Under the pieces are notes generated by a model. The model did no database searches and was not told the origin of the DNA. It saw only the letters and a program-made list of their open reading frames with translations. A stretch of DNA of 64,000 bases from Nonomuraea cypriaca (GTDB taxonomy: Bacteria; Actinomycetota; Actinomycetes; Streptosporangiales; Streptosporangiaceae), in the NCBI RefSeq assembly GCF_015645445.1, contig NZ_JADOGI010000011.1, positions 1 through 64,000 on the forward strand, read 5' to 3'. This document shows positions 1-64,000 of this stretch, piece by piece; positions within the stretch are counted from its first letter, which is position 1, and the number at the start of each line of letters is the position of its first letter. A program made the translations under genes and the position numbers.

Positions 1-69
1 GACATCAAGCCTATGGAGATCGCCCTCGACATGGCGCTTGACCACGTGAAGTCGTTCCTCACGGCGTGA
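1..69 (+). CDS. TetR-family regulator, C-terminal end only (cut by window edge)
   Basis: The reading frame is open from base 1 and stops at 67-69. The 22 residues end in 'ALDMALDHVKSFLTA', the last helix of a TetR ligand-binding domain. The same ending recurs in this window in remnants at 4450-4530 ('[10 protein letters not shown]') and 13713-13889 ('LDMAIDHVRSYAV') and in the intact regulator at 24339-24944 ('ALDMGLAYLRA'), so the family call rests on internal comparison. The stop overlaps the 3' end of the convergent TetR-like gene at 59-553. Whether the missing part is intact cannot be seen here. Confidence 0.6.
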   Translation, partial: DIKPMEIALDMALDHVKSFLTA

Positions 70-553
70 CGGCGTGTGCGCGGACGTAGCCGAGGGCTAT
101 GTCCAGGGCCACCTCCAACCGCCGCACGTCGCGGGTGGTGCGGGCGAGAAGCAGACCACCCTGTAGTGCGGCCATCAGGCCGGTCGCGAGCCTTTCAGGA
201 TCGGCATCCGCCGCGAGTTCGCCGCTGTCCCGAACCCGGGTGATGCCGCCTGCCAGGAGCGACTCCCATGCCGCGAAGCCCGCGCGAACCGCCGACCGTC
301 CAGCTTCGTCGCCGTCGGCGAGCAGCTCAGCCAGGTCGCCCAGCGGACGGATCCCGTCGTCGCGCCTCTGCTCCAGGCGGACCACCTCGTCCCGCCATTG
401 GACGAGGTCCCGTACCGAGTGCAGGTTGTTAAGCAATGGTTCCTGAATCGCGAGCAGCCTACCGAGCCTGGCTTCGACGGTCTCCCCTGTCGGACGCTCG
501 TCGGCACGGCCGCCGTCCTGGCCATAAAGGTCCATAAGGTCCACTATAGGCAA
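59..553 (-). CDS. TetR-family regulator lacking its helix-turn-helix domain
   Basis: The 164 residues match only the ligand-binding half of a TetR regulator. They share the pattern 'ATGLMAALQGGLLLA...LDIALGYVRA' with the intact regulator at 24339-24944, which is 201 aa. The first ~45-50 residues of a normal TetR (the HTH) are absent: the protein starts 'MPIVDLMDLYGQ'. Nothing HTH-like is visible between this start and base 620 in any frame. A clean dyad (582-597) sits 29 bases upstream, so the promoter/operator survived while the DNA-binding domain did not. The product could not bind DNA in the usual way. It may be a degraded gene or act only by heterodimerising with a paralogue (speculative). 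Confidence 0.6.
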   Translation of the reverse strand: MPIVDLMDLYGQDGGRADERPTGETVEARLGRLLAIQEPLLNNLHSVRDLVQWRDEVVRLEQRRDDGIRPLGDLAELLADGDEAGRSAVRAGFAAWESLLAGGITRVRDSGELAADADPERLATGLMAALQGGLLLARTTRDVRRLEVALDIALGYVRAHAVTP

Positions 554-581
554 TGGCCAACCCGGGAAAATACATGATTAT

Positions 582-597
582 TGGACTATATAGTCCC
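582..597. promoter_or_regulatory. TetR-type operator, TGGAC-N6-GTCC dyad
   Basis: Bases 583-596 read GGACTATATAGTCC, a perfect 14-bp palindrome. It lies between the divergent truncated TetR gene (start 553) and the GNAT gene (start ~621). Its spacing (5-bp arms, 6-bp centre) is the same as five other sites in the window at 3559, 3649, 22847, 24307 and 24956. Confidence 0.7.
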
Positions 598-620
598 TAT
601 TGAGTGATGTGAGTTCGATC

Positions 621-1763
621 ATGAGCATGCATGAACCACGGGAGTCATTCGGGGAGAGCGCCGGGGCGACCGCGGACGGCATGGTGGTGGTAGTCGGTGA
701 CGTCCCGGCATCGGGGCGGTTCGAGGCACGTAACGGCGATGGTGAGCTTGTTGGGTACACCAGCTACCGACACAACGGAGGCGAGACGTTCCTGGTACGC
801 ACGGTGACCGAGCCGGCCTGGCGGGGACGTGGCGTGGCGACGGCCATGACTGTGGCGGTGCTCGACCTCCTCCGTGCGGCAGGTCGTTCAGTTATCCCGC
901 GCTGCCCGTTCGTCCGTGATTTCCTCACACGACGCGACGAGCTGTGGGATCTGCTGCCCGAGCGGCACCGGCACATGATCAGACGGCGTTTCGGCCCGCC
1001 CAAGCCACAACGGACTGGGCGACGGTGCTGGGAGATGAGCGGGTGGCGAATGACCACCACCCCGGAGAGTGAGCAAGGCCGGGGTAATCAGGCCTGCTGG
1101 TGTTCGGCGCTGACCATCCACAGGTACTTCTCCAGGTCGTCGATGATGGCGTGCAGGAGGTCGGCGCTGGCCGGGTCGTCGGCTTCGATCTCGTCGTGCA
1201 CCTGTCGCACCGTGGCCACGGTCGCGATGAGACGGTCGCCGACCAGTGCCACCACGTCCGTTGTGGATACTTCGCCGGCTGGGAACGTGGGCAGCGTCGT
1301 GGTCGCCGAGACGGTGTCCGAGCGACCGTCCGGGATGGCGCAGACAGCCCGCATGCGCTCGGCGATGGTGTCACTGGCCTCGCGGGCGGTGTCGACGATC
1401 TCGTCGAGTTGGTGGTGCAGATCGCGGAAGTTGGCGCCCACGAGGTTCCAGTGGGCCTGCTTTCCTTGCAGGTGCAGTTCGATCAGGTCGACGAGGATGG
1501 CTTGGAGGTTCCGCGCGAGCCGTTCGGGTCCGATGAAACGCAGGCCTTCGACGTCGTCACGGCGGGACGAGGTGGCAGTGCTGGTCATGGTGACGCCGTC
1601 TCCTTCGGTCTTGGGAGTGTTCATTCGGGGTCGTCACCGACGATGTGCACCGCCGCTTCCTCGGCGGATGCCGCGGAGCCGTCGATGCCGACGTCGCGTG
1701 CGTAGAGGTAGGCGTACGGGGTTTCCTCGTCGGCGCCCTCGACGAGACGTCCGGCACGGGTGA
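621..1763 (+). CDS. GNAT-fold N-acetyltransferase (YjdJ/Acetyltransf_CG type) with a suspect C-terminus
   Basis: Residues ~30-110 carry the small GNAT fold of the YjdJ-like family. 'GELVGYTSYRHNGG' gives strands, 'EPAWRGRGVATAM' is the acetyl-CoA pyrophosphate loop (R-G-R-G-V/A), and 'VIPRCPFVRDFL' is the usual closing strand. These proteins are normally ~90-120 aa. Here the frame stays open to 1763 and runs antisense over the whole dps gene, so only about 621-1010 is credible coding. A shift of reading frame after ~960 would reach a TGA at 1070-1072, so a frameshift that removed the real stop is likely. TTG 600 and ATG 627 are alternative starts. The 582-597 dyad is immediately upstream. Confidence 0.5.
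   Translation: MSMHEPRESFGESAGATADGMVVVVGDVPASGRFEARNGDGELVGYTSYRHNGGETFLVRTVTEPAWRGRGVATAMTVAVLDLLRAAGRSVIPRCPFVRDFLTRRDELWDLLPERHRHMIRRRFGPPKPQRTGRRCWEMSGWRMTTTPESEQGRGNQACWCSALTIHRYFSRSSMMACRRSALAGSSASISSCTCRTVATVAMRRSPTSATTSVVDTSPAGNVGSVVVAETVSERPSGMAQTARMRSAMVSLASRAVSTISSSWWCRSRKLAPTRFQWACFPCRCSSIRSTRMAWRFRASRSGPMKRRPSTSSRRDEVAVLVMVTPSPSVLGVFIRGRHRRCAPPLPRRMPRSRRCRRRVRRGRRTGFPRRRPRRDVRHG
1088..1588 (-). CDS. dps: Dps-family DNA-binding ferritin
   Basis: Mini-ferritin that oxidises and stores Fe2+ using H2O2 and protects DNA in starvation or oxidative stress. The Dps ferroxidase signature is present: 'HWNLVGANFRDLHHQLDEI' supplies the His and Asp/Glu ligands, and the rest is the four-helix bundle ('TIAERM', 'VATVRQVHDEIEADDPASADLLHAIIDDLEKYLWM'-like helices). 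I prefer the ATG at 1588 because AGGAGA lies 10 bases before it. An ATG at 1624 overlaps the upstream stop by 4 bases but has no ribosome site. The protein is ~166 aa, normal for the family. It is last in a minus-strand run with DUF5709 and DUF6510 genes. Confidence 0.9.
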   Translation of the reverse strand: MTSTATSSRRDDVEGLRFIGPERLARNLQAILVDLIELHLQGKQAHWNLVGANFRDLHHQLDEIVDTAREASDTIAERMRAVCAIPDGRSDTVSATTTLPTFPAGEVSTTDVVALVGDRLIATVATVRQVHDEIEADDPASADLLHAIIDDLEKYLWMVSAEHQQA

Positions 1764-2040
1764 TGCCGACCTCGTCGTCGAAGGGTTCGCCGTCGGTGTC
1801 GCTGGTGTCACCGATCCCGTCGCCCTCCTCGCGTAGGGCAACGTTCGGTATCTCCCTGGCAAGTCTGTCCGCCAGGGATTCGTGGCCGCCCGCTTCTCGG
1901 GCCGTGACACCCCAGTCGAAGACGGCGACGGGACGCTCCGGCGGCGAGTAGCCCTCGTCGAGCACGTCGGCGACCCCGCGGTCATCGAGGCTCTCCTTGG
2001 GCTCGAGCAGGCCGGAGTCGTTGTCGATGTCGTCTCTCAC
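1621..2040 (-). CDS. DUF5709 domain protein
   Basis: Acidic actinobacterial protein of unknown function. The recognisable core is 'LDDRGVADVLDEGYSPPERP' followed by 'SLADRLAREIPNV' and a C-terminal 'YAYLYARDVGIDGSAASAEEAAVHIV', the DUF5709 pattern. A GTG start at 2040 gives a 4-base GTGA overlap with the stop of the upstream DUF6510 gene and is preferred over a longer form from 2100 that would run into that gene. Translational coupling with its neighbours is likely. Predicted cytoplasmic; no membrane segment is visible. Confidence 0.75.
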   Translation of the reverse strand: MRDDIDNDSGLLEPKESLDDRGVADVLDEGYSPPERPVAVFDWGVTAREAGGHESLADRLAREIPNVALREEGDGIGDTSDTDGEPFDDEVGITRAGRLVEGADEETPYAYLYARDVGIDGSAASAEEAAVHIVGDDPE

Positions 2041-2363
2041 CGCGGGCTCCCGGCGGCGAGCGGAACCCGTACGGACAGTGCACCGCGCAGATCGAGCCAT
2101 GCGTCGGTCGCGGTACGGACGAGGCGGGCGAGGACCGAGGTACAGCCGGGACAGCGAACCACGAGGCCGGCGCCGTCGTAGACGTGGGTCTCGGCGAACA
2201 GGCTGGCTCGGCCGCAGTGTGCGCAGGTCAGGACGGTGGTTGTGGCGTCGATGCCGAGTGCCTCGCCGAACGGGCCACCCGCGCCATTGCCATCGATATA
2301 GTCCCCGATGTGATCGTCGGCCATGTCGTAGATGCGGTCGCCGTTCGAGATCGTGCTCATCAT
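2037..2363 (-). CDS. DUF6510 family zinc-ribbon protein
   Basis: Small protein (108 aa) with two Cys pairs, 'CAHCGRASLF' and 'CPGCTSVL', forming a probable zinc ribbon. 'DGNGAGGPFGEALGIDATT' and 'AWLDLRGA' are typical of the DUF6510 family. That family is usually encoded with a ferredoxin/NAD-type reductase and a sulfite-oxidase-like molybdoenzyme, as seen here. The start overlaps the upstream reductase stop (ATGA). A second ATG at 2360 has the better ribosome-site spacing (AAAGGA). Biochemical role unknown; a metal or electron-transfer accessory role is inference from context. Confidence 0.75.
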   Translation of the reverse strand: MMSTISNGDRIYDMADDHIGDYIDGNGAGGPFGEALGIDATTTVLTCAHCGRASLFAETHVYDGAGLVVRCPGCTSVLARLVRTATDAWLDLRGALSVRVPLAAGSPR

Positions 2364-2927
2364 CGTCCTTTACTCGGTCCGAAGCGTTCGGTCCGGATGG
2401 TGTCGGGGTTCTCTCCCTGAGCCAGGAGGAGCACGGAGACCATCTCCACGAAGCTGGCCGGGCCGCAGATGTAGGTGCGCGCGTCCATCCCTGGGCGGCC
2501 GAGCCGTCGCGAGGTCGTCCGGTCCGATCCGCCCCGCCGGGCGATTGGTGCCGAACGCCTTGCGCGTGAACAGGATCCTGATGTCCAGGCCGGGGCGGGA
2601 TCGCAGCTCGGCGTCGTAGTAGATGTCGGCCGGGGTGCGTACGGAGTAGAGGAGCGTGAACGGTGGTGGGTGGGTGACGCGCGCCCGCTGCCGGACCATC
2701 GCCATGATCGGAACAATGCCCGAACCACCCGCGACGAGGAGGACCGGCATGCGTTCGGTGTCGCGCCAGGTGAACCAGCCACCGATCGGGCCGCGCATCT
2801 CGAGTTGGTCGCCGACTCGCAGTTCGTCGACGAGGTACGGGGAGACCTCGCCGTCAGGGATACGCTGCACCGTCAGATCGACGCGTTCGCCGTCGGCCGG
2901 GGAGGCGATGGAGTGATCGTCGCGGAC
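2360..2927 (-). pseudogene. FAD/NAD(P)-binding ferredoxin reductase, 5'-deleted and frameshifted
   Basis: Reading begins directly after the molybdoenzyme stop, in the same frame, with 'DDHSIASPADGERVDLTVQRI'-type sequence. This is the end of the FAD-binding barrel (normally 'YSIAS', residue ~55-60); the first ~55 residues are missing. The Rossmann part follows ('GGSGIVPIMAMV', 'LLYSVRTPADIYYDAEL'). Around 2495-2515 the frame is lost, and the family C-terminus 'TYICGPASFVEMV...ENPDTIRTERFGPS' continues in another frame to the stop at 2360. The intact enzyme would pass electrons from NAD(P)H, probably for the neighbouring molybdoenzyme. Two independent lesions make this a pseudogene unless sequencing error explains the frameshift. 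Confidence 0.8.
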
Positions 2928-3527
2928 TCAGTCATTGCTGTAGCGCTGCTCGCGCCATGGGTCGCCGTAGCTGTGGTAGCCGAGCTGCTCCCAGAAGCCG
3001 GGCTCCTCCTCGTTCAGGAGGTCGATGCCGGTGACCCACTTGGCCGATTTCCAGAAGTAGAGGTGCGGGACGAGCAGGCGCGCCGGACCGCCGTGCGAGC
3101 CGCTCAGGTCCTCGCCGTCGTACTTGTAGGCGATCCAGGCCCTCCCGTCGAGGAGGTCCTCGAGCGGCATGTTGGTGGTGTAGCCGCCGTAGGAGCGGAC
3201 GAGCGCGAAGTCGGCGGCCGTCTCGACGTTCTCGAACAGCGTGTCCAGGGAGACGCCCTGCCACGTCGTGCCCAGCTTCGACCACCGCGTCACACAGTGG
3301 ATGTCGACCGTGGGCTTCTCACTCGGCAGGGCGAGCAGCTCCCGCCACGACCAGCTGTACTTCGCGCCAGCTTCGTTGCTGATCGTGAACTGCCACGTGT
3401 CGAGATCGACACGCGGCGTCGGTCCGGCCTGCAGCACCGGGAAGTTCCTGGTCAGGTACTGGCCGGGAGGCAGGTCCGGAGTTACGCGTTCGCGGCGCCC
3501 GTGGAACCCCCTGCTGACGACATTCAT
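2928..3527 (-). CDS. Sulfite-oxidase-like molybdopterin-dependent oxidoreductase
   Basis: A 199-aa enzyme of the sulfite oxidase/YedY molybdopterin fold. 'DIHCVTRWSKLGTTWQGV' carries the invariant Cys that ligates molybdenum, followed by 'RSYGGYTTNMPLEDLLDG', 'SGSHGGPARLLVPHLYFWKSAKWV' and 'WEQLGYHSYGDPW', all landmarks of the family. The chosen ATG (3527) is preceded by a perfect AGGAGG six bases upstream; an upstream ATG at 3575 has none. No signal peptide or heme domain is visible, so it is probably cytoplasmic and dependent on the adjacent reductase, which here is damaged. A TGGAC-type dyad (3559-3574) lies 32 bases upstream. Substrate unknown. Confidence 0.88.
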   Translation of the reverse strand: MNVVSRGFHGRRERVTPDLPPGQYLTRNFPVLQAGPTPRVDLDTWQFTISNEAGAKYSWSWRELLALPSEKPTVDIHCVTRWSKLGTTWQGVSLDTLFENVETAADFALVRSYGGYTTNMPLEDLLDGRAWIAYKYDGEDLSGSHGGPARLLVPHLYFWKSAKWVTGIDLLNEEEPGFWEQLGYHSYGDPWREQRYSND

Positions 3528-3558
3528 CGACACCTCCTGAGTCGAAGCGCAGCATAGC

Positions 3559-3574
3559 TGAACTAAAAGGTCCA
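3559..3574. promoter_or_regulatory. Operator-like dyad TGAAC-N6-GTCCA
   Basis: Bases read TGAACTAAAAGGTCCA, one mismatch from the TGGAC-N6-GTCCA consensus seen elsewhere in the window. It lies in the divergent promoter region, 32 bases before the molybdoenzyme ATG. Confidence 0.5.
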
Positions 3575-3648
3575 CACAAAGGGTTCGATGCGCGGTCCCG
3601 AAGACGATGTAAAGAGGGCTGCCCGGTGAAGGTTAGGATGCCGTTGGC

Positions 3649-3664
3649 TGGACTTGATGGTCCA
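3649..3664. promoter_or_regulatory. Operator dyad TGGAC-N6-GTCCA
   Basis: TGGACTTGATGGTCCA, exact arms with a 6-bp centre. It sits 15 bases before the GTG start of the uracil-DNA-glycosylase-like gene and 75 bases from the partner site at 3559-3574, so the divergent pair is bracketed by two sites. Confidence 0.65.
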
Positions 3665-3678
3665 TCGTGGAGGGAATC

Positions 3679-4266
3679 GTGAAAAACAGGCTCGACCGGA
3701 TCCGGGCTGAGATCGTCGCGCATGACTCCAACGCCTGGGCGCGCGAACTCGGCTATGAGCCGATCTACTCCGTGGCGCCAGGCGCCCGGATCGCGCTCAT
3801 CGGGCAGGCACCCGGTCGGAAGGCCCAGGAGAGTGGCGTACCGTGGAACGACGCCAGTGGTGTGAAGCTGCGGACCTGGCTGGGCGTTGACGACGAGCGG
3901 TTCTTCGATCCCAGCCTGTTCGCGATCCTCCCGATGGACTTCTACTATCCGGGCAAAGGCACGTCCGGCGACTTACCACCGCGCAAGAACTTCGCGGACC
4001 TCTGGCACAAGCGGATCCTCGCCGAGCTGGGGGATCTCGGCCTCACGATCCTGGTGGGCGGGTACGCCCAGAAGTACTACCTGGGTAATCGGATCAAGCC
4101 GAGCCTCACCGAGACTGTGCGCGCCTATGCCGAGTACCTGCCGTCGATGATCCCACTCGTGCACCCGTCACCGCTGAACTTCCGCTGGCAGGCCAAGAAT
4201 CCCTGGTTCGAGGCTGAGGTCGTCCCCGCGTTGCGGTCGCTGGTGACCAAGGCGATCATCGCGTAG
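3679..4266 (+). CDS. Uracil-DNA glycosylase-superfamily protein
   Basis: The 195-aa product has the UDG-superfamily landmarks. 'RIALIGQAPGRKAQESGVPWND' is the motif-1 (G-Q-x-P/A-G) water-activating region and 'PLVHPSPLNFRW' is the motif-2 HPSPLN loop. Between them lie 'LPMDFYYPGKG' and 'LVGGYAQKYYLG'. It resembles YcgP-like actinobacterial homologues rather than the classic Ung, and may excise uracil or only share the fold. GTG 3679 is preferred because GAGGGA lies 5-6 bases before it; an in-frame GTG at 3667 falls inside that signal. It is divergent from the molybdoenzyme gene and shares the operator-bearing promoter region. Confidence 0.8.
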   Translation: MKNRLDRIRAEIVAHDSNAWARELGYEPIYSVAPGARIALIGQAPGRKAQESGVPWNDASGVKLRTWLGVDDERFFDPSLFAILPMDFYYPGKGTSGDLPPRKNFADLWHKRILAELGDLGLTILVGGYAQKYYLGNRIKPSLTETVRAYAEYLPSMIPLVHPSPLNFRWQAKNPWFEAEVVPALRSLVTKAIIA

Positions 4267-4449
4267 CCCAGTCCTTGGTGGTCGTTCGTCGTAGGAGACC
4301 CTGGATCCTGGCCGGGGTGACGGCGAGCCTGCCCCCGCATTGCGCCAACCGTCGCATCGCCGAGCTGGGCGGCACGGCCCGGCCGTCCAGCACCACCTCG
4401 GTCTGGCCGAGGGGCCCGATCCTGGGCCGCTCACTCAGCATCGACGCGC

Positions 4450-4530
4450 CTACCGTCCGCGACCGACGAGGAACACGGTCACGTGGTCCAATGCCATGGT
4501 CAATCCGATGGCCAGGACCTGGGGGTCGCG
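4450..4530 (-). pseudogene. TetR-family C-terminal remnant
   Basis: The minus-strand frame encodes '[20 protein letters not shown]' before a stop at 4450. It is equivalent to the endings at 1-69 and 13713-13889. No upstream TetR sequence is attached; the remnant abuts the gnd remnant beginning near 4559. In the preceding 4267-4449 nothing recognisable was found, though the minus strand stays open and codon-biased there. Confidence 0.5.
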
Positions 4531-4558
4531 GGCGACGCCGAGACCGCACCCGCTTCGC

Positions 4559-4890
4559 GATTCCGATGCCTTCCGGTATGACATCGACGTCGCCGAGGTG
4601 GCGGAGGTGTGGCGTCGCGGGTCGGTGGTGGCTTCGTGGCTGGTCGATCTGCTGGCCGACGCGCTGGCCCAATCTCCGGAGCTTGCGAATTTCCGCGGGC
4701 GTGTCTCGGACTCCGGCGAAGGGCGCTGGACGCTGATCGCCGCGATTGAGGAGAGCGTACCCGCGCCCGTGATCGACGCGGCGCTGTTCGAGCGGTTCTG
4801 CTCGCGTGGGCTCGGCCGCTTCTCCGACGAGGCGCTGTCGGCGATGCGAGCCGAATTCGGTGGCCACGCGGAGAGAAGGACCGCCCCTGA
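4559..4890 (+). pseudogene. gnd: 6-phosphogluconate dehydrogenase, C-terminal remnant
   Basis: Residues '[20 protein letters not shown]', '[16 protein letters not shown]' and '[18 protein letters not shown]' followed by '[12 protein letters not shown]' are the end of a YqeC-type decarboxylating 6-phosphogluconate dehydrogenase (NADP+ to ribulose-5-phosphate + CO2). About two thirds of the gene, including the whole NADP-binding domain and the catalytic Lys/Asn, is missing, and no start is present. At the 3' end an apparent 2-base insertion (GAGAGAAGG) shifts the frame away from a TGA at 4888-4890 that would abut the pgl ATG. Pairing with pgl and rpiA is the normal pentose-phosphate layout. Confidence 0.85.
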
Positions 4891-5554
4891 ATGCGCCACG
4901 ACCTGCAGATCCTCGACGGCCCGGACGCCGTGACCGCTCGCGCCGCCGACGAGGTCGCGAATCTCGCCACCACTGCGGTCGTCGACCATGGGCGTTTCAC
5001 CTTCGCAGTCAGCGGCGGCCACACGCCATGGCAGATGTTCGCCGCGCTCGTCACCCGCGACCTGCCCTGGCCGAACATCACCATCTTCCAGGCCGACGAG
5101 CGCGTCGCACCCGATGGCGATCCGGATCGAAACCTGACCCATCTGCGAGAAAGCCTCGGCGCGGTGGGCGCCGAGGTCGTACCCATGCCGGTGACCGACG
5201 CCGACCTGGAAGCCGCGGCACGACGATACGCCGAGCTGTTGCCGGCCCGATTCGATCTCGTCCATCTCGGCCTCGGCCCGGACGGTCACACCGCCTCTCT
5301 GGTCCCCGGCTACCCGGTGCTCACCGAGACCGACCGGCTGGTCGCGCTCACCCGGCCCTACCAGGGCCATCCGCGGATGACGCTCACCTATCCCGCACTC
5401 GCCCGCGCCGACCAGTTGCTACTGGCTCATCACCGGATCGAACAAGCGAACGCCGCTGCGCAAGCTACTGGCCGGTGATCCGTCGATCCCCGCCGGACGG
5501 GTGACGGCGGCGCGTTCGTACGTGCTCGCGGACAAGGACGCCGCGGGGCCGTGA
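4891..5554 (+). pseudogene. pgl: 6-phosphogluconolactonase, frameshifted near the end
   Basis: Hydrolyses 6-phosphogluconolactone in the oxidative pentose-phosphate pathway. 'FTFAVSGGHTPWQMFAAL', 'WPNITIFQADERVAPDGDPDRN' and 'LGLGPDGHTASLVPG' are the family's conserved blocks, all intact. At about 5418-5422 one extra base breaks the frame: the annotated frame stops at 5478. The neighbouring frame continues with 'WLITGSNKRTPLRKLLAGDPS', 'IPAGRVTAARSYVLAD' and a stop at 5552-5554, exactly the expected C-terminus. Either a real frameshift, leaving a 195-aa product that keeps most of the fold, or a sequencing error. The ATG directly follows the expected gnd stop. Confidence 0.85.
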
Positions 5555-5565
5555 TGCGAGACGTG

Positions 5566-6210
5566 TCAGGGCCGCAGCGTTCGTCGCTCGACCGAATCAC
5601 CGTGGCCGACCAGCACCTCCGTGACAAGCTCGGGAGGAAAAAGGCCGTGCCCGACGACGCCCGGTGTCGCCGACAGCCGTTCCGACAACCTTGCCGGGTT
5701 CCCCACGTCACCGTGATAGTCGGCGAGAATCCCACCATCCGGGCTCTTCGGCGCCTCGCGCACCAGGGCGGGCCCCAGCCTGCGCAGGGTGGCCGACAGG
5801 CCGAACTCCAGCAGCTCAAGCGGGATCGGAGCACGAATCACCTCGACGGGCTTTCGCGAATCACCGATCACCACGAACCGGCTCGCCGCCGCAGCAACGA
5901 TCTTCTCCCGGGTGTGCGCTCCTCCGCCACCCTTAACCAACCAGCCGTCCGGGGCGATCTGATCCGCGCCGTCGATCGTCATGTCGAGATGGTCGACGAT
6001 GTCGAACGGCCTGACGTCAAGACCCAGCTCCAAGGCCGCTCGCTTGGTGCGCGGCGACGTCGCGACACAACTGATCGACAATCTCCGCCGAGCCAGGGCC
6101 GGCAGCAGGTAACCGACCGTCGACCCGGTGCCCAGCCCGACGATCATGCCGTCTTCGACGAGTCCCGCCGCGGCCTCGGCGGAAAGCCGCTTCTCCCGCT
6201 CCACGTTCAC
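5566..6210 (-). CDS. rpiA: Ribose-5-phosphate isomerase A
   Basis: Interconverts ribose-5-phosphate and ribulose-5-phosphate. Family blocks are all visible: 'GMIVGLGTGSTVGYLLPAL' (phosphate loop), 'DMTIDGADQI' (catalytic Asp pair), 'LVKGGGGAHTREKIVAAAA' (with the catalytic Glu region and Lys) and 'GGILADYHGDV'. GTG 6210 ('VNVEREKRLSAE') is favoured by GAAGGA a few bases before it; a longer ATG start at 6261 adds a low-complexity leader. Length ~214 aa is normal. It converges on pgl with an 11-base gap. It looks intact while its two partners do not. Confidence 0.9.
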   Translation of the reverse strand: MNVEREKRLSAEAAAGLVEDGMIVGLGTGSTVGYLLPALARRRLSISCVATSPRTKRAALELGLDVRPFDIVDHLDMTIDGADQIAPDGWLVKGGGGAHTREKIVAAAASRFVVIGDSRKPVEVIRAPIPLELLEFGLSATLRRLGPALVREAPKSPDGGILADYHGDVGNPARLSERLSATPGVVGHGLFPPELVTEVLVGHGDSVERRTLRP

Positions 6211-6583
6211 CGGCTTCCTTCTCCCCGCATCCGGGGAATGAGAAACCCCAGGAGGGGTCATGCCCGAACGATCCTGTTGAGCGTGACTTCGTCAAGTCCG
6301 GCCTGCTGCTGCAGGGCTACCTGGACGGACGCGCCGGTTTGGGGCTCAGACAGGTCTTCCTACCGGCACCCCCTGGGTTACTACCGGCAGATGCTCCGTG
6401 CCGTTCCATCCGACACACCGGTGGTTTCCCAAGCCCGTAGGACGACAAGCGCTGTCCATGCTCCGGAACCGGTTATCGAAGGTGCAGGTCAAGGACCCGT
6501 CGAGCGAGGTTTCCCAGCTTGGCGGGCAGAGCACGGACAGCGAAAAGGGCCCGAAAAGGGCCCGGAGAGAAAGAAGATCGACT

Positions 6584-7006
6584 ATGACGACAGCACGGGA
6601 TGTCATGCACCGCGGTTGCGAGTGCCTGCGAATCAACGACAGCCTTGCCGAGGCCGCCCGGCGGATGGCCGAGTTGAATGTCGGCTCCTTGCCGGTCTGC
6701 GATGAGAACGGCCAGCTCAAGGGGATCATCACCGACCGCGACATCGTGGTGAAATGCACCGCAAAGGACAAGAACCCGGCCGAGGTCAAGGCTGGCGACC
6801 TCATCGAAGCCCCGGTGCGGTCCATCGACGCCAACGCCGACATCGACGAGGTCCTGCACCAGATGGCCGAGCACAAGATCCGCCGTATGCCGGTGCTGGA
6901 GAACAAGGAATTGGTCGGCATCATCAGCCAGGCCGACCTCGCGGCAAAGCTGCCCCAAGACAAGGTCGGCGAGTTGATGGAAGCCATCTCGGCCACCTCT
7001 CGCTGA
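6584..7006 (+). CDS. Tandem CBS-domain protein
   Basis: A 140-aa protein made of two CBS domains. Domain 1 spans residues ~8-60 ('ARDVMHRGCECLRINDSLAEAARRM...GIITDRDIVVK') and domain 2 ~75-130 ('IEAPVRSIDANADIDEVLHQMAEHKIRRMPVLENKELVGIISQADLA'-type). A Bateman module like this binds adenine nucleotides; mycobacterial Hrp1 is a comparable stand-alone protein of the dormancy response. The start is the ATG at 6584, after a purine-rich AGAAAGAAG. The open frame back to 6398 has no family sequence. 6262-6583 shows nothing recognisable. Confidence 0.85.
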   Translation: MTTARDVMHRGCECLRINDSLAEAARRMAELNVGSLPVCDENGQLKGIITDRDIVVKCTAKDKNPAEVKAGDLIEAPVRSIDANADIDEVLHQMAEHKIRRMPVLENKELVGIISQADLAAKLPQDKVGELMEAISATSR

Positions 7007-7118
7007 AACAGCCACGACCCGCCCGGAATCGATGTTCGGCTACCGCGAGGCTGAGGAAACGACCACGGGAAGTGACTCCACCGAGCCAAGGGCCGACCAA
7101 ACGAGTGATGTCGAGAGA

Positions 7119-7169
7119 TGGGCGTCTGGCAGGTCTCTTCCCGGACACCCCTGTGCCGCCAGACGCCCA
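7119..7169. repeat. 12-bp perfect inverted repeat (stem-loop)
   Basis: TGGGCGTCTGGC at 7119-7130 and its exact complement at 7158-7169, with a 27-base loop. It lies 113 bases after the CBS gene, in a 448-base stretch (7007-7454) without a gene. There is no T-run, so a strong RNA hairpin or element ends are both possible. Confidence 0.6.
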
Positions 7170-7185
7170 CGTTTCCTTGCCTCAG

Positions 7186-7209
7186 GGGACCCTCCCCGAT
7201 CAGGGTCCC
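7186..7209. terminator. 8-bp GC-rich stem-loop, possible terminator
   Basis: GGGACCCT and AGGGTCCC flank an 8-base loop. No poly-T follows, so terminator function is only possible. It lies in the same gene-free stretch as the 7119-7169 inverted repeat; a further 14-bp palindrome, CGGCCGTACGGCCG, is at 7358-7371. Confidence 0.35.
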
Positions 7210-7454
7210 TCCCAAGCCGGCGGAGCGGCTGCTGGGCGCGGTCGAGGCGATCTTTAGGATCTGGCCGAGGTGCGGTGTATTCGCCTTGACCCGATCGTCC
7301 CTCTTTGCAGGCCGTTGGAGTTTCCGGCGTACCTGATCGAGGAAGAGCTATGAGGGACGGCCGTACGGCCGCACACCAGTGGTGCCTCCCACGCCGGCGG
7401 CACCATCACGCACGTCAGGACGCCCCCCTCGTCCGCGAGGAGGGTAATGATCGC

Positions 7455-9353
7455 ATGTTGCTGACCCGCGTCCTCACGACGTCAGCGACGCTGCTCCGCG
7501 GGGTGTTGCCCGACCCCCTGCGGAGCGCTTTCCCCTGCCCGCGGCGGCTCGCCACCTGCCCGGGAGGGTTCCATATCGACCTGCACCGCATCGGCGGGCC
7601 CGGTACGGAGAGCGCGGCCGAGCGGCTCGAGGACATGCTGCTCGAACAACCCGGAGTCGAGCGAGCGGAGGTCAACGGGCGTCTCGGCTGCGTTTTCGTG
7701 GGCTGCGATCCGGATGAGGTCGACCAGGACAAGCTGATGGCGATCGCCGCCGAACTCGACGAACAGGAGGAGCGGGCGCACCACACGCCGATCCGGCTGG
7801 CCGAGGAGCACGTACGCGCGACGATCCGGCTGGCCGCCGGCGTGACGGGGATCGGGCTGGTGTTCGCGGGCAGGGCGGCCAGGCTGCCGCGTCTCACCCC
7901 TGCCGTCCCCGCGCTGCTGCACCTGGCGGAATCCACGCCGATCCTGCGCGAGGAGCTGGACCGGCTCCTCGGCCGCCGCGCCACGAACGCCCTGTTCACC
8001 TCGGCGACCCTGATCACGCAGACGCTGACGCTGCGCCCGGTCGGGCTGCTCGCGCACGCGCTCGTGTCCGCCGGCCGCTACGTCGAGGCGCGAGCCGGCC
8101 GACAGGCCTGGGAGCTGCTGGAAGAGCGGCTCGCTCATCAGGCAGGCGCCTACCGGCACATCAGGACGGCGGCGCGGCTGCGGCCGTGCCCCCGGTCCCA
8201 TGGCCCGATCGAGCGTTATGCGGACGTGGCGAGCCCGGCGGCGGCCGGCGGGTACGCCGTCACCAGGGTCGCCACGCGCAGCAAGCAGCGGGCTCTGGCC
8301 ATCCTGATCTCAGCCACGCCAACGGTCGCAGCCATCAGTCGCGACGCCTTCGCGGGGGCGGTCAGCCGCGCGCTGGGGCAGCGCGGCTCCATCGTCTTCG
8401 AAACCGAAACGCTGCGCCACATGGACCGCGTCGACACGGTGATCCTCGATGCCGACAGCATCACAACCGGTTCGTGGACGATCGACCGGCTTGTGCCTCT
8501 CAGCACCGGCCTGGACACCGGCGAGCTCGGTGACCGGCTCTGCTCGCTGATCGACTTCGCCGATCCGTCCGGGACTTGGACCAGCGAGGACACGGTTGCC
8601 GAACCGCTCGCCGATCTGGACAAGCACCTCCCGGCGGAGGCTCCCGAGTGGCGAGCGCGAGGGTTGCTGCCGATCGGCGTGACCAGGGAAGGCCGCCTGG
8701 TCGCGGTCGCGGGACTGGCCCACGAGCTCGACCCCATGGCGGAGGCCGTCGTCGACACGGCCAAGGCGGCGACGACCGTGATGCTCGCGGGAGACGACGA
8801 AGGGCTCGCCCAGCGGCTCGCCATCGAGCGGCTGGTTCCCGGTGGTCCCGAACTCGGTGACGCGGTTGTCGAGCTGCAGTCCGAGGGGCACTGCGTCGTC
8901 GTGGTGTCACGAGAGTCCTGTCAGGGCCTGGTTCATGCGGACATCGGCGTCGGCGTGATGGACGAATCAGGGACCGTGCCCTGGGACGCCCACGTGGCCG
9001 GCGACCTGAGCGGCGCCCATCTGCTCCTGAGCTGCCTGCCCAGAGCCGTGCGCGTCAGCCGTAACGGCGCACGGCTCAGCGCTGCCGCGGCCGTCGTCGG
9101 CGGCCTGGTGGCGATCGCGGGCCCCGAGGCGACGTCGCTTCACCGAGGGCAGCTCGTGAATGCCGGCGCCTCGGTGATGGCCCTCATCCTGGGCGAGGGG
9201 GCCGGGCGCAGCGCCGGCCGCGTCCCGGTCCCCACCCTCGCCGACGCCAGGTCGGCCAAGGACGTCCTCGTCCGGCTGCACTCGTCCACCCACCGCATCG
9301 CGGAGGCCGAAGCCGTACAGCGCCGTGGTGTCGCGGGACAGGGTGGAGCCTGA
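7455..9353 (+). pseudogene. CtpI-like giant P-type ATPase, N-terminal half only
   Basis: The 632-residue product matches the degenerate front half of the very large actinobacterial CtpI-type cation ATPases (~1500 aa). Seen: an HMA-like segment 'CPGGFHIDLHRIGG...LEQPGVERAEVNGRLGCVFV', a membrane-associated stretch 'LAAGVTGIGLVFAGR', a degenerate phosphorylation motif 'DTVILDADSITTGSW' in place of DKTGT, and 'GVGVMDESGTVPWDAHVAG'. The second, catalytic half with the true DKTGT should follow 'HRIAEAEAVQRRG' but is absent: the frame stops at 9353 and a transposase remnant begins at 9362 on the other strand. ATG 7455 follows GAGGAGG. Alone it should not pump ions. Confidence 0.7.
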
Positions 9354-9361
9354 AGGCCCGC

Positions 9362-9470
9362 ACCCGCTCGCGTGCACGCGCCTGTAACCCCACGAGGGGT
9401 TCTCCTGGACCAGCCGCAGAATAGGCATGCGGATGGAGCGCACGGTGGGTGGACGCCCTAATACCTTCAT
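9362..9470 (-). mobile_element. Integrase-core transposase remnant
   Basis: Minus-strand frame 'GRPPTVRSIRMPILRLVQEN' then 'PSWGYRRVHA' is the linker before the DDE core of IS3/IS481-like actinobacterial transposases ('RPPTxRSIRxLVLRLxRENPxWGYRRIHGEL'). Possible upstream transposase sequence continues to ~9720 in shifted frames. No terminal repeats or catalytic DDE are visible. It abuts the truncated ATPase, so insertion followed by deletion is the likely cause of that truncation. 9480-9930 holds nothing else recognisable. Confidence 0.6.
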
Positions 9471-9935
9471 GATTCAAGACACGCTCGCTGAGCCTGAATG
9501 GGCCGACGTGCTCACCGACGTGGACCGACCGGCGCGGCCTGACCCCGCTGTTCCACACCAACAGGACGCCGTACGGGACGGTGCAGTTGCGGCGCGATCG
9601 CCGCCTTGATCTGACCGGGCCGCCAGTGCCTGCGCAACAGAGCTGACGCGAGCCCGGTCGTACGCAGGACCAGGGGAAGACAAGCTGGCCTGCGGTGGCA
9701 AGGAGCCCTTGCATCATCCCGAGCACGGGAAATCACTCAGACGTGCCGCAGCCGTGAGCGTGCCTTGATGAGCCGCCGGGTAGCGGCCCCTCTTTCCGTC
9801 CGCTGGGAAAGGTGCCACGTGTCATGACCGCTGCCAAGGCGCCCGAGACAGCGCACGCAGACCACCGCCAGCCCGCTCGACGCACCGGCTGGCAGCCACC
9901 GTCGGCCCGCAAAGGGTCCGCCAGCCTGTGAGGGG

Positions 9936-10046
9936 GCTACCACGGCTCAGGTCCGTGCTTGGGCCAAACAACACGGCATCACGGTCCCCGCACGAGGAAG
10001 ACTCAGCACGACCATCTGGGAGCAGTATCACGCCAGCCGGCAGTAG
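9936..10046 (+). pseudogene. Lsr2 C-terminal DNA-binding domain remnant
   Basis: The frame encodes 'TTAQVRAWAKQHGITVPARG' and 'RLSTTIWEQYHASRQ' then TAG. This is the AT-hook-like Lsr2 C-terminal domain (pattern 'VRxWAxxxGxxVxxRGRIxxxxxxAY'). The N-terminal dimerisation domain ('VxLxDDxDG') and a start are not present upstream. Lsr2 is an H-NS-like silencer of foreign DNA; a lone C-terminal piece fits the eroded surroundings. Confidence 0.65.
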
Positions 10047-10173
10047 AGCACAGCGCCCCGCAGCCCCCAACGCAGACCGAGAGCACCACCCGTGCCCCCC
10101 GATAGCGCGGCGGCCGTGGGCACGGCCATCCACAGCCGAAATCCCGGCTTCCGGCCCCAGCGGCTGACCTGCC

Positions 10174-10557
10174 GTTCAGCTCGGCGACCGGGACGAGGTA
10201 CGCCTGATCGTCTCCGGCGACTTCTACTACACCTTGTACGGCGACAACGTGCTCACCGCGCACGTCGAGCCCGCCGACATGGCGCGCATGCTGACCGCGT
10301 TCGTGGTCGATGTCGGTGAGGGCCGCGCCGCCATGGTGGATCGCATCAGCACCGTGGCGGCCGTCCGGCTCAAGTCCAAGGTCGGCGCGGCGGATTCGTC
10401 AGGCGGGCCTCCAACTGCGCCAGCGGCCCCCGTATGGCTTCGGGGCAGTCCGTCTGCGGACTTTCAGCCCGCCGGGCCGCTGATCGCGGCCAGGAGGCCC
10501 TCGAAGTCGTCCGAGCAGGGGCCGCACGCGCGCAGGTGCGCGGCGATGCCCGGGTAG
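10174..10557 (+). pseudogene. Unidentified protein, fragment
   Basis: A codon-biased frame without an ATG reads 'VQLGDRDEVRLIVSGDFYYT' and 'LYGDNVLTAHVEPADMARML', then 'VVDVGEGRAAMVDRIS'. The only start-like codon is TTG 10234. Coding character fades after ~10390, where the frame begins to overlap the convergent anti-sigma gene. I do not recognise the family; it looks like an internal or C-terminal piece of a soluble protein. Confidence 0.3.
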
Positions 10558-10685
10558 CGCCGCTCGGCTCCGGCGTCCTGAGCCAGCAGCTCGACGTAGA
10601 CATGGAGCATGGCCATCGCCTCCTCGCATCCCACGTCGCGAGGGTCGGTGCGGAGGAAGCGGTCCAGCTCAGCCCAGCCGTTCAT
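10464..10685 (-). CDS. Putative zinc-finger anti-sigma factor
   Basis: A 73-aa protein with the ZAS-type zinc-binding signature: an early Cys ('GCEEAMAMLHVYVELL') and 'HLRACGPCSDDF' (H-x3-C-x2-C). Such proteins sequester the sigma factor encoded next to them and may release it on a redox or zinc signal. The ATG overlaps the sigma gene stop by 4 bases (ATGA), so the two are translationally coupled. It has no membrane segment, so it is a soluble anti-sigma of the RsrA/HrsA kind. Partnership with the upstream sigma factor is inference from position. Confidence 0.75.
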   Translation of the reverse strand: MNGWAELDRFLRTDPRDVGCEEAMAMLHVYVELLAQDAGAERRYPGIAAHLRACGPCSDDFEGLLAAISGPAG

Positions 10686-11353
10686 GGTCGCCTCAACATG
10701 TCGTGGTCCATATAACCGTTCGCGGCGAGGGCGGCCCGGATCTTACGTCTGGCGTCGAACATCGTCTTGTAGATCGCGTTCCGGTTGGAGCCCAGCTCGA
10801 GGGCCAGGGCGTCCAGCGGAACCCCGGTCAGGACCAGCGCGACGAAGATCCGGCGTTGCCGTTCGGTCAGTTCTTCCTCCACGGCCCGGCGCAGCGCGGC
10901 GAGCAGATCGCGCCATTCCGACTCCCTGGCCGGGTCGAACCCGAACCGGTCGGGCAGCCGCTCCCAATCCTCGCCCTCGAGGCGTACCCCGGGATCACGC
11001 CAGAAATGCCGCCCGACCTTCGCCGACACCTCCAAGACGACGAACTTGTAGGCCCAGGTCGTGAACCGGCTCTCGCCGCGGAAGCCGCCGATCTTGGCGG
11101 TGATGGCCAGCAGCGCGTCGGACGCGGCCTGATGCGCCAGGTCGTCGAGCTCGGGGCCGGTGATGGCCAGCTGCGGGCTCCGCCTGTTCACCTCGCTCCT
11201 GGCGATCCGCAGGAGCAGCCCGTGCAACCGCTCGACGGCCGCCTGCCGCTCCGCCTCTGAGGCGCACAGCGCCCGCACCCACTCCTCCGACTCGGTGTCG
11301 AACGAGGCATGGGCGGCCGAGGTCGCGCCCCCCGCACGATGTGGCCTCGCCAT
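10682..11353 (-). CDS. ECF-type RNA polymerase sigma factor
   Basis: 223 aa. Region 2 covers residues ~40-120: 'LDDLAHQAASDALLAITAKIGGFRGESRFTTWAYKFVVLEV' contains the DDL...A and FRGES.F.TW.YK signature of -10 recognition. Region 4 spans ~155-215: 'ELTERQRRIFVALVLTGVPLDALALELGSNRNAIYKTMFDARRKIR', an HTH for -35 binding. It is followed with a 4-base overlap by a zinc-finger anti-sigma gene, the classical stress-sensing pair. No target promoter could be assigned from this window. Confidence 0.88.
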   Translation of the reverse strand: MARPHRAGGATSAAHASFDTESEEWVRALCASEAERQAAVERLHGLLLRIARSEVNRRSPQLAITGPELDDLAHQAASDALLAITAKIGGFRGESRFTTWAYKFVVLEVSAKVGRHFWRDPGVRLEGEDWERLPDRFGFDPARESEWRDLLAALRRAVEEELTERQRRIFVALVLTGVPLDALALELGSNRNAIYKTMFDARRKIRAALAANGYMDHDMLRRP

Positions 11354-11429
11354 ATGGCCATGCTATCGACCTGCCGCATGTCGGCGAATTCGAAGGTAAG
11401 ACTCTACGCGGTGACGACGCCAACACCAT

Positions 11430-11564
11430 ATGACCATCGGCGCGCACCCGGCGCGAGCGCTCATCAGCCATGTCATGCCCGTGGACCGGGCCGCCGAGGC
11501 ATTCGATCTCCTCGACAAGCACCCATCCGAGGTTCTCCGGCTCGTCTTCGAATTCAAGGAGTAA
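11430..11564 (+). pseudogene. Zinc-binding dehydrogenase C-terminal remnant
   Basis: 'ALISHVMPVDRAAEAFDLLD' and 'KHPSEVLRLVFEFKE' before TAA is the closing helix/strand of sorbitol/threonine-dehydrogenase-like enzymes. No Rossmann or catalytic zinc residues remain. It ends 2 bases before the epimerase start, as if it had been the first gene of a sugar-catabolic operon. Confidence 0.55.
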
Positions 11565-11566
11565 CA

Positions 11567-12154
11567 GTGAAGCTCGCCGTACAGGAGCAGCTTCTGCCTG
11601 GCCGTACCCTGCAGGAGAAGTTCGCGTTCGCGATGGACGCCGAGCTGGGCGGCATCGGAGTCATGACCCCGGCGTCCTGGGGCCAGTTCTCCCGGAGGCT
11701 GCCGCCGTTCGAGCCGCCGCGCACCCCCGAGGAGGACCGCGAGGTGCTGGCCGAGGCGCTCGGCATCCTCGGCGAGCACGCGCAGCGCAACGGCGTGCTC
11801 ATCATGCTGGAGCCCCTCAACCGCTACGAGAACCACATGGTCAACACCCTGGCCGAGGCCGTCTCCTACTGCGCCATGGACTCCATCAGGGTCGTCGGCG
11901 ACACGTACCACATGAACATCGAGGAGGACGACCCCTGCCGCTCCCTGATCGAGGCCGCCCCTTACATCGCCCACATACAGATCAGCGAGTCGAACAGGAA
12001 CCAGCCCGGCACCGGCCACCTCGACTGGAGCGCCCAGCTGGCCACGCTCGACGCCGTCGGCTATGACGGCTACCTCGCTCTCGAGTGCCGCCTGCGCGGC
12101 GACCCCGAGATCGTGCTTCCCCAAACCGCTGCCTTCGTCAGGAAATATCTATGA
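11567..12154 (+). pseudogene. Sugar phosphate isomerase/epimerase with an in-frame internal deletion
   Basis: Xylose-isomerase-like TIM-barrel enzyme. It starts properly ('VKLAVQEQLLPGRTLQEKFA') and ends properly ('GYDGYLALECRL', 'QTAAFVRKYL'). Between 'FAMDA' (residue ~25) and 'ELGGIGVMTPASWGQFSRRL' about 55 residues of barrel are missing, although the frame is kept. Metal-ligand motifs of the second half survive: 'LIMLEPLNRYENHMVN' (Glu) and 'DTYHMNIEE' (Asp/His), plus 'HIQISESNR'. 196 aa against a usual ~270. The barrel cannot close normally, so activity is doubtful. The stop overlaps the downstream hydrolase start by 4 bases. Confidence 0.75.
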
Positions 12155-13470
12155 TTCTTCGCGACGCCGTGCGCGTTCTGGTGAACAACTGGGACGGCAA
12201 CTACACGGTCCCTTCCCGTCGCCTCTACCCGCATCAGTGGAGCTGGGATTCCGCCTTCATCGCGATCGGCAACGCCCGCCTGTCACCGCGACGGGCCAGG
12301 ACGGAGCTGCTGTCACTGTTCTGCGCCCAATGGCCGGATGGCAGGGTGCCGCACATCGTGTTCAACCCGAAGGTGCCGGAGGCCGCCTACTTCCCAGGAC
12401 CACAGTTCTGGGGAGTACGGGCGCCGTCCGGATCGGCAACCTCCGGGATCGTGCAGCCGCCCGTGCACGCCCTGGCCGCGTGGAAGACGCACCTGGCCGA
12501 GCCCGATCCGGCGTTCCTGCGGCGTATCTACCCCCGGCTGGTGGCGCAGCAGGGCTTCTTGCGCACGCACCGGCGCTCCGCCAAGGGACTGATCTCGATC
12601 GTGCATCCCTGGGAGTCGGGCATGGACAACAGCCCGGCCTGGGATGAGCCGCTGCAGGCCGTGGAGCCGGGGCAGACCGGGCTCGTCCGCAAGGACCTCG
12701 ACACCGTCAGCGCCGAAGAGCGGCCCACCGATTGCGACTACGCGCGCTACGTCGCCCTGGCCCTCGCCTACCGGGACTCGGGCTACCGCCTGCCCGGGGC
12801 GTTCCAGGTCGAGGACCCGCTGTTCAACGCCGCGTACGGGCTGGCCGAGCACACCCTCGCGGCGATCGCGCGGGAGCTCGGGCTCGACCCCGAGCCGCAC
12901 GAGCGCGAGGCGTCCGCGACGACCCGGGCCCTGGTCGACCACCTCTTCGACGGCGCGCTCTTCCAGGCCCGCGACGTGCGCACCGGGCAGCTGATCGACT
13001 CCGCCAGCGCCGCCGGGCTCATGCCGCTGCTGCTGCCCGACCTGCCGGACAAGGTGGCCGACGCGCTGATCGACACCGCGCTCGACCGCTTCGCGCTCAA
13101 GGACGGCGTGCTGCCCGGCTACTCGCCGTTCGCGCCCGGCTTCGACCCCGCCCGCTACTGGCGCGGGCCGAGCTGGATCAACCTCGACTGGCTCGTCTGG
13201 CAGGGGCTCAAGAAGCGCCGCCCCGACCTCGCGGGACATCTCGCCAACGGCATACTCTGCGCCGCGGCGCGCGCGGGGCTACGCGAGTACTTCGACCCGT
13301 TCACGCTGCGCGGCCACGGCAGCCGCGACTTCAGCTGGTCAGCCGCTCTCGTCCTCGACGTCGTCGCTGAGCACGCCCTGCACAGCGTGCCGGCGTCCGG
13401 CCGCGAGATCGGTCAGAAGCTGAGGTGCTTCGGCGAAGCGGGCAACGTCAGTGATCACGTGCCGGCGTAG
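12151..13470 (+). CDS. GH63/MGH1-like glycoside hydrolase
   Basis: An (alpha/alpha)6-barrel glycosidase of the mannosylglycerate-hydrolase/GH63 type. 'LYPHQWSWDSAFIAIG' opens the catalytic barrel with an acidic residue, 'HPWESGMDNSPAWDEPL' contains the conserved acid-bearing loop, 'YWRGPSWINLDWLVWQGL' and 'EYFDPFTLRGHGSRDFSWSA' are the signature C-terminal blocks. Likely cytoplasmic, since no signal peptide is present. ATG 12151 overlaps the preceding stop. Residues after 'SAALVLDVV' look like read-through: they overlap the antisense dehydrogenase remnant and have no family match, so the natural stop may be lost. Probable role: release of sugars fed to the epimerase/dehydrogenase steps. Confidence 0.75.
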   Translation: MILRDAVRVLVNNWDGNYTVPSRRLYPHQWSWDSAFIAIGNARLSPRRARTELLSLFCAQWPDGRVPHIVFNPKVPEAAYFPGPQFWGVRAPSGSATSGIVQPPVHALAAWKTHLAEPDPAFLRRIYPRLVAQQGFLRTHRRSAKGLISIVHPWESGMDNSPAWDEPLQAVEPGQTGLVRKDLDTVSAEERPTDCDYARYVALALAYRDSGYRLPGAFQVEDPLFNAAYGLAEHTLAAIARELGLDPEPHEREASATTRALVDHLFDGALFQARDVRTGQLIDSASAAGLMPLLLPDLPDKVADALIDTALDRFALKDGVLPGYSPFAPGFDPARYWRGPSWINLDWLVWQGLKKRRPDLAGHLANGILCAAARAGLREYFDPFTLRGHGSRDFSWSAALVLDVVAEHALHSVPASGREIGQKLRCFGEAGNVSDHVPA

Positions 13471-13705
13471 CAGCCCGACGCGCTCCCGCAGCAGGGCGAT
13501 CGTCTCGTACGAGAGCCGCTCGCGGTCCCAGGCGTGCGCGAGGCCGCGCGGCACCCCGCCCATCTCGGCGCAACGCACGGTCAGCCCGTTGTGGTGGAAC
13601 TCCTCGCCGGGCCGTACCTCGTCGGCGCCCCGAGTGTAGAAGGCCAGGTCGGCCAGTGTGCCCTGGGGGCGCAGCAGGCGCAGGCCCAGCGCCGGCGCCC
13701 GGCTC
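13339..13705 (-). pseudogene. Medium-chain dehydrogenase-like C-terminal remnant
   Basis: The minus-strand frame reads 'LRLLRPQGTLADLAFYTRGA' then 'EEFHHNGLTVRCAEMGGVPRG' and 'HVITDVARFAEAPQLLTDLA', ending at 13339. The pattern resembles the last third of sugar-oxidising zinc-type dehydrogenases (strand 'GTL', late 'HVITD...APQLL'). There is no start and no cofactor-binding domain. It overlaps the end of the glycoside hydrolase head-on and abuts a TetR remnant at 13713. Family assignment is moderate. Confidence 0.5.
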
Positions 13706-13712
13706 TGGCCAC

Positions 13713-13889
13713 GTGCTGCGCAAGGACACGGATTCCGGTCGACTGGCGACCGGCCTCATGGCAGCGCTGCAGGGCGGATACCTCCTGGCGCAGACGGCCC
13801 ACGACACCGGGCCCATGAGGATCGGGCTCGACATGGCGATCGACCACGTCAGGTCCTACGCCGTCACGGACGGGAGCGGCGGGGCCTGA
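13713..13889 (+). pseudogene. TetR-family C-terminal remnant
   Basis: 'RLATGLMAALQGGYLLAQTA' followed by 'MRIGLDMAIDHVRSYAVTDG' and a stop at 13887-13889 is the last two helices of the TetR subfamily seen at 1-69, 59-553 and 24339-24944. No N-terminal part is present; the sequence begins at the junction with the antisense dehydrogenase remnant. Confidence 0.65.
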
Positions 13890-13984
13890 GCGTGGGCACC
13901 CACGGCAAGAAACCCCGGGGTCGTGCCTCGCCCGGATCCCTCATCGGGGCGCCCGGACGGAGGCGCACCCTCTTCGACTTGGCT

Positions 13985-14515
13985 CGGCTCGGCGAGTTCC
14001 GAGGCGTGTAGGCTCGCACGAACTCGCTCATCGCGTAGTGGCCCGGCTCGTGCTCGGTGAGCAGGTGGACCTGCGCGAGGCCGCCAAAGCCCAGCTTGAC
14101 GCTGGTCAGCGGCCAATGCACAAGCGGCACCGCGTCCTCGGCGTGAGATCGTCCGCCTCGACGCCACTCAACGCGCGCAAGAGCTCGGCGCACTCGGGGC
14201 CGAGCGCTTTGTAGGACCATGCGAGGGCGGAGCGGATGTCAAGGGCCGGTTCGCCCTCGTCCGCGAAGGTGTCGAGGAGACATGGCTTGGCCCGGATGCC
14301 GTCGGCTATGCGCTCCACAGTCAGGGACAGGCGGTAGGTTGCCTTCGCTCCGACGATCGACAGTGCCCGGGGGCAGACCCCCGCACAAGTCGATGACGTC
14401 GTCGGTCGCCGTCGGTTCCGCATTCGCGCGGGCCTGGCCGAACATGCGGACGAGGAATCGGCGGGACTCGTCTGCACTCAGTGGCGCTAGGGACACGGGT
14501 GTCCCTGATGCGTCA
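13985..14515 (-). pseudogene. AfsR/SARP-like NB-ARC ATPase remnant, multiply frameshifted
   Basis: Three frames together give a consistent STAND-ATPase segment: 'LSADESRRFLVRMFGQARAN...DVIDLCGGLP' (GxP block), then 'ALSIVGAKATY' and 'LDIRSALAWSYKALGPECAE', then 'QVHLLTEHEPGHYAMSEFVR' (winged-helix end, normally 'LLxEPAPGRYRMHDLVR'). The frame changes near 14385 and 14140. The Walker A, N-terminal SARP/HTH and TPR parts are absent. A decayed regulator of secondary metabolism is the likely origin. Confidence 0.55.
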
Positions 14516-14616
14516 TGAGCAGACCCGGCAGCCGGCTCCCAAGCCCTGTTTGGGGGAGAAGGGCAGACGTCAGCTAGCGTTACCACCGTTGACGTCGAAT
14601 CCTGGTGGTGACGGTG

Positions 14617-15243
14617 ATGGCGGCGGAGGAATCGAACTCCAGGGGCACGGCGGCGGCGCCGCGGCGCCGCCGTGACGCCGCAGCGACGCGGCAGGCGCTG
14701 CTGGAGGTGGCCCGCCAGCGGTTCGCTCGTGACCGCTTCGAGGCGGTCAGTGTCAGGGACATCGCCGCGGAGGTCGGCGTCAACGTCGCCCTGGTGTACC
14801 GCTACTTCGGGTCGAAGGCAGGGTTGTTCGCCACGGCGGCGGCGGACTCGGCGATGTTCGGGCGGTTGGACGTACCGGCCGAGGAACTGCCTGACCGGAT
14901 GGCCGAGCTGCTGGCGTCCAGCGCGGCGCACTCGCCCGGCCTGGACGACCTGCTCACGGTCTGGCGGCTCATCGGGGAGACCTCCGATGAGGAGGGGCTG
15001 CCCGAGAAGGTGCGGGACTACGCCGAGAACAATGTCGTCGGGCCGTTCGCCACGGTCGCGGCCGGTGACGACCCGCGGCTGCGCGCGGAGCTGGCCGCCG
15101 CGCTTCTCGCTGGGATCAGGGTGCTGCGGTGGGCGTCTCCGCAGGGACGGCTGGCCACCGCGCCGCCCGAGCAGGTGGTCGAGTACGTCCGCCAGGGAGT
15201 GCGGGCACTGCTGCACGGCAGTGCCGGGGAAGGCAGTAAGTAA
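14617..15243 (+). CDS. TetR-family transcriptional regulator
   Basis: About 208 aa. The N-terminal HTH is complete (residues ~18-62: 'ATRQALLEVARQRFARDRFEAVSVRDIAAEVGVNVALVYRYFGSKAGLF'-type), followed by an all-helical ligand domain ending 'VEYVRQGVRALLHG'. ATG 14617 is the third in-frame start after GTG 14605 and 14611. It is followed by the alpha/beta hydrolase gene with two GTAAAC-type dyads between them; the first overlaps this gene's last codons. Autoregulation plus control of the hydrolase is therefore likely. Inducer unknown. Confidence 0.85.
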   Translation: MAAEESNSRGTAAAPRRRRDAAATRQALLEVARQRFARDRFEAVSVRDIAAEVGVNVALVYRYFGSKAGLFATAAADSAMFGRLDVPAEELPDRMAELLASSAAHSPGLDDLLTVWRLIGETSDEEGLPEKVRDYAENNVVGPFATVAAGDDPRLRAELAAALLAGIRVLRWASPQGRLATAPPEQVVEYVRQGVRALLHGSAGEGSK

Positions 15244-15257
15244 ACGTATTTACTTAC
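15236..15257. promoter_or_regulatory. Operator dyad 1, GTAAGTAAA-N4-TTTACTTAC
   Basis: Perfect 9-bp arms around CGTA. It straddles the stop of the TetR gene, and its core GTAAACGTATTTAC resembles the second dyad at 15285-15298, so the two probably bind the same dimer. Confidence 0.65.
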
Positions 15258-15284
15258 TAAACAGGGTGACGCTATCGTGCGAAT

Positions 15285-15298
15285 GTAAACGTGTTTAC
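15285..15298. promoter_or_regulatory. Operator dyad 2, GTAAAC-GT-GTTTAC
   Basis: Perfect 6-bp arms, 17 bases before the hydrolase ATG at 15315, in the position of its promoter. It shares its core with dyad 1; centre-to-centre distance is ~45 bp. Confidence 0.65.
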
Positions 15299-15314
15299 TT
15301 GTATGGAGCCTGCC

Positions 15315-16157
15315 ATGAAGACACAGCGCACGCACTACGTCACCACCACCGACGGCGTCACCATCGGCGGAACCGTGCACGGCCAGGGACGGCCACTGGT
15401 GTTCCTGCACGGGGGCATCGGCGACGGCGACATCGACTGGGACCGGCTGCTGGAGCACCTGACCGGCCGGTTCACCTGCCATCTGCCGAGCATGCGCGGC
15501 CGTGGCCTCAGCGGCGACCACCCCGACCTCAGCCCAGGTCGGCAGGTCGACGACGTCCTCGCCTACGTCGACAGCATCGGGGGGCCGACCGGACTGGTGG
15601 GCTGGTCCGCCGGCGCCAACCTGGCGCTCGGCGCGGCAGCGCGGTCCGACGCGGTGGACGCGGTGGTCCTCGTGGAGCCTCCGATGCGGGGCCTGATGGA
15701 CGAGCGGGAGCAAGCGGTTATCGGCGACGCCGTCGCCCGGATGGGAGAACTGGCCGCCGAAGGCGACTTGACGGCTGCGGTCCGCGCGTTCGCAGGCGGG
15801 CCCTTCAACGACGAGGAGATGGCCGTGGCCGAGGAGGCCGGCTACTTCGAGGCCGCGGGCCGCTACGTCCCGCACCTGCTCAACATGCTCCAGCAAGTGG
15901 TGGCCTACGAAGGCCCCACCGCTGAGGATCCGGCCGTGCTCGGCGCGATCTCCGCTCCGGTGCTGGTGTTGCACGGATCCGACACCATGCCCTTCTACCA
16001 CGCCAGCGCGCGGCACGTGGCCGACCACATCCTCAACGCACGGGTGCGCGAGATCCCCAGCGCCGGGCACGCCGCCCCGCTCACCCATCCCGAGACACTC
16101 GCCAAGACATTTGCCGAGTTCTTCGTAGCTGCGCGGCCGTCTGGGCTTGTTTCATAA
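15315..16157 (+). CDS. Alpha/beta-fold hydrolase
   Basis: 280 aa. 'PLVFLHGGIGDGDIDW' is the oxyanion-hole HGG strand, 'GLVGWSAGANLALG' holds the nucleophile Ser (G-W-S-A-G), 'VLVLHGSDTMPF' the acid Asp and 'PSAGHAAPLTHPE' the catalytic His. The substrate is unknown; the fold covers esterases, epoxide hydrolases and lactonases. ATG 15315 has GGAG 9 bases upstream; an in-frame ATG at 15303 overlaps the operator edge. Its promoter carries the TetR dyad, so it is most likely repressed by the regulator at 14617-15243. Confidence 0.85.
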   Translation: MKTQRTHYVTTTDGVTIGGTVHGQGRPLVFLHGGIGDGDIDWDRLLEHLTGRFTCHLPSMRGRGLSGDHPDLSPGRQVDDVLAYVDSIGGPTGLVGWSAGANLALGAAARSDAVDAVVLVEPPMRGLMDEREQAVIGDAVARMGELAAEGDLTAAVRAFAGGPFNDEEMAVAEEAGYFEAAGRYVPHLLNMLQQVVAYEGPTAEDPAVLGAISAPVLVLHGSDTMPFYHASARHVADHILNARVREIPSAGHAAPLTHPETLAKTFAEFFVAARPSGLVS

Positions 16158-16209
16158 GCGGGTTCCGTTGCAGGTCCACCCCCGACTCGGTCCAGCGGCA
16201 GGCCAAGAA

Positions 16210-16385
16210 AGACGGTGTCAGCGCGGGCCATCAAAATCCACGGAGGGTACGCCCTCAACGCCGGCGCCACCGAGGACGACCTGAAGGAGATCGTCTACCT
16301 CACCACGATCCCCGGCGGCTTCCCCCGCGCCATCCAGGCGTCGCAGGCGGTGGAGGAACTCCTCGCCTCCCGCCGACCAGACTGA
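16210..16385 (+). pseudogene. Carboxymuconolactone decarboxylase-like (CMD) C-terminal remnant
   Basis: 'IHGGYALNAGATEDDLKEIV' and 'TTIPGGFPRAIQASQAVEEL' before a stop at 16383-16385 is the second half of a CMD/AhpD-like domain ('NAGATxEEIxEVxxxxxxYxGFPxAxxAxxxxEEVL'). The CxxC redox motif part is missing. It follows the hydrolase by ~50 bases. Confidence 0.6.
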
Positions 16386-16456
16386 GTCCTACCGGTGAGA
16401 TGGTGGCCTAAGTGGTCGCGGGCAGACAGGCGGGCATCTCGTGCACGTCGTCGGCT

Positions 16457-16651
16457 CTAGGAACGAGTATCCGTTCGTACGGTCGCCCAGGTGAGCAGCG
16501 CGGTGACGGCCATGAGTGCGGCCGCAACCATGGGTAGCGCTCCCGCGCCGTACAGTTCCAGCCCGGCGGCGCCCACGGCTCCCGACAGCGAGACGGCGAC
16601 GTAGGTTCGAGCGGCCACCGACTGCCTCAAAGGCTCGGGCAGGCCGTTCAC
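16457..16651 (-). CDS. Small membrane protein, probably an MFS transporter C-terminal remnant
   Basis: A GTG at 16651 with GAGGAGG nine bases upstream opens a 64-aa frame with two hydrophobic segments ('YVAVSLSGAVGAAGLELYGA' and 'LPMVAAALMAVTALLTWATV'). It resembles the last two helices of a drug-exporter-type MFS protein that would normally follow a TetR repressor. It starts 5 bases after the TetR stop. It may be translated but cannot be a transporter alone. Confidence 0.4.
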   Translation of the reverse strand: MNGLPEPLRQSVAARTYVAVSLSGAVGAAGLELYGAGALPMVAAALMAVTALLTWATVRTDTRS

Positions 16652-16655
16652 TTGG

Positions 16656-17351
16656 TCATTCCTCCTCAAGGGGCCGATCGGATTTGTCCGGCGTGCCGGC
16701 TCCCCGGACCGCGTGTGCCTGTCCGTCTCGGCACACGACCACCTGGTCGAGCGCCAAAGAGGCGAGGACGATCTCCCGCGCCGCGCGGACCGTGGCCGCG
16801 AAGGCGTCCGGGTCCCGGCCGATGCGTTCGGCGCCCGCGCGCATGACACCGGACAGCAGCTCCACCGCGAGGTGCACGTCTCCGACGTCGTGGAACTCTC
16901 CGCGCGCGATGCCGGCCCGGACGACGTTCTCCACCTCCACCACGATCGCGTGGAACGGGCTGTCCGGCCCCTTCGGCAGATCGGAGCCCGGCCGGAACAT
17001 CAGCTGCATGATCTGGTCCGTGAATGCCTCCAGAACCGCCACGACGATCTCCCGCATCCGCTCCGCGGCCGGGTTCGCGGACCGCGCGGCGATCGCGGCC
17101 ACACGCTCGACCGCGGGCCGGCCCGCCCGCTGGGTCAGCGCCAGGACCAGCGCGCTCTTGTCGCGGGCGTAGTTGTACAGCGTGTTGCGCGCGAGCCCGG
17201 CCCGGGCCGCGATGTGGCCCATGTTGATCGAGTCGTAGTCGCGCTCGAGCAGCAGCTGCCGCATCGCCTCGGCGAGGTCGGCCCACACCATCTCGTGGTG
17301 CTCCTCGATGCTGGCTCCCCGGATCCGCGGCATCCGATCATCCTCTCCCAT
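16656..17351 (-). CDS. TetR-family transcriptional regulator
   Basis: 231 aa. HTH at residues ~24-68: 'LAEAMRQLLLERDYDSINMGHIAARAGLARNTLYNYARDKSAL', an archetypal TetR N-terminus with Y-N-Y at the recognition helix end. The C-terminal half is helical with 'LAVELLSGVMRAGAERIGRD'. It lies between an SDR gene (upstream on the same strand, separated by a terminator-like hairpin) and the transporter remnant. No dyad was found immediately before its start. Confidence 0.85.
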   Translation of the reverse strand: MGEDDRMPRIRGASIEEHHEMVWADLAEAMRQLLLERDYDSINMGHIAARAGLARNTLYNYARDKSALVLALTQRAGRPAVERVAAIAARSANPAAERMREIVVAVLEAFTDQIMQLMFRPGSDLPKGPDSPFHAIVVEVENVVRAGIARGEFHDVGDVHLAVELLSGVMRAGAERIGRDPDAFAATVRAAREIVLASLALDQVVVCRDGQAHAVRGAGTPDKSDRPLEEE

Positions 17352-17467
17352 CGCGGTTTCCCTCTCGTCCCCGGTCCGCCTCCTGCCCCGCGCGTGACTA
17401 CCTCTCGCCCCGCACGGCGGCCGTCCGCCTCCCGCCCCGCTTCACCTCCCGCTCAGCGCGGGGGCCG

Positions 17468-17488
17468 GGCGCCGGGCCGCCCGGCGCC
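17468..17488 (-). terminator. GC-rich hairpin after the SDR gene
   Basis: GGCGCCGGG and CCCGGCGCC are perfect 9-bp arms around CCG, 13 bases beyond the SDR stop at 17501. There is no T-run, as is common for actinobacterial terminators. Confidence 0.5.
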
Positions 17489-17500
17489 TGAGCCGGTGGG

Positions 17501-18346
17501 TTACGCAGTGGCTCCCTTCGGGTAGTGGCGGCGCAGGTTGGCGGCGATGACGCGGTCGAGCGTGCGGTCGGACAGCATCCGAGCCAGGCGGATGATCAGG
17601 GCGGCATCCCGGCCGATGGTGTAGCGGGTGCGCGGCTTACGGGTCGTCACGGCCTTCGCGATGACCCGGGCGGCGGCATCGGCGGTCACGCCCGATGCGG
17701 TGCCCGAGGCCATCAGCGTGTTGATCGCCTGGACCAGGCTGCCGTAGCGCTCGTCCTGCTCCGGCGTCATCTGGGCGGCCAGTTGGTTCGCCGTCGCGAT
17801 CCCGCGGGCGGCCATCTCCGTGCGGACGCCGCCGGGCTCTACCACGACCACCTGTACGCCCAGCGGTGCGACCTCCCGGCGAAGCGAGTCGCTGACCGCC
17901 TCCAGGGCGAACTTCGCGCCGGCGTACGCGCCGTAGGTGGGCATGGCGGCCTTGCCGCCGACCGAGCTGATGTTGATCACGCGACCCTTGCTGCGCAGCA
18001 GCGCGGGTAGGAGCGCCTGAGTGACGGCGATGTGACCGAACAGGTTGACTTCGAACACCCACCGCCACTGCGCCATCGGCAGGGCTTCGACCGGGGCGTT
18101 CACCTGGATGCCGGCGTTGTTGACGAGCGCGTGCAGCGCGCGCGGGTCGCCGGCGACCCGCGTCGCGAGCGCCTCCACCTGCTCGGACTTGGTGATGTCG
18201 AGGATGACCGGCTCGATCCCGGTCGATCGGATGGCGTCGGCGTCACGGTCGCGTCGCACGCCGGCCAGGACGTGGAATCCCCGTCGAGCCAGTTCGCGGG
18301 CGGCTGACGCGCCCATGCCCGTGGAGGCTCCGCTCATACGAAACAC
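17501..18346 (-). CDS. SDR-family oxidoreductase, 5' end replaced
   Basis: Classical short-chain dehydrogenase. 'GASTGMGASAARELARRGFHVLAG' is the TGxxxGxG cofactor loop, 'LVNNAGI' the NAG motif, and 'ISSVGG...PTYGAYAGAKFAL' gives the Ser and Y-x3-K catalytic residues. What is missing is the first beta strand (normally 'KxxLVTGAS'): the frame begins 'VFRMSGAS' immediately at the junction with a RuvC-like remnant. The start could be GTG 18346 or ATG 18337; no ribosome site is evident. Without beta-1 the Rossmann fold is compromised, so the gene may be a recent 5' truncation of an otherwise intact enzyme. Confidence 0.75.
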   Translation of the reverse strand: MFRMSGASTGMGASAARELARRGFHVLAGVRRDRDADAIRSTGIEPVILDITKSEQVEALATRVAGDPRALHALVNNAGIQVNAPVEALPMAQWRWVFEVNLFGHIAVTQALLPALLRSKGRVINISSVGGKAAMPTYGAYAGAKFALEAVSDSLRREVAPLGVQVVVVEPGGVRTEMAARGIATANQLAAQMTPEQDERYGSLVQAINTLMASGTASGVTADAAARVIAKAVTTRKPRTRYTIGRDAALIIRLARMLSDRTLDRVIAANLRRHYPKGATA

Positions 18347-18351
18347 GCCGA

Positions 18352-18491
18352 ATTCCGTGATTGCCCTCGTGGACGTCCTTGGCGATGCGGGCCAGGGCGT
18401 AGGCGTCGGCTTTGTTGTCGTTTTTGATGGTGACGCGCCGACGTCGTTCGATTTCAGCCATGACCGCTTTCTTGTCGGCGGTGCCCCCCAT
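18352..18491 (-). pseudogene. RuvC-like resolvase C-terminal remnant
   Basis: The frame 'GGTADKKAVMAEIERRRRVT' followed by 'IKNDNKADAYALARIAKDVH' matches the C-terminal catalytic block of phage-type RuvC-like Holliday junction resolvases ('KxxVxxxVxxxxGxxxxNDNxADAxxLA'). It is fused directly to the 5' end of the SDR gene, suggesting a prophage-derived or otherwise mobile sequence at the breakpoint. Assignment from motif only. Confidence 0.45.
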
Positions 18492-18621
18492 CGCGATGCA
18501 GTACGAAATCGAAGTAGAGGAATGTCTTTCTAGGATTCTCCCCTCCTCCACAGGAAAACGATGAAAATCTCTCCTGGTTCCCGGGTCGCCGGGAACCACC
18601 GGCCGCAGGAATTGTGACCCC

Positions 18622-18690
18622 GAGTTCGAGAGCCGGCTGTACGAACCCGGCTTGCCGGTACGTCGGCATCAGGACCGAGACCCGCGCGCG
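18622..18690 (-). pseudogene. Glycosyltransferase family 2 N-terminal remnant
   Basis: 'RARVSVLMPTYRQAGFVQPA' is the hallmark first strand and turn of GT2 glycosyltransferases ('VSVIMPTYNxxxFxxxALxS'). Nothing else of the enzyme remains. The remaining sequence from 18500 to 19013 shows no other gene. Confidence 0.45.
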
Positions 18691-19013
18691 GTTCAGGGCC
18701 GGGGCGCGGGGCGGCGACGGCAGGTAGCCGCTGATACCGCAGCTCACAGTGGAGATGGCAGGTCGCACGAGATCGCCCTTGCCGCCGGACGGCAGTGGGC
18801 GGCTATAGTGAAGAACGCTCGTGTACGACAGTTCGAGGAGACCAGACGTGGCAGGTGACGACGACATCTCCGGGTGATACCGGAGGTTGATCGGCCCCGG
18901 CAGGCGCATGTGACCGCCGCCGATGTGGCCCTGGTCGTCGTTCCCTCAATCCCTGTCTCCTTTGCCGGGCGGCGTAAGCGCTGTCCGGATCACGTACGTA
19001 CGAGGTCACTCGC

Positions 19014-20638
19014 ATGTCCAATGCGTCTATCATCTGCTCCAACCTGTCCTTTTCCTGGCCTGACGACACGCCCGTCTTCAGCGACCTCTCCTTCACCGTG
19101 GGCGCGGGCCGTACCGGCCTGGTCGCCCCGAACGGCGCGGGCAAGAGCACGCTGCTCAAGCTGATCGCCGGCGAATACCGGCCCGGCGGCGGCGGCGTGT
19201 CCGTCAACGGCGTGCTCGGCTACCTGCCGCAGAGCCTGCCGCTGGTCGGCGACCTGACCGTGGCCGAGGTCCTGGGCATCGCGCCCGTGATCGCCGCGCT
19301 GGACGCCATCGAGTCGGGCGACGCGAGCGAGGAGCACTTACCACGATCGGCAACGACTGGGACATCGAGGAGCGCACCCGTGCCCAGCTCGACCGGCTCG
19401 ACCTCGGCGACCTCGCGCTCGACCGCACGACGGGCACGCTGAGCGGCGGCCAGGTCATCTCGCTCGGCCTGGCCACGCAGCTCCTCATGCGGCCCGACGT
19501 GCTGCTGCTCGACGAGCCGACGAACAACCTCGACCTCGGCGCGCGCCGCAGGCTGCACACCGTGCTCAGCGACTGGAACGGCTGCCTGCTCGTGGTCAGC
19601 CACGACCGGGCCCTGCTCGACCGCATGGACCGCATCGCCGAGCTGGACCGGGGTGAGATGCGCTACTACGGGGGCGACTTCACGGCGTATGAGGAGGCCG
19701 TACGCACCGAGCAGGAGGCCGCCGAGCGGACCGTGCGCAGCGCCGAGCAGGAGCTCAAGCGCGAGAAGCGGGAGCTGCAGCAGGCCCGCGAGCGCGCCGA
19801 ACGCCGGGCGAGCAACGCCGCCCGCAACCTCAAGAACGCCGGCCTGCCGCGCATCTTCGCCGGGAACATGAAGCGCGGCGCCCAGGAGTCGGCCGGGCGG
19901 GCGGGCCAGACGCATGCCGCCCGCGTCAGCGACGCCAAAACCCGGCTCGACGAGGCGGGACGCGCGGTGCGCGACGAGCAGAAGATCGTCCTGCACCTGC
20001 CCGGGACCAACGTGCCCGCCGGGCGCACGGTCTTCCACGGCGAACACCTGCGGGCCCGCGGCCTGTTCGCCGAACCCGGCCTCGACCTGACGGTCCGCGG
20101 GCCCGAGCGCATCGCGCTGACCGGCCCCAACGGCGCAGGCAAGTCCACCCTGCTGCGCCTGGTCAGCGGCGAGCTGGAGCCCGACGGCGGCACGATCAGG
20201 CGGGCCGACGGCCGGGTTGCCTACCTGTCGCAGCGGCTGGACCTGCTCGACGTCGAGCGCACCGTGGCCGAGAACCTGGCCGCCTTCGCGCCGGGCATGC
20301 TCGAAGCCGAGCGGATGAACCTGCTGGCCCGCTTCCTGTTCCGGGGCGCGCGGGCGCACCTGCCGATCGGCGTGCTGTCGGGCGGCGAGCGGCTGCGCGC
20401 CACGCTGGCCTGCGTGTTGTGCGCGGAGCCGGCACCCCAGCTCCTGCTGCTCGACGAGCCCACGAACAACCTCGACCTGGTCAGCGTGGGGCAGCTCGAA
20501 AGCGCGCTCAGCGCGTACGAGGGGGCGTTCGTGGTGGTCAGCCACGACGAGCGATTCCTGGCGGAGATCAAGGTGGAGCGCCGGCTGGAGTTGTCCGGCG
20601 GGCGGCTGCTGGAGACCGGGGGGCCCGCCGGTGAATGA
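19014..20638 (+). pseudogene. ABC-F ATPase with a single-base frameshift
   Basis: ABC-F proteins act on the ribosome (antibiotic protection or translation factors) and have two ABC domains without membrane segments. Domain 1: Walker A 'APNGAGKSTLLKL', Q-loop 'GYLPQSLPL'. At 19338-19340 one base is missing ('CACTTACCACG' where CACTTCACC is expected), shifting the frame. The other frame continues 'GNDWDIEERTRAQLDRLDLG', 'LSGGQVISLGLATQLL', Walker B 'VLLLDEPTNNLDL'. The Arg/Glu-rich linker (~residues 225-310) and domain 2 ('TGPNGAGKSTLLRL', 'LSGGERLRATLACVL', 'LLLLDEPTNNLDLV') are complete. Only this lesion separates it from a ~540-aa functional gene. It overlaps the next ABC-F gene by 8 bases. 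Confidence 0.85.
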
Positions 20639-21369
20639 CGCGCTGCTGGCCCGCGATCTCGTACGGACGCTGGGCACGCGGCGCGTGCTCGACGGCGTCT
20701 CGTTCACCGCCGCGCCCGGCCACCGGATCGGGCTGATCGGCGAGAACGGCGCGGGCAAGACCACCCTGCTGCGGCTGCTGGCCGGGGTGGACGAGCCAGA
20801 CTCCGGCACCGTCGCACGACCCGCCGACCTGGGCTTCCTGCACCAGGAGATACCGTTCGGCGGCGGGGTCACGATCGCGGACGTGGTCGGCGACGCGCTG
20901 CGCGAGGCGCGTACGGACCTGGCCGAGCTCGACCGGCTCACCCGCGCGCTGGCCGAGGCCCCGCACGACGCCGCGCTGCTCGACGCGTACGGGTGTCGGG
21001 CTGCTGACCCAGGACACCGTGTTCGAGCGGCCGGACCGGACGGTGCGGGAGACGTACGAGGTGGCGCTCGGTACGGAGCGCGCCGAGTCCGTGCCGTTGC
21101 GCTCGCTCGGCCTGATCAGCCCGCGTGACGTGGACCTGCGGGTGGGAGAGCTGTCGGTCGGCCAGCGCCGCCGGCTCGCCCTGGCGCTACTGGTGGCCGA
21201 CCCACCCGAGCTGCTCCTGCTGGACGAGCCCACCAACCACCTCTCGCCCCGCCTCTCCGACGAGCTGGAGGTGGCCCTGGGCGCCGAGAGACCCGGCGCA
21301 CTCGTGATCGCCAGCCACGACCGCTGGCTGCGCTCACGCTGGAAGGGCCGATACATCCGGCTGCCATGA
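20631..21369 (+). pseudogene. Second ABC-F ATPase, internally deleted and frameshifted
   Basis: It starts like an ARE-type ABC-F protein ('RVLDGVSFTAAPGHRIGLIG', Walker A 'GENGAGKTTLLRL', 'LGFLHQEIPFG'). At ~20990, after 'HDAALLDAYG', the sequence jumps to the post-Walker-A part of a second ABC domain in another frame: 'GLLTQDTVFERPDRTVRETY', 'LSVGQRRRLALALLVADPPELLLLDEPTNHL', 'VIASHDRWLR'. The rest of domain 1, the linker and Walker A of domain 2 (~300 residues) are gone. The N-terminus resembles macrolide-resistance ABC-F proteins of producers (TlrC/OleB group), by general similarity only. Confidence 0.8.
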
Positions 21370-21443
21370 GAGCTCAGTGGCACAACCCCCGCTCAGGGCC
21401 GGGTGGGCGGCCGGCCGTCCGATCGCGGGTTGACTGGACCCTC

Positions 21444-21468
21444 GGGTCCGGTTAGCCTGAACGGACCC
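21444..21468. terminator. Stem-loop GGGTCCG/CGGACCC
   Basis: Perfect 7-bp stem with an 11-base loop, 75 bases after the ABC-F pseudogene. It is the only notable structure in 21370-21809, where no gene could be recognised. Confidence 0.4.
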
Positions 21469-21809
21469 CGCCCACGGAATCCGGCTGCGACACACGCACG
21501 GCCCCAAGCCGGCCCGGCAGCCTCTGGCCGGCGCCGCCGAGTCGTTCCGGCGGCTTGGTGCCACGACCCCAAGCTGAACATCAGCACGCGTGCCGCGCTA
21601 CGCGACGCCTTGGGCAAAACATCCGACCACCACGAGGCCACCGTTACACCCGCACCCGGACACCAGGCCCTCCGGGCGGGCGCCGCCTGAACGGCCCGCT
21701 CAGCATCCCGGATGCTCTGCGCGAATACCGGAACCCGCGGGCAATCAGTACCAGCATCGCCCAGGCGCACCTCTACGGGAACAGTCGAATGACTCAATGT
21801 CAGGGACCG

Positions 21810-22439
21810 TCAACCTTGGCGGTCCGACGCGGACGAGTCCAGTTCGGCTGCTCGGCGGAGGTCCTTGGGGCGGCCTATGGCGCGGCGCATCTGGATCAGG
21901 TCTTTTCGGGAGACGTAGTGAACTTCCAGGCCGCCCGGGTCGACTGCGGTGATCGCGCGGTCGAGGAACTCTCGGACTTGAAGGATTCCCCAGGGGAGCG
22001 CCGGGGTGCAGCAGTCGCCGCTGGCTCCGGGTGAGGTGAACTGCACTTTGGGGCGGAGAAAGGAATCCGGGTGAATTGCTACGGATTTGCCCGTTTCGTC
22101 GGTAAGTCGGGCGTTGACGGAGGTGAAGGCGGCCGCCAGGGCTGGGGCGTGGGCCGGGGCGCCGTCCCAGAGCAGGTCTAGATCGCCGGTCAGTTCGGTG
22201 GATCCATGCATGATGCCGGCGACCTGCCCGATCACTACGACCCGAACGCCGTTGTGGTGGAAGGCTTCGAGCAGAGGGAACGGGTCGAACCCGAGGGCAT
22301 CGTCCGTGTCGATCGTGCCGACGTCGTCGTCGGCGTCCTCGTGGCCCAGGCCGGTGGCCGCCCGGTTCAGGGCCAGTTCACGGGTGCGTCGTACGGCGGT
22401 GCGGAGTCGTTCCAGCGGTTCGTCGATCATCTGATTCAT
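21810..22439 (-). CDS. Nucleotidyltransferase-like protein (MNT/AbiEii-type fold)
   Basis: About 210 aa. 'VVVIGQVAGIMHGSTELTGDLDLLW' fits the minimal nucleotidyltransferase signature (small-residue turn, then HG, then T-x-DLDL with the metal-binding Asp pair). A C-terminal 'GLEVHYVSRKDLIQMRRAIG' 'RPKDLRRAAEL' is typical of AbiEii/DUF6036-like proteins. Such proteins are often toxins paired with an upstream antitoxin, but no antitoxin gene is recognisable beside it. The Gly-Gly of the usual 'hGGxA' is Gly-Gln here. ATG 22439 is chosen; GTG 22466 is an alternative. Function uncertain. Confidence 0.65.
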   Translation of the reverse strand: MNQMIDEPLERLRTAVRRTRELALNRAATGLGHEDADDDVGTIDTDDALGFDPFPLLEAFHHNGVRVVVIGQVAGIMHGSTELTGDLDLLWDGAPAHAPALAAAFTSVNARLTDETGKSVAIHPDSFLRPKVQFTSPGASGDCCTPALPWGILQVREFLDRAITAVDPGGLEVHYVSRKDLIQMRRAIGRPKDLRRAAELDSSASDRQG

Positions 22440-22562
22440 GCAACACCGACCGCACTCCTGGCGCACTCGAATTTCTCAGGGTCTGGCCGGGGCGGTCAGG
22501 TCGGGGGCATGACGCCCTTGCCGGCGAGGGCTTCGGCCAGGCGGTGGGATTCACCCACGACG

Positions 22563-22845
22563 TCAGGAGCCGTCCGAGGACAGGTCGAATTCCTCCGCCA
22601 CGAGAGCGTACGAGCGCTCGCGCGCAAGGAAGTCGTGGATCATCGTGGTGAGCATCAACTCGTCCGCCTGGGTGCGCCGTTGCAGGTCTGTGAGGCCGGC
22701 GCGAATCGTGTCGGGGGCTCCGTGGATGACCGCGGTGAGCCACGTGTCGACGAAGCTCTGCTCGTCTGGCGTGTAGCGATATTGCGCCGCCGTGTCCGCG
22801 GCGGGCACGGCGGCTTCTGTGCTGGGAGCTTGCCACTTGGTGTAA
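22563..22845 (-). pseudogene. LLM-class flavin oxidoreductase C-terminal remnant
   Basis: 'YRYTPDEQSFVDTWLTAVIH' 'GAPDTIRAGLTDLQRRTQAD' 'ELMLTTMIHDFLARERSYALVAE' is the typical C-terminus of bacterial-luciferase-like monooxygenases ('GSPExVxxGLxxLxxxTGADELMLTT'). The N-terminal FMN-binding barrel is missing. A further short codon-biased frame ('VVGESHRLAEALAGKGVMPP') follows at 22499-22560. The remnant begins beside the operator dyad at 22847-22862. Confidence 0.7.
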
Positions 22846-22846
22846 C

Positions 22847-22862
22847 TGGACCATAGAGTCCG
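22847..22862. promoter_or_regulatory. Operator dyad TGGAC-N6-GTCCG
   Basis: TGGACCATAGAGTCCG; one arm base differs from the exact TGGAC-N6-GTCCA form. It lies between the minus-strand LLM remnant and the plus-strand TetR gene at 22972. Confidence 0.55.
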
Positions 22863-22971
22863 GATGGCGTCGCAGTGTCGTCGTCCAGCGCGTCTCAAGC
22901 TGTCCCCTGCCGCCGAGCGCGTCGGCAACGCAGTCCGTCCGGGCCACAACGCAGAAAAGGGGGGAATTGCT

Positions 22972-23515
22972 GTGGAGACCAGTCCGCCGCCGGCAGATCC
23001 GGAAGGGCCGTTCCAGCGCGCCGACGCACGCCGCAATCACGAACGCGTCTTCGCGGCCGCGTTGGAGGTCTTTCGGGAGTTCGGCTTGCAGGGCACGGTG
23101 CCTCAGGTCGCCCAGCGCGCCGGAGTGGCAAGGCCACGGTCTACCGCAGCTATCCCGCCAAGGAAAACCTCGCGAAGGCGGTCGTCCAATACCGTCTGGC
23201 GGAACTTGAACGCAGGATCACCGGGTCGGCCACAACCGGCTCTGATCGCCGCCAGGTCTTCGACGCTTACGTCCGGAGCCTCTTCGAGAGCCTTGCCCAC
23301 GACCGGCTACCGCCGGAGGTCCTGGCCGTGGCTCAATCGGCGGACGCAGCCGAGCTGCTGAAGCGGCTCACCCAACTGATGGAGGAGGCCAAGGCGGCCG
23401 GGCACGTCCGTTCCGACGCGACCGCGCTGGATCTGCGCGTGGTCTTGTGCGGTCTGGTGCTGCAGCTGTCGACCATCGCCGACCGAGATCCCGCTCTGTG
23501 GCGCCGCCTTCGCGG
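22972..23515 (+). pseudogene. TetR-family regulator, frameshifted and 3'-truncated (fold-back copy)
   Basis: Starts at GTG 22972 after GGGGGGAA. HTH: 'ADARRNHERVFAAALEVFRE', 'FGLQGTVPQVAQRAGV', then one base is lost at ~23126 (GTGGCAAGG where GTGGGCAAGG is expected). The other frame continues 'GKATVYRSYPAKENLAKAVV' through 'DATALDLRVVLCGLVLQLST' to 'DRDPALWRRLR'. There it meets, tail to tail, the 3' end of the closely similar TetR gene at 23516-24076. Sequence identity between the two (same 'RADARRNHERVFAAAL', 'ATVYRSYP', 'LDLRVVLCG', 'PALWRR') marks them as paralogues in inverted orientation. Confidence 0.8.
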
Positions 23516-24076
23516 TCAGGGGCGCAGCGCCTGGAGTGTCAGTTCGCCGAACCGGCGCCACAGTGCGGGTTCCCTGTCGGCCACTCTGATCAGTTGCAGC
23601 ATCATGCCGCAAAGCACCACGCGCAGATCCAGCACAGTGGCATCGGCGCGCACCAGACCCGTGGGTTTGGCCACCTCCATCAGGTTGGACAGCCGGTCGA
23701 GCAGGCCAGAGATGTTCCTGAACTGGCCGTCCGCGAGCGCCTCGGACAGCAGCCGGTCATCGGCGAGGCTCTCGAAGAGCCGGAGCACATATTGGCTGAA
23801 CGCCACGTACGGATCCGTCTGGGCCAGCGCGGGTGCGGTGAAACGCTCCAGTTCGGCCAGCCGGTGGTCGACGACGGCTGCTACGAGATCTTCCTTGGTG
23901 GGATAGCTGCGGTAGACCGTGGCCTTGCCCACTCCGGCCCGTTCGGCGATCTGCGGCACGGTGCCCTGCAGACCGGCTTCCGCGAAGACGTCCAGCGCCG
24001 CCGCGAAGACCCGTTCGTGGTTGCGACGGGCGTCAGCCCTGCGAAACGGCTCGGCGGGTCTCGGACTCGTCTCCAC
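23516..24076 (-). CDS. TetR-family transcriptional regulator
   Basis: About 186 aa with complete HTH ('RADARRNHERVFAAALDVFA', 'TVPQIAERAGVGKATVYRSY') and a C-terminal domain ending 'DREPALWRRFGELTLQALRP'. GTG 24076 is chosen because it matches the start of the inverted paralogue at 22972 and follows GGGGGC; GTG 24085 is also possible. It converges on that paralogue with no gap. No target gene is adjacent, as the divergent neighbour is another TetR gene (24339). Confidence 0.85.
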   Translation of the reverse strand: METSPRPAEPFRRADARRNHERVFAAALDVFAEAGLQGTVPQIAERAGVGKATVYRSYPTKEDLVAAVVDHRLAELERFTAPALAQTDPYVAFSQYVLRLFESLADDRLLSEALADGQFRNISGLLDRLSNLMEVAKPTGLVRADATVLDLRVVLCGMMLQLIRVADREPALWRRFGELTLQALRP

Positions 24077-24306
24077 TGGTTCCACGCCCCCAATTGTGCC
24101 TGTTGCCCGGCCATCCACCGTAACCACCGATCGTGCCCTGCACATGCTGGGCAGATCGACCGTCGAGGTGGTCCGGCCGCGGCCTTCCGGCTCGGGTACG
24201 AGCCGGTTTCAGCACCAGGGCCCGTGCATCAGCACCAGCACCAGCACATCCGTCATCGTCTTCATGCCCTTCTTCGCACAAGGCTTCTCCGTACGAAGCC
24301 ATAGAC

Positions 24307-24322
24307 TGGACCTCCACGTCCA
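24307..24322. promoter_or_regulatory. Operator dyad TGGAC-N6-GTCCA
   Basis: TGGACCTCCACGTCCA with exact arms, 17 bases before the ATG of the TetR gene at 24339. This is a typical autoregulatory position. Confidence 0.75.
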
Positions 24323-24338
24323 ATCTGGAAGGCTTGTC

Positions 24339-24944
24339 ATGCGTCCGCTGACGCGCAAAGGAACTGCGACGCGGCAACGCGTCCTCGAAGGCGCTGCCAT
24401 GCACATCCGCGAGCACGGTGTGGCCGACACGACGCTCGACGACATCATGGCCAGGACGTCGACGAGCAAGAGCCAGCTCTTCCACTACTTCCCCGGCGGT
24501 CGGGAGGAACTACTGCTGGCCGTGGCCCGCCTCGAAGCCGACCGCGTGCTGGAGGACCAGCAGCCCCAGCTCGGCGACCTCACCTCCTGGGACGCCTGGC
24601 AACAGTGGCGCGACCGGGTCGTCGAGCGCTACCGCAACCAGGGCCGCCAGTGCCCGCTCAATTCCGTCATGTCGCAGCTGCGCGGCAACACACCCGGCGC
24701 CCAGGCCGTGGTCACCGAGCTGATGAACCGCTGGCAGGCCGAGATCGCCGCCGGTGTCCGGCACATGCAGACCGCGGACGAGATTGACCCGGGCCTCGAC
24801 CCCGACCAGGCGGCGGCCGCACTGCTCGCGTGCATCCAGGGCGGCGTGCTGATCCAGCTCTCCACCGGCCGCACGACGCACCTGGAGGCCGCCCTCGACA
24901 TGGGCCTCGCCTACCTGCGGGCCGACCGTCTCCCAGCGAACTGA
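24339..24944 (+). CDS. TetR-family regulator (LmrA/YxaF-like subfamily)
   Basis: 201 aa, intact. HTH: 'RQRVLEGAAMHIREHGVADT' and 'TLDDIMARTSTSKSQLFHYFPGGREELL' (residues ~10-55). The ligand domain ends 'AAALLACIQGGVLIQLSTGR' and 'EAALDMGLAYLRA'. It is the only complete member here of a subfamily represented by fragments at 1-69, 59-553, 4450-4530 and 13713-13889. Exact TGGAC-N6-GTCCA dyads flank it on both sides (24307, 24956), so it is the best candidate for the protein reading all six dyads of the window. It probably represses itself and the following aldo/keto reductase. Confidence 0.87.
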   Translation: MRPLTRKGTATRQRVLEGAAMHIREHGVADTTLDDIMARTSTSKSQLFHYFPGGREELLLAVARLEADRVLEDQQPQLGDLTSWDAWQQWRDRVVERYRNQGRQCPLNSVMSQLRGNTPGAQAVVTELMNRWQAEIAAGVRHMQTADEIDPGLDPDQAAAALLACIQGGVLIQLSTGRTTHLEAALDMGLAYLRADRLPAN

Positions 24945-24955
24945 CGATCCAAATT

Positions 24956-24971
24956 TGGACTTGACAGTCCA
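24956..24971. promoter_or_regulatory. Operator dyad TGGAC-N6-GTCCA
   Basis: TGGACTTGACAGTCCA, exact arms; the TTGACA in its centre is also a consensus -35 box (24961-24966). It lies 64 bases upstream of the aldo/keto reductase ATG. Confidence 0.75.
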
Positions 24972-25035
24972 TTTTTCACCGCGCAGGCTGTGGTCCGCAC
25001 GGTACGGAACGGCCTTCGAACGGAGTAACACCCTC

Positions 25036-25575
25036 ATGCCCGTGGACCACTACTACCTGCTCGGACGCTCGGGGTTGCGCGTCAGCCGGCTCGCGCTCGG
25101 CACGATGAACTTCGGCACCGGCGGCTTCCACGCCGCGTACGGCAAGACCGAGCAGGAGGCCCGCCCGATCTTCCGCCGCTACCTCGAAGCGGGCGGGAAC
25201 TTCGTCGACACCGCCGACTTCTACACCGCCGGCGAGAGCGAGACCATCCTCGGCAACCTGATCGCGGAGGCCGGGGTGCGCGACCGGGTGGTGCTGACCA
25301 CCAAGTTCACCAACAGCGTCGATCCCGCGGACCCGAACGCGGGAGGCAACGGGCGCAAGCACATGATCCGGGCGGTCGAGGCGTCACTGCGCCGTCTGCG
25401 CACCGACTACATCGACCTGTACCTGCTGCACACGTGGGACCGGATCACGCCCGTCGAGGAGGTCATGCGGACCTTCGACGACCTCACCAAGGCCGGGAAG
25501 ATCCGCTACGCGGGCCTGTCGGACGTGCCGGCCTGGCCGACCGTACAGAATTGGGTGCCGGACAGCGCCGCCTGA
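25036..25575 (+). pseudogene. Aldo/keto reductase, N-terminal half
   Basis: NADPH-dependent (alpha/beta)8-barrel enzyme. 'LGRSGLRVSRLALGTMNFG', 'AGGNFVDTADFYTAGESE' (catalytic Asp and Tyr), 'LTTKFTNSV' (Lys) and 'YIDLYLLHTWDRITPVEEVM' (His) are present, so the active-site tetrad is encoded. The sequence breaks after 'IRYAGLSDVPAWPTVQNWVP' and stops at residue 179; ~150 residues including the NADPH-clamping C-terminus are missing. GGAG lies 11 bases before the ATG at 25036. The operator at 24956 indicates that it was the regulated target of the upstream TetR. Confidence 0.8.
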
Positions 25576-25685
25576 CGCCGCGCTCCCGGCCGTCGGGCCG
25601 CCGCGAACGCAAACCGGGTCGCGCTCCGCGAGGCCACCCGGCGCCACGGCATGGAGAACACCGTCGAGCAGATCGCGAAAAACCT

Positions 25686-25835
25686 ATGGTGCGCTGCCTG
25701 GCGCACGGTGGCCCGTCGTTGGTCATCGACTCCTGCCAGCGGGTGCACGACCAGCCGGTCGACGGAGTCTGGTGCAGCGACCACTTCGGACTGACGGCTG
25801 ACCTGACTCCGTCGCCGACGGTGGAGTTCGGCTGA
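25686..25835 (+). pseudogene. Endonuclease/exonuclease/phosphatase C-terminal remnant
   Basis: 'VIDSCQRVHDQPVDGVWCSDHFGLTADL' carries the closing motif of EEP-fold enzymes ('DxxWxSDHFGVxADL', with the catalytic SDH). The rest of the enzyme is absent. It lies between the truncated aldo/keto reductase and a bidirectional hairpin. Confidence 0.55.
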
Positions 25836-25860
25836 GCCCGCCGGCTGGGCGCCGGCGGGC
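25836..25860. terminator. Bidirectional hairpin terminator
   Basis: GCCCGCCGGC and GCCGGCGGGC form a perfect 10-bp stem around TGGGC. It starts right after the EEP remnant stop and ends 15 bases before the stop of the convergent M23 peptidase gene. Confidence 0.7.
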
Positions 25861-25875
25861 CCGCCGTTGACACCG

Positions 25876-26838
25876 TTAGCCGAGCGGTATGACCGGCTCC
25901 GTCGAACGGCCGGCGTAGAAGCAGCCCGTGGTGGGCAGGCTGCTCGCCGCCGGCGGCGTGGCGCCGTCGTAGACGGCCAGCAGGAAGTTCTGCGGGCACC
26001 GCCGGGTGCTGCCGGTGCGGATGCCGAAGTGCAGATGCGGACCGGTCGAGTTGCCGGTGTTGCCGGTCAGCCCGATCTGCTGCCCGACGCCGACCGACGC
26101 GCCGTTGGAGACGGACCACGACGAGAAGTGGCAGTACGTGTAGATGGCCCCGTCGGTTCCGGTCAGGTTGATGCCGCGCCCGCACGAGCTGTCGTCGATG
26201 ACCGTCACCGTGCCGGCGCGCACAGCGTACGCCGGAGTGCCGGTGCCGACCGGTAGGTCGATCGCGGGATAGTCGTGGTGCGGGTCGTCGTACTCGCTGC
26301 GCGGCAGCGAGCTCCGCGGAAGGGGCAGCGAGAACGAGACCGCTCCGGTCGACGAGGTGATCCGGACCGCGTCGGCGACGACGTAGCCGGGCTGGCTGGT
26401 CCAGCGGCTGACGCCGACCACGTTGTAGTCGCCGGCGGCCAAGGTGAACGCGCCGAGACTGACCCAGCGGCCACCGTTCGCGCGCTGGTCGACGACCACA
26501 CTGCGGGTGCCGCCGGTGGTCGCCACCATGAACGGGGTGGCGCTGTTGTAGCCGGCGTCCGCCGGATACCAGACCTCGACCAGGTGGGCCCCGGCCGCGG
26601 CGATCGACGCCTTGAACCAGGCGGCGTCGCTCGCGACGGTGTTCGGTGTCGCGAACCGGTAGTCCGCGCCGTACCGCTGCGCGGACCATGCCGACGTGCC
26701 CCAGTCGGCGCCGGCGATGAACCGTTCGGCGGTGGCGTTGTCGACCGTGGTGGTCGCGGCAGTCGCGGGGTCCGCGGGGCCGAGCAGAACCAGAGAGGCT
26801 GCCACGACGGTGGCTAACCAACGAGTGATGATCTTCAC
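25876..26838 (-). CDS. Secreted M23 peptidase with golvesin-like domain
   Basis: 320 aa from GTG 26838, which has GGAGGG at proper distance. Residues 1-28 form a Sec signal peptide ('IITRWLATVVAASLVLLG' then 'PATAA'). Residues ~40-180 resemble the golvesin C-terminal/xly beta-sandwich found on actinobacterial cell-wall enzymes ('VEVWYPADAGYNSATPFMVA', 'WVSLGAFTLAAGDYNVV'). Residues ~200-300 are LytM/M23: 'DYPAIDLPVGTGTPAYAV' and 'GNTGNSTGPHLHFGI' provide the zinc-ligand His/Asp and the HxH pair. Likely peptidoglycan endopeptidase outside the cell. An AT-rich block (26875-26940) just upstream probably holds the promoter. Confidence 0.85.
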   Translation of the reverse strand: MKIITRWLATVVAASLVLLGPADPATAATTTVDNATAERFIAGADWGTSAWSAQRYGADYRFATPNTVASDAAWFKASIAAAGAHLVEVWYPADAGYNSATPFMVATTGGTRSVVVDQRANGGRWVSLGAFTLAAGDYNVVGVSRWTSQPGYVVADAVRITSSTGAVSFSLPLPRSSLPRSEYDDPHHDYPAIDLPVGTGTPAYAVRAGTVTVIDDSSCGRGINLTGTDGAIYTYCHFSSWSVSNGASVGVGQQIGLTGNTGNSTGPHLHFGIRTGSTRRCPQNFLLAVYDGATPPAASSLPTTGCFYAGRSTEPVIPLG

Positions 26839-26925
26839 GGGCTGTGCCCTCCGGGGGGTTGAGGGGAAGCGCAGATGAAGATATTTAACCAATATACGAA
26901 CGTCAATGAAAGATATCTACATATA

Positions 26926-27396
26926 TCAGTTTCTTAGGGGGTCGAGGAGGATCTGGGCAGGATTGAACGGTAAGCCAGGGGCCCGGTGCACCACCCCGGC
27001 GGCGTGCATCGCGGTGAGCGCCTCCCCCAATCCGGCCGCCACGCCGTACAGTTCGTCGCCGGAGAGCGGGCCGTCGTCCTGCGCCCGGCGCTCCAGCGTC
27101 GGGCCGGGCACGTATTCGGTCGCCACCCAGGGGGTGCCGCTGCCGATGTCGGAGCCGAGCACCTTCGCCGTACACAGGCCGCCCACCCGCCGCAGCACGC
27201 CGACCTCCCTGGCGAACCTCGCCACGAACTCGTCGTCCCCGGTGTGGGCGGGATGGATCAGCTTGACGGCGGCACGTGTCCCGGAGGCGTCGACGCCGGC
27301 GTAGACGACACCCATGCCGCCCATGCCCAGGCGTCCCACGATGCGGTACGGGCCGACCGTCTCCGGCAGGTCCGAGGAATGCGCTCGGGCGTCCAT
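26926..27396 (-). pseudogene. Ser/Thr protein kinase, truncated in the catalytic loop
   Basis: Hanks-type kinase N-lobe: 'YRIVGRLGMGGMGVVYAG' (Gly loop), 'TRAAVKLIHPA' (catalytic Lys), 'WVATEYVPGPTL' (hinge). At 'AAGVVHR' the HRDLKPxN loop should follow, but the sequence continues 'APGLPFNPAQILLDPLRN' and stops at residue 156. Catalytic Asp, DFG and the whole C-lobe are missing, so it cannot be active. The junction lies next to the AT-rich block upstream of the M23 gene. Confidence 0.8.
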
Positions 27397-27594
27397 TGAG
27401 CAGGCGTCCCTTCTCCCGCATGCGTTCCGCCGCGTTCTCGTGATCTCTACGAGAGATTAAAGGGGCCCAGGCACTCGCGGTAGATCAGCCGGGCGGCACG
27501 ATTCCGTACTTGGAGACGGGGACGGCCGGTTGGGCGGCGCTGGTGAGTCCGATCGACGCGGTGGTGAAGGCGCCCTGACCCGCGCCGAACCCGC

Positions 27595-28395
27595 TCAGGG
27601 CTTGCGCGCCACCGCGCCGTACGCGTCGATCGGCTCGTCCGTGTCGGTGCCGGGGCGCCAGCGCGCGATCGGCACCACCCCCGGCTCGACCAGCTCCAGG
27701 CCGGCGAACTGCTCGGTGAACTGCTCAAGGCTGCGCAGGTAGTAAGGCACGGCCCCGCTCTCCGCGAGCTTGGCGCTGCCCTCATTGACGGCGTTGCCGG
27801 TGTCGGTGCTGTCCCAGAGCACCAGGTAGCTGCCGGAGGGGACGGCGTCCATCACCCTGCGCACGATGGAGAGCAACTCGTCGAAGTCCTCCACGTAGCC
27901 GAGCACGCCCATGAACATCACGCCGATCGGCTTGGTGAAGTCGAGCACGTTGCGGGCGTCGGAGATGATCTGCTCGGGCTCGTGGTAGTCGGCGTCGACG
28001 TAGGTGGTCACGCCCTCGGGGGTGGTGTTCCTCAGCAGGGCGCGGGCGTGCACGAGGACCAGCGGGTCGTTGTCGACGTAGACGATGCGCGCGTCCGGTC
28101 TGATCCCCTGGGCGATCTCGTGGGTGTTCTGCATCGTGGGCAGGCCCGTGCCGATGTCGAGGAACTGGTGGACGCCCGCCTCAGCGGTGAGGTGGCGCAC
28201 GGCGCGGATGAGGAAACGCCGCGACTGCTTGGCCATCGTGACGATATCGGGATAGACCTTGGCGACGGCGTCGCCCGCGGCGCGGTCGGCATCGAAGTTG
28301 TCCTTGCCGCCCATCCAGTAGTTCCAGATGCGCGCCGCGTGCGGCACGCCGGCATTGATCTTCGCGGCGAGGCCTGAGCGGTGCTCATCGGGCAT
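27595..28395 (-). CDS. SAM-dependent methyltransferase (PF04672 type)
   Basis: 266-aa member of the actinomycete-specific S-adenosyl methyltransferase family (formerly DUF574). 'AARIWNYWMGGKDNFDADRA' is the diagnostic N-terminus, 'HQFLDIGTGLPTMQNTHEIA' the SAM-binding motif I, 'RIVYVDNDPLVLVHARALL' motif II, and 'VMFMGVLGYVEDFDEL' motif IV. These enzymes are present in many copies in streptomycete-like genomes, and their substrates are largely unknown. It stands alone, and appears intact. The sequence between it and the kinase (27397-27594) contains only a short unassigned minus-strand frame. Confidence 0.85.
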   Translation of the reverse strand: MPDEHRSGLAAKINAGVPHAARIWNYWMGGKDNFDADRAAGDAVAKVYPDIVTMAKQSRRFLIRAVRHLTAEAGVHQFLDIGTGLPTMQNTHEIAQGIRPDARIVYVDNDPLVLVHARALLRNTTPEGVTTYVDADYHEPEQIISDARNVLDFTKPIGVMFMGVLGYVEDFDELLSIVRRVMDAVPSGSYLVLWDSTDTGNAVNEGSAKLAESGAVPYYLRSLEQFTEQFAGLELVEPGVVPIARWRPGTDTDEPIDAYGAVARKP

Positions 28396-28524
28396 TTACG
28401 GGCTCCCAACGCGAACAGGGGTCATTGGGGAAGATCGTATAGGATTCCGCAATGGACGCCGACCCCCCAGGCTCGCTTTCTGGGTGTCCCGCTCGAAAAT
28501 TGTGTCACGTGTTCTGAGCTGCGG

Positions 28525-28640
28525 TTAAGCGGCGTGGTGGTGCTCGCTGATCAAGCCGGCGCCTACCGGTTTTCGGCGGATAGATTGCAGGTCGTTGAGG
28601 TCGGTCACGTCGCGGAGGGTGTGTCGCGATGTCCGGGGGC
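28525..28640 (-). mobile_element. Transposase C-terminal remnant
   Basis: The frame 'RHTLRDVTDLNDLQSIRRKP' 'VGAGLISEHHHAA' with a stop at 28525-28527 resembles the C-terminal tail of actinobacterial integrase-core transposases ('GGLINEYxxAA'). It is short and the exact IS family is uncertain. It lies 60 bases from the IS21-like remnant. Confidence 0.35.
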
Positions 28641-28698
28641 CGTTGCTGCCGCGACTGGTGAGGCCGGTGCCCGTTGCCATGGATCAGGTTGTAGGGCG

Positions 28699-28827
28699 TC
28701 AAACATGGTCGCGCCGCCAGGCCTTCGTGACCTGCGCGACCAGGCGACGGAAGTTCCGCGCCGACCCGCCATACTCGGCGGCGGCCTGGGCCAACGGCAG
28801 CAGCCGCTTGGCTGAGACCTTCCCGTG
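28699..28827 (-). mobile_element. IS21-like transposase (IstA) remnant
   Basis: The frame encodes 'KVSAKRLLPLAQAAAEYGGS' and 'ARNFRRLVAQVTKAWRRDHV' then stop. It matches the conserved 'ISAKRLLPxARAAGYxGSARNFRRxVA' segment before the catalytic core of actinobacterial IS21-family IstA proteins. No DDE residues, IstB or terminal repeats are visible. The stretch 28396-28925 otherwise has no gene. Confidence 0.55.
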
Positions 28828-28925
28828 CGTCGCGCCTGGCGCCGGTCAGGGGTGGAGCGAGCTCGGGGTCGCGCCGGCGGAACGTGATGAGTTTCCGATC
28901 GTGCGTGCGGTGGGACAGACCTCGC

Positions 28926-30077
28926 ATGGGCGACATGTGGGACGTGGCGATCGTGGGAGCGGGACCGGCGGGCTCGGCGGCGGCGCTGCGGGCCGCGCAA
29001 CTACGCCCGGAACTGCGCGTGCTCCTGCTGGACAGGGCCGACTTCCCCCGTGACAAGCCGTGCGGCGACGGCATCGCCGCCCACGGGCGCGACGAGCTGG
29101 CCCTGCTGGGGCTGCCCGCGCTCATCGACGACTACCGGCCCACTCCCCGCCTGACCGTGGTCTCGCCGGGCGGGGTGCGGGTCTCCGCCGAGGCCGCGCG
29201 GCCCAATCACGTGGTGCCGCGCCGGGTGTTCGACGCTCGCCTGGTGGCCGCCGCGCGGGCCAGGGGCGTCGAGGTACGCCGCCACCGCGTCAAGAATCTC
29301 GTCTTCGACGGGTCCGGGGTGGTCATCGACGGGCGGCTGCGGGCCCGTACGGTGGTGGCCGCCGACGGGGCCGGCTCGGTCGTGCGCCGCCTGATCGGCC
29401 TGGGCGCCGCCGCCGAGAAGCACACCGCCATCGCCGTGCGCGGCTATGCCGACGTGCCCGAGCAGGACGATGTCCAGCTCATCGCCATGCAAAAGGCGGG
29501 CTGGCCGGCCTATGCGTGGTCGTTCCCCATCGGCGACGGCACCGCGAACGTCGGCTTCGGCATGCTGCTGCCCCGGCTGCGCGCGGCGGGCGCGCCCGGA
29601 CGTCAGGTGCTGCACGGCAGGCTCGCCGAGCTGCTGCCCGACCGGCCCGCCCGCGATCTGCGCGCCCACCACCTGCCGCTCTCGACCGGGCGGCCGACGC
29701 CCGGCGCTGGACGGGTCCTGCTCGCCGGTGACGCCGCAGGGCTGATCAACCCGCTCACCGGCGAGGGTATCTACTACGCGCTGCTGTCCGGGCGGCTGGC
29801 GGCCGAGGCGGCGGTGGAGTCGCCGGGCGATCCGCTGGCGCTGTACCGGGGCAAGCTGCGCGGGGCGCTCGGACGGCACCTGCGCACCACCGACGTGCTG
29901 GCCCGGCTGGCCCAGTCCCCCGGTTTCATCGACGCGGCGATCGAGACCGCCGCGCGCCGCAAGAACGTGTTCGACCTGCTGGTGGAGGTGGGGCTCGGGG
30001 CCGGGACGGTGCCCGCGCCGCTCGCGCTGGCCGTGGGGATGCGGTGGCTGCGCGGATCCCTGCGCGCCGGGCGGTGA
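28926..30077 (+). CDS. Geranylgeranyl-reductase-family FAD oxidoreductase
   Basis: 383 aa. 'DVAIVGAGPAGSAAALRAAQ' is the Rossmann GxGxxG, 'FPRDKPCGDGIAAHGRDEL' the PxxKxCGxG signature of the GGR family, 'VVAADGAGSVVRRLIG' the DG motif, and 'GRVLLAGDAAGLINPLTGEGIYYAL' the FAD ribose/GD motif. Members reduce isoprenoid double bonds (menaquinone side chains, geranylgeranyl lipids). ATG 28926 is chosen; the frame is open back to 28884 without family sequence. It is convergent with the UbiA gene and 1 kb from the type III PKS, so a role on a prenyl chain of the same product is plausible. Confidence 0.85.
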   Translation: MGDMWDVAIVGAGPAGSAAALRAAQLRPELRVLLLDRADFPRDKPCGDGIAAHGRDELALLGLPALIDDYRPTPRLTVVSPGGVRVSAEAARPNHVVPRRVFDARLVAAARARGVEVRRHRVKNLVFDGSGVVIDGRLRARTVVAADGAGSVVRRLIGLGAAAEKHTAIAVRGYADVPEQDDVQLIAMQKAGWPAYAWSFPIGDGTANVGFGMLLPRLRAAGAPGRQVLHGRLAELLPDRPARDLRAHHLPLSTGRPTPGAGRVLLAGDAAGLINPLTGEGIYYALLSGRLAAEAAVESPGDPLALYRGKLRGALGRHLRTTDVLARLAQSPGFIDAAIETAARRKNVFDLLVEVGLGAGTVPAPLALAVGMRWLRGSLRAGR

Positions 30078-30098
30078 GCGGGCGTGGAGCCATGCAGG

Positions 30099-30974
30099 TC
30101 ACGCGGTGAGCGACGCGCCGCCGGCGACCAGGAGGATCACGTCCACGGCCGCCACGGCGACGGCGGTGACGAACGGCACCCGTGAGGACCTGGCGGCCAG
30201 TAGCAGCCCTGTGGCCGCGAGGGCCGAGGCGGCGGCTACGGCCAGCCAGCCCGCCACCCCGGGGGCGGCGCCTCCGGGGCCGAAGACGAGCAGGCAGGTG
30301 GCGGCCAGCAGCGGCACGGGGACCAGAAGCCGTACGCGGGCGGTGCCCATGTGCTGCGGCCAGCCGCGTACGCCGGTGTACAGGTCGCCCGCGATGTCCG
30401 GCAGCACGTTGGCCAGATGCGCGCCCACACCGAGCAGCGCCGCGGCCAGGATGGCCCACCACGCGGGCCACGGCTCACCGGGCAGGCCCAGTGTCACAAA
30501 GGCCGGCAGCACGCCGAACCCCACGGCGTAGGGCACCCACGACAGAAGTGTCGCCTTCAGCCCGAAGTCGTACCCCCAGGCCGCCAGCACCCCCGCGAGG
30601 TGCAGCGCGCCCGCCCGCCAGCCGGAGGCCAGCGACAGCGGCACGCAGCAGGCCAGCGCCACAAGAGCGGCGATCCAGACGGCACGCGCGCTCACCGTGC
30701 CGCCCGCGACGGGCTTGCCCGCGCGCCCGGTCGCCGCGTCCCGCTCGGCGTCGATCGCGTCGTTGCACCAGCCGATCGAGAGCTGCCCCGTCAGCACGGC
30801 CGCGCCCGCCAGCACGCACCCGACCGCGTCGCGCCCCGTGGCCACGGCCAGCGCGGTGACCAGAGCGGTCACGGCCGCGGTCGGGCCGGGATGGCACGCG
30901 CGCGCCAGTCCGACGGCCAGCCGCCCCGGGCCATCGCGCACGACGGCGGCGGCCACGGGGTCGGGGTCAGTCAC
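30099..30974 (-). CDS. UbiA-family prenyltransferase
   Basis: Integral membrane enzyme of ~291 aa from GTG 30974. 'IGWCNDAIDAERDAATGRAGKP' is the first Asp-rich motif (N-D-x2-D-x3-D) that binds the prenyl diphosphate via Mg2+, and 'ANVLPDIAGDLYTGVRGWPQ' the second (D-x3-D). Eight to nine hydrophobic helices surround them ('AVTALVTALAVATG', 'IAALVALACCVPLSLASG', 'LAVAAASALAATGLLLAA'). It transfers a prenyl chain to an aromatic or quinone acceptor. It diverges from the type III PKS operon, with starts 121 bases apart, so shared control of a prenylated phenol/quinone pathway is likely. Confidence 0.88.
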   Translation of the reverse strand: MTDPDPVAAAVVRDGPGRLAVGLARACHPGPTAAVTALVTALAVATGRDAVGCVLAGAAVLTGQLSIGWCNDAIDAERDAATGRAGKPVAGGTVSARAVWIAALVALACCVPLSLASGWRAGALHLAGVLAAWGYDFGLKATLLSWVPYAVGFGVLPAFVTLGLPGEPWPAWWAILAAALLGVGAHLANVLPDIAGDLYTGVRGWPQHMGTARVRLLVPVPLLAATCLLVFGPGGAAPGVAGWLAVAAASALAATGLLLAARSSRVPFVTAVAVAAVDVILLVAGGASLTA

Positions 30975-31095
30975 AAGATGATCGTAGACCCGGCGATCGC
31001 CGCCGAGTTTTCCTACGCCCCATTCGTGGCTTAAATGACCATTTGAACGGGAAACGTGCGGGAGTGAGAGCTGTCGGCTGCCGAGGGAGAACTGC

Positions 31096-32148
31096 ATGAC
31101 CCGTATCGCCGCAGTGCGTTGTGCTTTTCCTCCCCACCGATACCCACAGTCCGAGCTCACCGACATGGCCGCCCGCGTGTGCCTGCCGGAGAACGCCGAC
31201 CGGCGCCTCCTCGATCGCCTGCACCGCAGCGCCCGGGTGGACTACCGCAACCTCGCCCTGCCCATCGAGCAGTACGAGAAGCTCAACGGCTTCGGCGCCG
31301 CCAACGACGCCTTCGTCTCGGTCGCCGTGGACCTGGGGCTCGAGAGTGCGAAGGCCGCCCTGGACGCGGCCGAACTGGAGCCGACCGACGTGGACATGAT
31401 CATGTTCACGTCGGTGACCGGCATCGCCGCGCCCTCCGTTGACGCCCGGCTGGCGGCGGCGCTCGGCCTGCGGCCCGACGTCAAGCGGGTGCCCATCTTC
31501 GGCCTGGGCTGCGTGGCCGGAGCGGCGGGCATCGCCAGGATCCACGACTATCTGCGCGGCTGGCCGGACCACGTGGCCGTGCTGCTGTCGGTGGAGTTGT
31601 GCTCGCTCACCGTGCAGCGGGGCGACTCCTCGCCCGCGAACCTCGTCGCCAGCGCGTTGTTCGGCGACGGCGCGGCCGCCGTGGTGGCCTGCGGCGGCGG
31701 ACGCGGGGCGGGCGGTCCCACCGTGGTGGCCACGCGCAGCCACCTGTATCCGGGCTCCGAGCACGTCATGGGGTGGCAGGTGGGCGACACCGGGTTCCGG
31801 GTGATGCTGGACGCGAGCGTCCCGGCGGTCGTGCGGCGATACCTGGCCGACGACGTGCACGGCTTGCTGGCCGAGCACGGCGTGACGGCCGGGGAGGTGA
31901 CGGCGTGGGTATGCCATCCCGGCGGGCCGAAGGTACTCGAAGCCGTGTCGGACGTGCTCGACCTGCCCGCGGACGCGCTCGACGTGACATGGCGCTCGCT
32001 GGCGGCCAACGGCAACCTGTCCTCGTCCTCGGTCCTGCAGGTGCTCGGTGACACCCTCGCCACCCGGCAGCCCGAGCCGGGAACCTGGGGACTGATCATC
32101 GCCATGGGGCCGGGCTTCTGCTCGGAACTCGTCCTGATCCGCTGGTGA
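31096..32148 (+). CDS. Type III polyketide synthase
   Basis: 350-aa chalcone-synthase-fold enzyme. Catalytic triad positions are visible: Cys139 in 'IFGLGCVAGAAG', His274 in 'WVCHPGGPKV' and Asn307 in 'LAANGNLSSSSVL'. 'GPGFCSELVLIRW' is the typical end of the family. It condenses malonyl-CoA on an acyl starter, often fatty acyl in the SrsA/ArsB-like group, to give alkylresorcinols or alkylpyrones. It is first in an operon with an ICMT-like methyltransferase and a flavin monooxygenase, the same order as srsA-srsB-srsC described from Streptomyces griseus. The starter is unknown. Confidence 0.92.
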   Translation: MTRIAAVRCAFPPHRYPQSELTDMAARVCLPENADRRLLDRLHRSARVDYRNLALPIEQYEKLNGFGAANDAFVSVAVDLGLESAKAALDAAELEPTDVDMIMFTSVTGIAAPSVDARLAAALGLRPDVKRVPIFGLGCVAGAAGIARIHDYLRGWPDHVAVLLSVELCSLTVQRGDSSPANLVASALFGDGAAAVVACGGGRGAGGPTVVATRSHLYPGSEHVMGWQVGDTGFRVMLDASVPAVVRRYLADDVHGLLAEHGVTAGEVTAWVCHPGGPKVLEAVSDVLDLPADALDVTWRSLAANGNLSSSSVLQVLGDTLATRQPEPGTWGLIIAMGPGFCSELVLIRW

Positions 32149-32182
32149 CCGCGCCCATGACCCGACTGCTGGTGACCGCCTT

Positions 32183-32704
32183 ATGACCTGGTATCTGATA
32201 CTCGTCGTGCTGGTCGGCCTGGAACGTGTGGCCGAGCTGGTCGTCGCCCGGCGCAACGCCGCGTGGAGCATGACGCGCGGCGGTGTCGTAGCCGGTCAGG
32301 GGCACTATCCGTGGATGGTGGCCCTGCACACCGGGTTGCTCGTCTGCGCGCCGCTGGAGGTCGCGCTGGCGGAGCGGCCCTTCCTTCCCGCGCTCGGCTG
32401 GCCGATGCTCGCCCTCGTCGTGGCGGCCCAGGGGTTGCGGTGGTGGTGCATCATCTCGCTCGGGCCGCGCTGGAACACGCAGGTGATCGTGGTGCCCGGC
32501 CTGCCGCTGGTGACGCGCGGCCCCTACCGGTTCCGGTGGCTGCGGCATCCCAATTACGTGGCGGTGGCGATGGAGGGGCTCGCGCTGCCGCTGGTGCACA
32601 CGGCCTGGATGACCGCGCTGCCGTTCACGGTGCTCAACGCCGCGCTGATGGTGGTGCGGATCCGATGTGAGAACGCGGCTCTCGCCCTCGCCTCGGGGCG
32701 GTGA
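32183..32704 (+). CDS. ICMT-like membrane methyltransferase (SrsB-type)
   Basis: 173 aa with about four transmembrane helices ('LILVVLVGLERVAELVVARR', 'LALVVAAQGLRWWCIISLG', 'AWMTALPFTVLNAALMVVRI'). The SAM-binding signature of the isoprenylcysteine carboxyl methyltransferase family is present: 'GPYRFRWLRHPNYVAVAMEG' and, near the end, 'RCENAAL' (normally R-x2-x-E-E). In T3PKS operons the homologue SrsB methylates the alkylresorcinol ring or hydroxyl. The start follows the PKS stop by 34 bases and the gene ends 4 bases before the monooxygenase start, so the three are one transcription unit. Confidence 0.85.
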   Translation: MTWYLILVVLVGLERVAELVVARRNAAWSMTRGGVVAGQGHYPWMVALHTGLLVCAPLEVALAERPFLPALGWPMLALVVAAQGLRWWCIISLGPRWNTQVIVVPGLPLVTRGPYRFRWLRHPNYVAVAMEGLALPLVHTAWMTALPFTVLNAALMVVRIRCENAALALASGR

Positions 32705-32708
32705 CGTC

Positions 32709-33722
32709 GTGATCGACGTGCTCGTCGCAGGCGGCGGCCCGGCGGGGCTGGCGACGGCCGTTCATGCGGCGCTGGCGGGGATGGAGGCGGTCGTCGTCGA
32801 GCCGCGTGCCTGTCCCGTGGACAAGGCGTGCGGCGAGGGCGTCATGCCGGGCGGGGTGGCGGCGCTGGAGGCAATAGGGGTGGAGGTCGAGGGGCGCGAG
32901 TTCCGCGGCATCCGCTACCTCGACGGGCGGCGGGAGGTGCGGGCCGCCTTCTCCGCCGCTCCCGGGCTGGGCTTACGCCGTACGCATCTGCATGCCGCGC
33001 TCACGCGGCGGGCCGCCGAACTGGGCGTCAAGACGGTCACCGGCAAGATAACCCGCGTCGAGCAGGACCGAGACGGCGTGGAGGCCGCCGGGCTGCGGGC
33101 ACGCTGGCTGGTGGCCGCCGACGGGCTGCACTCGCCGCTGCGCCGCTCCCTCGGCCTCGACCTGCCCGCGCGCGAACCCCGCAGGTACGGCCAGCGCAGG
33201 CACTACAGGATCGAGCCGTGGACCGACTTCGTCGAGGTCCACTGGTCGGGCGCCGGCGAAGCGTACGTCACGCCCGTCGCCCGGGACCTGATCGGCGTCG
33301 CGATACTCAGCTCGGTGCGGCGCGGCTACGACGAGCACCTGCGCGGCTTCCCCGACCTGAGCCGCCGCCTGTGCGGCCCGGCCGTCACCCCGGTGCGCGG
33401 CGCGGGCCCGCTGCGCCAGGCCGTGCGCGCCCGCCGCGCGGGACGCGTCCTGCTGGTCGGGGACGCCGCCGGCTACGTGGACGCGCTCACCGGCGAGGGC
33501 GTCTCGCTGGCCGTGCGCTCGGCCGAACTGCTGGTCAGGTGCCTGGCCGAGGACCGGCCCGAGGACTACGACGGCGCGTGGCTGCGGCTGTCTCGCACCC
33601 ATCGGCTGCTGACGGGCGCGCTGGTGCAGGCCGCGCGCCGCCCCGGCACGGCCCGGCTGGTGGTGCCCGCCGCCCGCCGCCTGCCCGCCCTGTTCACGGG
33701 CATCGTCAGGATCCTCGCCTGA
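32709..33722 (+). CDS. FAD-dependent monooxygenase (SrsC-like)
   Basis: 337 aa. 'DVLVAGGGPAGLATAVHAAL' binds the FAD adenosine, 'PVDKACGEGVMPGGVAALEA' is a CGEG motif of the PHBH/GGR-like group, 'WLVAADGLHSPLRRSLGL' is the DG motif and 'GRVLLVGDAAGYVDALTGEG' the GD motif. In the analogous srs operon such an enzyme hydroxylates the methylated alkylresorcinol to a methoxyhydroquinone, which oxidises to a quinone. GTG 32709 is chosen, just after the methyltransferase stop. It could alternatively act as a second prenyl-chain reductase, as it shares the CGEG with the gene at 28926. Confidence 0.85.
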   Translation: MIDVLVAGGGPAGLATAVHAALAGMEAVVVEPRACPVDKACGEGVMPGGVAALEAIGVEVEGREFRGIRYLDGRREVRAAFSAAPGLGLRRTHLHAALTRRAAELGVKTVTGKITRVEQDRDGVEAAGLRARWLVAADGLHSPLRRSLGLDLPAREPRRYGQRRHYRIEPWTDFVEVHWSGAGEAYVTPVARDLIGVAILSSVRRGYDEHLRGFPDLSRRLCGPAVTPVRGAGPLRQAVRARRAGRVLLVGDAAGYVDALTGEGVSLAVRSAELLVRCLAEDRPEDYDGAWLRLSRTHRLLTGALVQAARRPGTARLVVPAARRLPALFTGIVRILA

Positions 33723-33902
33723 CATTTCCCGTTCGTCGAGGCCGTCCTCGAGCACTTCGTGCCCGGATTCCGGCACACCGACTTCGTCGAGGTCATCATG
33801 AACTCACTGTCACAGCCTGCACTGGTCGACCTGCCGTCACGGTGGCCGGCCCGAAGGGTCGTCGGCGGCGAGGCCGCGCCACCGCCCGTGGCAGCAGGTC
33901 AC

Positions 33903-34085
33903 TCATGACCGGGGCGGGGCGGTGGCGAAGTGCTCGCGGATCGTGGTCAGGACCGCGGGGGCCTGCTCGGTCAGGTAGAAGTGGCCGCCGGGGAAGATCT
34001 TGACGTCGAACGGTTCCTGGGAGTGTCGCGCCCAGTCGCGCGCCTCGTCGACGGTGGTGTGCGTGTCGCGGTCGCCGGGAGGCCG
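33903..34085 (-). pseudogene. Type II thioesterase C-terminal remnant
   Basis: 'TTVDEARDWARHSQEPFDVK' 'IFPGGHFYLTEQAPAVLTTIREH' is the end of a type II thioesterase (GrsT/TylO-like), with the catalytic His in 'PGGHFYL'. The Ser nucleophile half is gone. It is one more sign that biosynthetic genes once surrounded this locus. 33723-33902 shows a short unassigned frame ('VEAVLEHFVPGFRHTDFVEV'). Confidence 0.65.
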
Positions 34086-34094
34086 GCGACCTGT

Positions 34095-34255
34095 ACGACC
34101 CCGCAGTCCGGGCCAACCGGCGAGCCGATCTCGATGGACTTGGCCGCCGTGCGCCCGATGCGACCCGATCCGCGGCTGTCGGATCATGCCTCGGGCAGCC
34201 CCATCCGTACCGCGCAGGAAGAGTTCAACCACACCTACTGCACCCTGCCTCCCCG
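34095..34255 (+). pseudogene. Remnant of the ferritin-like/CDGSH fusion gene family
   Basis: 'TTPQSGPTGEPISMDLAAVR' 'PMRPDPRLSD' and 'RTAQEEFNHTYC' match, almost residue by residue, an internal block of the 601-aa protein encoded at 59029-60834 ('TPQSGPTGEAVSVDLAGVRP', 'RTAQEEFNHTYCAVLHLLE'). It is a fragment of a second copy, oriented opposite to the thioesterase remnant it touches. Confidence 0.7.
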
Positions 34256-34296
34256 CTGCGCGACGAGCGCGACCGTCTCCAGCGGAGTAGGCGCGG

Positions 34297-35064
34297 CTAC
34301 CATGTTTGGTCGCCGGCACGAACCAGCATCTCGTTGACGGCGACCCGCCGCTCTCGCGTGACGATGTAGCTGATCGCGTCCGCGATGTCCTCCGGCCGCA
34401 GCGCCTCGATTCCGTCGAGCTGCCGGCGGGCCGCGTCCCGGGTGGTGTCGCTGACGTGGTTCACCAGCTCGGTGTCCACGGAGCCGGGCTCCACCACGCT
34501 GACCCGGACGCGTTCGCTGAGCAGTTCCTGGCGAAGCGATTCGGTGAACGCGTTCAGGCCGAACTTGGTCAGGCCGTAGACGCTGCTCCCAGGCCGGGCG
34601 ACTCGCCCGGCCGTCGAGCTGACGTTCACCAGATCCGCCACCTGCCGCGGGGATGTCGACGCCGCGTAGATCAGGTGCGGGATGGCGGCGTGCGTGACGT
34701 GCAACAGCGCCGCCACGTTGAGCGAGATCATCCGATCCCACTCCTCGATGGTGGTGTGCAGCGCCGAGTTGAGCAGCATGATCCCGGCGTTGTTGACCAG
34801 GATGTCCAGGCGCCCGAACCGGTCCAGCGTGTCCTGGACCATATCGTCGGCGCGTTCGGGCTCGGTGATGTCGGCCTCTATCGCGACCGCCGCTCCTCCT
34901 AGCTTCGCGATGTCGTTCGCGACCTGGTCCAGGCGGTTGCGGCGACGGGCGGCCAGGGCGACCGCCGCGCCCTCGCGGGCGAGGCGACGCGCGGTCGCGG
35001 CGCCGATTCCGCTGCTGGCGCCGGTGACGAGCGCGACGGCTCCGTCCAGCGGCCGATCGTACAT
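34297..35064 (-). CDS. SDR-family NAD(P)-dependent oxidoreductase
   Basis: 255 aa, complete classical SDR. 'VALVTGASSGIGAATARRLA' (TGxxxGIG), 'AIEADITEPERADDMV' (Asp binding adenine), 'LVNNAGIMLL', 'LVNVSSTAGRVARPGSSVYGLTKFGL' (Ser, Tyr-x3-Lys) and 'VEPGSVDTELVNHV' are all present. Substrate not predictable. It is preceded at 35072 by the end of a dehydrogenase remnant. No obvious regulator is attached. Confidence 0.88.
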   Translation of the reverse strand: MYDRPLDGAVALVTGASSGIGAATARRLAREGAAVALAARRRNRLDQVANDIAKLGGAAVAIEADITEPERADDMVQDTLDRFGRLDILVNNAGIMLLNSALHTTIEEWDRMISLNVAALLHVTHAAIPHLIYAASTSPRQVADLVNVSSTAGRVARPGSSVYGLTKFGLNAFTESLRQELLSERVRVSVVEPGSVDTELVNHVSDTTRDAARRQLDGIEALRPEDIADAISYIVTRERRVAVNEMLVRAGDQTW

Positions 35065-35071
35065 GTCTGCC

Positions 35072-35135
35072 TCATTCCCTCGGGTCGAGGACGACGCGGA
35101 AGCGGGCGTCGCCGCGGATCATTCGCTGATATGCC
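35072..35135 (-). pseudogene. Alcohol dehydrogenase-like C-terminal remnant
   Basis: The frame '...RMIRGDARFRVVLDPRE' then stop at 35072 resembles the final strand of zinc-type alcohol dehydrogenases ('YERxLxGDxRFRxVID'). Only ~20 residues remain, immediately upstream of the SDR start. Confidence 0.35.
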
Positions 35136-35318
35136 GCAGCACCCAGCCGCGCTGGGCCGGCGGCTCGAGAAATGCCGACACGACGAGACTCGCGCAGTTG
35201 GCCGCCGGGTCGCACCAGGGAGTCTCACTGGTCAACCGGGGCCAGGGTCAGGCCACGGGTGCGAGCGGCCGCCCGTCGGCCACGTGCCGGTCAGCTGAGG
35301 CAGCTCATTCCCTGAACT

Positions 35319-38099
35319 TCACTGCGTCATGGACTCGTACTCGCCGCGGGACAACGCGTCGCCGAGTTGCCTTCGGGAGCTGATCTTGAGCTTGGCGAAG
35401 ATCTTGCGGAGGTGCCACTCGACGGTACGCGGGCTCACGAAGAGACGAGCCGCGACCTCCGGGTTGGACAGGCCATCCCGCACAAGCAGGGCGATCTGTT
35501 GCTCCTGCGGCGTCAATTCCTCACTCGTCGAGCCCGCGTTCTTGCGCTTGCGGACCGTCTCGCCTGTGGCGAGAAGCTCGCGGCAGGCCCGCTCGGCGAA
35601 CGCCTCCATCCCGATCGACACGAACATTTCGTACGCCGTCCGCAGGTGGGCCCGCGCCTCGACCCGCTGACGGTCCCGCCGCAACCACTCGCCGTACAGC
35701 AGGTGGGCGCGCGCCAGTTCGGGGCGCAGCAGCGTCCGGCCCAACCGCTCGATCGCCTCGCGGTAGAAGTCGTCCGCGGCGGCGGCGTCGTCGCTCAGCA
35801 GCGCCCGGCAGCGAGCCAGGACCCCCTGGGCCCAGTCGGTGTCGCACGGTTCTGCTGAGTCCGCCAGATCTTCGAGCGCCCCGTGGGCGGCCGTGTCGTC
35901 TCCGACGCGCGCCGCCGCCTCGACGAGCTCGGGCAGCGCCCACTGGGAGACAAGCAGGTTGGCGCTCTGGGTGGTGGCCTGGGCCGCCGGCAGCGCTTGC
36001 TCATAGCGGGCGAGGCCGTTGTAGAGGACCGCGGCCGCCCAGTGCGCGGACGCGACACCATTCAACTGACCGCCGGCACCGGCCTCCTCGATCGTAGCGG
36101 CGATCAGCGCCGAGGCCTCGGCGTCCTTACCCTGCAGTGCTGTCAGCAGGAGCTTGGTGTGCTGCGTCATGGGCACGCCCGTCGCAGCGGCGACGGCTTC
36201 GGACTGGGCGACGATCGCGGCCGCGGCGGCGAAATCACCGCTCAACACGATCGGTAGCCCCAACGCGTGGAGATAGATGGGAAGCTCGGACAGGGCAGCG
36301 GCCGCACGCACTTCGTCGATCACCCTGACGGGCCACTCGGCCATGATCCGGTCCTCCCAGAGGAGCGCGGTCAAGCCACCGGCCGCCCAGCCCCATTTCA
36401 GAAGGTCCTGCAGGGGAGCGCCGGTGAGCGCGATCAGCGCCCTTCGCAACGTGGGAAGCGCGGCACTCCGGCCGTCGGTGATGAGCAGTGCGTAGGCCTC
36501 GAGCACGAGATCGAGGGCACGCGGACTACCTTCGGGAGAGGGAAGCTCCCTCATCGCCCGCGAGATCGCCATGAGGCTGTCCCTGTTTGCGGCCCCGTAA
36601 GATGCGCTCGCCCAGGCGACGAGATAGGTCTCCCGCGCCAGATCCATGTCGAAGGGCTCCAGCCGCTGTGCTGCCGTCAGCAACATCGGCGGCGCCTCGT
36701 TGTTGTAGCCGGCCGCGAACGTGATGTGACTGCGCACCAGGTGGGCTCGCACGCGTTGGAACTCACCCTGGGCGTCCCGGTCGGCGATGTCGACGAGCTT
36801 CCGCGCGGCGTCGAGGTCGCCCGCCCGCAGGCTGGCGTCGGCGGCCGACAGGGCACGTTCGGCGCGGTGCGAGGTGTCGATGGTCAGTGCCACGGATCGC
36901 TGCAGGAATGCCGCCGCGGCGGCCAGCCCACCGCGCGCCTGCGCCCGGCCGGCGGACCGTTCGAGTTCGGCGGCGACGGCCTCGTCCGGTCCGGGTGCGG
37001 CGGACGCCAGGTGCCAGGCACGGCGATCCGGATCGGTCCTCGCGTCGGTGGCCTCCGCCAGCGCCAGATGCACCGCGCGGCGATCCTTCTCCCTCGCCGA
37101 CCCGTACACGGCCGACCGCACGAGTGGGTGGCGGAAAGTGACGCGTGCTTCGATCGTCAGCAGTCCGTCTGTACCGCCTGCGAGGGCCGTCTCCGGGATG
37201 GCCCCGAGCCGTTCGGCGGCACGCCGCACCAAGTCCGGATTGCCGACCGGTTCGGCGGCGGCGATCAGCAGGAGCAGCCGGGTCTGCTCGGGCAGGTCTT
37301 CGATCCGGTCAAGGAAGCTCTGCTCGATCCGGCCCGGCAACGTATCGGCGTTCAGCAGGCCGAACCCGCCGGCCATCTGGGTCATGGTCAGGCCGCGGGG
37401 TAATTCGAGCAGGGCGAGCGGGTTGCCCTTGGTCTCCGCGATGATCCGATCGCGGATGTGTTGATCGAGCCGGGCGTGCGTCACCGAGTCCAGCAGTGCG
37501 TGGGCGTCGGCATCACTCAGCCCGGTGACCTCCAGCTCCGGCAGTCCGAGCAAGTCCTGAGCCCGCTGGCGAGAGCCGAAGACCAGGGCGACAGACTCCG
37601 CCAGCAGCCGCCGGGCGACGAAGCCGAGGACCTGCGCCGAGGACCGGTCCATCCACTGCGCGTCGTCGACCACACACAGCAGCGGACGCCCCTCCGAGGC
37701 GTCCGACAGCAGACTCAACACCGCCAGCCCGACCAGGAACCGCTCCGGCGGGGCTCCCGCTCGCATCCCGAACACCGTCTCGAGCGCATCGCGCTGCGGC
37801 ACGGGAAGGTTCTCCAGCCGACCCAGCAGCGGCGCGCACAACTGATGCAATGTGGCGAAAGCCAACTCCATCTCGGACTCGACACCGGCCGCACGCAGCA
37901 CCCGCATGCCGGTTGCCGAGTTCTCCGCGTACTCCAGCAGCGCCGACTTTCCGACCCCCGGCGCGCCGTGCACCACCAGCACGCGGCTCTCCCCCATGCG
38001 GACGGCCTCGATCACCTCATCGAGGACAGCACACTCCGACCCCCGCCCGAGCAGCCCAACGTTCTCACCGTGCCCAGCCCCGCGCGTACGTTGGTCCAC
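35319..38099 (-). CDS. Large LuxR-family (LAL) ATPase regulator
   Basis: About 926 aa from GTG 38099. N-terminal AAA/STAND ATPase: 'LLGRGSECAVLDEVIEAV', Walker A 'VVHGAPGVGKSALLEYA' (residue ~35), Walker B-like 'PLLCVVDDAQWMDRSSAQVL', 'FGSRQRA'. A long helical TPR-like middle (residues ~400-840) follows. The C-terminal LuxR HTH is 'LTPQEQQIALLVRDGLSNPE' 'VAARLFVSPRTVEWHLRKIF' (residues ~860-915). LAL proteins are pathway activators, often of polyketide or sugar genes. It is intact and among the largest genes here, with a likely target in the nearby biosynthetic locus. A perfect 16-bp palindrome at 38247-38262 lies ~150 bases upstream. Confidence 0.9.
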   Translation of the reverse strand: MDQRTRGAGHGENVGLLGRGSECAVLDEVIEAVRMGESRVLVVHGAPGVGKSALLEYAENSATGMRVLRAAGVESEMELAFATLHQLCAPLLGRLENLPVPQRDALETVFGMRAGAPPERFLVGLAVLSLLSDASEGRPLLCVVDDAQWMDRSSAQVLGFVARRLLAESVALVFGSRQRAQDLLGLPELEVTGLSDADAHALLDSVTHARLDQHIRDRIIAETKGNPLALLELPRGLTMTQMAGGFGLLNADTLPGRIEQSFLDRIEDLPEQTRLLLLIAAAEPVGNPDLVRRAAERLGAIPETALAGGTDGLLTIEARVTFRHPLVRSAVYGSAREKDRRAVHLALAEATDARTDPDRRAWHLASAAPGPDEAVAAELERSAGRAQARGGLAAAAAFLQRSVALTIDTSHRAERALSAADASLRAGDLDAARKLVDIADRDAQGEFQRVRAHLVRSHITFAAGYNNEAPPMLLTAAQRLEPFDMDLARETYLVAWASASYGAANRDSLMAISRAMRELPSPEGSPRALDLVLEAYALLITDGRSAALPTLRRALIALTGAPLQDLLKWGWAAGGLTALLWEDRIMAEWPVRVIDEVRAAAALSELPIYLHALGLPIVLSGDFAAAAAIVAQSEAVAAATGVPMTQHTKLLLTALQGKDAEASALIAATIEEAGAGGQLNGVASAHWAAAVLYNGLARYEQALPAAQATTQSANLLVSQWALPELVEAAARVGDDTAAHGALEDLADSAEPCDTDWAQGVLARCRALLSDDAAAADDFYREAIERLGRTLLRPELARAHLLYGEWLRRDRQRVEARAHLRTAYEMFVSIGMEAFAERACRELLATGETVRKRKNAGSTSEELTPQEQQIALLVRDGLSNPEVAARLFVSPRTVEWHLRKIFAKLKISSRRQLGDALSRGEYESMTQ

Positions 38100-38246
38100 G
38101 GTCCCCCGCCTTTTGTCCCAATTGCACGACTCTGAATACACCAAAGACCCACCCCAGGCCAAGTTTCCGGACTTGCGATGACGGCAACGGAGCTGCCATG
38201 ACGTGCACATTGACCTGAGGATCGGCTGACGCCTCGGCGGCTGTAT

Positions 38247-38262
38247 CGCGACCATGGTCGCG
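38247..38262. promoter_or_regulatory. 16-bp perfect palindrome CGCGACCATGGTCGCG
   Basis: Perfect symmetry, ~150 bases upstream of the LAL regulator start and at the edge of the MarR remnant. It may be an operator or a chance restriction-like palindrome; position is the only support. Confidence 0.35.
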
Positions 38263-38284
38263 CCCTACCTCCAGGCGCAGCCCT

Positions 38285-38403
38285 GGCCCGATACGATCCC
38301 GCAGGCAGCTTGTGGCGCGTTCGTCGTCTGGCGAGGGGTCGCGGGTGATGAGCCCGGCCTTCTCCAGGAGGCCTGCCTGGTAGGTGAGGCCGCTGTTGTG
38401 CCG
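38285..38403 (-). pseudogene. MarR-family winged-helix remnant
   Basis: 'HNSGLTYQAGLLEKAGLITR' 'DPSPDDERAT' is the recognition helix and wing of MarR regulators ('SGLxxxLxxLExxGLIxRxxxPxDxRxxxV'). Neither the dimerisation helices nor a start or stop in context remain. Confidence 0.6.
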
Positions 38404-38432
38404 CCGCCACCTACGGACGCTTCACGCGCTGA

Positions 38433-38996
38433 TCAACGCGGCGCCTGCAGACCTGCGATCATCACGTGGATCAACAGGTCGTAGCTGTCGTCCAGGTTCT
38501 CGGGGAAGCCGAAGGCGCCCTGAGCTTCCAGGACCGCGAAGCCGTGGACGGCCGCACGCAAGCATCGGGCCGCGTGGATCGCGGCGGAGTCCTCCATTCC
38601 GTAGGCGCGCAGGGCGGCGGTGATGATGTCGATCAGCCGCGCCCCGGCCTCGGTCGTCTGCGGCTCAGGGCTCTGGATCAAAGCCGAGTAGCGGTGGGGA
38701 TGTCGCTGCACATAGCGCCGCCACGCCTTCATGAATGCGCGAATGGCCTCGTCGGCAGAGCGGCCGAGCACGGCATGCCCAGCCTGGTCCGCGATGTCGT
38801 TCATGATGCGGGCCGATACGAGCGCACGCAGCCCGGCGAGATTGCGCACGTGCTTGTACAGGGACGGGGTGGTGACGCCCGCCCGGCCGGACACCGCCGA
38901 CAGGGTCAGGGCTTCGGGGCCGTCCTCGTCCAGGACCTGCAGCGCGATGTCGACCACCGCGTTCGTGGACAGTGCCGCCCTAGCCACGCGCGCCAC
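38433..38996 (-). CDS. TetR-family transcriptional regulator
   Basis: 187 aa. The HTH is 'ALSTNAVVDIALQVLDEDGP' 'EALTLSAVSGRAGVTTPSLYKHVRNLAGL' with the Y-K-H end of the recognition helix. The C-terminal domain ('AALRAYGMEDSAAIHAARCLRAAVHGFAVLEAQGAF') is of the TetR_C_33/WHG type. Its start lies 17 bases inside the 3' end of the upstream hydrolase gene, so both are co-translated. The dyad at 39849-39865 before the hydrolase is its probable operator. Confidence 0.88.
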   Translation of the reverse strand: MARVARAALSTNAVVDIALQVLDEDGPEALTLSAVSGRAGVTTPSLYKHVRNLAGLRALVSARIMNDIADQAGHAVLGRSADEAIRAFMKAWRRYVQRHPHRYSALIQSPEPQTTEAGARLIDIITAALRAYGMEDSAAIHAARCLRAAVHGFAVLEAQGAFGFPENLDDSYDLLIHVMIAGLQAPR

Positions 38997-39840
38997 ACCT
39001 GATGAAGTCCAGGACGGCCGTGGTTACTTCGGCGGGAAACTGAACATGCGCGTAGTGCCCCGCCCCCTCGATCAGTTCGAGCCGGCCGAGTCCGGCAGGC
39101 AAACCCGCCACGATGCCCTCGCCTTCCACTCGGGGATCGGGCCAGTCGGGATCGAGCGTGCCCATGAGGATGAGAGCCGGGCATCGGACATCGGCGAGCC
39201 GGGCGCCGGCATCAGTCGGGGCGGCCCTGCCCAGCTTGCTGACAACGGCCATCCTGCCCGGCCGACGCAAGTCCGCTTCAAGAGCGGCAACGTAGTCGCA
39301 GAAACCGGCGGGTTTAGCACCCGGGAAGGCGTAGTCGAGGTATCGCTTCCACAACCGGAGGCTGCGCAGCAGGTTGGCGCCCATGAGCAGGGCCATGCCC
39401 TTGCGGTAGCGGGCGTGGGTGACGATCGCGCCCAAGTTGATCTGCTGGGCGCGGGTGAACGGGCTGATCTCGACAATCGCACTGACCAGGTCCGGCTCCT
39501 GGGCCGCGGCGATGGTGGCGGCGCCCCCGCTGAAGGAGTGGCCCACGATGACGGCGGGGCCGCCCAGACGCCTGATCAAGGCGAGGATGTCGCCAGCCGA
39601 ATCGGTACGGGTGTACGACGCCCAGCCTGCGCTGGACTTTCCGTGGCCACGCACGTCCATCCTCGCGACACGGAAGCCGGCCGCCGAGAGCCGGACCGCC
39701 ACCTCGCGGTAGGCCGTCCTGTTCTCACCCATGCCGTGCGCAAGAACGATCAGTGGACCCTCGCCGGTCACGTCGTACGCGAGCTGCCCGCCCTCGACCT
39801 CCAGGACTTCAGTCGCGTTCACGTCTCTGTTAATAACCAT
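38980..39840 (-). CDS. Alpha/beta-fold hydrolase
   Basis: 286 aa. 'PLIVLAHGMGENRTAY' (oxyanion loop HG), 'VRGHGKSS', 'AVIVGHSFSGGAATIAAA' (nucleophile Ser in G-H-S-F-S-G), 'ALILMGTLDPDWPD' (acid) and 'LIEGAGHYAHVQFP' (His). ATG 39840 lies right after an AT-rich palindrome. It is first gene of a two-gene unit with its TetR regulator, so induction by its own substrate is likely. Substrate unknown. Confidence 0.87.
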   Translation of the reverse strand: MVINRDVNATEVLEVEGGQLAYDVTGEGPLIVLAHGMGENRTAYREVAVRLSAAGFRVARMDVRGHGKSSAGWASYTRTDSAGDILALIRRLGGPAVIVGHSFSGGAATIAAAQEPDLVSAIVEISPFTRAQQINLGAIVTHARYRKGMALLMGANLLRSLRLWKRYLDYAFPGAKPAGFCDYVAALEADLRRPGRMAVVSKLGRAAPTDAGARLADVRCPALILMGTLDPDWPDPRVEGEGIVAGLPAGLGRLELIEGAGHYAHVQFPAEVTTAVLDFIRCGARG

Positions 39841-39848
39841 AACCAAAA

Positions 39849-39865
39849 GGCTAATATATTTAGCC
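39849..39865. promoter_or_regulatory. Operator dyad GGCTAA-TATAT-TTAGCC
   Basis: Perfect 6-bp arms with an AT centre, 9 bases before the hydrolase ATG. It overlaps where the promoter -10 or leader would be, so it is a good candidate operator for the TetR protein at 38433-38996. Downstream, 39877-40278 shows only a codon-biased, unassigned plus-strand frame ('LLVHDRLADRLDGEELGEQY'). Confidence 0.7.
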
Positions 39866-40278
39866 AACTTGTGCAAGGCTATCCCGACAGGCAGAAAGCG
39901 GAACTCTGGGCGGAACCGCCGCCGCGCGCCGACGGCTTGGGCGATTTGTCATCGCACCCACCCTGTGTAGTGGTCGCCACGCGGAAGGCGCAGTACTGCG
40001 GCGGGACGGATCCTCCGGCAGCCCGCGCAGGGCCTGGCGGACGAACTCCTCGTCCATGACCGCCTCGCCGACCGGCTCGACGGCGAGGAGCTTGGTGAGC
40101 AGTACCGGCTGCCCGCATTCACGACAACGCCGACGGCCCCCGGACTGAGTACGTTCGCCGGCACGCTGAGGCTTCTGCACGCCAGCTTCGCCCCGGTGCC
40201 CGACGTAGGCCCCCCACGTCTCAGTGCGAGCATTCCCCGCTATCTTGGGGTGGAATGCCGGACTGAGGAGGGACGTGT

Positions 40279-41298
40279 ATGCCGCTGTCCTCGCAACCGC
40301 TGCGGAAGCTGGGCTTCTTGACCATCGGGCTGTTCGACGAGGCCGACCCGCGCCGGGGCCACGAGTCGACGCTCGAGATCATCGAGCTGGGCGAGCGACT
40401 GGGCTTCGACAGCGCGTGGGTTCGGCACCGCCATCTGCAGTACGGCATCTCTTCCCCGATCGCCGTCCTGGCGGCGGCGTCCCAGCGCACCAGCCGCATC
40501 GAACTGGGCACGGCGGTCATCCCCGTGGGCTGGGAGAATCCGCTGCGGCTCGCTGAAGACCTGGCCACGGTGGACGTCTTGTCCGGGGGCCGCCTCAACC
40601 CGGGCGTCAGCGTCGGCCCGCCACTCCACTACGACCGGGTCAAGGACGCGCTCTATCCCGGCACCGGCGACGATGAGGACTTCAGCCACGAACGCGTGCG
40701 ACGGCTGCTGGGCTTCGTCCGCGGCGAGCCGGCCACCGACTTCAGCGGCGTCGAGGGCTTCGAGGTCTTCTCCGACCGGGTCCAGCCGCACTCCCCCGGC
40801 CTCGGCAGTCGCATGTGGTACGGCGGCGCGAGCCTGCGCTCGGCCTGCTGGGCGGGTGAGCAGGGCATGAACTTCCTGACCAGCAGTGTCGTGAAGGCTG
40901 AGGAGTCGGAGGACTTCGCCGAGATCCAGCTCTCCCACGTACGGGAGTTCCGCACGCACCACCCTGACGGCGACCGCGCCCGCGTCTCCCAGGGCCTGGT
41001 GGTCATCCCGACCGACACGGCCTCATCCGAGCAGCGAGCCAAGTACAAGGAGTACGCCGACAAGCGCACGCCCCGGACCACCGCACCGCAGGGACCGGCA
41101 CGGATGATGTTCGCGCCCGACCTCGTCGGCAGCTCCGCCGAGATCGCCGAACGGCTCTACGCCCACGCCGCCTTCCGCGAGATCGATGAGGTCGCGTTCG
41201 CGCTGCCGTTCACGTTCGATCACGAAGACTACGTGCAGATCCTCACCGACATCGCCACCAGGCTCGGCCCCGAGCTCGGCTGGCGGTCCCGGCACTGA
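40279..41298 (+). CDS. LLM-class flavin-dependent oxidoreductase
   Basis: 339-aa bacterial-luciferase-like TIM barrel using FMNH2 or F420. 'KLGFLTIGLFDEADPRRGHE', 'LGFDSAWVRHRHLQYGISSP', 'TSRIELGTAVIPVGWENPLRLAEDLATVDVLSGGRL' and 'PGLGSRMWYGGASLRSACWA' are family blocks. GAGGAGG nine bases before ATG 40279 fixes the start. It is monocistronic. It is not the source of the remnant at 22563-22845: their C-termini differ. Confidence 0.85.
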   Translation: MPLSSQPLRKLGFLTIGLFDEADPRRGHESTLEIIELGERLGFDSAWVRHRHLQYGISSPIAVLAAASQRTSRIELGTAVIPVGWENPLRLAEDLATVDVLSGGRLNPGVSVGPPLHYDRVKDALYPGTGDDEDFSHERVRRLLGFVRGEPATDFSGVEGFEVFSDRVQPHSPGLGSRMWYGGASLRSACWAGEQGMNFLTSSVVKAEESEDFAEIQLSHVREFRTHHPDGDRARVSQGLVVIPTDTASSEQRAKYKEYADKRTPRTTAPQGPARMMFAPDLVGSSAEIAERLYAHAAFREIDEVAFALPFTFDHEDYVQILTDIATRLGPELGWRSRH

Positions 41299-41357
41299 CG
41301 GCTACCGGGCTCTGGGGTCGTATTCGGCGCGCACGCGAGCAGGCATCGACCGGCCGA

Positions 41358-42068
41358 TCAACGCTTGTCCTCCGCAGCCGATGAGCAGCAGCCGTCCGCG
41401 CACCCATCGGCTGCGGCGCCGCCGGATGAGGGCATCGCGGTGGCGGGGACGGCGCAGCAGGCATCACCGCGCCAGGCCTCGCGGCCTTCCTTGACCGCGA
41501 CGGCGGCGATGACCAGGGCGGCGATCGGGTCGGCCCAGGACCAGCCGAACAGACTGTTCAAGGCCAGCCCGACCAGCAGCACCGCGGACAGGTAGGTGCA
41601 CAGCAGGGTCTGCTTGGAGTCGGCCACGGCGGAGGTCGAGCCGAGTTCGCGGCCGGCGCGGCGCTGGGCGTACGACAGGAATGGCATGACGACCAGCGAG
41701 AGCGCGGCCAGGATCAGACCGGGGGTGGAGTGTTCGGCCTCACCGGCGCCGAGCAGGGCGCGGACGGCGTCGAAGGTGACGTAGGCCGCCAGAGCGTAGA
41801 AGGAGATCGCGATGACACGCAACGCGGCCCGTTCGCGGCGTTCGTGGTCGGAGGCGGAGAACTGCCAGGCCACCGCGGTGGCGGAGGCGACCTCGACGAC
41901 GGAGTCAAGGCCGAAGCCGATCAGCGCGGCGGAGGAGGCGATGGTGCCGGCGGTGATGGCCACCGCGGCTTCGATGACGTTGTAGGTGATGGTCGCGGCG
42001 ACCAGCAGCCGGATGCGGCGTTGCAGTAAGGTCCGCCGGGCCGGGGCGGGCAGGTTCAGCGCGGTCAT
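41358..42068 (-). CDS. CDF-family cation efflux transporter
   Basis: 236 aa with six hydrophobic segments. 'AALIGFGLDSVVEVASATAV' carries the CDF metal-site Asp on helix 2, and 'WADPIAALVIAAVAVKEGRE' the Asp on helix 5. The protein ends in a Cys-rich tail ('DACCAVP', 'DGCADGCCSS') instead of the usual cytoplasmic dimerisation domain, a probable soft-metal binding sequence. The start overlaps the ArsR gene stop (ATGA), so the two form a metal-sensing/export unit. The metal (Zn, Cd, Co or Cu) cannot be fixed from sequence. Confidence 0.88.
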   Translation of the reverse strand: MTALNLPAPARRTLLQRRIRLLVAATITYNVIEAAVAITAGTIASSAALIGFGLDSVVEVASATAVAWQFSASDHERRERAALRVIAISFYALAAYVTFDAVRALLGAGEAEHSTPGLILAALSLVVMPFLSYAQRRAGRELGSTSAVADSKQTLLCTYLSAVLLVGLALNSLFGWSWADPIAALVIAAVAVKEGREAWRGDACCAVPATAMPSSGGAAADGCADGCCSSAAEDKR

Positions 42069-42493
42069 GACACCGCCTGCCCCCGGATGACGTCAGGGCC
42101 GCCGTCGGCCTCGGCTTCCACGTCGCTCGCGCGGCGCGGGTTCTGGACGGGGCACAGGGTGACCGCGTGTCCGGTGGCGGCCAGCAGCTGCTCGGCTGAG
42201 GTCAGCAGGTCCATCAGCTCGGGCCGGGTCAGGGAGTAGAACGACTGCCGCCCTTGGGCTCGGTAGTCCACCAGGCCGCAATCGCGCAGGCAGGCCAGGT
42301 GCTTGGAGACCGTGGACTGGGCCAGCCCCAGCTCGGCTGTCAGGTCCACCACGCGAGCCTCGCCACGGGCCAGCCGCTGCACGATACGCAGCCGCGTCTC
42401 ATCGGACAGCGAGTGGAACAGCGCCGCCGCCGGAGTGATCCCCGCGGCGATCTCAGCGCTGACACATCTTCCACCATCAAAGTCAATCGCCAT
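42065..42493 (-). CDS. ArsR/SmtB-family metalloregulator
   Basis: 142 aa from ATG 42493. The winged helix is 'AAALFHSLSDETRLRIVQRL' 'ARGEARVVDLTAELGLAQSTVSKHLACLRDCGLVDYRAQGRQSFYSL'. Potential thiol ligands are Cys in 'GGRCVSAE', 'HLACLRDCGL' and 'AVTLCPVQN', similar in spirit to CadC/CmtR. It should repress the exporter downstream until metal binds. The leader contains overlapping TATAGCGATGATAG-like sequences typical of ArsR-type operators, though no perfect dyad. Confidence 0.88.
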   Translation of the reverse strand: MAIDFDGGRCVSAEIAAGITPAAALFHSLSDETRLRIVQRLARGEARVVDLTAELGLAQSTVSKHLACLRDCGLVDYRAQGRQSFYSLTRPELMDLLTSAEQLLAATGHAVTLCPVQNPRRASDVEAEADGGPDVIRGQAVS

Positions 42494-42646
42494 ATAGCGA
42501 TGATAGCCCAGTTTAGTCATGTATTGACAAGGGGTGCCGACCCCACCGCCACGCATGATTGCTGAACCGCCGGGGAAACCGGCGCCCGAGGGCGGCGCCG
42601 AGCTGCAGCGGCGCTGTCGCCGCGGCCCATGGTAGGTACTGTCGGC

Positions 42647-43195
42647 ATGGAGTTTTTCTGTTATCACCGCGACCGGCCTGACTCCGCGACGCTGCGCGAC
42701 GAACTGCTGGAAGAGCACTGGTCCTACATGGACCGGTACGCGGCGGAGATGATCGCCCGTGGCCCGACCTTCGGCCGCGGCGGCGACACGGCCACCGGCA
42801 GCGTGCACATCGTCGACCTGCCAGATCTCGCCGCCGCTCGTGCGTTCGTCTTCGACGAGCCCAACTACCAGGCCGGTGTGTACCGGGACGTGGTGTTGCG
42901 GCGATGGCGCAACGTGCTGGGGCGTACCATGTGGGATTTCCCTGGCGGCCGAGACGGCGGCAACCGGTATCTGGTGCTGGGCCTCGGCTCCGGGCAGGCT
43001 GCCGACCTCGTCCCGTCGCCCGGCCTGGACGAGCTGATCGCGTATGGGCCGCTGCTGTCCGACGACGGCACCACCTGGCTGGGTACGGCGCTGCTGGTCC
43101 GAGCGCCGGACCCGGATGCGGCACGTGCCGTCCTGACCCTGGACCGGTACGCCGACATCGAGGTCCACGACTGGGAGTTCGGCGGGCGGCGGTAA
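42647..43195 (+). CDS. YCII-domain protein
   Basis: 182 aa, YciI-like ferredoxin fold. 'LRDELLEEHWSYMDRYAAEM' 'IARGPTFGR' contains the conserved His and Asp-like site, and 'SVHIVDLPDLAAARAFVFDE' 'PNYQAGVYRDVVLRRWRNVL' completes domain 1. 'GLDELIAYGPLLSDDGTTWL' 'GTALLVRAPDPDAARAVL' gives a second copy, so this is a tandem YCII protein. Enzymatic role unknown. ATG 42647 begins the family sequence; the 18 bases before it are also open. Confidence 0.8.
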   Translation: MEFFCYHRDRPDSATLRDELLEEHWSYMDRYAAEMIARGPTFGRGGDTATGSVHIVDLPDLAAARAFVFDEPNYQAGVYRDVVLRRWRNVLGRTMWDFPGGRDGGNRYLVLGLGSGQAADLVPSPGLDELIAYGPLLSDDGTTWLGTALLVRAPDPDAARAVLTLDRYADIEVHDWEFGGRR

Positions 43196-43340
43196 TGAGC
43201 ACTTGACCGTCGCCGAGGTGGGCGGACCTCGACGACGTCGAACATTTACGACACTGAACGCTGGCCGAAGCCGGCCACAACGTGCACATTACGAAGATCG
43301 GGAGCAACACGGTCGGAGGCGGCTGTGCCACCATGACGGT

Positions 43341-44120
43341 ATGGCGATCTTTGTCCAAGAGGTCGGCGCCGTCGAGGCGCCGACGGTGGTGCTCTTACAC
43401 GGTGTGGGCACCAGCGGCTGGATGTGGACCAAGCAGGTCTCCGCGCTGGCCGATGACATGCACGTGCTGGTTCCCGATCTGCCGGGACACGGGCGGAGCA
43501 ACACGCAGCCGTGGATCTCGATCGCCGATACCGCCCGCCTGGTCGCCGAGGCGATCGCCGCGCGGGCGCCGGAGGGCAGGGCGTATGTCGTCGGCCTCTC
43601 CCTGGGCGGTTACGTGGCGGCACACCTGGCCGCGACCGCTCCCGAGGCGTTGAGCGGTGCGATCCTGAGCGGGGTGAACGTACTGCCGTTTCCCAACCCG
43701 GGCAGGTTGCGGCTCATGGGCACGCTGATGGCCCCGGTCATGAAATGGGGGCCGGTGCTGCGGGCCAACGCCCGCGCGCTCAACGTCCCCGCGGAGGACG
43801 TCGACGGCTACCAGAGCGCCGCGCGGGCCACCAGCCGGCAGGCGTTCCGCAGGGTCAGCGACGAAGCCCTCGGCTTTCGGCTTGCGTCCAAGGCCGCAGA
43901 CTCCCCCTGCCCGGTTCTGGCAGTGGCCGGTGCGAACGAGCACGATCTCACCAGGCGTTCCCTGGTCGACATCGCCGCTGCGTTTCCCAACGGCGAGGCA
44001 TGCCTGGCGCCCGGGGTGGGCCACGCGTGGAGCGGCGAAAAGCCCGGACTGTTCACGGCCATGATCCGTGCCAGGGTCACCGGCGGCCGACTGCCCGAGG
44101 AACTCATCCCCGTGAGATGA
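43341..44120 (+). CDS. Alpha/beta-fold hydrolase
   Basis: 259 aa. 'PTVVLLHGVGTSGWMW', 'VLVPDLPGHGRSN', 'AYVVGLSLGGYVAAHLAATA' (Ser in G-L-S-L-G), 'VLAVAGANEHDLT' (acid) and 'LAPGVGHAWSGEKPGLF' (His). The start at ATG 43341 is where family sequence begins. In the preceding 145 bases a short frame 'LAEAGHNVHITKIGSN' hints at a lost NADP-binding protein. Function beyond esterase-like is not predictable. Confidence 0.82.
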   Translation: MAIFVQEVGAVEAPTVVLLHGVGTSGWMWTKQVSALADDMHVLVPDLPGHGRSNTQPWISIADTARLVAEAIAARAPEGRAYVVGLSLGGYVAAHLAATAPEALSGAILSGVNVLPFPNPGRLRLMGTLMAPVMKWGPVLRANARALNVPAEDVDGYQSAARATSRQAFRRVSDEALGFRLASKAADSPCPVLAVAGANEHDLTRRSLVDIAAAFPNGEACLAPGVGHAWSGEKPGLFTAMIRARVTGGRLPEELIPVR

Positions 44121-44256
44121 CCCTGGACCCTCACTGCGTGATGGCTCGCGTCGCGAGCCGACGCCCGTAACCATCCGTCGCCCGCGTTGGTATCGACCGT
44201 ACGGACAACTGGTCCTCGCAGGATCTTGGCCGCCTGCCCCCGCCTGCATGGCGGGT

Positions 44257-45078
44257 TCAGCGAGCCCGCGATAAACCGAAGAATCCACCGTAGAGACGAC
44301 GGAATACAAATTGGGGAAGTACGGAACGCAATGCCGGCAACAGCCGAGCCCGCGGTCCGACGCGATAGACGTGACGCATCTTCCGAGATTCGACGGCATG
44401 CACTATCGCCTGGGCGAGAGGCTCAGGTGAGGGCCCGTCGAGCTGGAGTCGCCGAAAGCCGTCGATGACCCGCGTTCGCCCGGGTTCGTAGGCGCGGATC
44501 GGCTTGTCCGTGCTCATGGTATCCACCGCCCCCGTGCGTACGCTGGTGGCCTCTATGCACGTCACCTCTATGCCGAACGGCTCGACCTCGTAGCGTAATG
44601 CGTCAGCGTAGTGGTTGAGTGCGGCCTTGCTCGCGGAATAGAGGGAGTGGAAGGGAATGGCGGCGACGGCGGCGCTGGAGCTCATCAGGACCAGCCGCCC
44701 CCTGCCTTGTTCACGCATGGTCGCCAGGACCGCGCGTACCACGCGGTGGGCTCCAATAAAATACCCCTCCAATTGAGCGATGGCGAGCTCGTCCGACGTT
44801 TCCTCTGCCGCGCCCGCCACATAAGCGCCCGCGCTGTAGATGACCACATCAATGCGGTCAGCCAGCTTCAGAACGTGCTGAACAGCCGAATCGACCGAGT
44901 GCTCGCTGCCGACCTCGAGCTCGACCGGAGTAATACCCGGGCTGTTCACGCGAAGCCGCGTACGGCTCGATCCGAATACGGTGTGTCCTCTTTTCGCCAG
45001 AGCCTCGGCAGTCGCGCGACCCACCCCCGAAGAGGCACCTACGACAAGGGCTACCAGCTGCTCCTGATCAACCTTCAC
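44257..45078 (-). CDS. SDR-family oxidoreductase
   Basis: 273 aa. 'ALVVGASSGVGRATAEALAK' (GxxxGxG with Val for Thr at the TG position), 'VVIYSAGAYVAG' replacing the usual NNAG, 'LVLMSSSAAVAAIPFHSLYSASKAAL' (Ser, Tyr-x3-Lys) and 'CIEATSVRTG'. The substituted NNAG suggests a divergent subgroup, but the catalytic residues remain. Codon use and GC look slightly lower at the 5' end (A/T-rich wobble in several codons, e.g. around 44750-45050), compatible with recent acquisition. Confidence 0.82.
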   Translation of the reverse strand: MKVDQEQLVALVVGASSGVGRATAEALAKRGHTVFGSSRTRLRVNSPGITPVELEVGSEHSVDSAVQHVLKLADRIDVVIYSAGAYVAGAAEETSDELAIAQLEGYFIGAHRVVRAVLATMREQGRGRLVLMSSSAAVAAIPFHSLYSASKAALNHYADALRYEVEPFGIEVTCIEATSVRTGAVDTMSTDKPIRAYEPGRTRVIDGFRRLQLDGPSPEPLAQAIVHAVESRKMRHVYRVGPRARLLPALRSVLPQFVFRRLYGGFFGLSRAR

Positions 45079-45154
45079 TTACTGACCTATACAGGACCCT
45101 CAATAAATGAGCAACGCTTTTCAGGCCCACCCAAAACCCCTCGTAAGATGAAGT

Positions 45155-46198
45155 ATGCGCCGAGCACCGGGAAACGTACGCTTCCACCTGAGCAGCGACG
45201 ACCTGGCGAATGTCCGGGTACGCGGGCCGCTGGGTCCCCTGGCGGAGACCATGTTCGCCATGTGCGCGCTGCACCGGTCTGACCGTGGGGCGGTGCAGGA
45301 TGAATGGCGACGCCGCTCGCTGCGGAGGCTGAGCCCGGCAGGGGCGTGTGTCATGCGGTTCCTCACGCCCGCCAGCCGGATCCCCCTCGATCTGGCGGCC
45401 CTGGCCGGGCATACGCCCGACATCGACGAGGCCCTGGACATCGTGCGTACGGCGCCGGACCAATGGGTGCGCGAGGAACTCGAAACGCTGCCTAGCCGGC
45501 ACATCCTTCCCGCGCCCGTACGGGGCCTTGCCGACAACGACCGCCAGGCACGCCTCGCGCTGATGGCGGCGGTACGCGCGTGCCACGAGGCGACCGTGGC
45601 GCCGTACTGGGACCGGATTCGCGCTCACCTGCGGGCCGAAACGGTTCATGTCGCCATGCGGCTTGCCACGGACGGCCTCTCCGGCCTGTTGGAGCGACAG
45701 CGGACGCGCGGCCGGTGGCGGCCGCCCTACCTCGATGTCCCGTTACCTGGGCAGGGACGGGACGTTCACCTGGGCGGACGCGGCCTGGACATCTTCGTGT
45801 CGGTGTTCTCCCACGATCTGAGCATGCTGGTCCCCGCCGATCAGCACAGCTCTTTTACCCTGGTGCTGCCGGCGTTGCCCGATCCCGGTACGGCGCCGGC
45901 CCTGTGGACGTCGCCGCGAGAGCCGACCCATCGCCGGCTGGCCGCACTGCTCGGCCCGACGAGGGCCGCGGTGCTGGAAGCCGTCGCCGAGGGCCGTGGC
46001 ACCGGCCAGATCGCCCGCCACCTCGGCATCTCTCCGGCCAGTGCCAGTCAGCACGCCACCGTGCTACGGGAGGCCGGTCTGATCGTCACCAGCCGCGACC
46101 GCAACACCGTACTCCACACCCTCACGGCCCTCGGCACCATGTTGCTCAATGGCGGGACCATGCAACGGACCGATGACGATCCTCCAGCAACACGCTGA
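45155..46198 (+). CDS. ArsR-type winged-helix regulator with large N-terminal sensor domain
   Basis: 347 aa. Residues ~1-260 form an unassigned domain ('LSSDDLANVRVRGPLGPLAE' is the typical opening of this actinomycete family). Residues ~265-330 are a winged helix: 'LAALLGPTRAAVLEAVAEGR' 'GTGQIARHLGISPASASQHA' 'TVLREAGLIVTSRDRNTVLH'. In such proteins the DNA-binding domain is C-terminal. It diverges from the SDR gene at 44257-45078, with starts 76 bases apart, and may control it. No dyad was identified. Confidence 0.8.
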   Translation: MRRAPGNVRFHLSSDDLANVRVRGPLGPLAETMFAMCALHRSDRGAVQDEWRRRSLRRLSPAGACVMRFLTPASRIPLDLAALAGHTPDIDEALDIVRTAPDQWVREELETLPSRHILPAPVRGLADNDRQARLALMAAVRACHEATVAPYWDRIRAHLRAETVHVAMRLATDGLSGLLERQRTRGRWRPPYLDVPLPGQGRDVHLGGRGLDIFVSVFSHDLSMLVPADQHSSFTLVLPALPDPGTAPALWTSPREPTHRRLAALLGPTRAAVLEAVAEGRGTGQIARHLGISPASASQHATVLREAGLIVTSRDRNTVLHTLTALGTMLLNGGTMQRTDDDPPATR

Positions 46199-46273
46199 GC
46201 GCGGCGGTCCCGAGCGTTCGCCCGATACGCCACCGGCGAGCGAGGACGCCGCCGACCACGATGGCGTGTCCGC

Positions 46274-46636
46274 TCAGGATCTCTCCTCATCGTCCGGGTT
46301 CTCGGGGGCCGTCGGTGTGCAGGGGTGGAGCGTTGTCGAAAACCTTGGCCATCCACTCAACCGGGAGCCCGCCAAGCTGCTGATCTTGAAGTAGCCCTCG
46401 AACTGACGGGTGCCGCTGGAGTAGGTGGCGTAGCGCCGCTCGGCCCGCTGGTCACCGCTGCCGGTGGAGCAGGTCAGCCTGAACGTCAGGTCGCTGACGT
46501 CGCCGCAGCCGCGCTCCTGCACGTCGAACGACGGCGAGTACGACGTCCACGGGCCGGATTCCACGGGATCGGCCGAGGCGGGCAGCGCCGGCACGAGCAG
46601 CCCGATGGCCGCCGCACCTGCTGGCAGTAATCGCAT
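46274..46636 (-). pseudogene. Small secreted protein, C-terminally truncated
   Basis: A signal peptide is clear ('MRLLPAGAAAIGLLVPALPASA'), followed by 'DPVESGPWTSYSP...ERGCGDVSDLTFRLTC' and 'YATYSSGTRQFEGYFKISSL'. The family motif 'QFEGYFKIxSL' is shared with hypothetical secreted/polysaccharide-lyase-like actinobacterial proteins that continue for another ~80-100 residues. Here the tail 'GWPRFSTTLHPCTPTAPENP' has no match, so the gene was cut near 46350 and runs into unrelated sequence. Confidence 0.5.
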
Positions 46637-46679
46637 CCGTCCTCCTGTTTAAGAAACTTTCCTATTGACAGTCATAGGG

Positions 46680-47483
46680 TCATTCCCTTTCACGATGAGT
46701 CAAAAGAGAGGCGGGCCTCCTCCTCGGCAGCTCGGCGGGCACCGGCAACCCGGCGGGTTCGCCTTGGAGGATGTGGCGGCGCAGGTCCTGGAGTTCGGCG
46801 CCCGGCTCGACGCCCAGCTCGCCGACGAGACGCCGCCGGGTGTCGCGGAAGACCTCCAGCGCGGCGGCCCCCCGGCCGTCGTCGTACAGCGCCGTCATGG
46901 TGAGGTACGCCAGCCGCTCGCGCAAGGGGTGCTCGCTCAGCAGCATCGACAGCTCGGGCAAGGACTCGCGCCGCCGGCCGTACCGGAGATCGAGCGCGAT
47001 GCGCTCCTCCACAGCGGTGAGGCGCTCCTCGGCGAGCATCTGCCCGAACATCTCATGCAGCCACCCGCCCGCCACACCCGCCAGCGGCGGCCCGCTCCAC
47101 AGGTCGAGCGCCTGCCGCAACAGAGGTCCCGCCCGCTCGGGGCCGGCGGCCCTGGCGCGGCCGACCAGGTCGCGGAAGCGGTAGAGGTCGACACGGGACG
47201 GGTCGACGTCCAGCCGGTAGCCGGGGGGCGAGGTGGCCAGCTCGACGCCGGTCAGCCCGGCCAGAACGCGCCGCAGGCGCGACACGTAGCCCTGGACGGC
47301 GTTGCGCGCCGAGGCGGGCGGACGGTCGTCCCATAACGCCTCAACCAGCCGGTCGGTGGAAACCGTCCGGCCCCGATGCAGCAACAACATCGCCAGCACG
47401 GATCGCTGCTGGGGCGTGGACGGCCCCAGCAGCTCGCCCCGCGTCCAAACCCCGACCGGCCCGAGCAGCCGGAACCCCGTCAT
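46680..47483 (-). CDS. SARP-family (BTAD) transcriptional activator
   Basis: 267 aa. Residues ~1-95 are an OmpR-like winged helix ('FRLLGPVGVWTRGELLGPST', 'LLLHRGRTVSTDRLVEALWD', 'NAVQGYVSRLRRVL'). Residues ~100-245 are the bacterial transcriptional activation domain ('RVDLYRFRDLVGRARAAGPE', 'YGRRRESLPELSMLLSEHPL', 'REDTRRRLVGELGVEPG'-like). Small SARPs are pathway-specific activators of antibiotic clusters. It lies 18 bases after the oxidoreductase gene on the same strand, so it is probably co-transcribed with it. Confidence 0.85.
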   Translation of the reverse strand: MTGFRLLGPVGVWTRGELLGPSTPQQRSVLAMLLLHRGRTVSTDRLVEALWDDRPPASARNAVQGYVSRLRRVLAGLTGVELATSPPGYRLDVDPSRVDLYRFRDLVGRARAAGPERAGPLLRQALDLWSGPPLAGVAGGWLHEMFGQMLAEERLTAVEERIALDLRYGRRRESLPELSMLLSEHPLRERLAYLTMTALYDDGRGAAALEVFRDTRRRLVGELGVEPGAELQDLRRHILQGEPAGLPVPAELPRRRPASLLTHRERE

Positions 47484-47501
47484 GGCCACCACCGGTGGTC
47501 G

Positions 47502-48440
47502 TCAGTCGACGGTTACGACGATCTTGCCGTCCACGCCCTGCTGGGAGAGCAGCTCGGCGGCCTCGCCGACGCTCGTCCACGGTACGATGGCGTCGAGCGG
47601 CGGGCGCAGCCGCTCCTGCCGCACCAACTCCACCAGCCGCCTCAACATCGGTCCGCAGTCCGTGCCCGCCATCATGAAGTTGCCGAGCCAGAGGCCCTGC
47701 AGGCGAGCGCCGGGCGTGTGGTAGAAGTCGCCGGGGTGGAAGCTGGTCAGCGTACGGCTTCCGTTGCCGAAGGTCACACAGACGCCGCCCGGTGCCAGGG
47801 CGGTGAGAGCGGTCGCCAGTGAGTCTCCGCCCACGCCGTCGAGGATCACGTCGTAGCGGCCGGCCTCCTTGGCGGCCTCGATGCCCTGGAAGACCGTCGG
47901 GGTCGCGATGCCGTCCGCACGCAGTTGCCCAGGCAGGCTGGGCCGGCGGCTGACGGCGAAGACCTCGGCGCCCGCCAGGCTCGCCAGCTGGCAGGCGAAA
48001 CGCCCCACGCCACCGGCCGCGCCCGTGATCAGCACCTTGCGGCCGAGCAGCGTCCCCGCCTGCTCCAGGGCGGCCAGCGCCGTCACCGCCGCCACAGGCA
48101 GGGCCGCCGCCTGGACGGACGTGACCGTGTCGGGAATCTCCGTGATCATCGTGGCGCCGGCGACGACGTATTCCGCCCAGGCTCCTTGCGGGACGAATCC
48201 GTAGACGCGGGCGCCCTTCGGCGCGGTGCCGCCGTCCACCGCGGCCTCCTCGACCACGCCGGCGAAGTCCCATCCGGGCACGTAGGAGTCGGTCGACTCG
48301 AGCGCGGTGCGGACCTCACCGGCGTTCAGCGAGAAGGCTTCCACCCTTATCAGGGCCTGATTCGGGGCGGGTTCGGGCTGCGGCGCCTCGGACAGGCGCA
48401 GGCGCGAGGCGGCGGTGGGATCGGTGATGACGGCACGCAT
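47502..48440 (-). CDS. Quinone-oxidoreductase-like medium-chain dehydrogenase
   Basis: 312 aa, zinc-independent MDR. 'ALIRVEAFSLNAGEVRTALE' and 'PGWDFAGVVEEAA' form the GroES domain, 'GAWAEYVVAGATMITEIPDT' and 'KVLITGAAGGVGRFACQLAS' bind NADPH, 'DVILDGVGGDSLATAL' closes the Rossmann fold. No zinc-ligand Cys are present. It is divergent from a TetR gene (48535), with two dyads between them, so TetR control is very likely. Typical substrates are quinones or enones. Confidence 0.88.
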   Translation of the reverse strand: MRAVITDPTAASRLRLSEAPQPEPAPNQALIRVEAFSLNAGEVRTALESTDSYVPGWDFAGVVEEAAVDGGTAPKGARVYGFVPQGAWAEYVVAGATMITEIPDTVTSVQAAALPVAAVTALAALEQAGTLLGRKVLITGAAGGVGRFACQLASLAGAEVFAVSRRPSLPGQLRADGIATPTVFQGIEAAKEAGRYDVILDGVGGDSLATALTALAPGGVCVTFGNGSRTLTSFHPGDFYHTPGARLQGLWLGNFMMAGTDCGPMLRRLVELVRQERLRPPLDAIVPWTSVGEAAELLSQQGVDGKIVVTVD

Positions 48441-48466
48441 GGCCCAACTCCGGTGAGTTTGAATTC

Positions 48467-48490
48467 CGATAACAGCTATTATCGTTATAG
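48467..48490. promoter_or_regulatory. Dyad CGATAAC...GTTATAG, probable TetR operator
   Basis: ATAAC at 48469-48473 and GTTAT at 48484-48488 face each other across 10 bases, within the divergent MDR/TetR promoter and 27 bases from the MDR start. Confidence 0.5.
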
Positions 48491-48502
48491 CAGCGCCTAA
48501 TT

Positions 48503-48522
48503 ACGGAAGTCAACGTTTCCGT
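48503..48522. promoter_or_regulatory. Dyad ACGGAA-N8-TTCCGT
   Basis: Perfect 6-bp arms, 13 bases before the TetR GTG start at 48535. Its arms differ from the 48467 dyad, so the two may bind different proteins. Confidence 0.5.
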
Positions 48523-48534
48523 TAAGCTGGGAGA

Positions 48535-49086
48535 GTGAACGAGGGCAAGGTACGAGGTCGGCCACGTGATCCCGCCGTCGGCATGGCCGCACTACGTGAA
48601 ACGCTGGCGCTGCTCGACGCGCACGGCTACGACGGGCTGCGCATGGCCGATGTCGCGCGCAACGCCGGGATCGGGCTCAACTCCCTCTATCGGCGCTGGC
48701 CGACCAAGTACGCCCTCGTCGTCGAGGCGCTGCGGGCCGCGGCCGCCACACACGACATCGAGCCCAGCGACGACCCGCTCGAAGACCTGCTGGCCGGGCT
48801 GGTCAGGATCGCCGACGGCCTCGCCCACCGCGCCGGACCGCTGCTCTCCGTGCTCCTGTCCGATCCCACGTCCCAACTGGCCACCGCGGTGCGTGAGGCC
48901 AAGATCGAGCCGTTGCGCGCCGCCAACCGCGAACGCCTGCGCCGGGTGGTCGGCTCGGTGCCCGACCTGGAGACCCGGGCCGACGCGGGACCGGGCCTGA
49001 TCTTCATCCACATGATGATCCACGGCAGCCCACCCGGCGAGGCGCTGATCCGCGAGGAGATCCTTCCAGTCATGATCAAGCCGTGA
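48535..49086 (+). CDS. TetR-family transcriptional regulator
   Basis: 183 aa from GTG 48535 (GGGAGA just upstream). HTH: 'RGRPRDPAVGMAALRETLAL' 'LDAHGYDGLRMADVARNAGIGLNSLYRRWPTKYALV' with an N-terminal R-G-R-P-R arm. The C-terminal domain ('LVRIADGLAHRAGPLLSVLL', 'GPGLIFIHMMIHGSPPGEAL') is of the TetR_C_16 kind. It is divergent to the quinone oxidoreductase/SARP unit, which it probably represses. Confidence 0.88.
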   Translation: MNEGKVRGRPRDPAVGMAALRETLALLDAHGYDGLRMADVARNAGIGLNSLYRRWPTKYALVVEALRAAAATHDIEPSDDPLEDLLAGLVRIADGLAHRAGPLLSVLLSDPTSQLATAVREAKIEPLRAANRERLRRVVGSVPDLETRADAGPGLIFIHMMIHGSPPGEALIREEILPVMIKP

Positions 49087-49166
49087 TCTTCTGGGCTACA
49101 TCCCCATAGTTGAAGGGTGCTGTCCGCGAAGGCGCGCGGCTCCCGTGACACGTGGTGAGGCGGAGC

Positions 49167-51071
49167 TCAGTGCATGCGGAAGTCGTAAGCCGCAGGCAGG
49201 GGGTGCTCGCGGCGGATCCGCTCGGGATCGGTGTCCGGGTGGCGTAGCTCCTGGTAGCGGAACCAGAGCTCGTCCAGGGAGACCTCGCCCTCGCGCAGGT
49301 TGTGCACCGAGATGCCGCGGTCGATGAGCGCTCCGGCCCTGTCCAGGTCGCCCGCGCCGACGGCGGCCTCGGCCTCGCGCAACCGGATCAGCCCGAGCGC
49401 CCGGTCGCCGGGCTTGAGCCGGTCGATCAGCGCCAGCGCCTCGGCTGCGCGGCCGGCGGCGAGCAGGGCGCGCAGGGTCTCGGCGGTGAGCGCGACCACG
49501 TTCTCCGCCAGGGCATGCGCCTCCGCCAGGAGGTCCGCGCCGGGTCCCGAGCCCGCCAGCCGGGCGCTCTCGGCCAGGCAGCGCAGGGCCCAAGGGGTAC
49601 GACGGTGTTCCAGGGACTCCCGCCACGCCCGCTCGGCCCCCTCGCGGTCGCCGTCGGCGTACCGGACCAGGCCCAGGTGGTAGAGGGCGTGCCAGCCGGC
49701 CGGATGCCTTTCGAGTAGCTCGCGCCAGCGACTCCCCGTCACGGGTGCGGCGGGCGGGTCGCACTCGGGCAACCGCCCGGTCTCCAGAAGTTCCCGCCAC
49801 GGGCGCTGCTCCTCGCCGGTCTCACCGAAGTCCAGCTCCGGTACGGCTTCCGCCGCGACCTCCAACGCGCCCCATCCCGACCCCCGGCTCAGCAGCGCCG
49901 GCGGCTCCTTCGAGGGAACGGATGGAAGGCGGTCGAGGGTTTCCCGCGGGACCAGGCGGTCGACGGCGGCCGTGGCGGCGCTCGTGGCCTCGCCCCACGG
50001 ACCGTGGGCCGACGAGGGGTCGAGTTCCAGCAGGCCAAAGGCCTCCGCCCAGGTCCACGTCGCGCCGCCCGGCATCGGCACGTGCTCCAGCTGCGTCCTG
50101 GCCAGCCCCGCCTGGATCTCCAGATAGCGCGACGACGGCCCGCTCAGCCACTCCTGCCAGCGGCGGCCGCCCGGTCCCTTCCCCCAGTGGAAGAGCTTGC
50201 GCCCGCGCAACCGGTCGGTCGACACCTGCACGAGCCCTCTGCCCGAGGAGTCGACGGCGGCGATCCACCGCCGCTCCCCCGCCGGGATCTCGAAGAAGTA
50301 GTCCGCCGAGTTCCGCGCCGTGTCGGTGTAACTGCGGTCGCGCCCGTCCGGCGCCGGAAAGTCTTCCAGCCGGAGCACGGCGGTGTAGTCGAAGTGGTAC
50401 GCCTGCGTGGCCGGAGCCAGCACGCGCACCCCTGCCGCCTCGGGGACGGCGATGTTCGACCACCAATAGGCGGGAACCGGCTCGGCGTCCGGGTTGTGCA
50501 GTGTGACCTCGACGAACAGGACAGGCGACTCCTTGGGCAGCCAGGCGTCGATCCGCAACACCAGCCGACGCATCCGCTCGAACTCGTACATGCGCAGCAT
50601 CGGCGTTCCGTCGGTCCGCATCAGGCGTACGGCATGCAGAGGCGAGCAGGTCAGCGGCCAGTGGCCGGTCGCGCCGAGGTTCCACTCCACGCCGCCGGCC
50701 AGCCAGGCGTCGCGCAGCGCCAGGTTCGCCGGCTGGAGAATCGGGTTGCGGTGCAGCAGTTCCCGGCCCGAGGGGCGGTGGACGAGCGACCAGAGCCGCC
50801 CGCCGTACGCGGGGAGGAAGGTGGCGGTCAGCACGTCGTTCTCGAGGACCACCACCGGCAGGTCACGCTCGGTGCGCGCACGACTGTAGCCGTCCTGCGC
50901 CGTGTAGGGCAGGAGTGAGTACGGCTGGCCGTGCTCGATCTGGGCCGTCATTTCCTCATCCGCCCCGACCACGCCACGCTTGGCCCAGGTGCCGCGCAAG
51001 AGCGGCAGCGGGCTGGCGGCGGGCGGGTCGGCGGCGGGCAGGCGCATCGTGCCGGTTCGCAGGACAGACAT
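49167..51071 (-). CDS. DUF5107 domain and TPR protein
   Basis: 634 aa from ATG 51071. The N-terminal two thirds are DUF5107, a galactose-mutarotase-like beta-sandwich fold ('[24 protein letters not shown]', '[20 protein letters not shown]', '[20 protein letters not shown]', '[20 protein letters not shown]'). The C-terminal third is TPR repeats ('[20 protein letters not shown]', '[20 protein letters not shown]'). These proteins occur beside sugar ABC transporters and glycosidases in actinobacteria and are thought to act on carbohydrates. Here the neighbour is a (shortened) sugar-binding lipoprotein, which fits. No signal peptide. Confidence 0.85.
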
Positions 51072-51145
51072 GGTTGGTCCCCCGGAAGAAGAGGTTTCTT
51101 TGCTCATTCAATGATCAGCCCTGTCAATCGTCGGAGCGGGCCGCG

Positions 51146-51372
51146 ATGAAGGAGCACATGCAAGAGCTGAAGACGGCGCACGCCAAGGGCGGCAAGGTCG
51201 TCTGCTTCTTCCAAAGCGCGCAGAAGTTCAAATCGAGGTACGCGACGCTCGGCTTCAACGACGACGCGAACCTGGACGAAGGCGCCATGTGCCGACCTCC
51301 TTCGCCCTGACGGAGTTGACCGCCATCGAGGAGGCCCGGATCGCCGAGCTCGTGAAGAAAGCGGTGAGCTGA
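51146..51372 (+). pseudogene. DUF1801 (YdhG-like) protein, collapsed and frameshifted
   Basis: '[12 protein letters not shown]' from the family N-terminus is joined directly to '[20 protein letters not shown]' '[15 protein letters not shown]' of its C-terminal half, so the middle (~70 residues) is missing. After 'GAM' one G is lost (ATGTGCC instead of ATGTGGCC) and the end 'LTAIEEARIAELVKKAVS' is read in another frame to a stop at 51370-51372. Two lesions in 227 bases. Confidence 0.75.
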
Positions 51373-51393
51373 GGACTGAGCAAGTCCACGAGC

Positions 51394-52443
51394 TCAGCCG
51401 TACATCGCGCGCGTGTAGTCGGCGTGGGGCTTCCAGTTGGGGAAGGCCCAGTCGTCGTGGTCCACCTCGGCGCCCTTGTTCCTGGCGGCGGCGATCGCGC
51501 GGTCGCGTTCGGCCTCGGACCTGTCGCTACCGACTCCCAGCAGCCTCGACCACCTCGGCATGAGCAGCAGCGTCTCACCCGCCGTCCACGGTCCGCTGAA
51601 GTAGTAGCCGGCCGCTCCGACGGCCCAGCGGGCGCGCGCCACGTCGTCGGCCCACGAATTGGACCCTGGGGCGATCAGGCCGTCCCTGCGGAGCGACACG
51701 AGGAACTCGATCGCGTTGACGTAGGGGGCGGCGTGGTAGGCGTACTCCCCGGTGCGGTAGAGCAGTCCCGCGCCTCCCTCGAAGCCGCCGGCCTGGGCCA
51801 GCTTGTCCACCTCGAACCCCAGCCGGAGCGGCATCCCGATACACCAGACGAACCCGTGCGCCTCGCCGCCCGACGACTTCTGTACGGCGCTCGCCGCCGC
51901 GCGGAACGCGTCATAGGTGGCCGGCGGGGCGTCGGGGTCGAGGCCGGCCTTGGCCACCATCTCGGTGTTGAACCAGTTGGCCGTCATGTACTGGTGGTAG
52001 TCGTAGATCGGCCAGGAGTAGACCTTGCCGTCGACCATGTGGATGCCCTCGTACAGGGAGTCCTTCAGCCTGGCCATGGTGGCGTCGCTCAGTTCGAGCG
52101 GTGCCACCCAGCCGTCCTTGATGAGCTGGCGGACCGGGGCCTCCAGGCCCACGTTGGCGTGGATGTCGGGCAGTTGGTCACTCTGCTTGGCGAGCTGCAT
52201 CACCTGCGGGAACTTGGCCGCGCTGACGTTGGTGTACTCCACGGGCAGCCCGCCGGACGACTTGGCGAACCGCGCGAAGTGCTTTTCCTTCGCTTGTTCC
52301 AGGCTCTTCTCGGGGTCCCACCAGGTGAGGGAGGTCCGCGAGGTAGCGGGCGCGCCCGTGCCCCCGCCGCATGCCCCGCGGGAGGCGGCCGTTGCCACGA
52401 TGCCTGACGTCTGGACGAACCTGCGGCGACTCAGCTTGCGCAT
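51394..52443 (-). CDS. Extracellular sugar-binding lipoprotein, internally shortened
   Basis: Solute-binding protein of an ABC sugar importer. The N-terminus has a twin-arginine signal ('KLSRRRFVQTSGIVATAA') with a lipobox ending in 'SRGAC'. 'LTWWDPEKSLEQAKEKHFAR', 'PDIHANVGLEAPVRQLIKDG', 'VYSWPIYDYHQYMTANWFNT' and 'GAAGYYFSGPWTAGE' are family blocks. After 'SGPWTAG' the sequence jumps to 'LLMPRWSRLLGVGSDRSEAE' and the typical end 'DDWAFPNWKPHADYTRAMYG', so about 130-150 residues of the second lobe seem deleted in frame (349 aa against ~500). Permease genes are absent. It lies 22 bases from a DUF1801 remnant and downstream of the DUF5107 gene's promoter side. Confidence 0.75.
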   Translation of the reverse strand: MRKLSRRRFVQTSGIVATAASRGACGGGTGAPATSRTSLTWWDPEKSLEQAKEKHFARFAKSSGGLPVEYTNVSAAKFPQVMQLAKQSDQLPDIHANVGLEAPVRQLIKDGWVAPLELSDATMARLKDSLYEGIHMVDGKVYSWPIYDYHQYMTANWFNTEMVAKAGLDPDAPPATYDAFRAAASAVQKSSGGEAHGFVWCIGMPLRLGFEVDKLAQAGGFEGGAGLLYRTGEYAYHAAPYVNAIEFLVSLRRDGLIAPGSNSWADDVARARWAVGAAGYYFSGPWTAGETLLLMPRWSRLLGVGSDRSEAERDRAIAAARNKGAEVDHDDWAFPNWKPHADYTRAMYG

Positions 52444-52627
52444 TCGGACGGACCACCTTCCAGGGCGGCGGCAGGCGTGAGTAAACGATTTCTCGGAAAT
52501 TAACTATCCGAGCAGCGTGCTGTCAACCCCGCACATAGTCAGGTGGAAAAAACGCGAGCTCATATGAGGTTGCGCGGTTTCCCCTACATTCCAGAGGGGG
52601 TGGAAATCGATTACCAACATGGGAAAA

Positions 52628-52652
52628 TCCCGGCCCCCTTCGAGGGCCGGGA
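52628..52652 (-). terminator. Rho-independent terminator of the monooxygenase gene
   Basis: TCCCGGCCC and GGGCCGGGA form a perfect 9-bp stem, 7-base loop; on the minus strand it is followed by ATTTTCCC. It starts 6 bases after the stop at 52659. Confidence 0.75.
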
Positions 52653-52658
52653 CGGCGA

Positions 52659-52949
52659 TCAGTACTCGTCCAGGACCTCGATGTCCTCCCCGGTGGCCTC
52701 GCGGACCACCTCGAACGCTGCGACGCCCACGGCGGTGGGAGGGATCGTCTGGCGGGCCGCCTGCAAGCTGGCGGCGGAATCCCAGCGCCAGACCCCGACC
52801 CATGTCCCGTCGTCGAGCCGGCCGAGGCGCGCTTCGGTGAGGCCGGGCAGCGCGTCCCTGGTGGCGGCGACCAGAGCCGCGTGCCGAGCCCGGACCTCGT
52901 CGGCACCTGCCGCGTCGGCCTGGAAGCGGGTGATGCTGATGACAGGCAT
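52659..52949 (-). CDS. Antibiotic biosynthesis monooxygenase (ABM) domain protein
   Basis: 96-aa dimeric alpha/beta-barrel protein. 'PVISITRFQADAAGADEVRA' starts the fold, 'GTWVGVWRWDSAASLQAARQ' is the central strand/helix, and 'GVAAFEVVREATGEDIEVLD' closes it. ABM proteins oxidise aromatics without cofactor or bind small quinones and heme. It is monocistronic, with a strong terminator behind it and two TCTAGA-type dyads in front, so it is specifically regulated, though the regulator is not recognisable nearby. Confidence 0.8.
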   Translation of the reverse strand: MPVISITRFQADAAGADEVRARHAALVAATRDALPGLTEARLGRLDDGTWVGVWRWDSAASLQAARQTIPPTAVGVAAFEVVREATGEDIEVLDEY

Positions 52950-52964
52950 ACCTGTATCCCCTCT

Positions 52965-52981
52965 CTAGAGTTCACATCTAG
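52965..52981. promoter_or_regulatory. Dyad CTAGA-N7-TCTAG
   Basis: Perfect 5-bp arms, 16 bases upstream of the ABM ATG at 52949. Seven bases on lies a second dyad (52988-53003) sharing the TCTA core. Confidence 0.5.
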
Positions 52982-52987
52982 TGATTT

Positions 52988-53003
52988 AGTCTAGAAATAG
53001 ACT
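52988..53003. promoter_or_regulatory. Dyad AGTCTA-GAAA-TAGACT
   Basis: Perfect 6-bp arms in an AT-rich stretch, ~40-55 bases upstream of the ABM start, where its promoter should be. The neighbouring 52965 site suggests a tandem operator. Confidence 0.6.
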
Positions 53004-53075
53004 CTAATTAGGGCGATGTCAAGCGGATGACATCGGAAGTGACCTGCGCCCAGCGCGGTCTGCCCGGCGCCCCGC

Positions 53076-53133
53076 TTGACACATACCCCCAGGGTGTATG
53101 TATCTTTCCGAAATACATACCCCCTACAGGTAT
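53076..53133 (+). promoter_or_regulatory. Exporter promoter with twin ATACC-N7-(G/T)GTAT operators
   Basis: A consensus -35 TTGACA (53076-53081) is followed by ATACCCCCAGGGTGTAT (53083-53099) and, 34 bp on, ATACCCCCTACAGGTAT (53117-53133). Both are 17-bp sites with the same ATACCCCC left half. The first sits between -35 and -10. The G/C tract flanked by ATAC/GTAT resembles CsoR/CstR-family operators, but many TetR operators look alike. No such regulator gene is adjacent. Confidence 0.65.
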
Positions 53134-53145
53134 CTGGAGAAGCTC

Positions 53146-54576
53146 ATGTCCGAACCATTCCCGCGGCGCTGGACCGCCCTGGCGCTGATCGCCGCCGCCC
53201 AGTTCATCGTCATCATGGACACGTCGATCATCGGCGTAGCCCTCCCCCGCATGCAGGAAGACCTGGGCTTCTCCCAAGAGAGCCTGTCCTGGGTCTTCAA
53301 CGCCTACGTCGTCGCCTTCGGCGGACTGCTGCTCCTCGGCGGCCGGCTGTCCGACCTGTTCGGCGCCCGCAGGTTGTTCGGCGCAGGCTGGCTCATCCTG
53401 CTCATCGGCTCCCTGGTGGCGGGCATCGCCCCAGAAGTGTGGGTGGAGCTCACCGGGCGCGCCGTTCAGGGCGTCGGCGCCGCCCTGATCGCACCGTCCG
53501 CCCTCACCCTGCTCATGATGCTGTTCGGCCACGACCCCAGGGAGCTCACCAAGGCCCTCGCCCTGTACGGCGCCGCCGCACCGGCGGGCGGCACCGCTGG
53601 AGTGTTCCTCGGCGGGGTCATCACCGAGTACCTGAGCTGGCCCTGGGTCTTCTACATCAACATCCCCATCGCGCTCGTCGCCCTGCTCGCCACCGGCCCG
53701 CTGATGCCCGCCGCCCAGGCCCGGCGCGGCTCCGTCGACGTGCTCGGCGCGCTCACCGTCACGCTCGGCCTCGGCGCGGCCGTCTACGCCATCGTCCGCG
53801 CGCCGGAAACCGGCTGGGGCTCCGCGCAAACCTGGCTGGTGCTGGCCGGCGCCGTGGCGCTGCTCGCCGCGTTCGTCGCGATCCAGGCCCGCCGCCGCGA
53901 GCCGCTCATGCGCCTGTCCATCTTCCGCACCCCGGACCTCGCCGCCGCCAACCTCACCCAGCTGCTGCTGGGCGGGGCCTGGATCCCGATGTGGTTCTTC
54001 CTCAACCTCTACCTGCAGCAGGTCCTCGGCTACAGTGCCTTCCCCAGCGGTGCCGCGCTGCTGCCGATGACCGTCCTCATCATGATCGGCATGATCGTCC
54101 TCGCTCCCAGGACCATCGGCCGGTTCGGCCCCAAGTCGATGACGGTCACCGGGCTGACCCTGCTCGCGGCGGGCATGGCATGGCTGTCGCTGATCAGCCC
54201 GCAGGGGAGCTTCGCCGTCGACGTCCTGCCTCCCAGCCTCGTCGCCGCGCTCGGCATGTCACTGGCCTTCATCCCCTCCCTGGGCACGGCCATCTCCTCC
54301 GCGCGTCCCGAGGAGGGCGGCCTGGCCTCCGGCATCGTCAACACGAGCTACCAGGTCGGCTCCGCGCTCGGCCTCGCGGCGATGACCGCCGTGGCCGCCG
54401 CCAACGGTTCCGGTCAGCTCGGCAACCTGCCCGCCCTCACCAGCGGCTTCTCCGCGGCGTTCATCGGAGCGGCCGGCATCGCCCTGGTCGGCGCGCTTCT
54501 CGCCGCCGCCACCCTGCGCAGGCGCGGGGCCGTACGCACTGAGCCCGCCGAAGAGTCCGCCTCCACCCGCGGCTGA
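53146..54576 (+). CDS. DHA2-family MFS multidrug exporter
   Basis: 476 aa with ~14 hydrophobic helices (EmrB/QacA type). 'AAQFIVIMDTSIIGVALPRM' is the motif D1 region of helix 1, 'GGRLSDLFGARRLFGAGWLI' motif A, 'RAVQGVGAALIAPSALTLLM' motif B, 'GVFLGGVITEYLSWPWVFYI' 'NIPIAL' motif C and its follow-up. It should expel lipophilic drugs using the proton gradient. ATG 53146 has GGAGA upstream. The twin operators in its promoter imply tight induction. It is divergent from the ABM gene with ~195 bases between. Confidence 0.9.
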   Translation: MSEPFPRRWTALALIAAAQFIVIMDTSIIGVALPRMQEDLGFSQESLSWVFNAYVVAFGGLLLLGGRLSDLFGARRLFGAGWLILLIGSLVAGIAPEVWVELTGRAVQGVGAALIAPSALTLLMMLFGHDPRELTKALALYGAAAPAGGTAGVFLGGVITEYLSWPWVFYINIPIALVALLATGPLMPAAQARRGSVDVLGALTVTLGLGAAVYAIVRAPETGWGSAQTWLVLAGAVALLAAFVAIQARRREPLMRLSIFRTPDLAAANLTQLLLGGAWIPMWFFLNLYLQQVLGYSAFPSGAALLPMTVLIMIGMIVLAPRTIGRFGPKSMTVTGLTLLAAGMAWLSLISPQGSFAVDVLPPSLVAALGMSLAFIPSLGTAISSARPEEGGLASGIVNTSYQVGSALGLAAMTAVAAANGSGQLGNLPALTSGFSAAFIGAAGIALVGALLAAATLRRRGAVRTEPAEESASTRG

Positions 54577-54744
54577 CCTATGGAGGACTCGCCGCATGGA
54601 ACACCGCGCCCGGCTCCCGCGCTCTGGGGGTCGGGCGCGAGGACGTGCGGACAGCAGGCTCGGCGCGGGTCGTATCCAAGAACCTGTGAGCGGCGGTCAT
54701 AGCGGCTCTGCATGATGCGCGGACGAGCGGCGGCAAAGCGAGCA

Positions 54745-54892
54745 CGAGAAGGGCCTCCAGCTCTACGGGCACTCCCGCCCCGAGGACTTCCTCATGTCCA
54801 TCGGCTGGGCAGCCGGTGACGTGCTCACCCTTGGCGCCAGCTCCACCTGCCTCTGGCCCAACGGCACCCCGGAGCCCTCCTCCACCCCCTGA
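54745..54892 (+). pseudogene. Unidentified C-terminal fragment
   Basis: The frame 'KGLQLYGHSRPEDFLMSIGW' 'AAGDVLTLGASSTCLWPNGT' ends at 54890-54892 with codon bias like real genes, but no start and no family I recognise. The rest of 54577-54744 shows no gene. Confidence 0.3.
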
Positions 54893-54900
54893 CCAGGGCT

Positions 54901-55386
54901 TCAGGGCGCGAGGCTGATGGTGGAGGGGATGCCCTGGCGGGTCATCTTCGCGTACGGGCACAGCGCGGTCGCCCGCGCCAGCAGCGGGGTGGCCGTTTCG
55001 CGTTCGACTCCTGGCCAGGTCACGACGAGGTCGGCGCGTAGTTGATAGCCGCCGTCCGCGGGGTCGCGGCCGAAGGCCACGCTCGCCTCCACCGTGATCG
55101 GTCCGGGGTCGAGGGAGTGCTGGCGGGCCAGCAGGCTGAGGGCGCCGTGGAAGCAGGCGGCGTACCCGGCGGCGAAGAGCTGCTCGGGATTAGGGCCGGC
55201 GGTGCCGCCGCCCAGTTCCTCGGGCATCCGCAGCTCCAGGTCCAGGGCCCCGTCGGCGGAACGGGCATGGCCGGTGGCCCGGCCGTGGGCGGAGCTGCCG
55301 CCGGTCACAGTGACGTGCGTGGTGTAGAGCGGTTTGAACGCACGGCCGCTGTAATCGTGCTCCGTGGACAATATCGGGTCGTTCAC
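54901..55386 (-). CDS. OsmC/Ohr-family organic hydroperoxide reductase
   Basis: 161 aa from GTG 55386. Ohr signatures: 'DPILSTEHDYSGRAFKPLYT' (N-terminal), 'AGPNPEQLFAAGYAACFHGA' with the peroxidatic Cys and the adjacent Glu/Arg network, and 'RATALCPYAKMTRQG' with the resolving Cys. It reduces fatty-acid and organic hydroperoxides with lipoyl-type reductants. Usually it is paired with the MarR sensor OhrR; here none is adjacent, and the gene lies at the end of the redox/sigma-factor block. Confidence 0.85.
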   Translation of the reverse strand: MNDPILSTEHDYSGRAFKPLYTTHVTVTGGSSAHGRATGHARSADGALDLELRMPEELGGGTAGPNPEQLFAAGYAACFHGALSLLARQHSLDPGPITVEASVAFGRDPADGGYQLRADLVVTWPGVERETATPLLARATALCPYAKMTRQGIPSTISLAP

Positions 55387-55438
55387 CGATTGTGCCTTTC
55401 GTACCGCGGCCACACGAGGAGCTGTGGCCGGGCATCGC

Positions 55439-56167
55439 TCATGGGCGGTGCCAGCGCCGCAACTTGTCGGGGTTCAGGACGATCCAGACCGCGGTGACCT
55501 CGGTCCCGGCGACGCTCACGCCGACCGCCGCCACGGCCTGGCCCGCCCGGCGCAGCACCAGACCTGTCCGGCCGTTCACGGATTCCATGGCCACGTCGGT
55601 GCCGGGTTGACCGGTCAGCAGAGCCGTGACGAACCGGGCGACCGCGTCCGCGCCATGGGTCGGGCGTACCGGGGCGCGCAGCTTGCCGCCGCCATCGCTC
55701 ACGACCATCGCATCCGCGGCCAGAACCGCCCGCAGCGCCTTCGTGTCCCCCTTGCCGCACGCCGCGGCGAACCGGCGCGCGACCCGATCGTGCCTGTCCC
55801 GCATCGCTTGCCTGGACCCGGCCGGGTGCTCCGTCAGGCCGGTGACGAACTCGGGCCGCACAGGAACGCCGGGCGCCGCGGCCGAGCCGCGTCGCGGGGT
55901 GCCGATGGGGGCCTGGACGCCGTTGATGACCGGGGCGCCGGTGGCGAGCCGCTCCAGGCAGATGCCTCCGGCGACCCGCGTCAGCCAGGCACGCGGCACC
56001 GCGATGCGGTCACGTTTCGCATCGTCGAGGGCATACCAGCGGCGATAGGTCTCCTGGACGATCCGGTCGGCCGTTTCCGCCGAACCGAACATCCACAAGG
56101 CGACCTCGAGCAGGTGCTCCCGTTCGTCGAGCATCTCCGCCAGCGTCTCGGCGCCTGCCTCGGTCAT
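55439..56167 (-). CDS. SigJ-like sigma-factor paralogue without region 4
   Basis: 242 aa from ATG 56167 (GGGGGTGGCG upstream). Residues ~10-75 resemble sigma region 2 ('EREHLLEVALWMFGSAETAD' 'RIVQETYRRWYAL', then 'VPRAWLTRVAGGICLERLA'). Residues ~135-240 are a SnoaL-like NTF2 domain ('RRFAAACGKGDTKALRAVLA' 'ADAMVVSDGGGK', 'VNGRTGLVLRRAGQAVAAVG'), ending like the true SigJ next to it. Region 4, which binds -35, is missing: a short linker follows region 2. It may be a regulator that competes with or binds SigJ, or a diverged ECF41-like copy. Confidence 0.65.
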   Translation of the reverse strand: MTEAGAETLAEMLDEREHLLEVALWMFGSAETADRIVQETYRRWYALDDAKRDRIAVPRAWLTRVAGGICLERLATGAPVINGVQAPIGTPRRGSAAAPGVPVRPEFVTGLTEHPAGSRQAMRDRHDRVARRFAAACGKGDTKALRAVLAADAMVVSDGGGKLRAPVRPTHGADAVARFVTALLTGQPGTDVAMESVNGRTGLVLRRAGQAVAAVGVSVAGTEVTAVWIVLNPDKLRRWHRP

Positions 56168-56329
56168 ATCCCGCCACCCCCGCAGCTGGGAGAGTGCGTG
56201 CGAAGCCGCTCCTGTCGCCAAGCCGTGGCCGGCCCGGCGTGGCGGTCGGCCAACGGGATCGTCAGCACTGTTTCCTCTGTTCTTCGGTGTCGACGGTCAA
56301 GACCCCTATTGTGACGTCCGTATGCCCTG

Positions 56330-57247
56330 TCAGATCTGCTGGCGCCCCCGGAAACGGGACTGTTCGAACGCGTCGAGTTTGGCCGGGCTGACGATCCACA
56401 TGACGTGATGGATGCCCTGCGGCGAGCCCTCGATGGTGAGCAGTGTGGGCGCGCTGTTGGGGCGGGGTACGATCACGCCGGCGCGCCCGTTCACCTCGAC
56501 CCACGTGAGGTCGGCGCCCGACCAGAACCGCGGCGCGTACGCGGCGACGAACCTCGCCACGCGGTCGCCGCCCAGCAGGGGGAACCGCGCCGCCCCTCGC
56601 ATGCCGTTGCCGTCGGAGGTGCTGACGACGTCGGCGGCGAAGAGGTCTTCGAGAGCGGCGACGTCGCCCGTTTGGGCGGCGGCGACGAAGACCTTCATGA
56701 GGCGCCGGTGTTCGGTCTTGTCGATGGGCTCACGTCGTTCGGCGCCCAGACGTTTGCGGGCGCGGCTCACCAACTGGCGGGCGTTGACCTGGCTGAGCTG
56801 CAGGATCTCCGCGATCTGCGCGTAGGGGTACACGAACGCTTCGCGCAGCACGTACGCGGCCCGCTCAGTGGGAGTGAGCCTCTCGAGCAACAACAGGAGG
56901 GCGAGTTCGAGCGCTTCGCCTCGTTCGGCGCCGAGCGCGGGGTCGAAGCTGGTGTCGACGGGCTCCGGGAGCCACGGACCTATGTACGACTCACGGCGCG
57001 CGTGGGCGGACTGGGCGACGTTGATGGACAGGCGTGTGGTGATCGTCGCCAGGAACGCCGACGGATTCTCGATGGTCGCGCGGTCGGTGTTCTGCCAGCG
57101 CAACCAGACTTCTTGCAGGATGTCCTCGGCTTCCGCCGCGCTGCCGAGCATCCGATAGGCGATGCCGAAGAGGCGCGGGCGCAGCTCGATGAAGGCGGAA
57201 GCGGCCCGTTCGAGCGCTTTTGCCGGATCCAGGGATTCTGTATGCAT
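56330..57247 (-). CDS. sigJ: ECF41/SigJ-family RNA polymerase sigma factor
   Basis: 305 aa from ATG 57247. Region 2: 'ELRPRLFGIAYRMLGSAAEA' 'EDILQEVWLRWQNTD'. Region 4: 'LTPTERAAYVLREAFVYPYA' 'QIAEILQLSQVNARQLVSRA' with the ECF41 motif. A C-terminal SnoaL-like domain (residues ~190-300; 'FVAAAQTGDVAALEDLFAAD' 'VVSTSDGNG', 'VNGRAGVIVPRPN') replaces a separate anti-sigma factor and regulates activity in cis. ECF41 sigma factors usually drive a neighbouring carboxymuconolactone decarboxylase or oxidoreductase gene. Likely clients here are the redox genes upstream in the same strand block. Confidence 0.87.
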   Translation of the reverse strand: MHTESLDPAKALERAASAFIELRPRLFGIAYRMLGSAAEAEDILQEVWLRWQNTDRATIENPSAFLATITTRLSINVAQSAHARRESYIGPWLPEPVDTSFDPALGAERGEALELALLLLLERLTPTERAAYVLREAFVYPYAQIAEILQLSQVNARQLVSRARKRLGAERREPIDKTEHRRLMKVFVAAAQTGDVAALEDLFAADVVSTSDGNGMRGAARFPLLGGDRVARFVAAYAPRFWSGADLTWVEVNGRAGVIVPRPNSAPTLLTIEGSPQGIHHVMWIVSPAKLDAFEQSRFRGRQQI

Positions 57248-57323
57248 GTCTACCCCGCGCCCTTCGATGCATCGGCGTCGTTCACGCCGTCGGATGCCGA
57301 GACTGGCAGGACAAAAGCTCCGT

Positions 57324-58043
57324 TCAGCCTCGCACGTGGCCGGCGGCGTCGAGGATGGCGGCGGCCACGGCGTCGGGCTGCGAGGCCGCGATCGCGTGTG
57401 AGGCGCCGGCGACCTCGCGGGTGCCTCGTGAGCCGGCCCGTTCGGCCATGAACCGCAGCGCGGCCGCCGGGATGTTGAGGTCACGCTCGCCGTGGACGAA
57501 CCAGGACGGCGTCGTACGCCAGCCCGGCGCGCTCGCCGTCAGCCCGTCGGTCAGCGCCTTCTCGGTCACCGGCCGCTGGGTCGCCGCCATCAGCGCGGCC
57601 TCGTCGGCGTCGAGGTCGGCGCAGAACTGGTGGTGGAACTTGTCGTCGGCGATCCGGAACTCGTTGCCGCCGGAGGCCACCGGGTAGGCGACCAGGGCCT
57701 CGCCGAGGCTGCTGCCCTCGAACTTGCCGGACAGCAGCAGCGCGCTCTCGCCGGGCTCGGGGGCGAAGGCGGCGACGTAGACCAGCGCGCGCACGGCCTG
57801 GTTGCCGGCCGCCGCCTGGCTGATCACGATGCCGCCGTAGGAGTGGCCGACCAGGACGACCGGCCGGCCGATGCCCGCGATCACGTCACGCACGTACGCG
57901 GCGTCGCCCTCCACGCTGCGCAGCGGGTTGGCCACGGCGACCGCGGTGAGCCGGTTACTGTGCAGGCGCTGGATGACGCGGCTCCAGCTGGCCGATTCCG
58001 CGAAGGCGCCGTGGACCAGGACGACGACGGGCTGCTCGCTCAT
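57324..58043 (-). CDS. Alpha/beta hydrolase (salicylate-esterase/EstC-like)
   Basis: 239 aa. 'VVVLVHGAFAESASWSRVIQ' (HGA oxyanion loop), 'RPVVLVGHSYGGIVISQAAA' (Ser in G-H-S-Y-G), 'SWFVHGERDLNIPAAALRFM' (acid) and 'VAGASHAIAASQPDAVA' (His) are the standard set of this esterase group. The ATG overlaps the stop of the upstream HSL-type hydrolase by 4 bases, so the two are coupled. Probably cytoplasmic ester/lactone hydrolysis in the detoxification block. Confidence 0.87.
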   Translation of the reverse strand: MSEQPVVVLVHGAFAESASWSRVIQRLHSNRLTAVAVANPLRSVEGDAAYVRDVIAGIGRPVVLVGHSYGGIVISQAAAGNQAVRALVYVAAFAPEPGESALLLSGKFEGSSLGEALVAYPVASGGNEFRIADDKFHHQFCADLDADEAALMAATQRPVTEKALTDGLTASAPGWRTTPSWFVHGERDLNIPAAALRFMAERAGSRGTREVAGASHAIAASQPDAVAAAILDAAGHVRG

Positions 58044-59002
58044 GAGTTGGCCTTTCCGGTGTTCAGGGCGGTTTTGAGTACCTCGATGGCCTGGGCGGTG
58101 GCGGCCCGCGCGGCGTGCGTGTCGCGGACCGGGTTGAGCATCATGAAGTCGTGCAGGATGCCGTTGTAGCGGACGCTGGTGGTCGGCACCCCGGCCTCGG
58201 TGAGGCGGCGCGCGTACGCCTCGCCCTCGTCACGCAGCACGTCGTTCTCGTCGACGATGACGAACGCCGGCGGCAGCCCGGCCAGGTCCTCCAGGGTGGC
58301 GCGCAGCGGTGAGGCGGTGATCTCGGCGCGCTGGGCTGAGTCGGTGGTGTAGGCGTCCCAGAACCAGGCCATCGCCCCGGCGGTCAGGTGCGGGCCGTAG
58401 GCGAACTCGCGGTAGCTGTCGGTGTCCTGGGCGGCGTCGGTGACCGGGTAGTACAGCGACTGGTGGACGAACGTCACGTCGCCGCGCCGCTTGGCCAGGA
58501 TGGTCAGCGCGGCGGCCATGTTGCCGCCGACCGAGTCGCCGGCCACCGCCAGCCGGGACGCGTCCAGCCCCTCGTCCGCGCCGTGCTCGGTGATCCACCG
58601 GGCCGTGGCGTACGCCTGCTCGATCGCGACCGGGTAGCGGGCCTCGGGGGAGCGGTCGTACTCCACGAAGACCACGGCCGCGTTCGCGCCGGTGGCGAGC
58701 TCGCGGACGAGCCGGTCGTGGGTGCCGGCGTTGCCGAGGACCCAGCCGCCGCCGTGGACGTACAGGAGGGCGGGCAGGTCCCCGGACGCGCCGGACGGCT
58801 TGACGATCCGCACCCGCACGTCGCCGGCCTCGGCCGGGACCGTGATCCACTTCTCGTCCACCGCCGGCTGGTCGACCGGGCCGGACTGGACGTCGTCGAG
58901 GACCTTGCGGGCGCCGTCCGGGCCCAGCTGGTAGAGGAACGGCGGCTTGGAGACCGCGTCCGCGAACTCTTGAGCGGCGGGCTCCAGGATGTGCTTGCTC
59001 AT
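58040..59002 (-). CDS. HSL-family alpha/beta hydrolase (acetyl-esterase type)
   Basis: 320 aa. 'ALLYVHGGGWVLGNAGTHDR' is the HGGGW oxyanion motif, 'RLAVAGDSVGGNMAAALTIL' the GDSxGG nucleophile, 'AFVIVDENDVLRDEGEAYAR' the Asp and 'RYNGILHDFMMLNP' the His. ATG 59002 follows AGGGGAGAG. It resembles enzymes that act on short acyl esters or lactones. It lies 26 bases after the ferritin/CDGSH gene and overlaps the next hydrolase by 4 bases. Confidence 0.88.
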   Translation of the reverse strand: MSKHILEPAAQEFADAVSKPPFLYQLGPDGARKVLDDVQSGPVDQPAVDEKWITVPAEAGDVRVRIVKPSGASGDLPALLYVHGGGWVLGNAGTHDRLVRELATGANAAVVFVEYDRSPEARYPVAIEQAYATARWITEHGADEGLDASRLAVAGDSVGGNMAAALTILAKRRGDVTFVHQSLYYPVTDAAQDTDSYREFAYGPHLTAGAMAWFWDAYTTDSAQRAEITASPLRATLEDLAGLPPAFVIVDENDVLRDEGEAYARRLTEAGVPTTSVRYNGILHDFMMLNPVRDTHAARAATAQAIEVLKTALNTGKANS

Positions 59003-59028
59003 GGTGTCTCTCCCCTTTTCTTGATGAA

Positions 59029-60834
59029 TCAGCGGCCGGCGGATGCGCCGTCCGCCTCCCCCGGGTGGACGGGCTGACCTGGTGGCTCCTCGTGGAAGCC
59101 GATCTCCCTGTGGGTCCCGTCGCACAGCGGTTTGTTGCCGGAGTGGCCGCAGCGGCACAGCGTCATCCTGTTGCGGATCTCCAGCGGCCGGCCGTCCGCC
59201 CGCAGGACCGGCACCCGGCCGGTGACCCACAGCGAGCTGGCCAGTCCGTCCTCTTCCTCCAGGACCGAGATGGCCTGCGGAAGGTCCGGCTCGATCGTGT
59301 CGCCGCCGCGTCGGAGTGCGTAGCTGTAGGAGCCGGAGGGACAGTGGTCGATCCGGCCCATGACGTTGGAGCGCACGTCGCTGTCGCCGGTGTCGGCGAG
59401 CATCGCGGCGATCGGCCTGGTGCGTCCGATGCAGAAGGCGGCGTGGATGCACAGCTCACCCACCCGTTGGGCCGAGATCCCCACGCCGTCGTGCACGTGC
59501 TGCAGTTCCTTGTACGGCCGCACGTCCGCCGACTCCGTGCCATCGAACCCGATCACGGCGTGGGTCCCGTCGCAGAACGGTTTGGAGCCCGAGTGGCCGC
59601 AGCGGCACAGCGCGTAGGTGTCCTCGGTCTCCAGGGGCTCGCCCGTCTTCCAGGTCAGCGCGCTGTTCTCCCCGTTCTCCGCAGACACGATCTTGTGTTT
59701 GCGCCTGAGCGGGACGCCGCCGTACACGACGTACGGGCCGTCGCGCAGCACGACGATCCGCTGCCGGTCGCCCACGCTCCACCGGCGCAGTTCTGGGGCC
59801 ACGTAGTCGAAGGTGGGGCCGGCCGTGGTGCCGTCTTCTTCGGGCATCGCCATCAGGGCCTGGGCCTGGGCCTTGAGCGCGTACATGGTGCCGGTGGCGA
59901 CCGCGAGCAGCTTCGGGCTGCCGTTGAAGGCCCGCTCGAGCAGGTGCAGCACGGCGCAGTAGGTGTGGTTGAACTCCTCCTGCGCCGTACGGATCGCGCC
60001 ATGGTCGGACAGACGGGGGTTGCGCCGCATCGGACGTACGCCGGCCAGATCCACGGAAACGGCCTCACCCGTGGGCCCGGACTGCGGGGTGTCACCACGC
60101 CGGTACCGCCGGCCGATGCTGAGCTCCTGGAAGCGGTAGTAGTGCGCGACCTCGTCCCGCTCGGGGTGGAAGACGTCCTGGTCACCGTCCCAGACCTCGC
60201 CACGGGCGCTGCCTTCGCCCTGTTCGACGATCTCCTCAAGCGCCGCGAGCGCCGAGTCCAGACCGTCGACGGCGAACAGTCGCCCGGCGGTGTGCCGGAA
60301 GTGGCCGGCGCTCACCTGGCGCGCGGGATCGCCGGAGAAGACCGCCCGCTCACCGAGCCGGTCGCACAGGTGGCGCAGTCCTTGTTCGATCGCGTCGTAG
60401 AACTGCCCGATCGTCTCGTAGTCGTCGCCCTCCGCCGGGGCGCCGGGGGGCGCCGGCCGTTCGAGACGCAGGAACATCTCGAGTGCTTCCGCGCCGAACG
60501 GAACGAGCGACAGTTCCAGGGAGCGGTCACCGTGGGGCAGAGACCGGGGGTGCCGCGGCAGCATCCGCGGCGTGTCGAGTCGCGGCCGGCCGCCGACGGC
60601 GTTGAGCAGGTTCGCGGCCAGCGCCAGGTGCAGCATCTCCTCGGCGAAGACGCTGCCCACCACCTCGACGGCCTCCGGGTTGCGTTCCGGGTCGAGCGAG
60701 TACAGCGCGCACAGGTACGGCGGCAGGGTTGCGTGTTCCAACTCGATCGCCCACTGCAGGTGCTCACGAAGGCTGTCGAGCGTCGCGATCGGTGCCGGCG
60801 CGACGGCGCTCCCGTGCTGTTCTGGGTGGTTCAT
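59029..60834 (-). CDS. Ferritin-like (VioB-type) / CDGSH / 4Fe-4S / CDGSH fusion protein
   Basis: 601 aa, four modules. Residues ~15-340: ferritin-like domain of the iminophenyl-pyruvate dimer synthase (VioB) kind, with diiron-type helices 'LQWAIELEHATLPPYLCALY', 'EVVGSVFAEEMLHLALAANL' and 'AQEEFNHTYCAVLHLLERAF'. Residues 410-425: CDGSH, 'CRCGHSGSKPFCDGTH'. Residues ~462-505: divergent 4Fe-4S mono-cluster domain, 'CIHAAFC...DHCPSGSY'. Residues 560-575: second CDGSH, 'CRCGHSGNKPLCDGTH'. Every cluster ligand (C-x-C-x9-C-x3-H twice) is kept. Likely an oxidase or oxidoreductase with a built-in Fe-S wire; the substrate is unknown. A remnant of a second copy is at 34095-34255. Confidence 0.88.
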   Translation of the reverse strand: MNHPEQHGSAVAPAPIATLDSLREHLQWAIELEHATLPPYLCALYSLDPERNPEAVEVVGSVFAEEMLHLALAANLLNAVGGRPRLDTPRMLPRHPRSLPHGDRSLELSLVPFGAEALEMFLRLERPAPPGAPAEGDDYETIGQFYDAIEQGLRHLCDRLGERAVFSGDPARQVSAGHFRHTAGRLFAVDGLDSALAALEEIVEQGEGSARGEVWDGDQDVFHPERDEVAHYYRFQELSIGRRYRRGDTPQSGPTGEAVSVDLAGVRPMRRNPRLSDHGAIRTAQEEFNHTYCAVLHLLERAFNGSPKLLAVATGTMYALKAQAQALMAMPEEDGTTAGPTFDYVAPELRRWSVGDRQRIVVLRDGPYVVYGGVPLRRKHKIVSAENGENSALTWKTGEPLETEDTYALCRCGHSGSKPFCDGTHAVIGFDGTESADVRPYKELQHVHDGVGISAQRVGELCIHAAFCIGRTRPIAAMLADTGDSDVRSNVMGRIDHCPSGSYSYALRRGGDTIEPDLPQAISVLEEEDGLASSLWVTGRVPVLRADGRPLEIRNRMTLCRCGHSGNKPLCDGTHREIGFHEEPPGQPVHPGEADGASAGR

Positions 60835-60873
60835 GCTGTCTCGCTTCGGTTCTCGAAGGGCTCCTTGGGGGCT

Positions 60874-61116
60874 TCAGGCATTTCCTGGGCGATGATCGTC
60901 CGGCCCGTGCTCGCCCTCCAGCACCTCGACCGCGTCGAGCAGGCCACGCAGGCCGATCTCCTCGCGTTCGACGTCGGTCGGATCGAACAGCCACTCCGTG
61001 ACCGGCAGGCCGACCTCCTCCTCCGGGTGGCTCGACTCGGCCAGGGTCACTTCCGCCTCGACCTCGATCTTGAGCTCGTACAGGAAGTCGTCGTTCTCGC
61101 CGCTCGAAGCGCTCAT
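60874..61116 (-). CDS. Small acidic protein of unknown function
   Basis: 80 aa from ATG 61116 (GGAGAAAAG upstream). Strongly acidic: 'EVEAEVTLAESSHPEEEVGL' and 'FDPTDVEREEIGLRGLLDAV' 'EVLEGEHGPDD'. No known domain, no Cys, no membrane segment. It lies between a triple 22-bp repeat and the ferritin/CDGSH gene, 39 bases before the latter, so it is probably co-expressed and may be an accessory or metal-buffering partner (inference from position and charge). Confidence 0.65.
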   Translation of the reverse strand: MSASSGENDDFLYELKIEVEAEVTLAESSHPEEEVGLPVTEWLFDPTDVEREEIGLRGLLDAVEVLEGEHGPDDHRPGNA

Positions 61117-61127
61117 CTTTTCTCCAT

Positions 61128-61193
61128 ACGTGGCTCGGGTGGACGTTCGACGTGGCTCGGGTGGACGTTCGACGTGGCTCGGGTGGACGTTCG
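61128..61193. repeat. Three tandem copies of a 22-bp unit
   Basis: The unit ACGTGGCTCGGGTGGACGTTCG occurs three times without a mismatch at 61128, 61150 and 61172. It lies just upstream of the minus-strand small acidic protein gene, i.e. in the promoter region of the ferritin/CDGSH operon. It is probably an array of direct-repeat regulator sites. Confidence 0.85.
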
Positions 61194-61250
61194 GCCAAGC
61201 CGCCGCGACAGGTCCAAGCTCCTGAAACGTCTTTCGCGACGGAGCCAGGA

Positions 61251-62006
61251 CTACTTCCTGACCGCGGTCCGGCCGGGCCAGTCGCTGTAGCGGATCCGGC
61301 CGAGGATCGCGTCGTCGCCCGGCACCAGCGTCCGCTCGTCCAGCTCGGCCCCGAAGTAGCGCGCGTGCGGGTCCGCGACCACCTGACGCGAGTCGCCCCA
61401 GCCGGCCAGGGCGAGCCGGAAGAACGCGTCCATCCGGAACTGCTCGGGCCCGGCCACCTCGACCCTCCCGTTCAACGGCGAGCCCACCGCGACCCGGCCG
61501 ACCGCCTGGGCGACCTCCTCCCCCGCGATGGGCTGGAAGAGCACCGGCGCGATCCGGACCGTGCCGGCGTCCGTGGCCCCGTCGGCGATGCTGTGGGCGA
61601 ACTCGAAGAACTGCGTCGCGTGCACGATCGAGAACGGGATCGACGACTTCTCGATCAGCGCCTCCTGAGCGATCTTCGCCCGGAAGTAGTCGCTCCCTGA
61701 CAGCCACTCGGTGCCCACCACCGACAGCGCGACGTGGTGACCGACACCGGCCGCGGCCTCCGCGGCGAGCAGGTTGCCGGTGGAGGTCTCGAAGAACTCC
61801 AGCACCGCGGCGTCCTCGAAGGACGGCGAGTTCGACACGTCGACCACCACGGACGCGCCGGCCAGGGCCTCGGCGAGCCCTTCTCCCGTGAGGGTGTTGA
61901 CGCCGGTGTCGGGTGCCGCCGCCACCGCCTCGTGGCCGTGCTCACCGAGCTTCGTGACGAGCTTCGACCCGATCAGGCCGGTCCCCCCGACTACCACGAT
62001 CTTCAT
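61251..62006 (-). CDS. NAD(P)H-binding atypical SDR (NmrA-like)
   Basis: 251 aa. 'KIVVVGGTGLIGSKLVTKLG' is the GxxGxxG Rossmann start, 'ASVVVDVSNSPSFEDAAV' and 'HHVALSVVGTEWLSGSDYFR' 'AKIAQEALIEKSSIPFSIVH' mark the NAD(P)H-binding/SDR a-type fold lacking the Y-x3-K pair at the usual site (a Y-F-R-A-K is present instead). Members bind NADP(H) as redox sensors or reduce small quinones. AAAGGGG lies before the ATG. It is first of the redox block, ~135 bases before the acidic protein gene. Confidence 0.85.
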   Translation of the reverse strand: MKIVVVGGTGLIGSKLVTKLGEHGHEAVAAAPDTGVNTLTGEGLAEALAGASVVVDVSNSPSFEDAAVLEFFETSTGNLLAAEAAAGVGHHVALSVVGTEWLSGSDYFRAKIAQEALIEKSSIPFSIVHATQFFEFAHSIADGATDAGTVRIAPVLFQPIAGEEVAQAVGRVAVGSPLNGRVEVAGPEQFRMDAFFRLALAGWGDSRQVVADPHARYFGAELDERTLVPGDDAILGRIRYSDWPGRTAVRK

Positions 62007-62145
62007 GGCTGACCCCTTTCTGTCCTCCGGGGCACCTGTTGCCGACCGGTCGCCAGCTAAGACAGGACGGCCGCCAAGCTTGTGACAGTTGCCGCGAAAT
62101 TCTTTTTGAGACTGCGGAGGTTTTGAGGCTGCGGAAACCGTCGGA

Positions 62146-62705
62146 TCAAGATGTCTGCTGGATGATCGCCACCGGGCAGGCGGCGTGGTGCAGGACGGCC
62201 TGGCTGACCGAGCCGTGCATCAGCGCGCTGAGCTCGTGGCGGTGGTGAGAGCCGACAACGAGCAGGGACGCCTGCGACGCCGCGCGCATCAGCGCCTTGC
62301 CCGGGTGGCCGGTGAGAGACTCCTGGACGATCGTGACCGCGGGCAGGCGCTCCCGCCACAGGGCCAGGGTGCGCTCGGTCAGGGCCGAGCGACTCGGGTC
62401 GGCTGATCCGTCGGCGCTGACATGCGCCAGCGTCAGGGCGTTCGCGGTCCGGGCGGCGTACGGGAACGCGAAGGCGAGCAGAGCCTCGCTCTCGCCATGG
62501 CCGGCGATATGGCCGGCGATGCCCACCACGACAGGCCCGCGCGGCGTGCCAGGCCCGCGCACGACGACGACAGGGCAGGCGGCCTCGGTCCCGAGCCGGG
62601 CGCCCACCGATCCCAGCAGCAGGCCGCCGACCTCGCCGAGCCCGCGGCTGCCCACGACGAGAAGCTCTGCCTGGCGAGAGCGGTGCAGCAGTGCGGTGAC
62701 TGGTG
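62146..62705 (-). pseudogene. Universal stress protein, N-terminally truncated
   Basis: Only the end of USP domain 1 ('RQAELLVVGSRGLGEVGGLL' 'LGSVGARL', ATP-binding G-S-R-G) and a whole second domain ('PVVVGIAGHIAGHGESEALL', 'ASLLVVGSHHRHELSALMHG' 'SVSQAVLHHAACPVAII') are left. The frame is closed by a TGA upstream near 62706, so the first ~110 residues are missing; ATG 62655 could start a residual 169-aa protein. Tandem-USP proteins bind ATP and respond to hypoxia or nitric oxide in mycobacteria. Confidence 0.75.
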
Positions 62706-62761
62706 GTCATGGCAACCGCCGTCGGGGCCTCCGACGGCGTACAGGGTGGTGTGGAATCCGA

Positions 62762-64000
62762 CTACTCGACGAGCTTGCCGACGCTTGAGACCTCGCGCAT
62801 GAGCGCCGCGATCTCGGTGGGGATCGGCGGGATGGCCTCCCTCCCCACCGCCCCTGGACCGGACCACACGAGGTTGACCCGCAGTGCGGGGTCGAGGTCG
62901 GGGTAGTCGGAGCGGTTGTGGCAGCCGCGGGTCTCACGACGCTCGAGTGCGGTCTCGATCGTCGCGCGCGGCGAGCGCCGCGGACTTCAGGTCGAAGGCG
63001 TGGGCCAGGTCCTGGAAGCCGGCGAGGTCCGGGTGCACGCCGACGTTTGCCATGCGCGCCTCCACGTCGGTGAGCTCGGCGAGGCCCTTCAGCAGACTGC
63101 CCTCGTCGCGCACCACACCGGCATGCTCGGTCATGACGTCGCGGAGGGCTCGTTGCAGTGAACGTACGTTCTCGGGGCCGTCGGCCGCGAGGCTCTCGTC
63201 CACCTCCGCCCGTGCCGCGTCCAACGCCTCGGCCGAGCGGCGCTGGGCGTCGAGGCCCGCGGAATACCCGGCGGCCGCCTGTCCGACGATGCGGCCGAAC
63301 ACGAGGAGCTCGATGAGTGAGTTGCCGCCGAGGCGGTTCGCGCCGTGCAGGCCGCTCGCCGCCTCGCCGATCGCGTACAAGCCGTCGACTCCCGTACCGT
63401 GATCCTCAGGCCGCACCCAGACCCCGCCCATCGAGTAGTGCGCGGTCGGTGCGATCTCGATCGGCTGCTTGGTGATGTCGAGCATCTGCAGTTCCAGGAG
63501 CGTCTGGTAGACGCGAGGCAACCGCGTCATGATCGTCTCGCGCGGCAGATGCGACACATCAAGCCAAACGCCGCCGTCCGGGGTGCCCCGCCCTTCTTTG
63601 ATCTCCGTGTACGCCGCCAGCGCGACGCGGTCACGCGTGGACAACTCCATCCGCTCGGGGTCGTACCGGGACATGAACCGCTCACCGAGCTGGTTGCGCA
63701 GGATTCCGCCCTCGCCCCGAGCCGCTTCGGAAACGAGGGTGCCCGCCGCGTCTTCCGGCGCGATGAGACCGGACGGGTGGAACTGCACCAGCTCGGGATC
63801 GCGGATCCGGCAGCCGGCGAGGACGGCGAGGCGAAACGAGTCGCCCGTGTTCTCGTCCCGCCGGGAGGAGGTGCGCCGCCAGATCCGCGTGTGGCCGCCG
63901 GCGGCCAGGATCACCGCATCGGCATGGATGACATAGCGGCTGCCATCGGTCAGGTCGAACCCGTACGCGCCGAAGACCGCGTTGTCGCGGACGAGGAGGC
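62762..64000 (-). pseudogene. Fumarate reductase/succinate dehydrogenase flavoprotein subunit, frameshifted; runs off the window
   Basis: Flavoprotein subunit catalysing succinate/fumarate interconversion. Visible blocks: 'ADAVILAAGGHTRIWRRTSS' (FAD site), 'VQFHPSGLIAPEDAAGTLVS' (substrate His), 'RDRVALAAYTEIKEGRGTPD', 'IAPTAHYSMGGVWVRPEDHG', 'GLYAIGEAASGLHGANRLGG' 'NSLIELLVFGR' (FAD, Ser). Near 62960-62990 a short deletion in a CG-repeat ends the frame at 62934. The true C-terminus 'LRVNLVWSGPGAVGREAIPP' 'IPTEIAALMREVSSVGKLVE' follows in another frame to a stop at 62762-62764. The 5' part lies beyond base 64000. Confidence 0.85.

Follow-up and report, generated by a model that had tools for sequence, protein, structure and literature searches.

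Do the five genes at positions 28926 to 33722 of the DNA analyzed here, from the soil actinomycete Nonomuraea cypriaca (a stretch of 64,000 nucleotides, referred to below as the window) form a single pathway and, if so, what would it produce? In order, they encode a geranylgeranyl reductase (GGR)-like flavoprotein, a UbiA-type prenyltransferase, a type III polyketide synthase (T3PKS), an ICMT-type methyltransferase, and an FAD-dependent enzyme. Our favored answer, which we consider probable, is that all five act as one unit in the biosynthesis of a membrane phenolic lipid, forming a hybrid of the srs and agq systems that leads to an O-prenylated, prenyl-reduced alkyl methoxyhydroquinone, with the GGR as the candidate prenyl reductase. 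All five reading frames are uninterrupted, as an earlier note on this DNA had claimed, and with dN/dS values of 0.16 to 0.36 relative to five relatives, all five genes are under purifying selection. The features of the locus are the following.

28876 to 33731, no strand: block of DNA common to near relatives (blastn, five relatives), containing the five genes and nothing else
28926 to 30077, plus strand: 383-aa flavoprotein resembling GGR and candidate prenyl reductase (TIGR02032, motif, Actinoplanes missouriensis homologue)
30099 to 30971, minus strand: prenyltransferase of the UbiA superfamily, in the subfamily that includes AgqD, 290 aa with a GTG start (PF01040, identity, tree)
30972 to 31095, no strand: intergenic region of 124 bp between divergent genes, containing an imperfect palindrome, TGGCTTAAATGACCA, a putative element (alignment of relatives)
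31096 to 32148, plus strand: 350-aa type III polyketide synthase resembling SrsA and Pks11 (Pks11 match, Pfam, tree)
32183 to 32704, plus strand: membrane methyltransferase of the ICMT type, 173 aa, resembling SrsB in family and position (PF04140)
32709 to 33722, plus strand: FAD-dependent hydroxylase, 337 aa, resembling SrsC in family and position (PF01494)

The block has exact edges. When positions 20,001 to 45,000 of the window were compared by blastn with five near relatives, matches were confined to it (the right edge being tested by three of the five, as two contigs stop inside the FAD gene), and DNA similarity to these relatives stops at its borders. The intergenic region could be aligned in five close relatives and showed little conservation past near relatives. 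The surroundings had been described as decaying, which fits some of the flanking frames: those at 25036 to 25575 and 26926 to 27396 cover only roughly half of an aldo-keto reductase profile and a kinase profile, respectively, and the one at 33903 to 34319 matches a thioesterase profile at its end only. Several other flanking frames, when scanned with Pfam, yielded no match. However, the block also has as neighbors a full-length protein with an S-adenosyl methyltransferase domain and an SDR, to which that description does not apply.

Within the genus, the window-type T3PKS, the window UbiA, and the window GGR (77% or more) were found in an identical set of 16 out of 36 Nonomuraea genomes, and the five genes have unchanged order and orientation in all 15 other carriers. 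Among these loci and genomes, FAD is truncated by a contig end in L037 and L038, the FAD match is split into two pieces in L042 and L046, as is the T3PKS match in G014, G016, and G030, and an extra 1.4 to 2.2 kb separates UbiA from GGR in L041, L042, and L054. The five genes are thus one unit in Nonomuraea, with the T3PKS copy, UbiA, and GGR present all or none, and the concern that the cluster in relatives might always lack these neighbors can be set aside.

The T3PKS matches PF00195 and PF02797 (69.1 and 61.9 bits; cut-off, 27) and is of the Pks11/SrsA kind, as judged from its best PDB match, Pks11 (E value, 1.8e-118). It contains Cys139, His274, and an NGN motif at position 305, and its W225 (in "MGW") may be the counterpart of a Trp that PMC9927152 ties to resorcinol formation. 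The genes for the ICMT-type protein (PF04140, 88.4 bits; cut-off, 24) and the FAD enzyme (PF01494, 68.1 bits; cut-off, 22; earlier start possible at 32667) follow directly 3' of the T3PKS gene, in that order and on the same strand, as in an srs/pkq-type operon. The reductase motif of the GGR was not found in the FAD enzyme by motif comparison. Families and strand order bear out the srsABC-type core that had been claimed, and the PF01040 match of UbiA and the TIGR02032 match of the GGR do the same for the claimed addition of a prenyltransferase and a prenyl reductase. The products of srsABC and pkqABC are alkyl quinones (polyketide quinones). The succession of T3PKS, methyltransferase, and FAD enzyme is described for srsABC of Streptomyces griseus and pkqABC of Mycobacterium smegmatis (PMC9927152, PMC5916927); the window differs from both by the additional UbiA and GGR genes, and prenylation would yield an ether rather than a free quinone.

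The combination of UbiA with an srsABC-type core had been regarded as novel, a view that we rejected: UbiA adjoins T3PKS-ICMT-FAD genes in 47 of the best 80 named UbiA loci (which, being selected by UbiA, give no background rate), representing many genera, with 34 plain UbiA-plus-srsABC-type loci belonging to Streptomyces. Loci from Streptomyces, Kitasatospora, Planobispora, Gephyromycinifex, and others share these four genes with the window, UbiA being divergent, and the arrangement is mentioned for one strain in PMC8779670. The Streptomycetaceae loci differ from the window in lacking a GGR of its subfamily (0 of 41), and the new part of the locus is the GGR. It is conceivable that only the T3PKS, ICMT, and FAD proteins cooperate, with a methylated alkylresorcinol quinone of the srs/pkq type as their product and separate roles for UbiA and GGR. 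The trio does occur without an adjoining UbiA at three loci of relatives (L050, L051, and L052), and an operon of three genes is reported for PkQ in a Streptomyces strain (PMC9927152), but the frequent adjacency of UbiA across genera and the exact co-inheritance of T3PKS, UbiA, and GGR in Nonomuraea make this improbable.

The prenyltransferase itself (PF01040, 68.5 bits; cut-off, 34.2) carries the motifs NDAIDAERD and DIAGD and shares 46% identity over 279 aa with its counterpart in the agq locus of A. missouriensis. By sequence it belongs to the AgqD subfamily: profile A1, built from the window UbiA and srs-linked and agq-linked rows, retrieves rows of both kinds, and in the UbiA tree the window protein lies within a separate srs-linked clade of 28 rows. 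A phmmer search of PDB with it gave no match at an E value of ≤0.001. Another UbiA-family gene, C33, the fourth in the genome, was scanned as a fragment and had no match among the NCBIfam models.

Might these two prenyl-related genes instead serve housekeeping menaquinone synthesis, with UbiA as MenA and GGR as MenJ? The superfamilies are shared, and the GGR scores 122.3 bits with the MenJ model NF045655, but the cut-off of that model is 700, and the window UbiA matched no MenA model, TIGR00751 included, at an E value of ≤0.01. Moreover, a true MenA is encoded elsewhere in the genome (C457; TIGR00751, 242.5 bits; cut-off, 102), a second GGR, on C323, is more MenJ-like (239 bits over the 315 aa scanned, also below 700), and the window UbiA and GGR are absent from 20 of the 36 Nonomuraea genomes. 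On the basis of these model scores and the C457 and C323 genes, we rejected the housekeeping role as exceedingly unlikely; the earlier note had itself raised the question of a MenA orthologue. A menaquinone-like product, which had also been suggested, is unsupported, and a long tail of that kind was discarded for want of evidence, a short O-prenyl chain being likelier by analogy with agq.

The GGR exceeds the cut-off of the geranylgeranyl reductase family model TIGR02032 (191.3 versus 158.8 bits) and scores below that of Pfam GGR_cat (19.6 versus 27). At position 196 it contains YAWSFPx8GFG (YAWSFPIGDGTANVGFG), which fits YXWXFPX7-8GXG; a YXWXFPX8GXG motif of geranylgeranyl reductases is described in PMC6309074. 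Cys46 is a putative active-site Cys, assigned by position rather than by alignment to the catalytic Cys. The full motif is missing in 5 of 40 GGR rows, and the GGRs of two five-gene runs from another class (G106 and G130) have YAWSFD instead of YXWXFP. An A. missouriensis homologue is 53% identical to the window GGR over 330 aa.

This last organism provides a close precedent. Awakawa et al. (2011) reportedly linked its agq cluster to alkyl-O-dihydrogeranyl-methoxyhydroquinones; we take agqB to agqD to encode the methyltransferase, hydroxylase, and prenyltransferase. Strain 431 is a reported producer of 6-alkyl-4-O-dihydrogeranyl-2-methoxyhydroquinones (PMC3569393), and since a prenylated, prenyl-reduced alkyl methoxyhydroquinone is thus already known from agq (PMC3569393, PMC7692728), the product that we propose is not the novel one anticipated. 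Like the window, agq combines a T3PKS, a methyltransferase, and an oxidative enzyme with a divergent UbiA, which belongs to the subfamily of the window UbiA, and the genome holds a GGR of the window's subfamily. That GGR (8,048,566 to 8,049,624) lies 330 kb from agq (about 8,380,119 to 8,383,888) and adjoins a cis-prenyltransferase gene, as at three other Micromonosporaceae loci. Unlike the window, agq has a T3PKS of another clade (36% identity; the 15 agq rows lie on one side of a 100* branch and the window on the other), and, judging from a blast match and Pfam assignments of relatives, a Methyltransf_11-type methyltransferase and an acyl-CoA-dehydrogenase-like enzyme in place of the ICMT and FAD_binding_3 proteins. 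The losA locus of Micromonospora endolithica (loseolamycins) similarly has a T3PKS neighbored by UbiA and a methyltransferase, but its neighbors are agq-type (acyl-CoA dehydrogenase) and the products reported are alkylresorcinols (PMC7587189). In Phytohabitans strains with agqA to agqD orthologues, the expected masses were reportedly not seen by LC-MS (PMC7692728). Searches of the literature citing agq brought up no named dihydrogeranyl reductase.

Window-type GGR and UbiA are associated, both statistically and physically, well beyond Nonomuraea. In a phylum-wide sample of 396 genomes, GGR was found in 20, UbiA in 42, and both in 19 (Fisher, 7e-20), and among 101 Micromonosporaceae genomes, UbiA was present in 48 of 48 GGR-positive versus 44 of 53 GGR-negative ones (Fisher, 0.002), both Fisher values being overstated because the genomes are related. 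Weak UbiA matches (E values of 1e-32 to 1e-37) underlie 3 of the 19 co-occurrences (G070, G084, and G097), and in the phylum sample the two genes are often far apart or on separate contigs. Physically, the genes for UbiA, GGR, T3PKS, ICMT, and FAD follow one another in a single direction, overlapping or close together, in G106 and G130; in G066, of the same genus, UbiA, GGR, and T3PKS adjoin on one strand. In addition, GGR adjoins an agq-type UbiA at eight Pseudonocardia or Pseudonocardiales loci and an srs-type cluster in one Pseudonocardiales MAG, and adjacency, seen in 18 of 77 rows, switches four times across the tree of UbiA proteins. As all 18 streptomycete genomes searched have UbiA without a GGR of this subfamily, reduction appears to be optional.

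The association of GGR with T3PKS is looser (13 of 20 in the phylum sample): among the 19 genomes carrying both UbiA and GGR, 7 (G141, G195, G302, G313, G363, G372, and G441) had no T3PKS at an E value of ≤1e-30, and the agq-type T3PKS was missing in 8 of the 48 Micromonosporaceae genomes with GGR, so that the pair may use another acceptor in some bacteria. These absences at the thresholds used, the cis-prenyltransferase neighbors, and the reduction of FPP or GGPP by some known GGRs (PMC6309074) would fit a GGR that acts on free polyprenyl diphosphates/phosphates or on a non-T3PKS UbiA product, with the T3PKS cluster borrowing a pre-reduced prenyl donor. We regard this as unlikely, if worth keeping in mind, given the all-or-none linkage to the T3PKS block across 36 Nonomuraea genomes and the co-directional run in another class; it concerns timing more than outcome, the final lipid being prenyl-reduced either way.

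In the five-gene pathway that we favor, the T3PKS would elongate a fatty acyl starter to an alkylresorcinol or alkylresorcylic acid, which would be O-methylated by the ICMT-type enzyme and hydroxylated by the FAD enzyme, as in srs/pkq, to a 6-alkyl-2-methoxyhydroquinone. UbiA would then transfer a short isoprenyl group, probably geranyl; as in agq, the acceptor would probably be a ring oxygen, and the transfer would keep the ring from turning into a plain quinone. Before or after this transfer, the GGR would saturate at least one double bond of the isoprenyl group, giving a dihydrogeranyl-type ether. An srs-type core would thus receive an agq-type finish.

More tentatively, and a shade short of even confidence, we speculate that this GGR subfamily is the reductase that forms the dihydrogeranyl group of agq-type lipids together with the one UbiA subfamily, that the A. 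missouriensis GGR described above is the reductase in that strain, and that prenyl-reduced O-prenyl phenolic lipids are widespread and convergent. The locus offers a concrete candidate enzyme, backed by co-inheritance over many lineages and by neighborhood, for dihydrogeranyl formation, a step without a named gene in the agqA to agqD set as cited. It also shows a single UbiA subfamily paired with two unrelated sets of T3PKS, methylation, and hydroxylation enzymes, probably to make one kind of lipid; this suggests that selection maintains the prenyl ether. Since O-prenylation would block quinone cycling of the ring, this also bears on whether UbiA-bearing srs-type operons make respiratory polyketide quinones.

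All five reading frames between 28,926 and 33,722 (contig 13; genome size 11.5 Mb) proved to be open, as the earlier note had claimed, and they lie in the following order:

+ strand, geranylgeranyl-reductase-like flavoprotein (GGR)
− strand, prenyltransferase (UbiA)
+ strand, type III PKS (T3PKS)
+ strand, methyltransferase (ICMT)
+ strand, predicted FAD hydroxylase (FAD)

GGR and UbiA converge, with their ends 21 bp apart, UbiA and T3PKS diverge across 124 bp, and 34 and 4 bp separate T3PKS from ICMT and ICMT from FAD, respectively. The divergent promoter region holds, at 31040-31075, an imperfect palindrome (TGGCTTAAATGACCA), retained in the closest relatives and a possible candidate operator. 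GGR exceeds the cut-off of the curated geranylgeranyl reductase family and carries the motif YXWXFPX7-8GXG (as described in PMC6309074). Since this motif, also looked for in the FAD protein, was absent there, the two flavoproteins are, judging from their sequences, probably a reductase (GGR) and a hydroxylase (FAD).

Within Nonomuraea, the block is one unit. Window-type T3PKS, UbiA and GGR (at least 77% identity) all occur in one identical set of 16 of 36 genomes. Order and orientation of the five genes are maintained in 15 of 15 other carriers, with FAD ended by a contig end (L037 and L038) or matched in two pieces (L042 and L046), the T3PKS match split (G014, G016, and G030), or 1.4 to 2.2 kb extra between UbiA and GGR (L041, L042, and L054) in some. 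For each gene, dN/dS was 0.16 to 0.36 against five relatives. DNA similarity to five near relatives ends at 28,876 and 33,731 (right edge, three relatives) and the sequences outside differ; the block therefore occupies different surroundings. Truncated remnants of genes for an aldo-keto reductase (25036-25575), a protein kinase (26926-27396) and a thioesterase (33903-34319) flank it. Most Nonomuraea genomes also contain a second T3PKS, matching that of the window at 59% and forming a separate clade (L035:5472-7048 on contig C172 of this genome; elsewhere L056-L062 and L065-L073). At the loci examined, no ICMT was found beside it at E<=1e-8 in 8 of 9 block-carrying genomes, and one was found in 8 of 8 genomes without the block, a pattern that would fit a block ICMT shared by the two T3PKSs.

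A menaquinone housekeeping role for the block was ruled out by a separate MenA elsewhere in the genome (TIGR00751, 242.5 bits). Also present elsewhere are a heme o synthase, one more UbiA-family gene, whose scanned fragment matched no NCBIfam model, and a second, MenJ-like GGR, which on the fragment scanned fell below the MenJ model cut-off.

The combination proved less rare than the earlier note had supposed. A scan of the UbiA alignment against 84,980 species genomes gave at least 394 confirmed relatives, the best 80 of which, chosen by likeness to a UbiA of the type found in the Actinoplanes missouriensis agq locus and not a random sample, were analysed. Among these 80, UbiA accompanied T3PKS, ICMT and FAD without GGR at 44 loci (34 in Streptomyces, including one S. 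griseus strain, L165) and with GGR at 3; 15 loci were agq-type (agq-type T3PKS with UbiA), 7 agq-type plus GGR, 1 had methyltransferase, UbiA and GGR on a short contig, and 10 had neither core within the stretch. The same UbiA subfamily lies near CarD and IspF genes, neighbours belonging to general isoprenoid metabolism, with no T3PKS in the stretch, at L083, L085, L086, and L229 (Pfam, L083 only).

The agq locus of A. missouriensis 431 (G633) encodes, in this order, a T3PKS, an acyl-CoA-dehydrogenase-like enzyme, a methyltransferase and a divergent UbiA; identity to the window proteins is 46% for UbiA and 36% for T3PKS. By a quick tree method, the window UbiA falls within a 28-row srs-linked clade and that of A. 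missouriensis within an 18-row, mostly agq-linked one. Because the T3PKSs split into two distant clades and core type switches three times on the UbiA tree (62 rows), one UbiA subfamily is, on sequence comparison, joined to two unrelated cores. Since T3PKS, methyltransferase and oxidative enzyme all differ from those of agq, whereas UbiA and GGR are additions to plain srs, the window locus is classed as a hybrid variant, neither one nor the other. By analogy with srs/pkq and agq, it would be expected to yield an alkyl methoxyhydroquinone bearing an O-linked, partly saturated prenyl group.

In a phylum sample of 396 genomes (GGR counted at E<=1e-60, UbiA and T3PKS at E<=1e-30), GGR occurred in 20, UbiA in 42 and both in 19, with weak UbiA matches in G070, G084, and G097 and with related genomes inflating the statistics; G344 had GGR without UbiA, and the two were distant or on separate contigs in G334, G195, G302, G313, and G173. 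Among 101 Micromonosporaceae genomes, 48 had GGR (E<=1e-40), 92 UbiA and 82 an agq-type T3PKS, UbiA being present in 48 of the 48 with GGR; a larger draw from this family gave GGR in 181 of 289. GGR was found in 12 of 42 named UbiA genomes searched from the 80 loci and was absent from 18 of 18 streptomycete genomes searched. Adjacency to UbiA (18 of 77 rows) changes four times on the UbiA tree, with at least four arrangements:

Nonomuraea, convergent with UbiA
Pseudonocardia, convergent with agq-type UbiA
Pseudonocardiales MAG (L104), at the end of the srs trio
G106 and G130, within a co-directional UbiA-GGR-T3PKS-ICMT-FAD run

Seven genomes of the phylum sample had UbiA and GGR but no T3PKS at E<=1e-30 (UbiA genes of five: L197, L199, L201, L203, and L209), and the agq-type T3PKS was missing in 8 GGR-positive Micromonosporaceae genomes; either a T3PKS was missed at these cut-offs or UbiA and GGR work with a different acceptor there. 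The cis-prenyltransferase gene (PF01255) adjoining GGR in A. missouriensis (L221:7704-9628) would also be compatible with GGR reducing a free prenyl donor; GGR has the same neighbour at three other Micromonosporaceae loci (L222, L226, and L230). The full GGR motif is missing in 5 of 40 GGR rows, and it deviates to YAWSFD in G106 and G130. The most useful new point of the locus is GGR as a candidate prenyl reductase, a role that is testable in Streptomyces and A. missouriensis.
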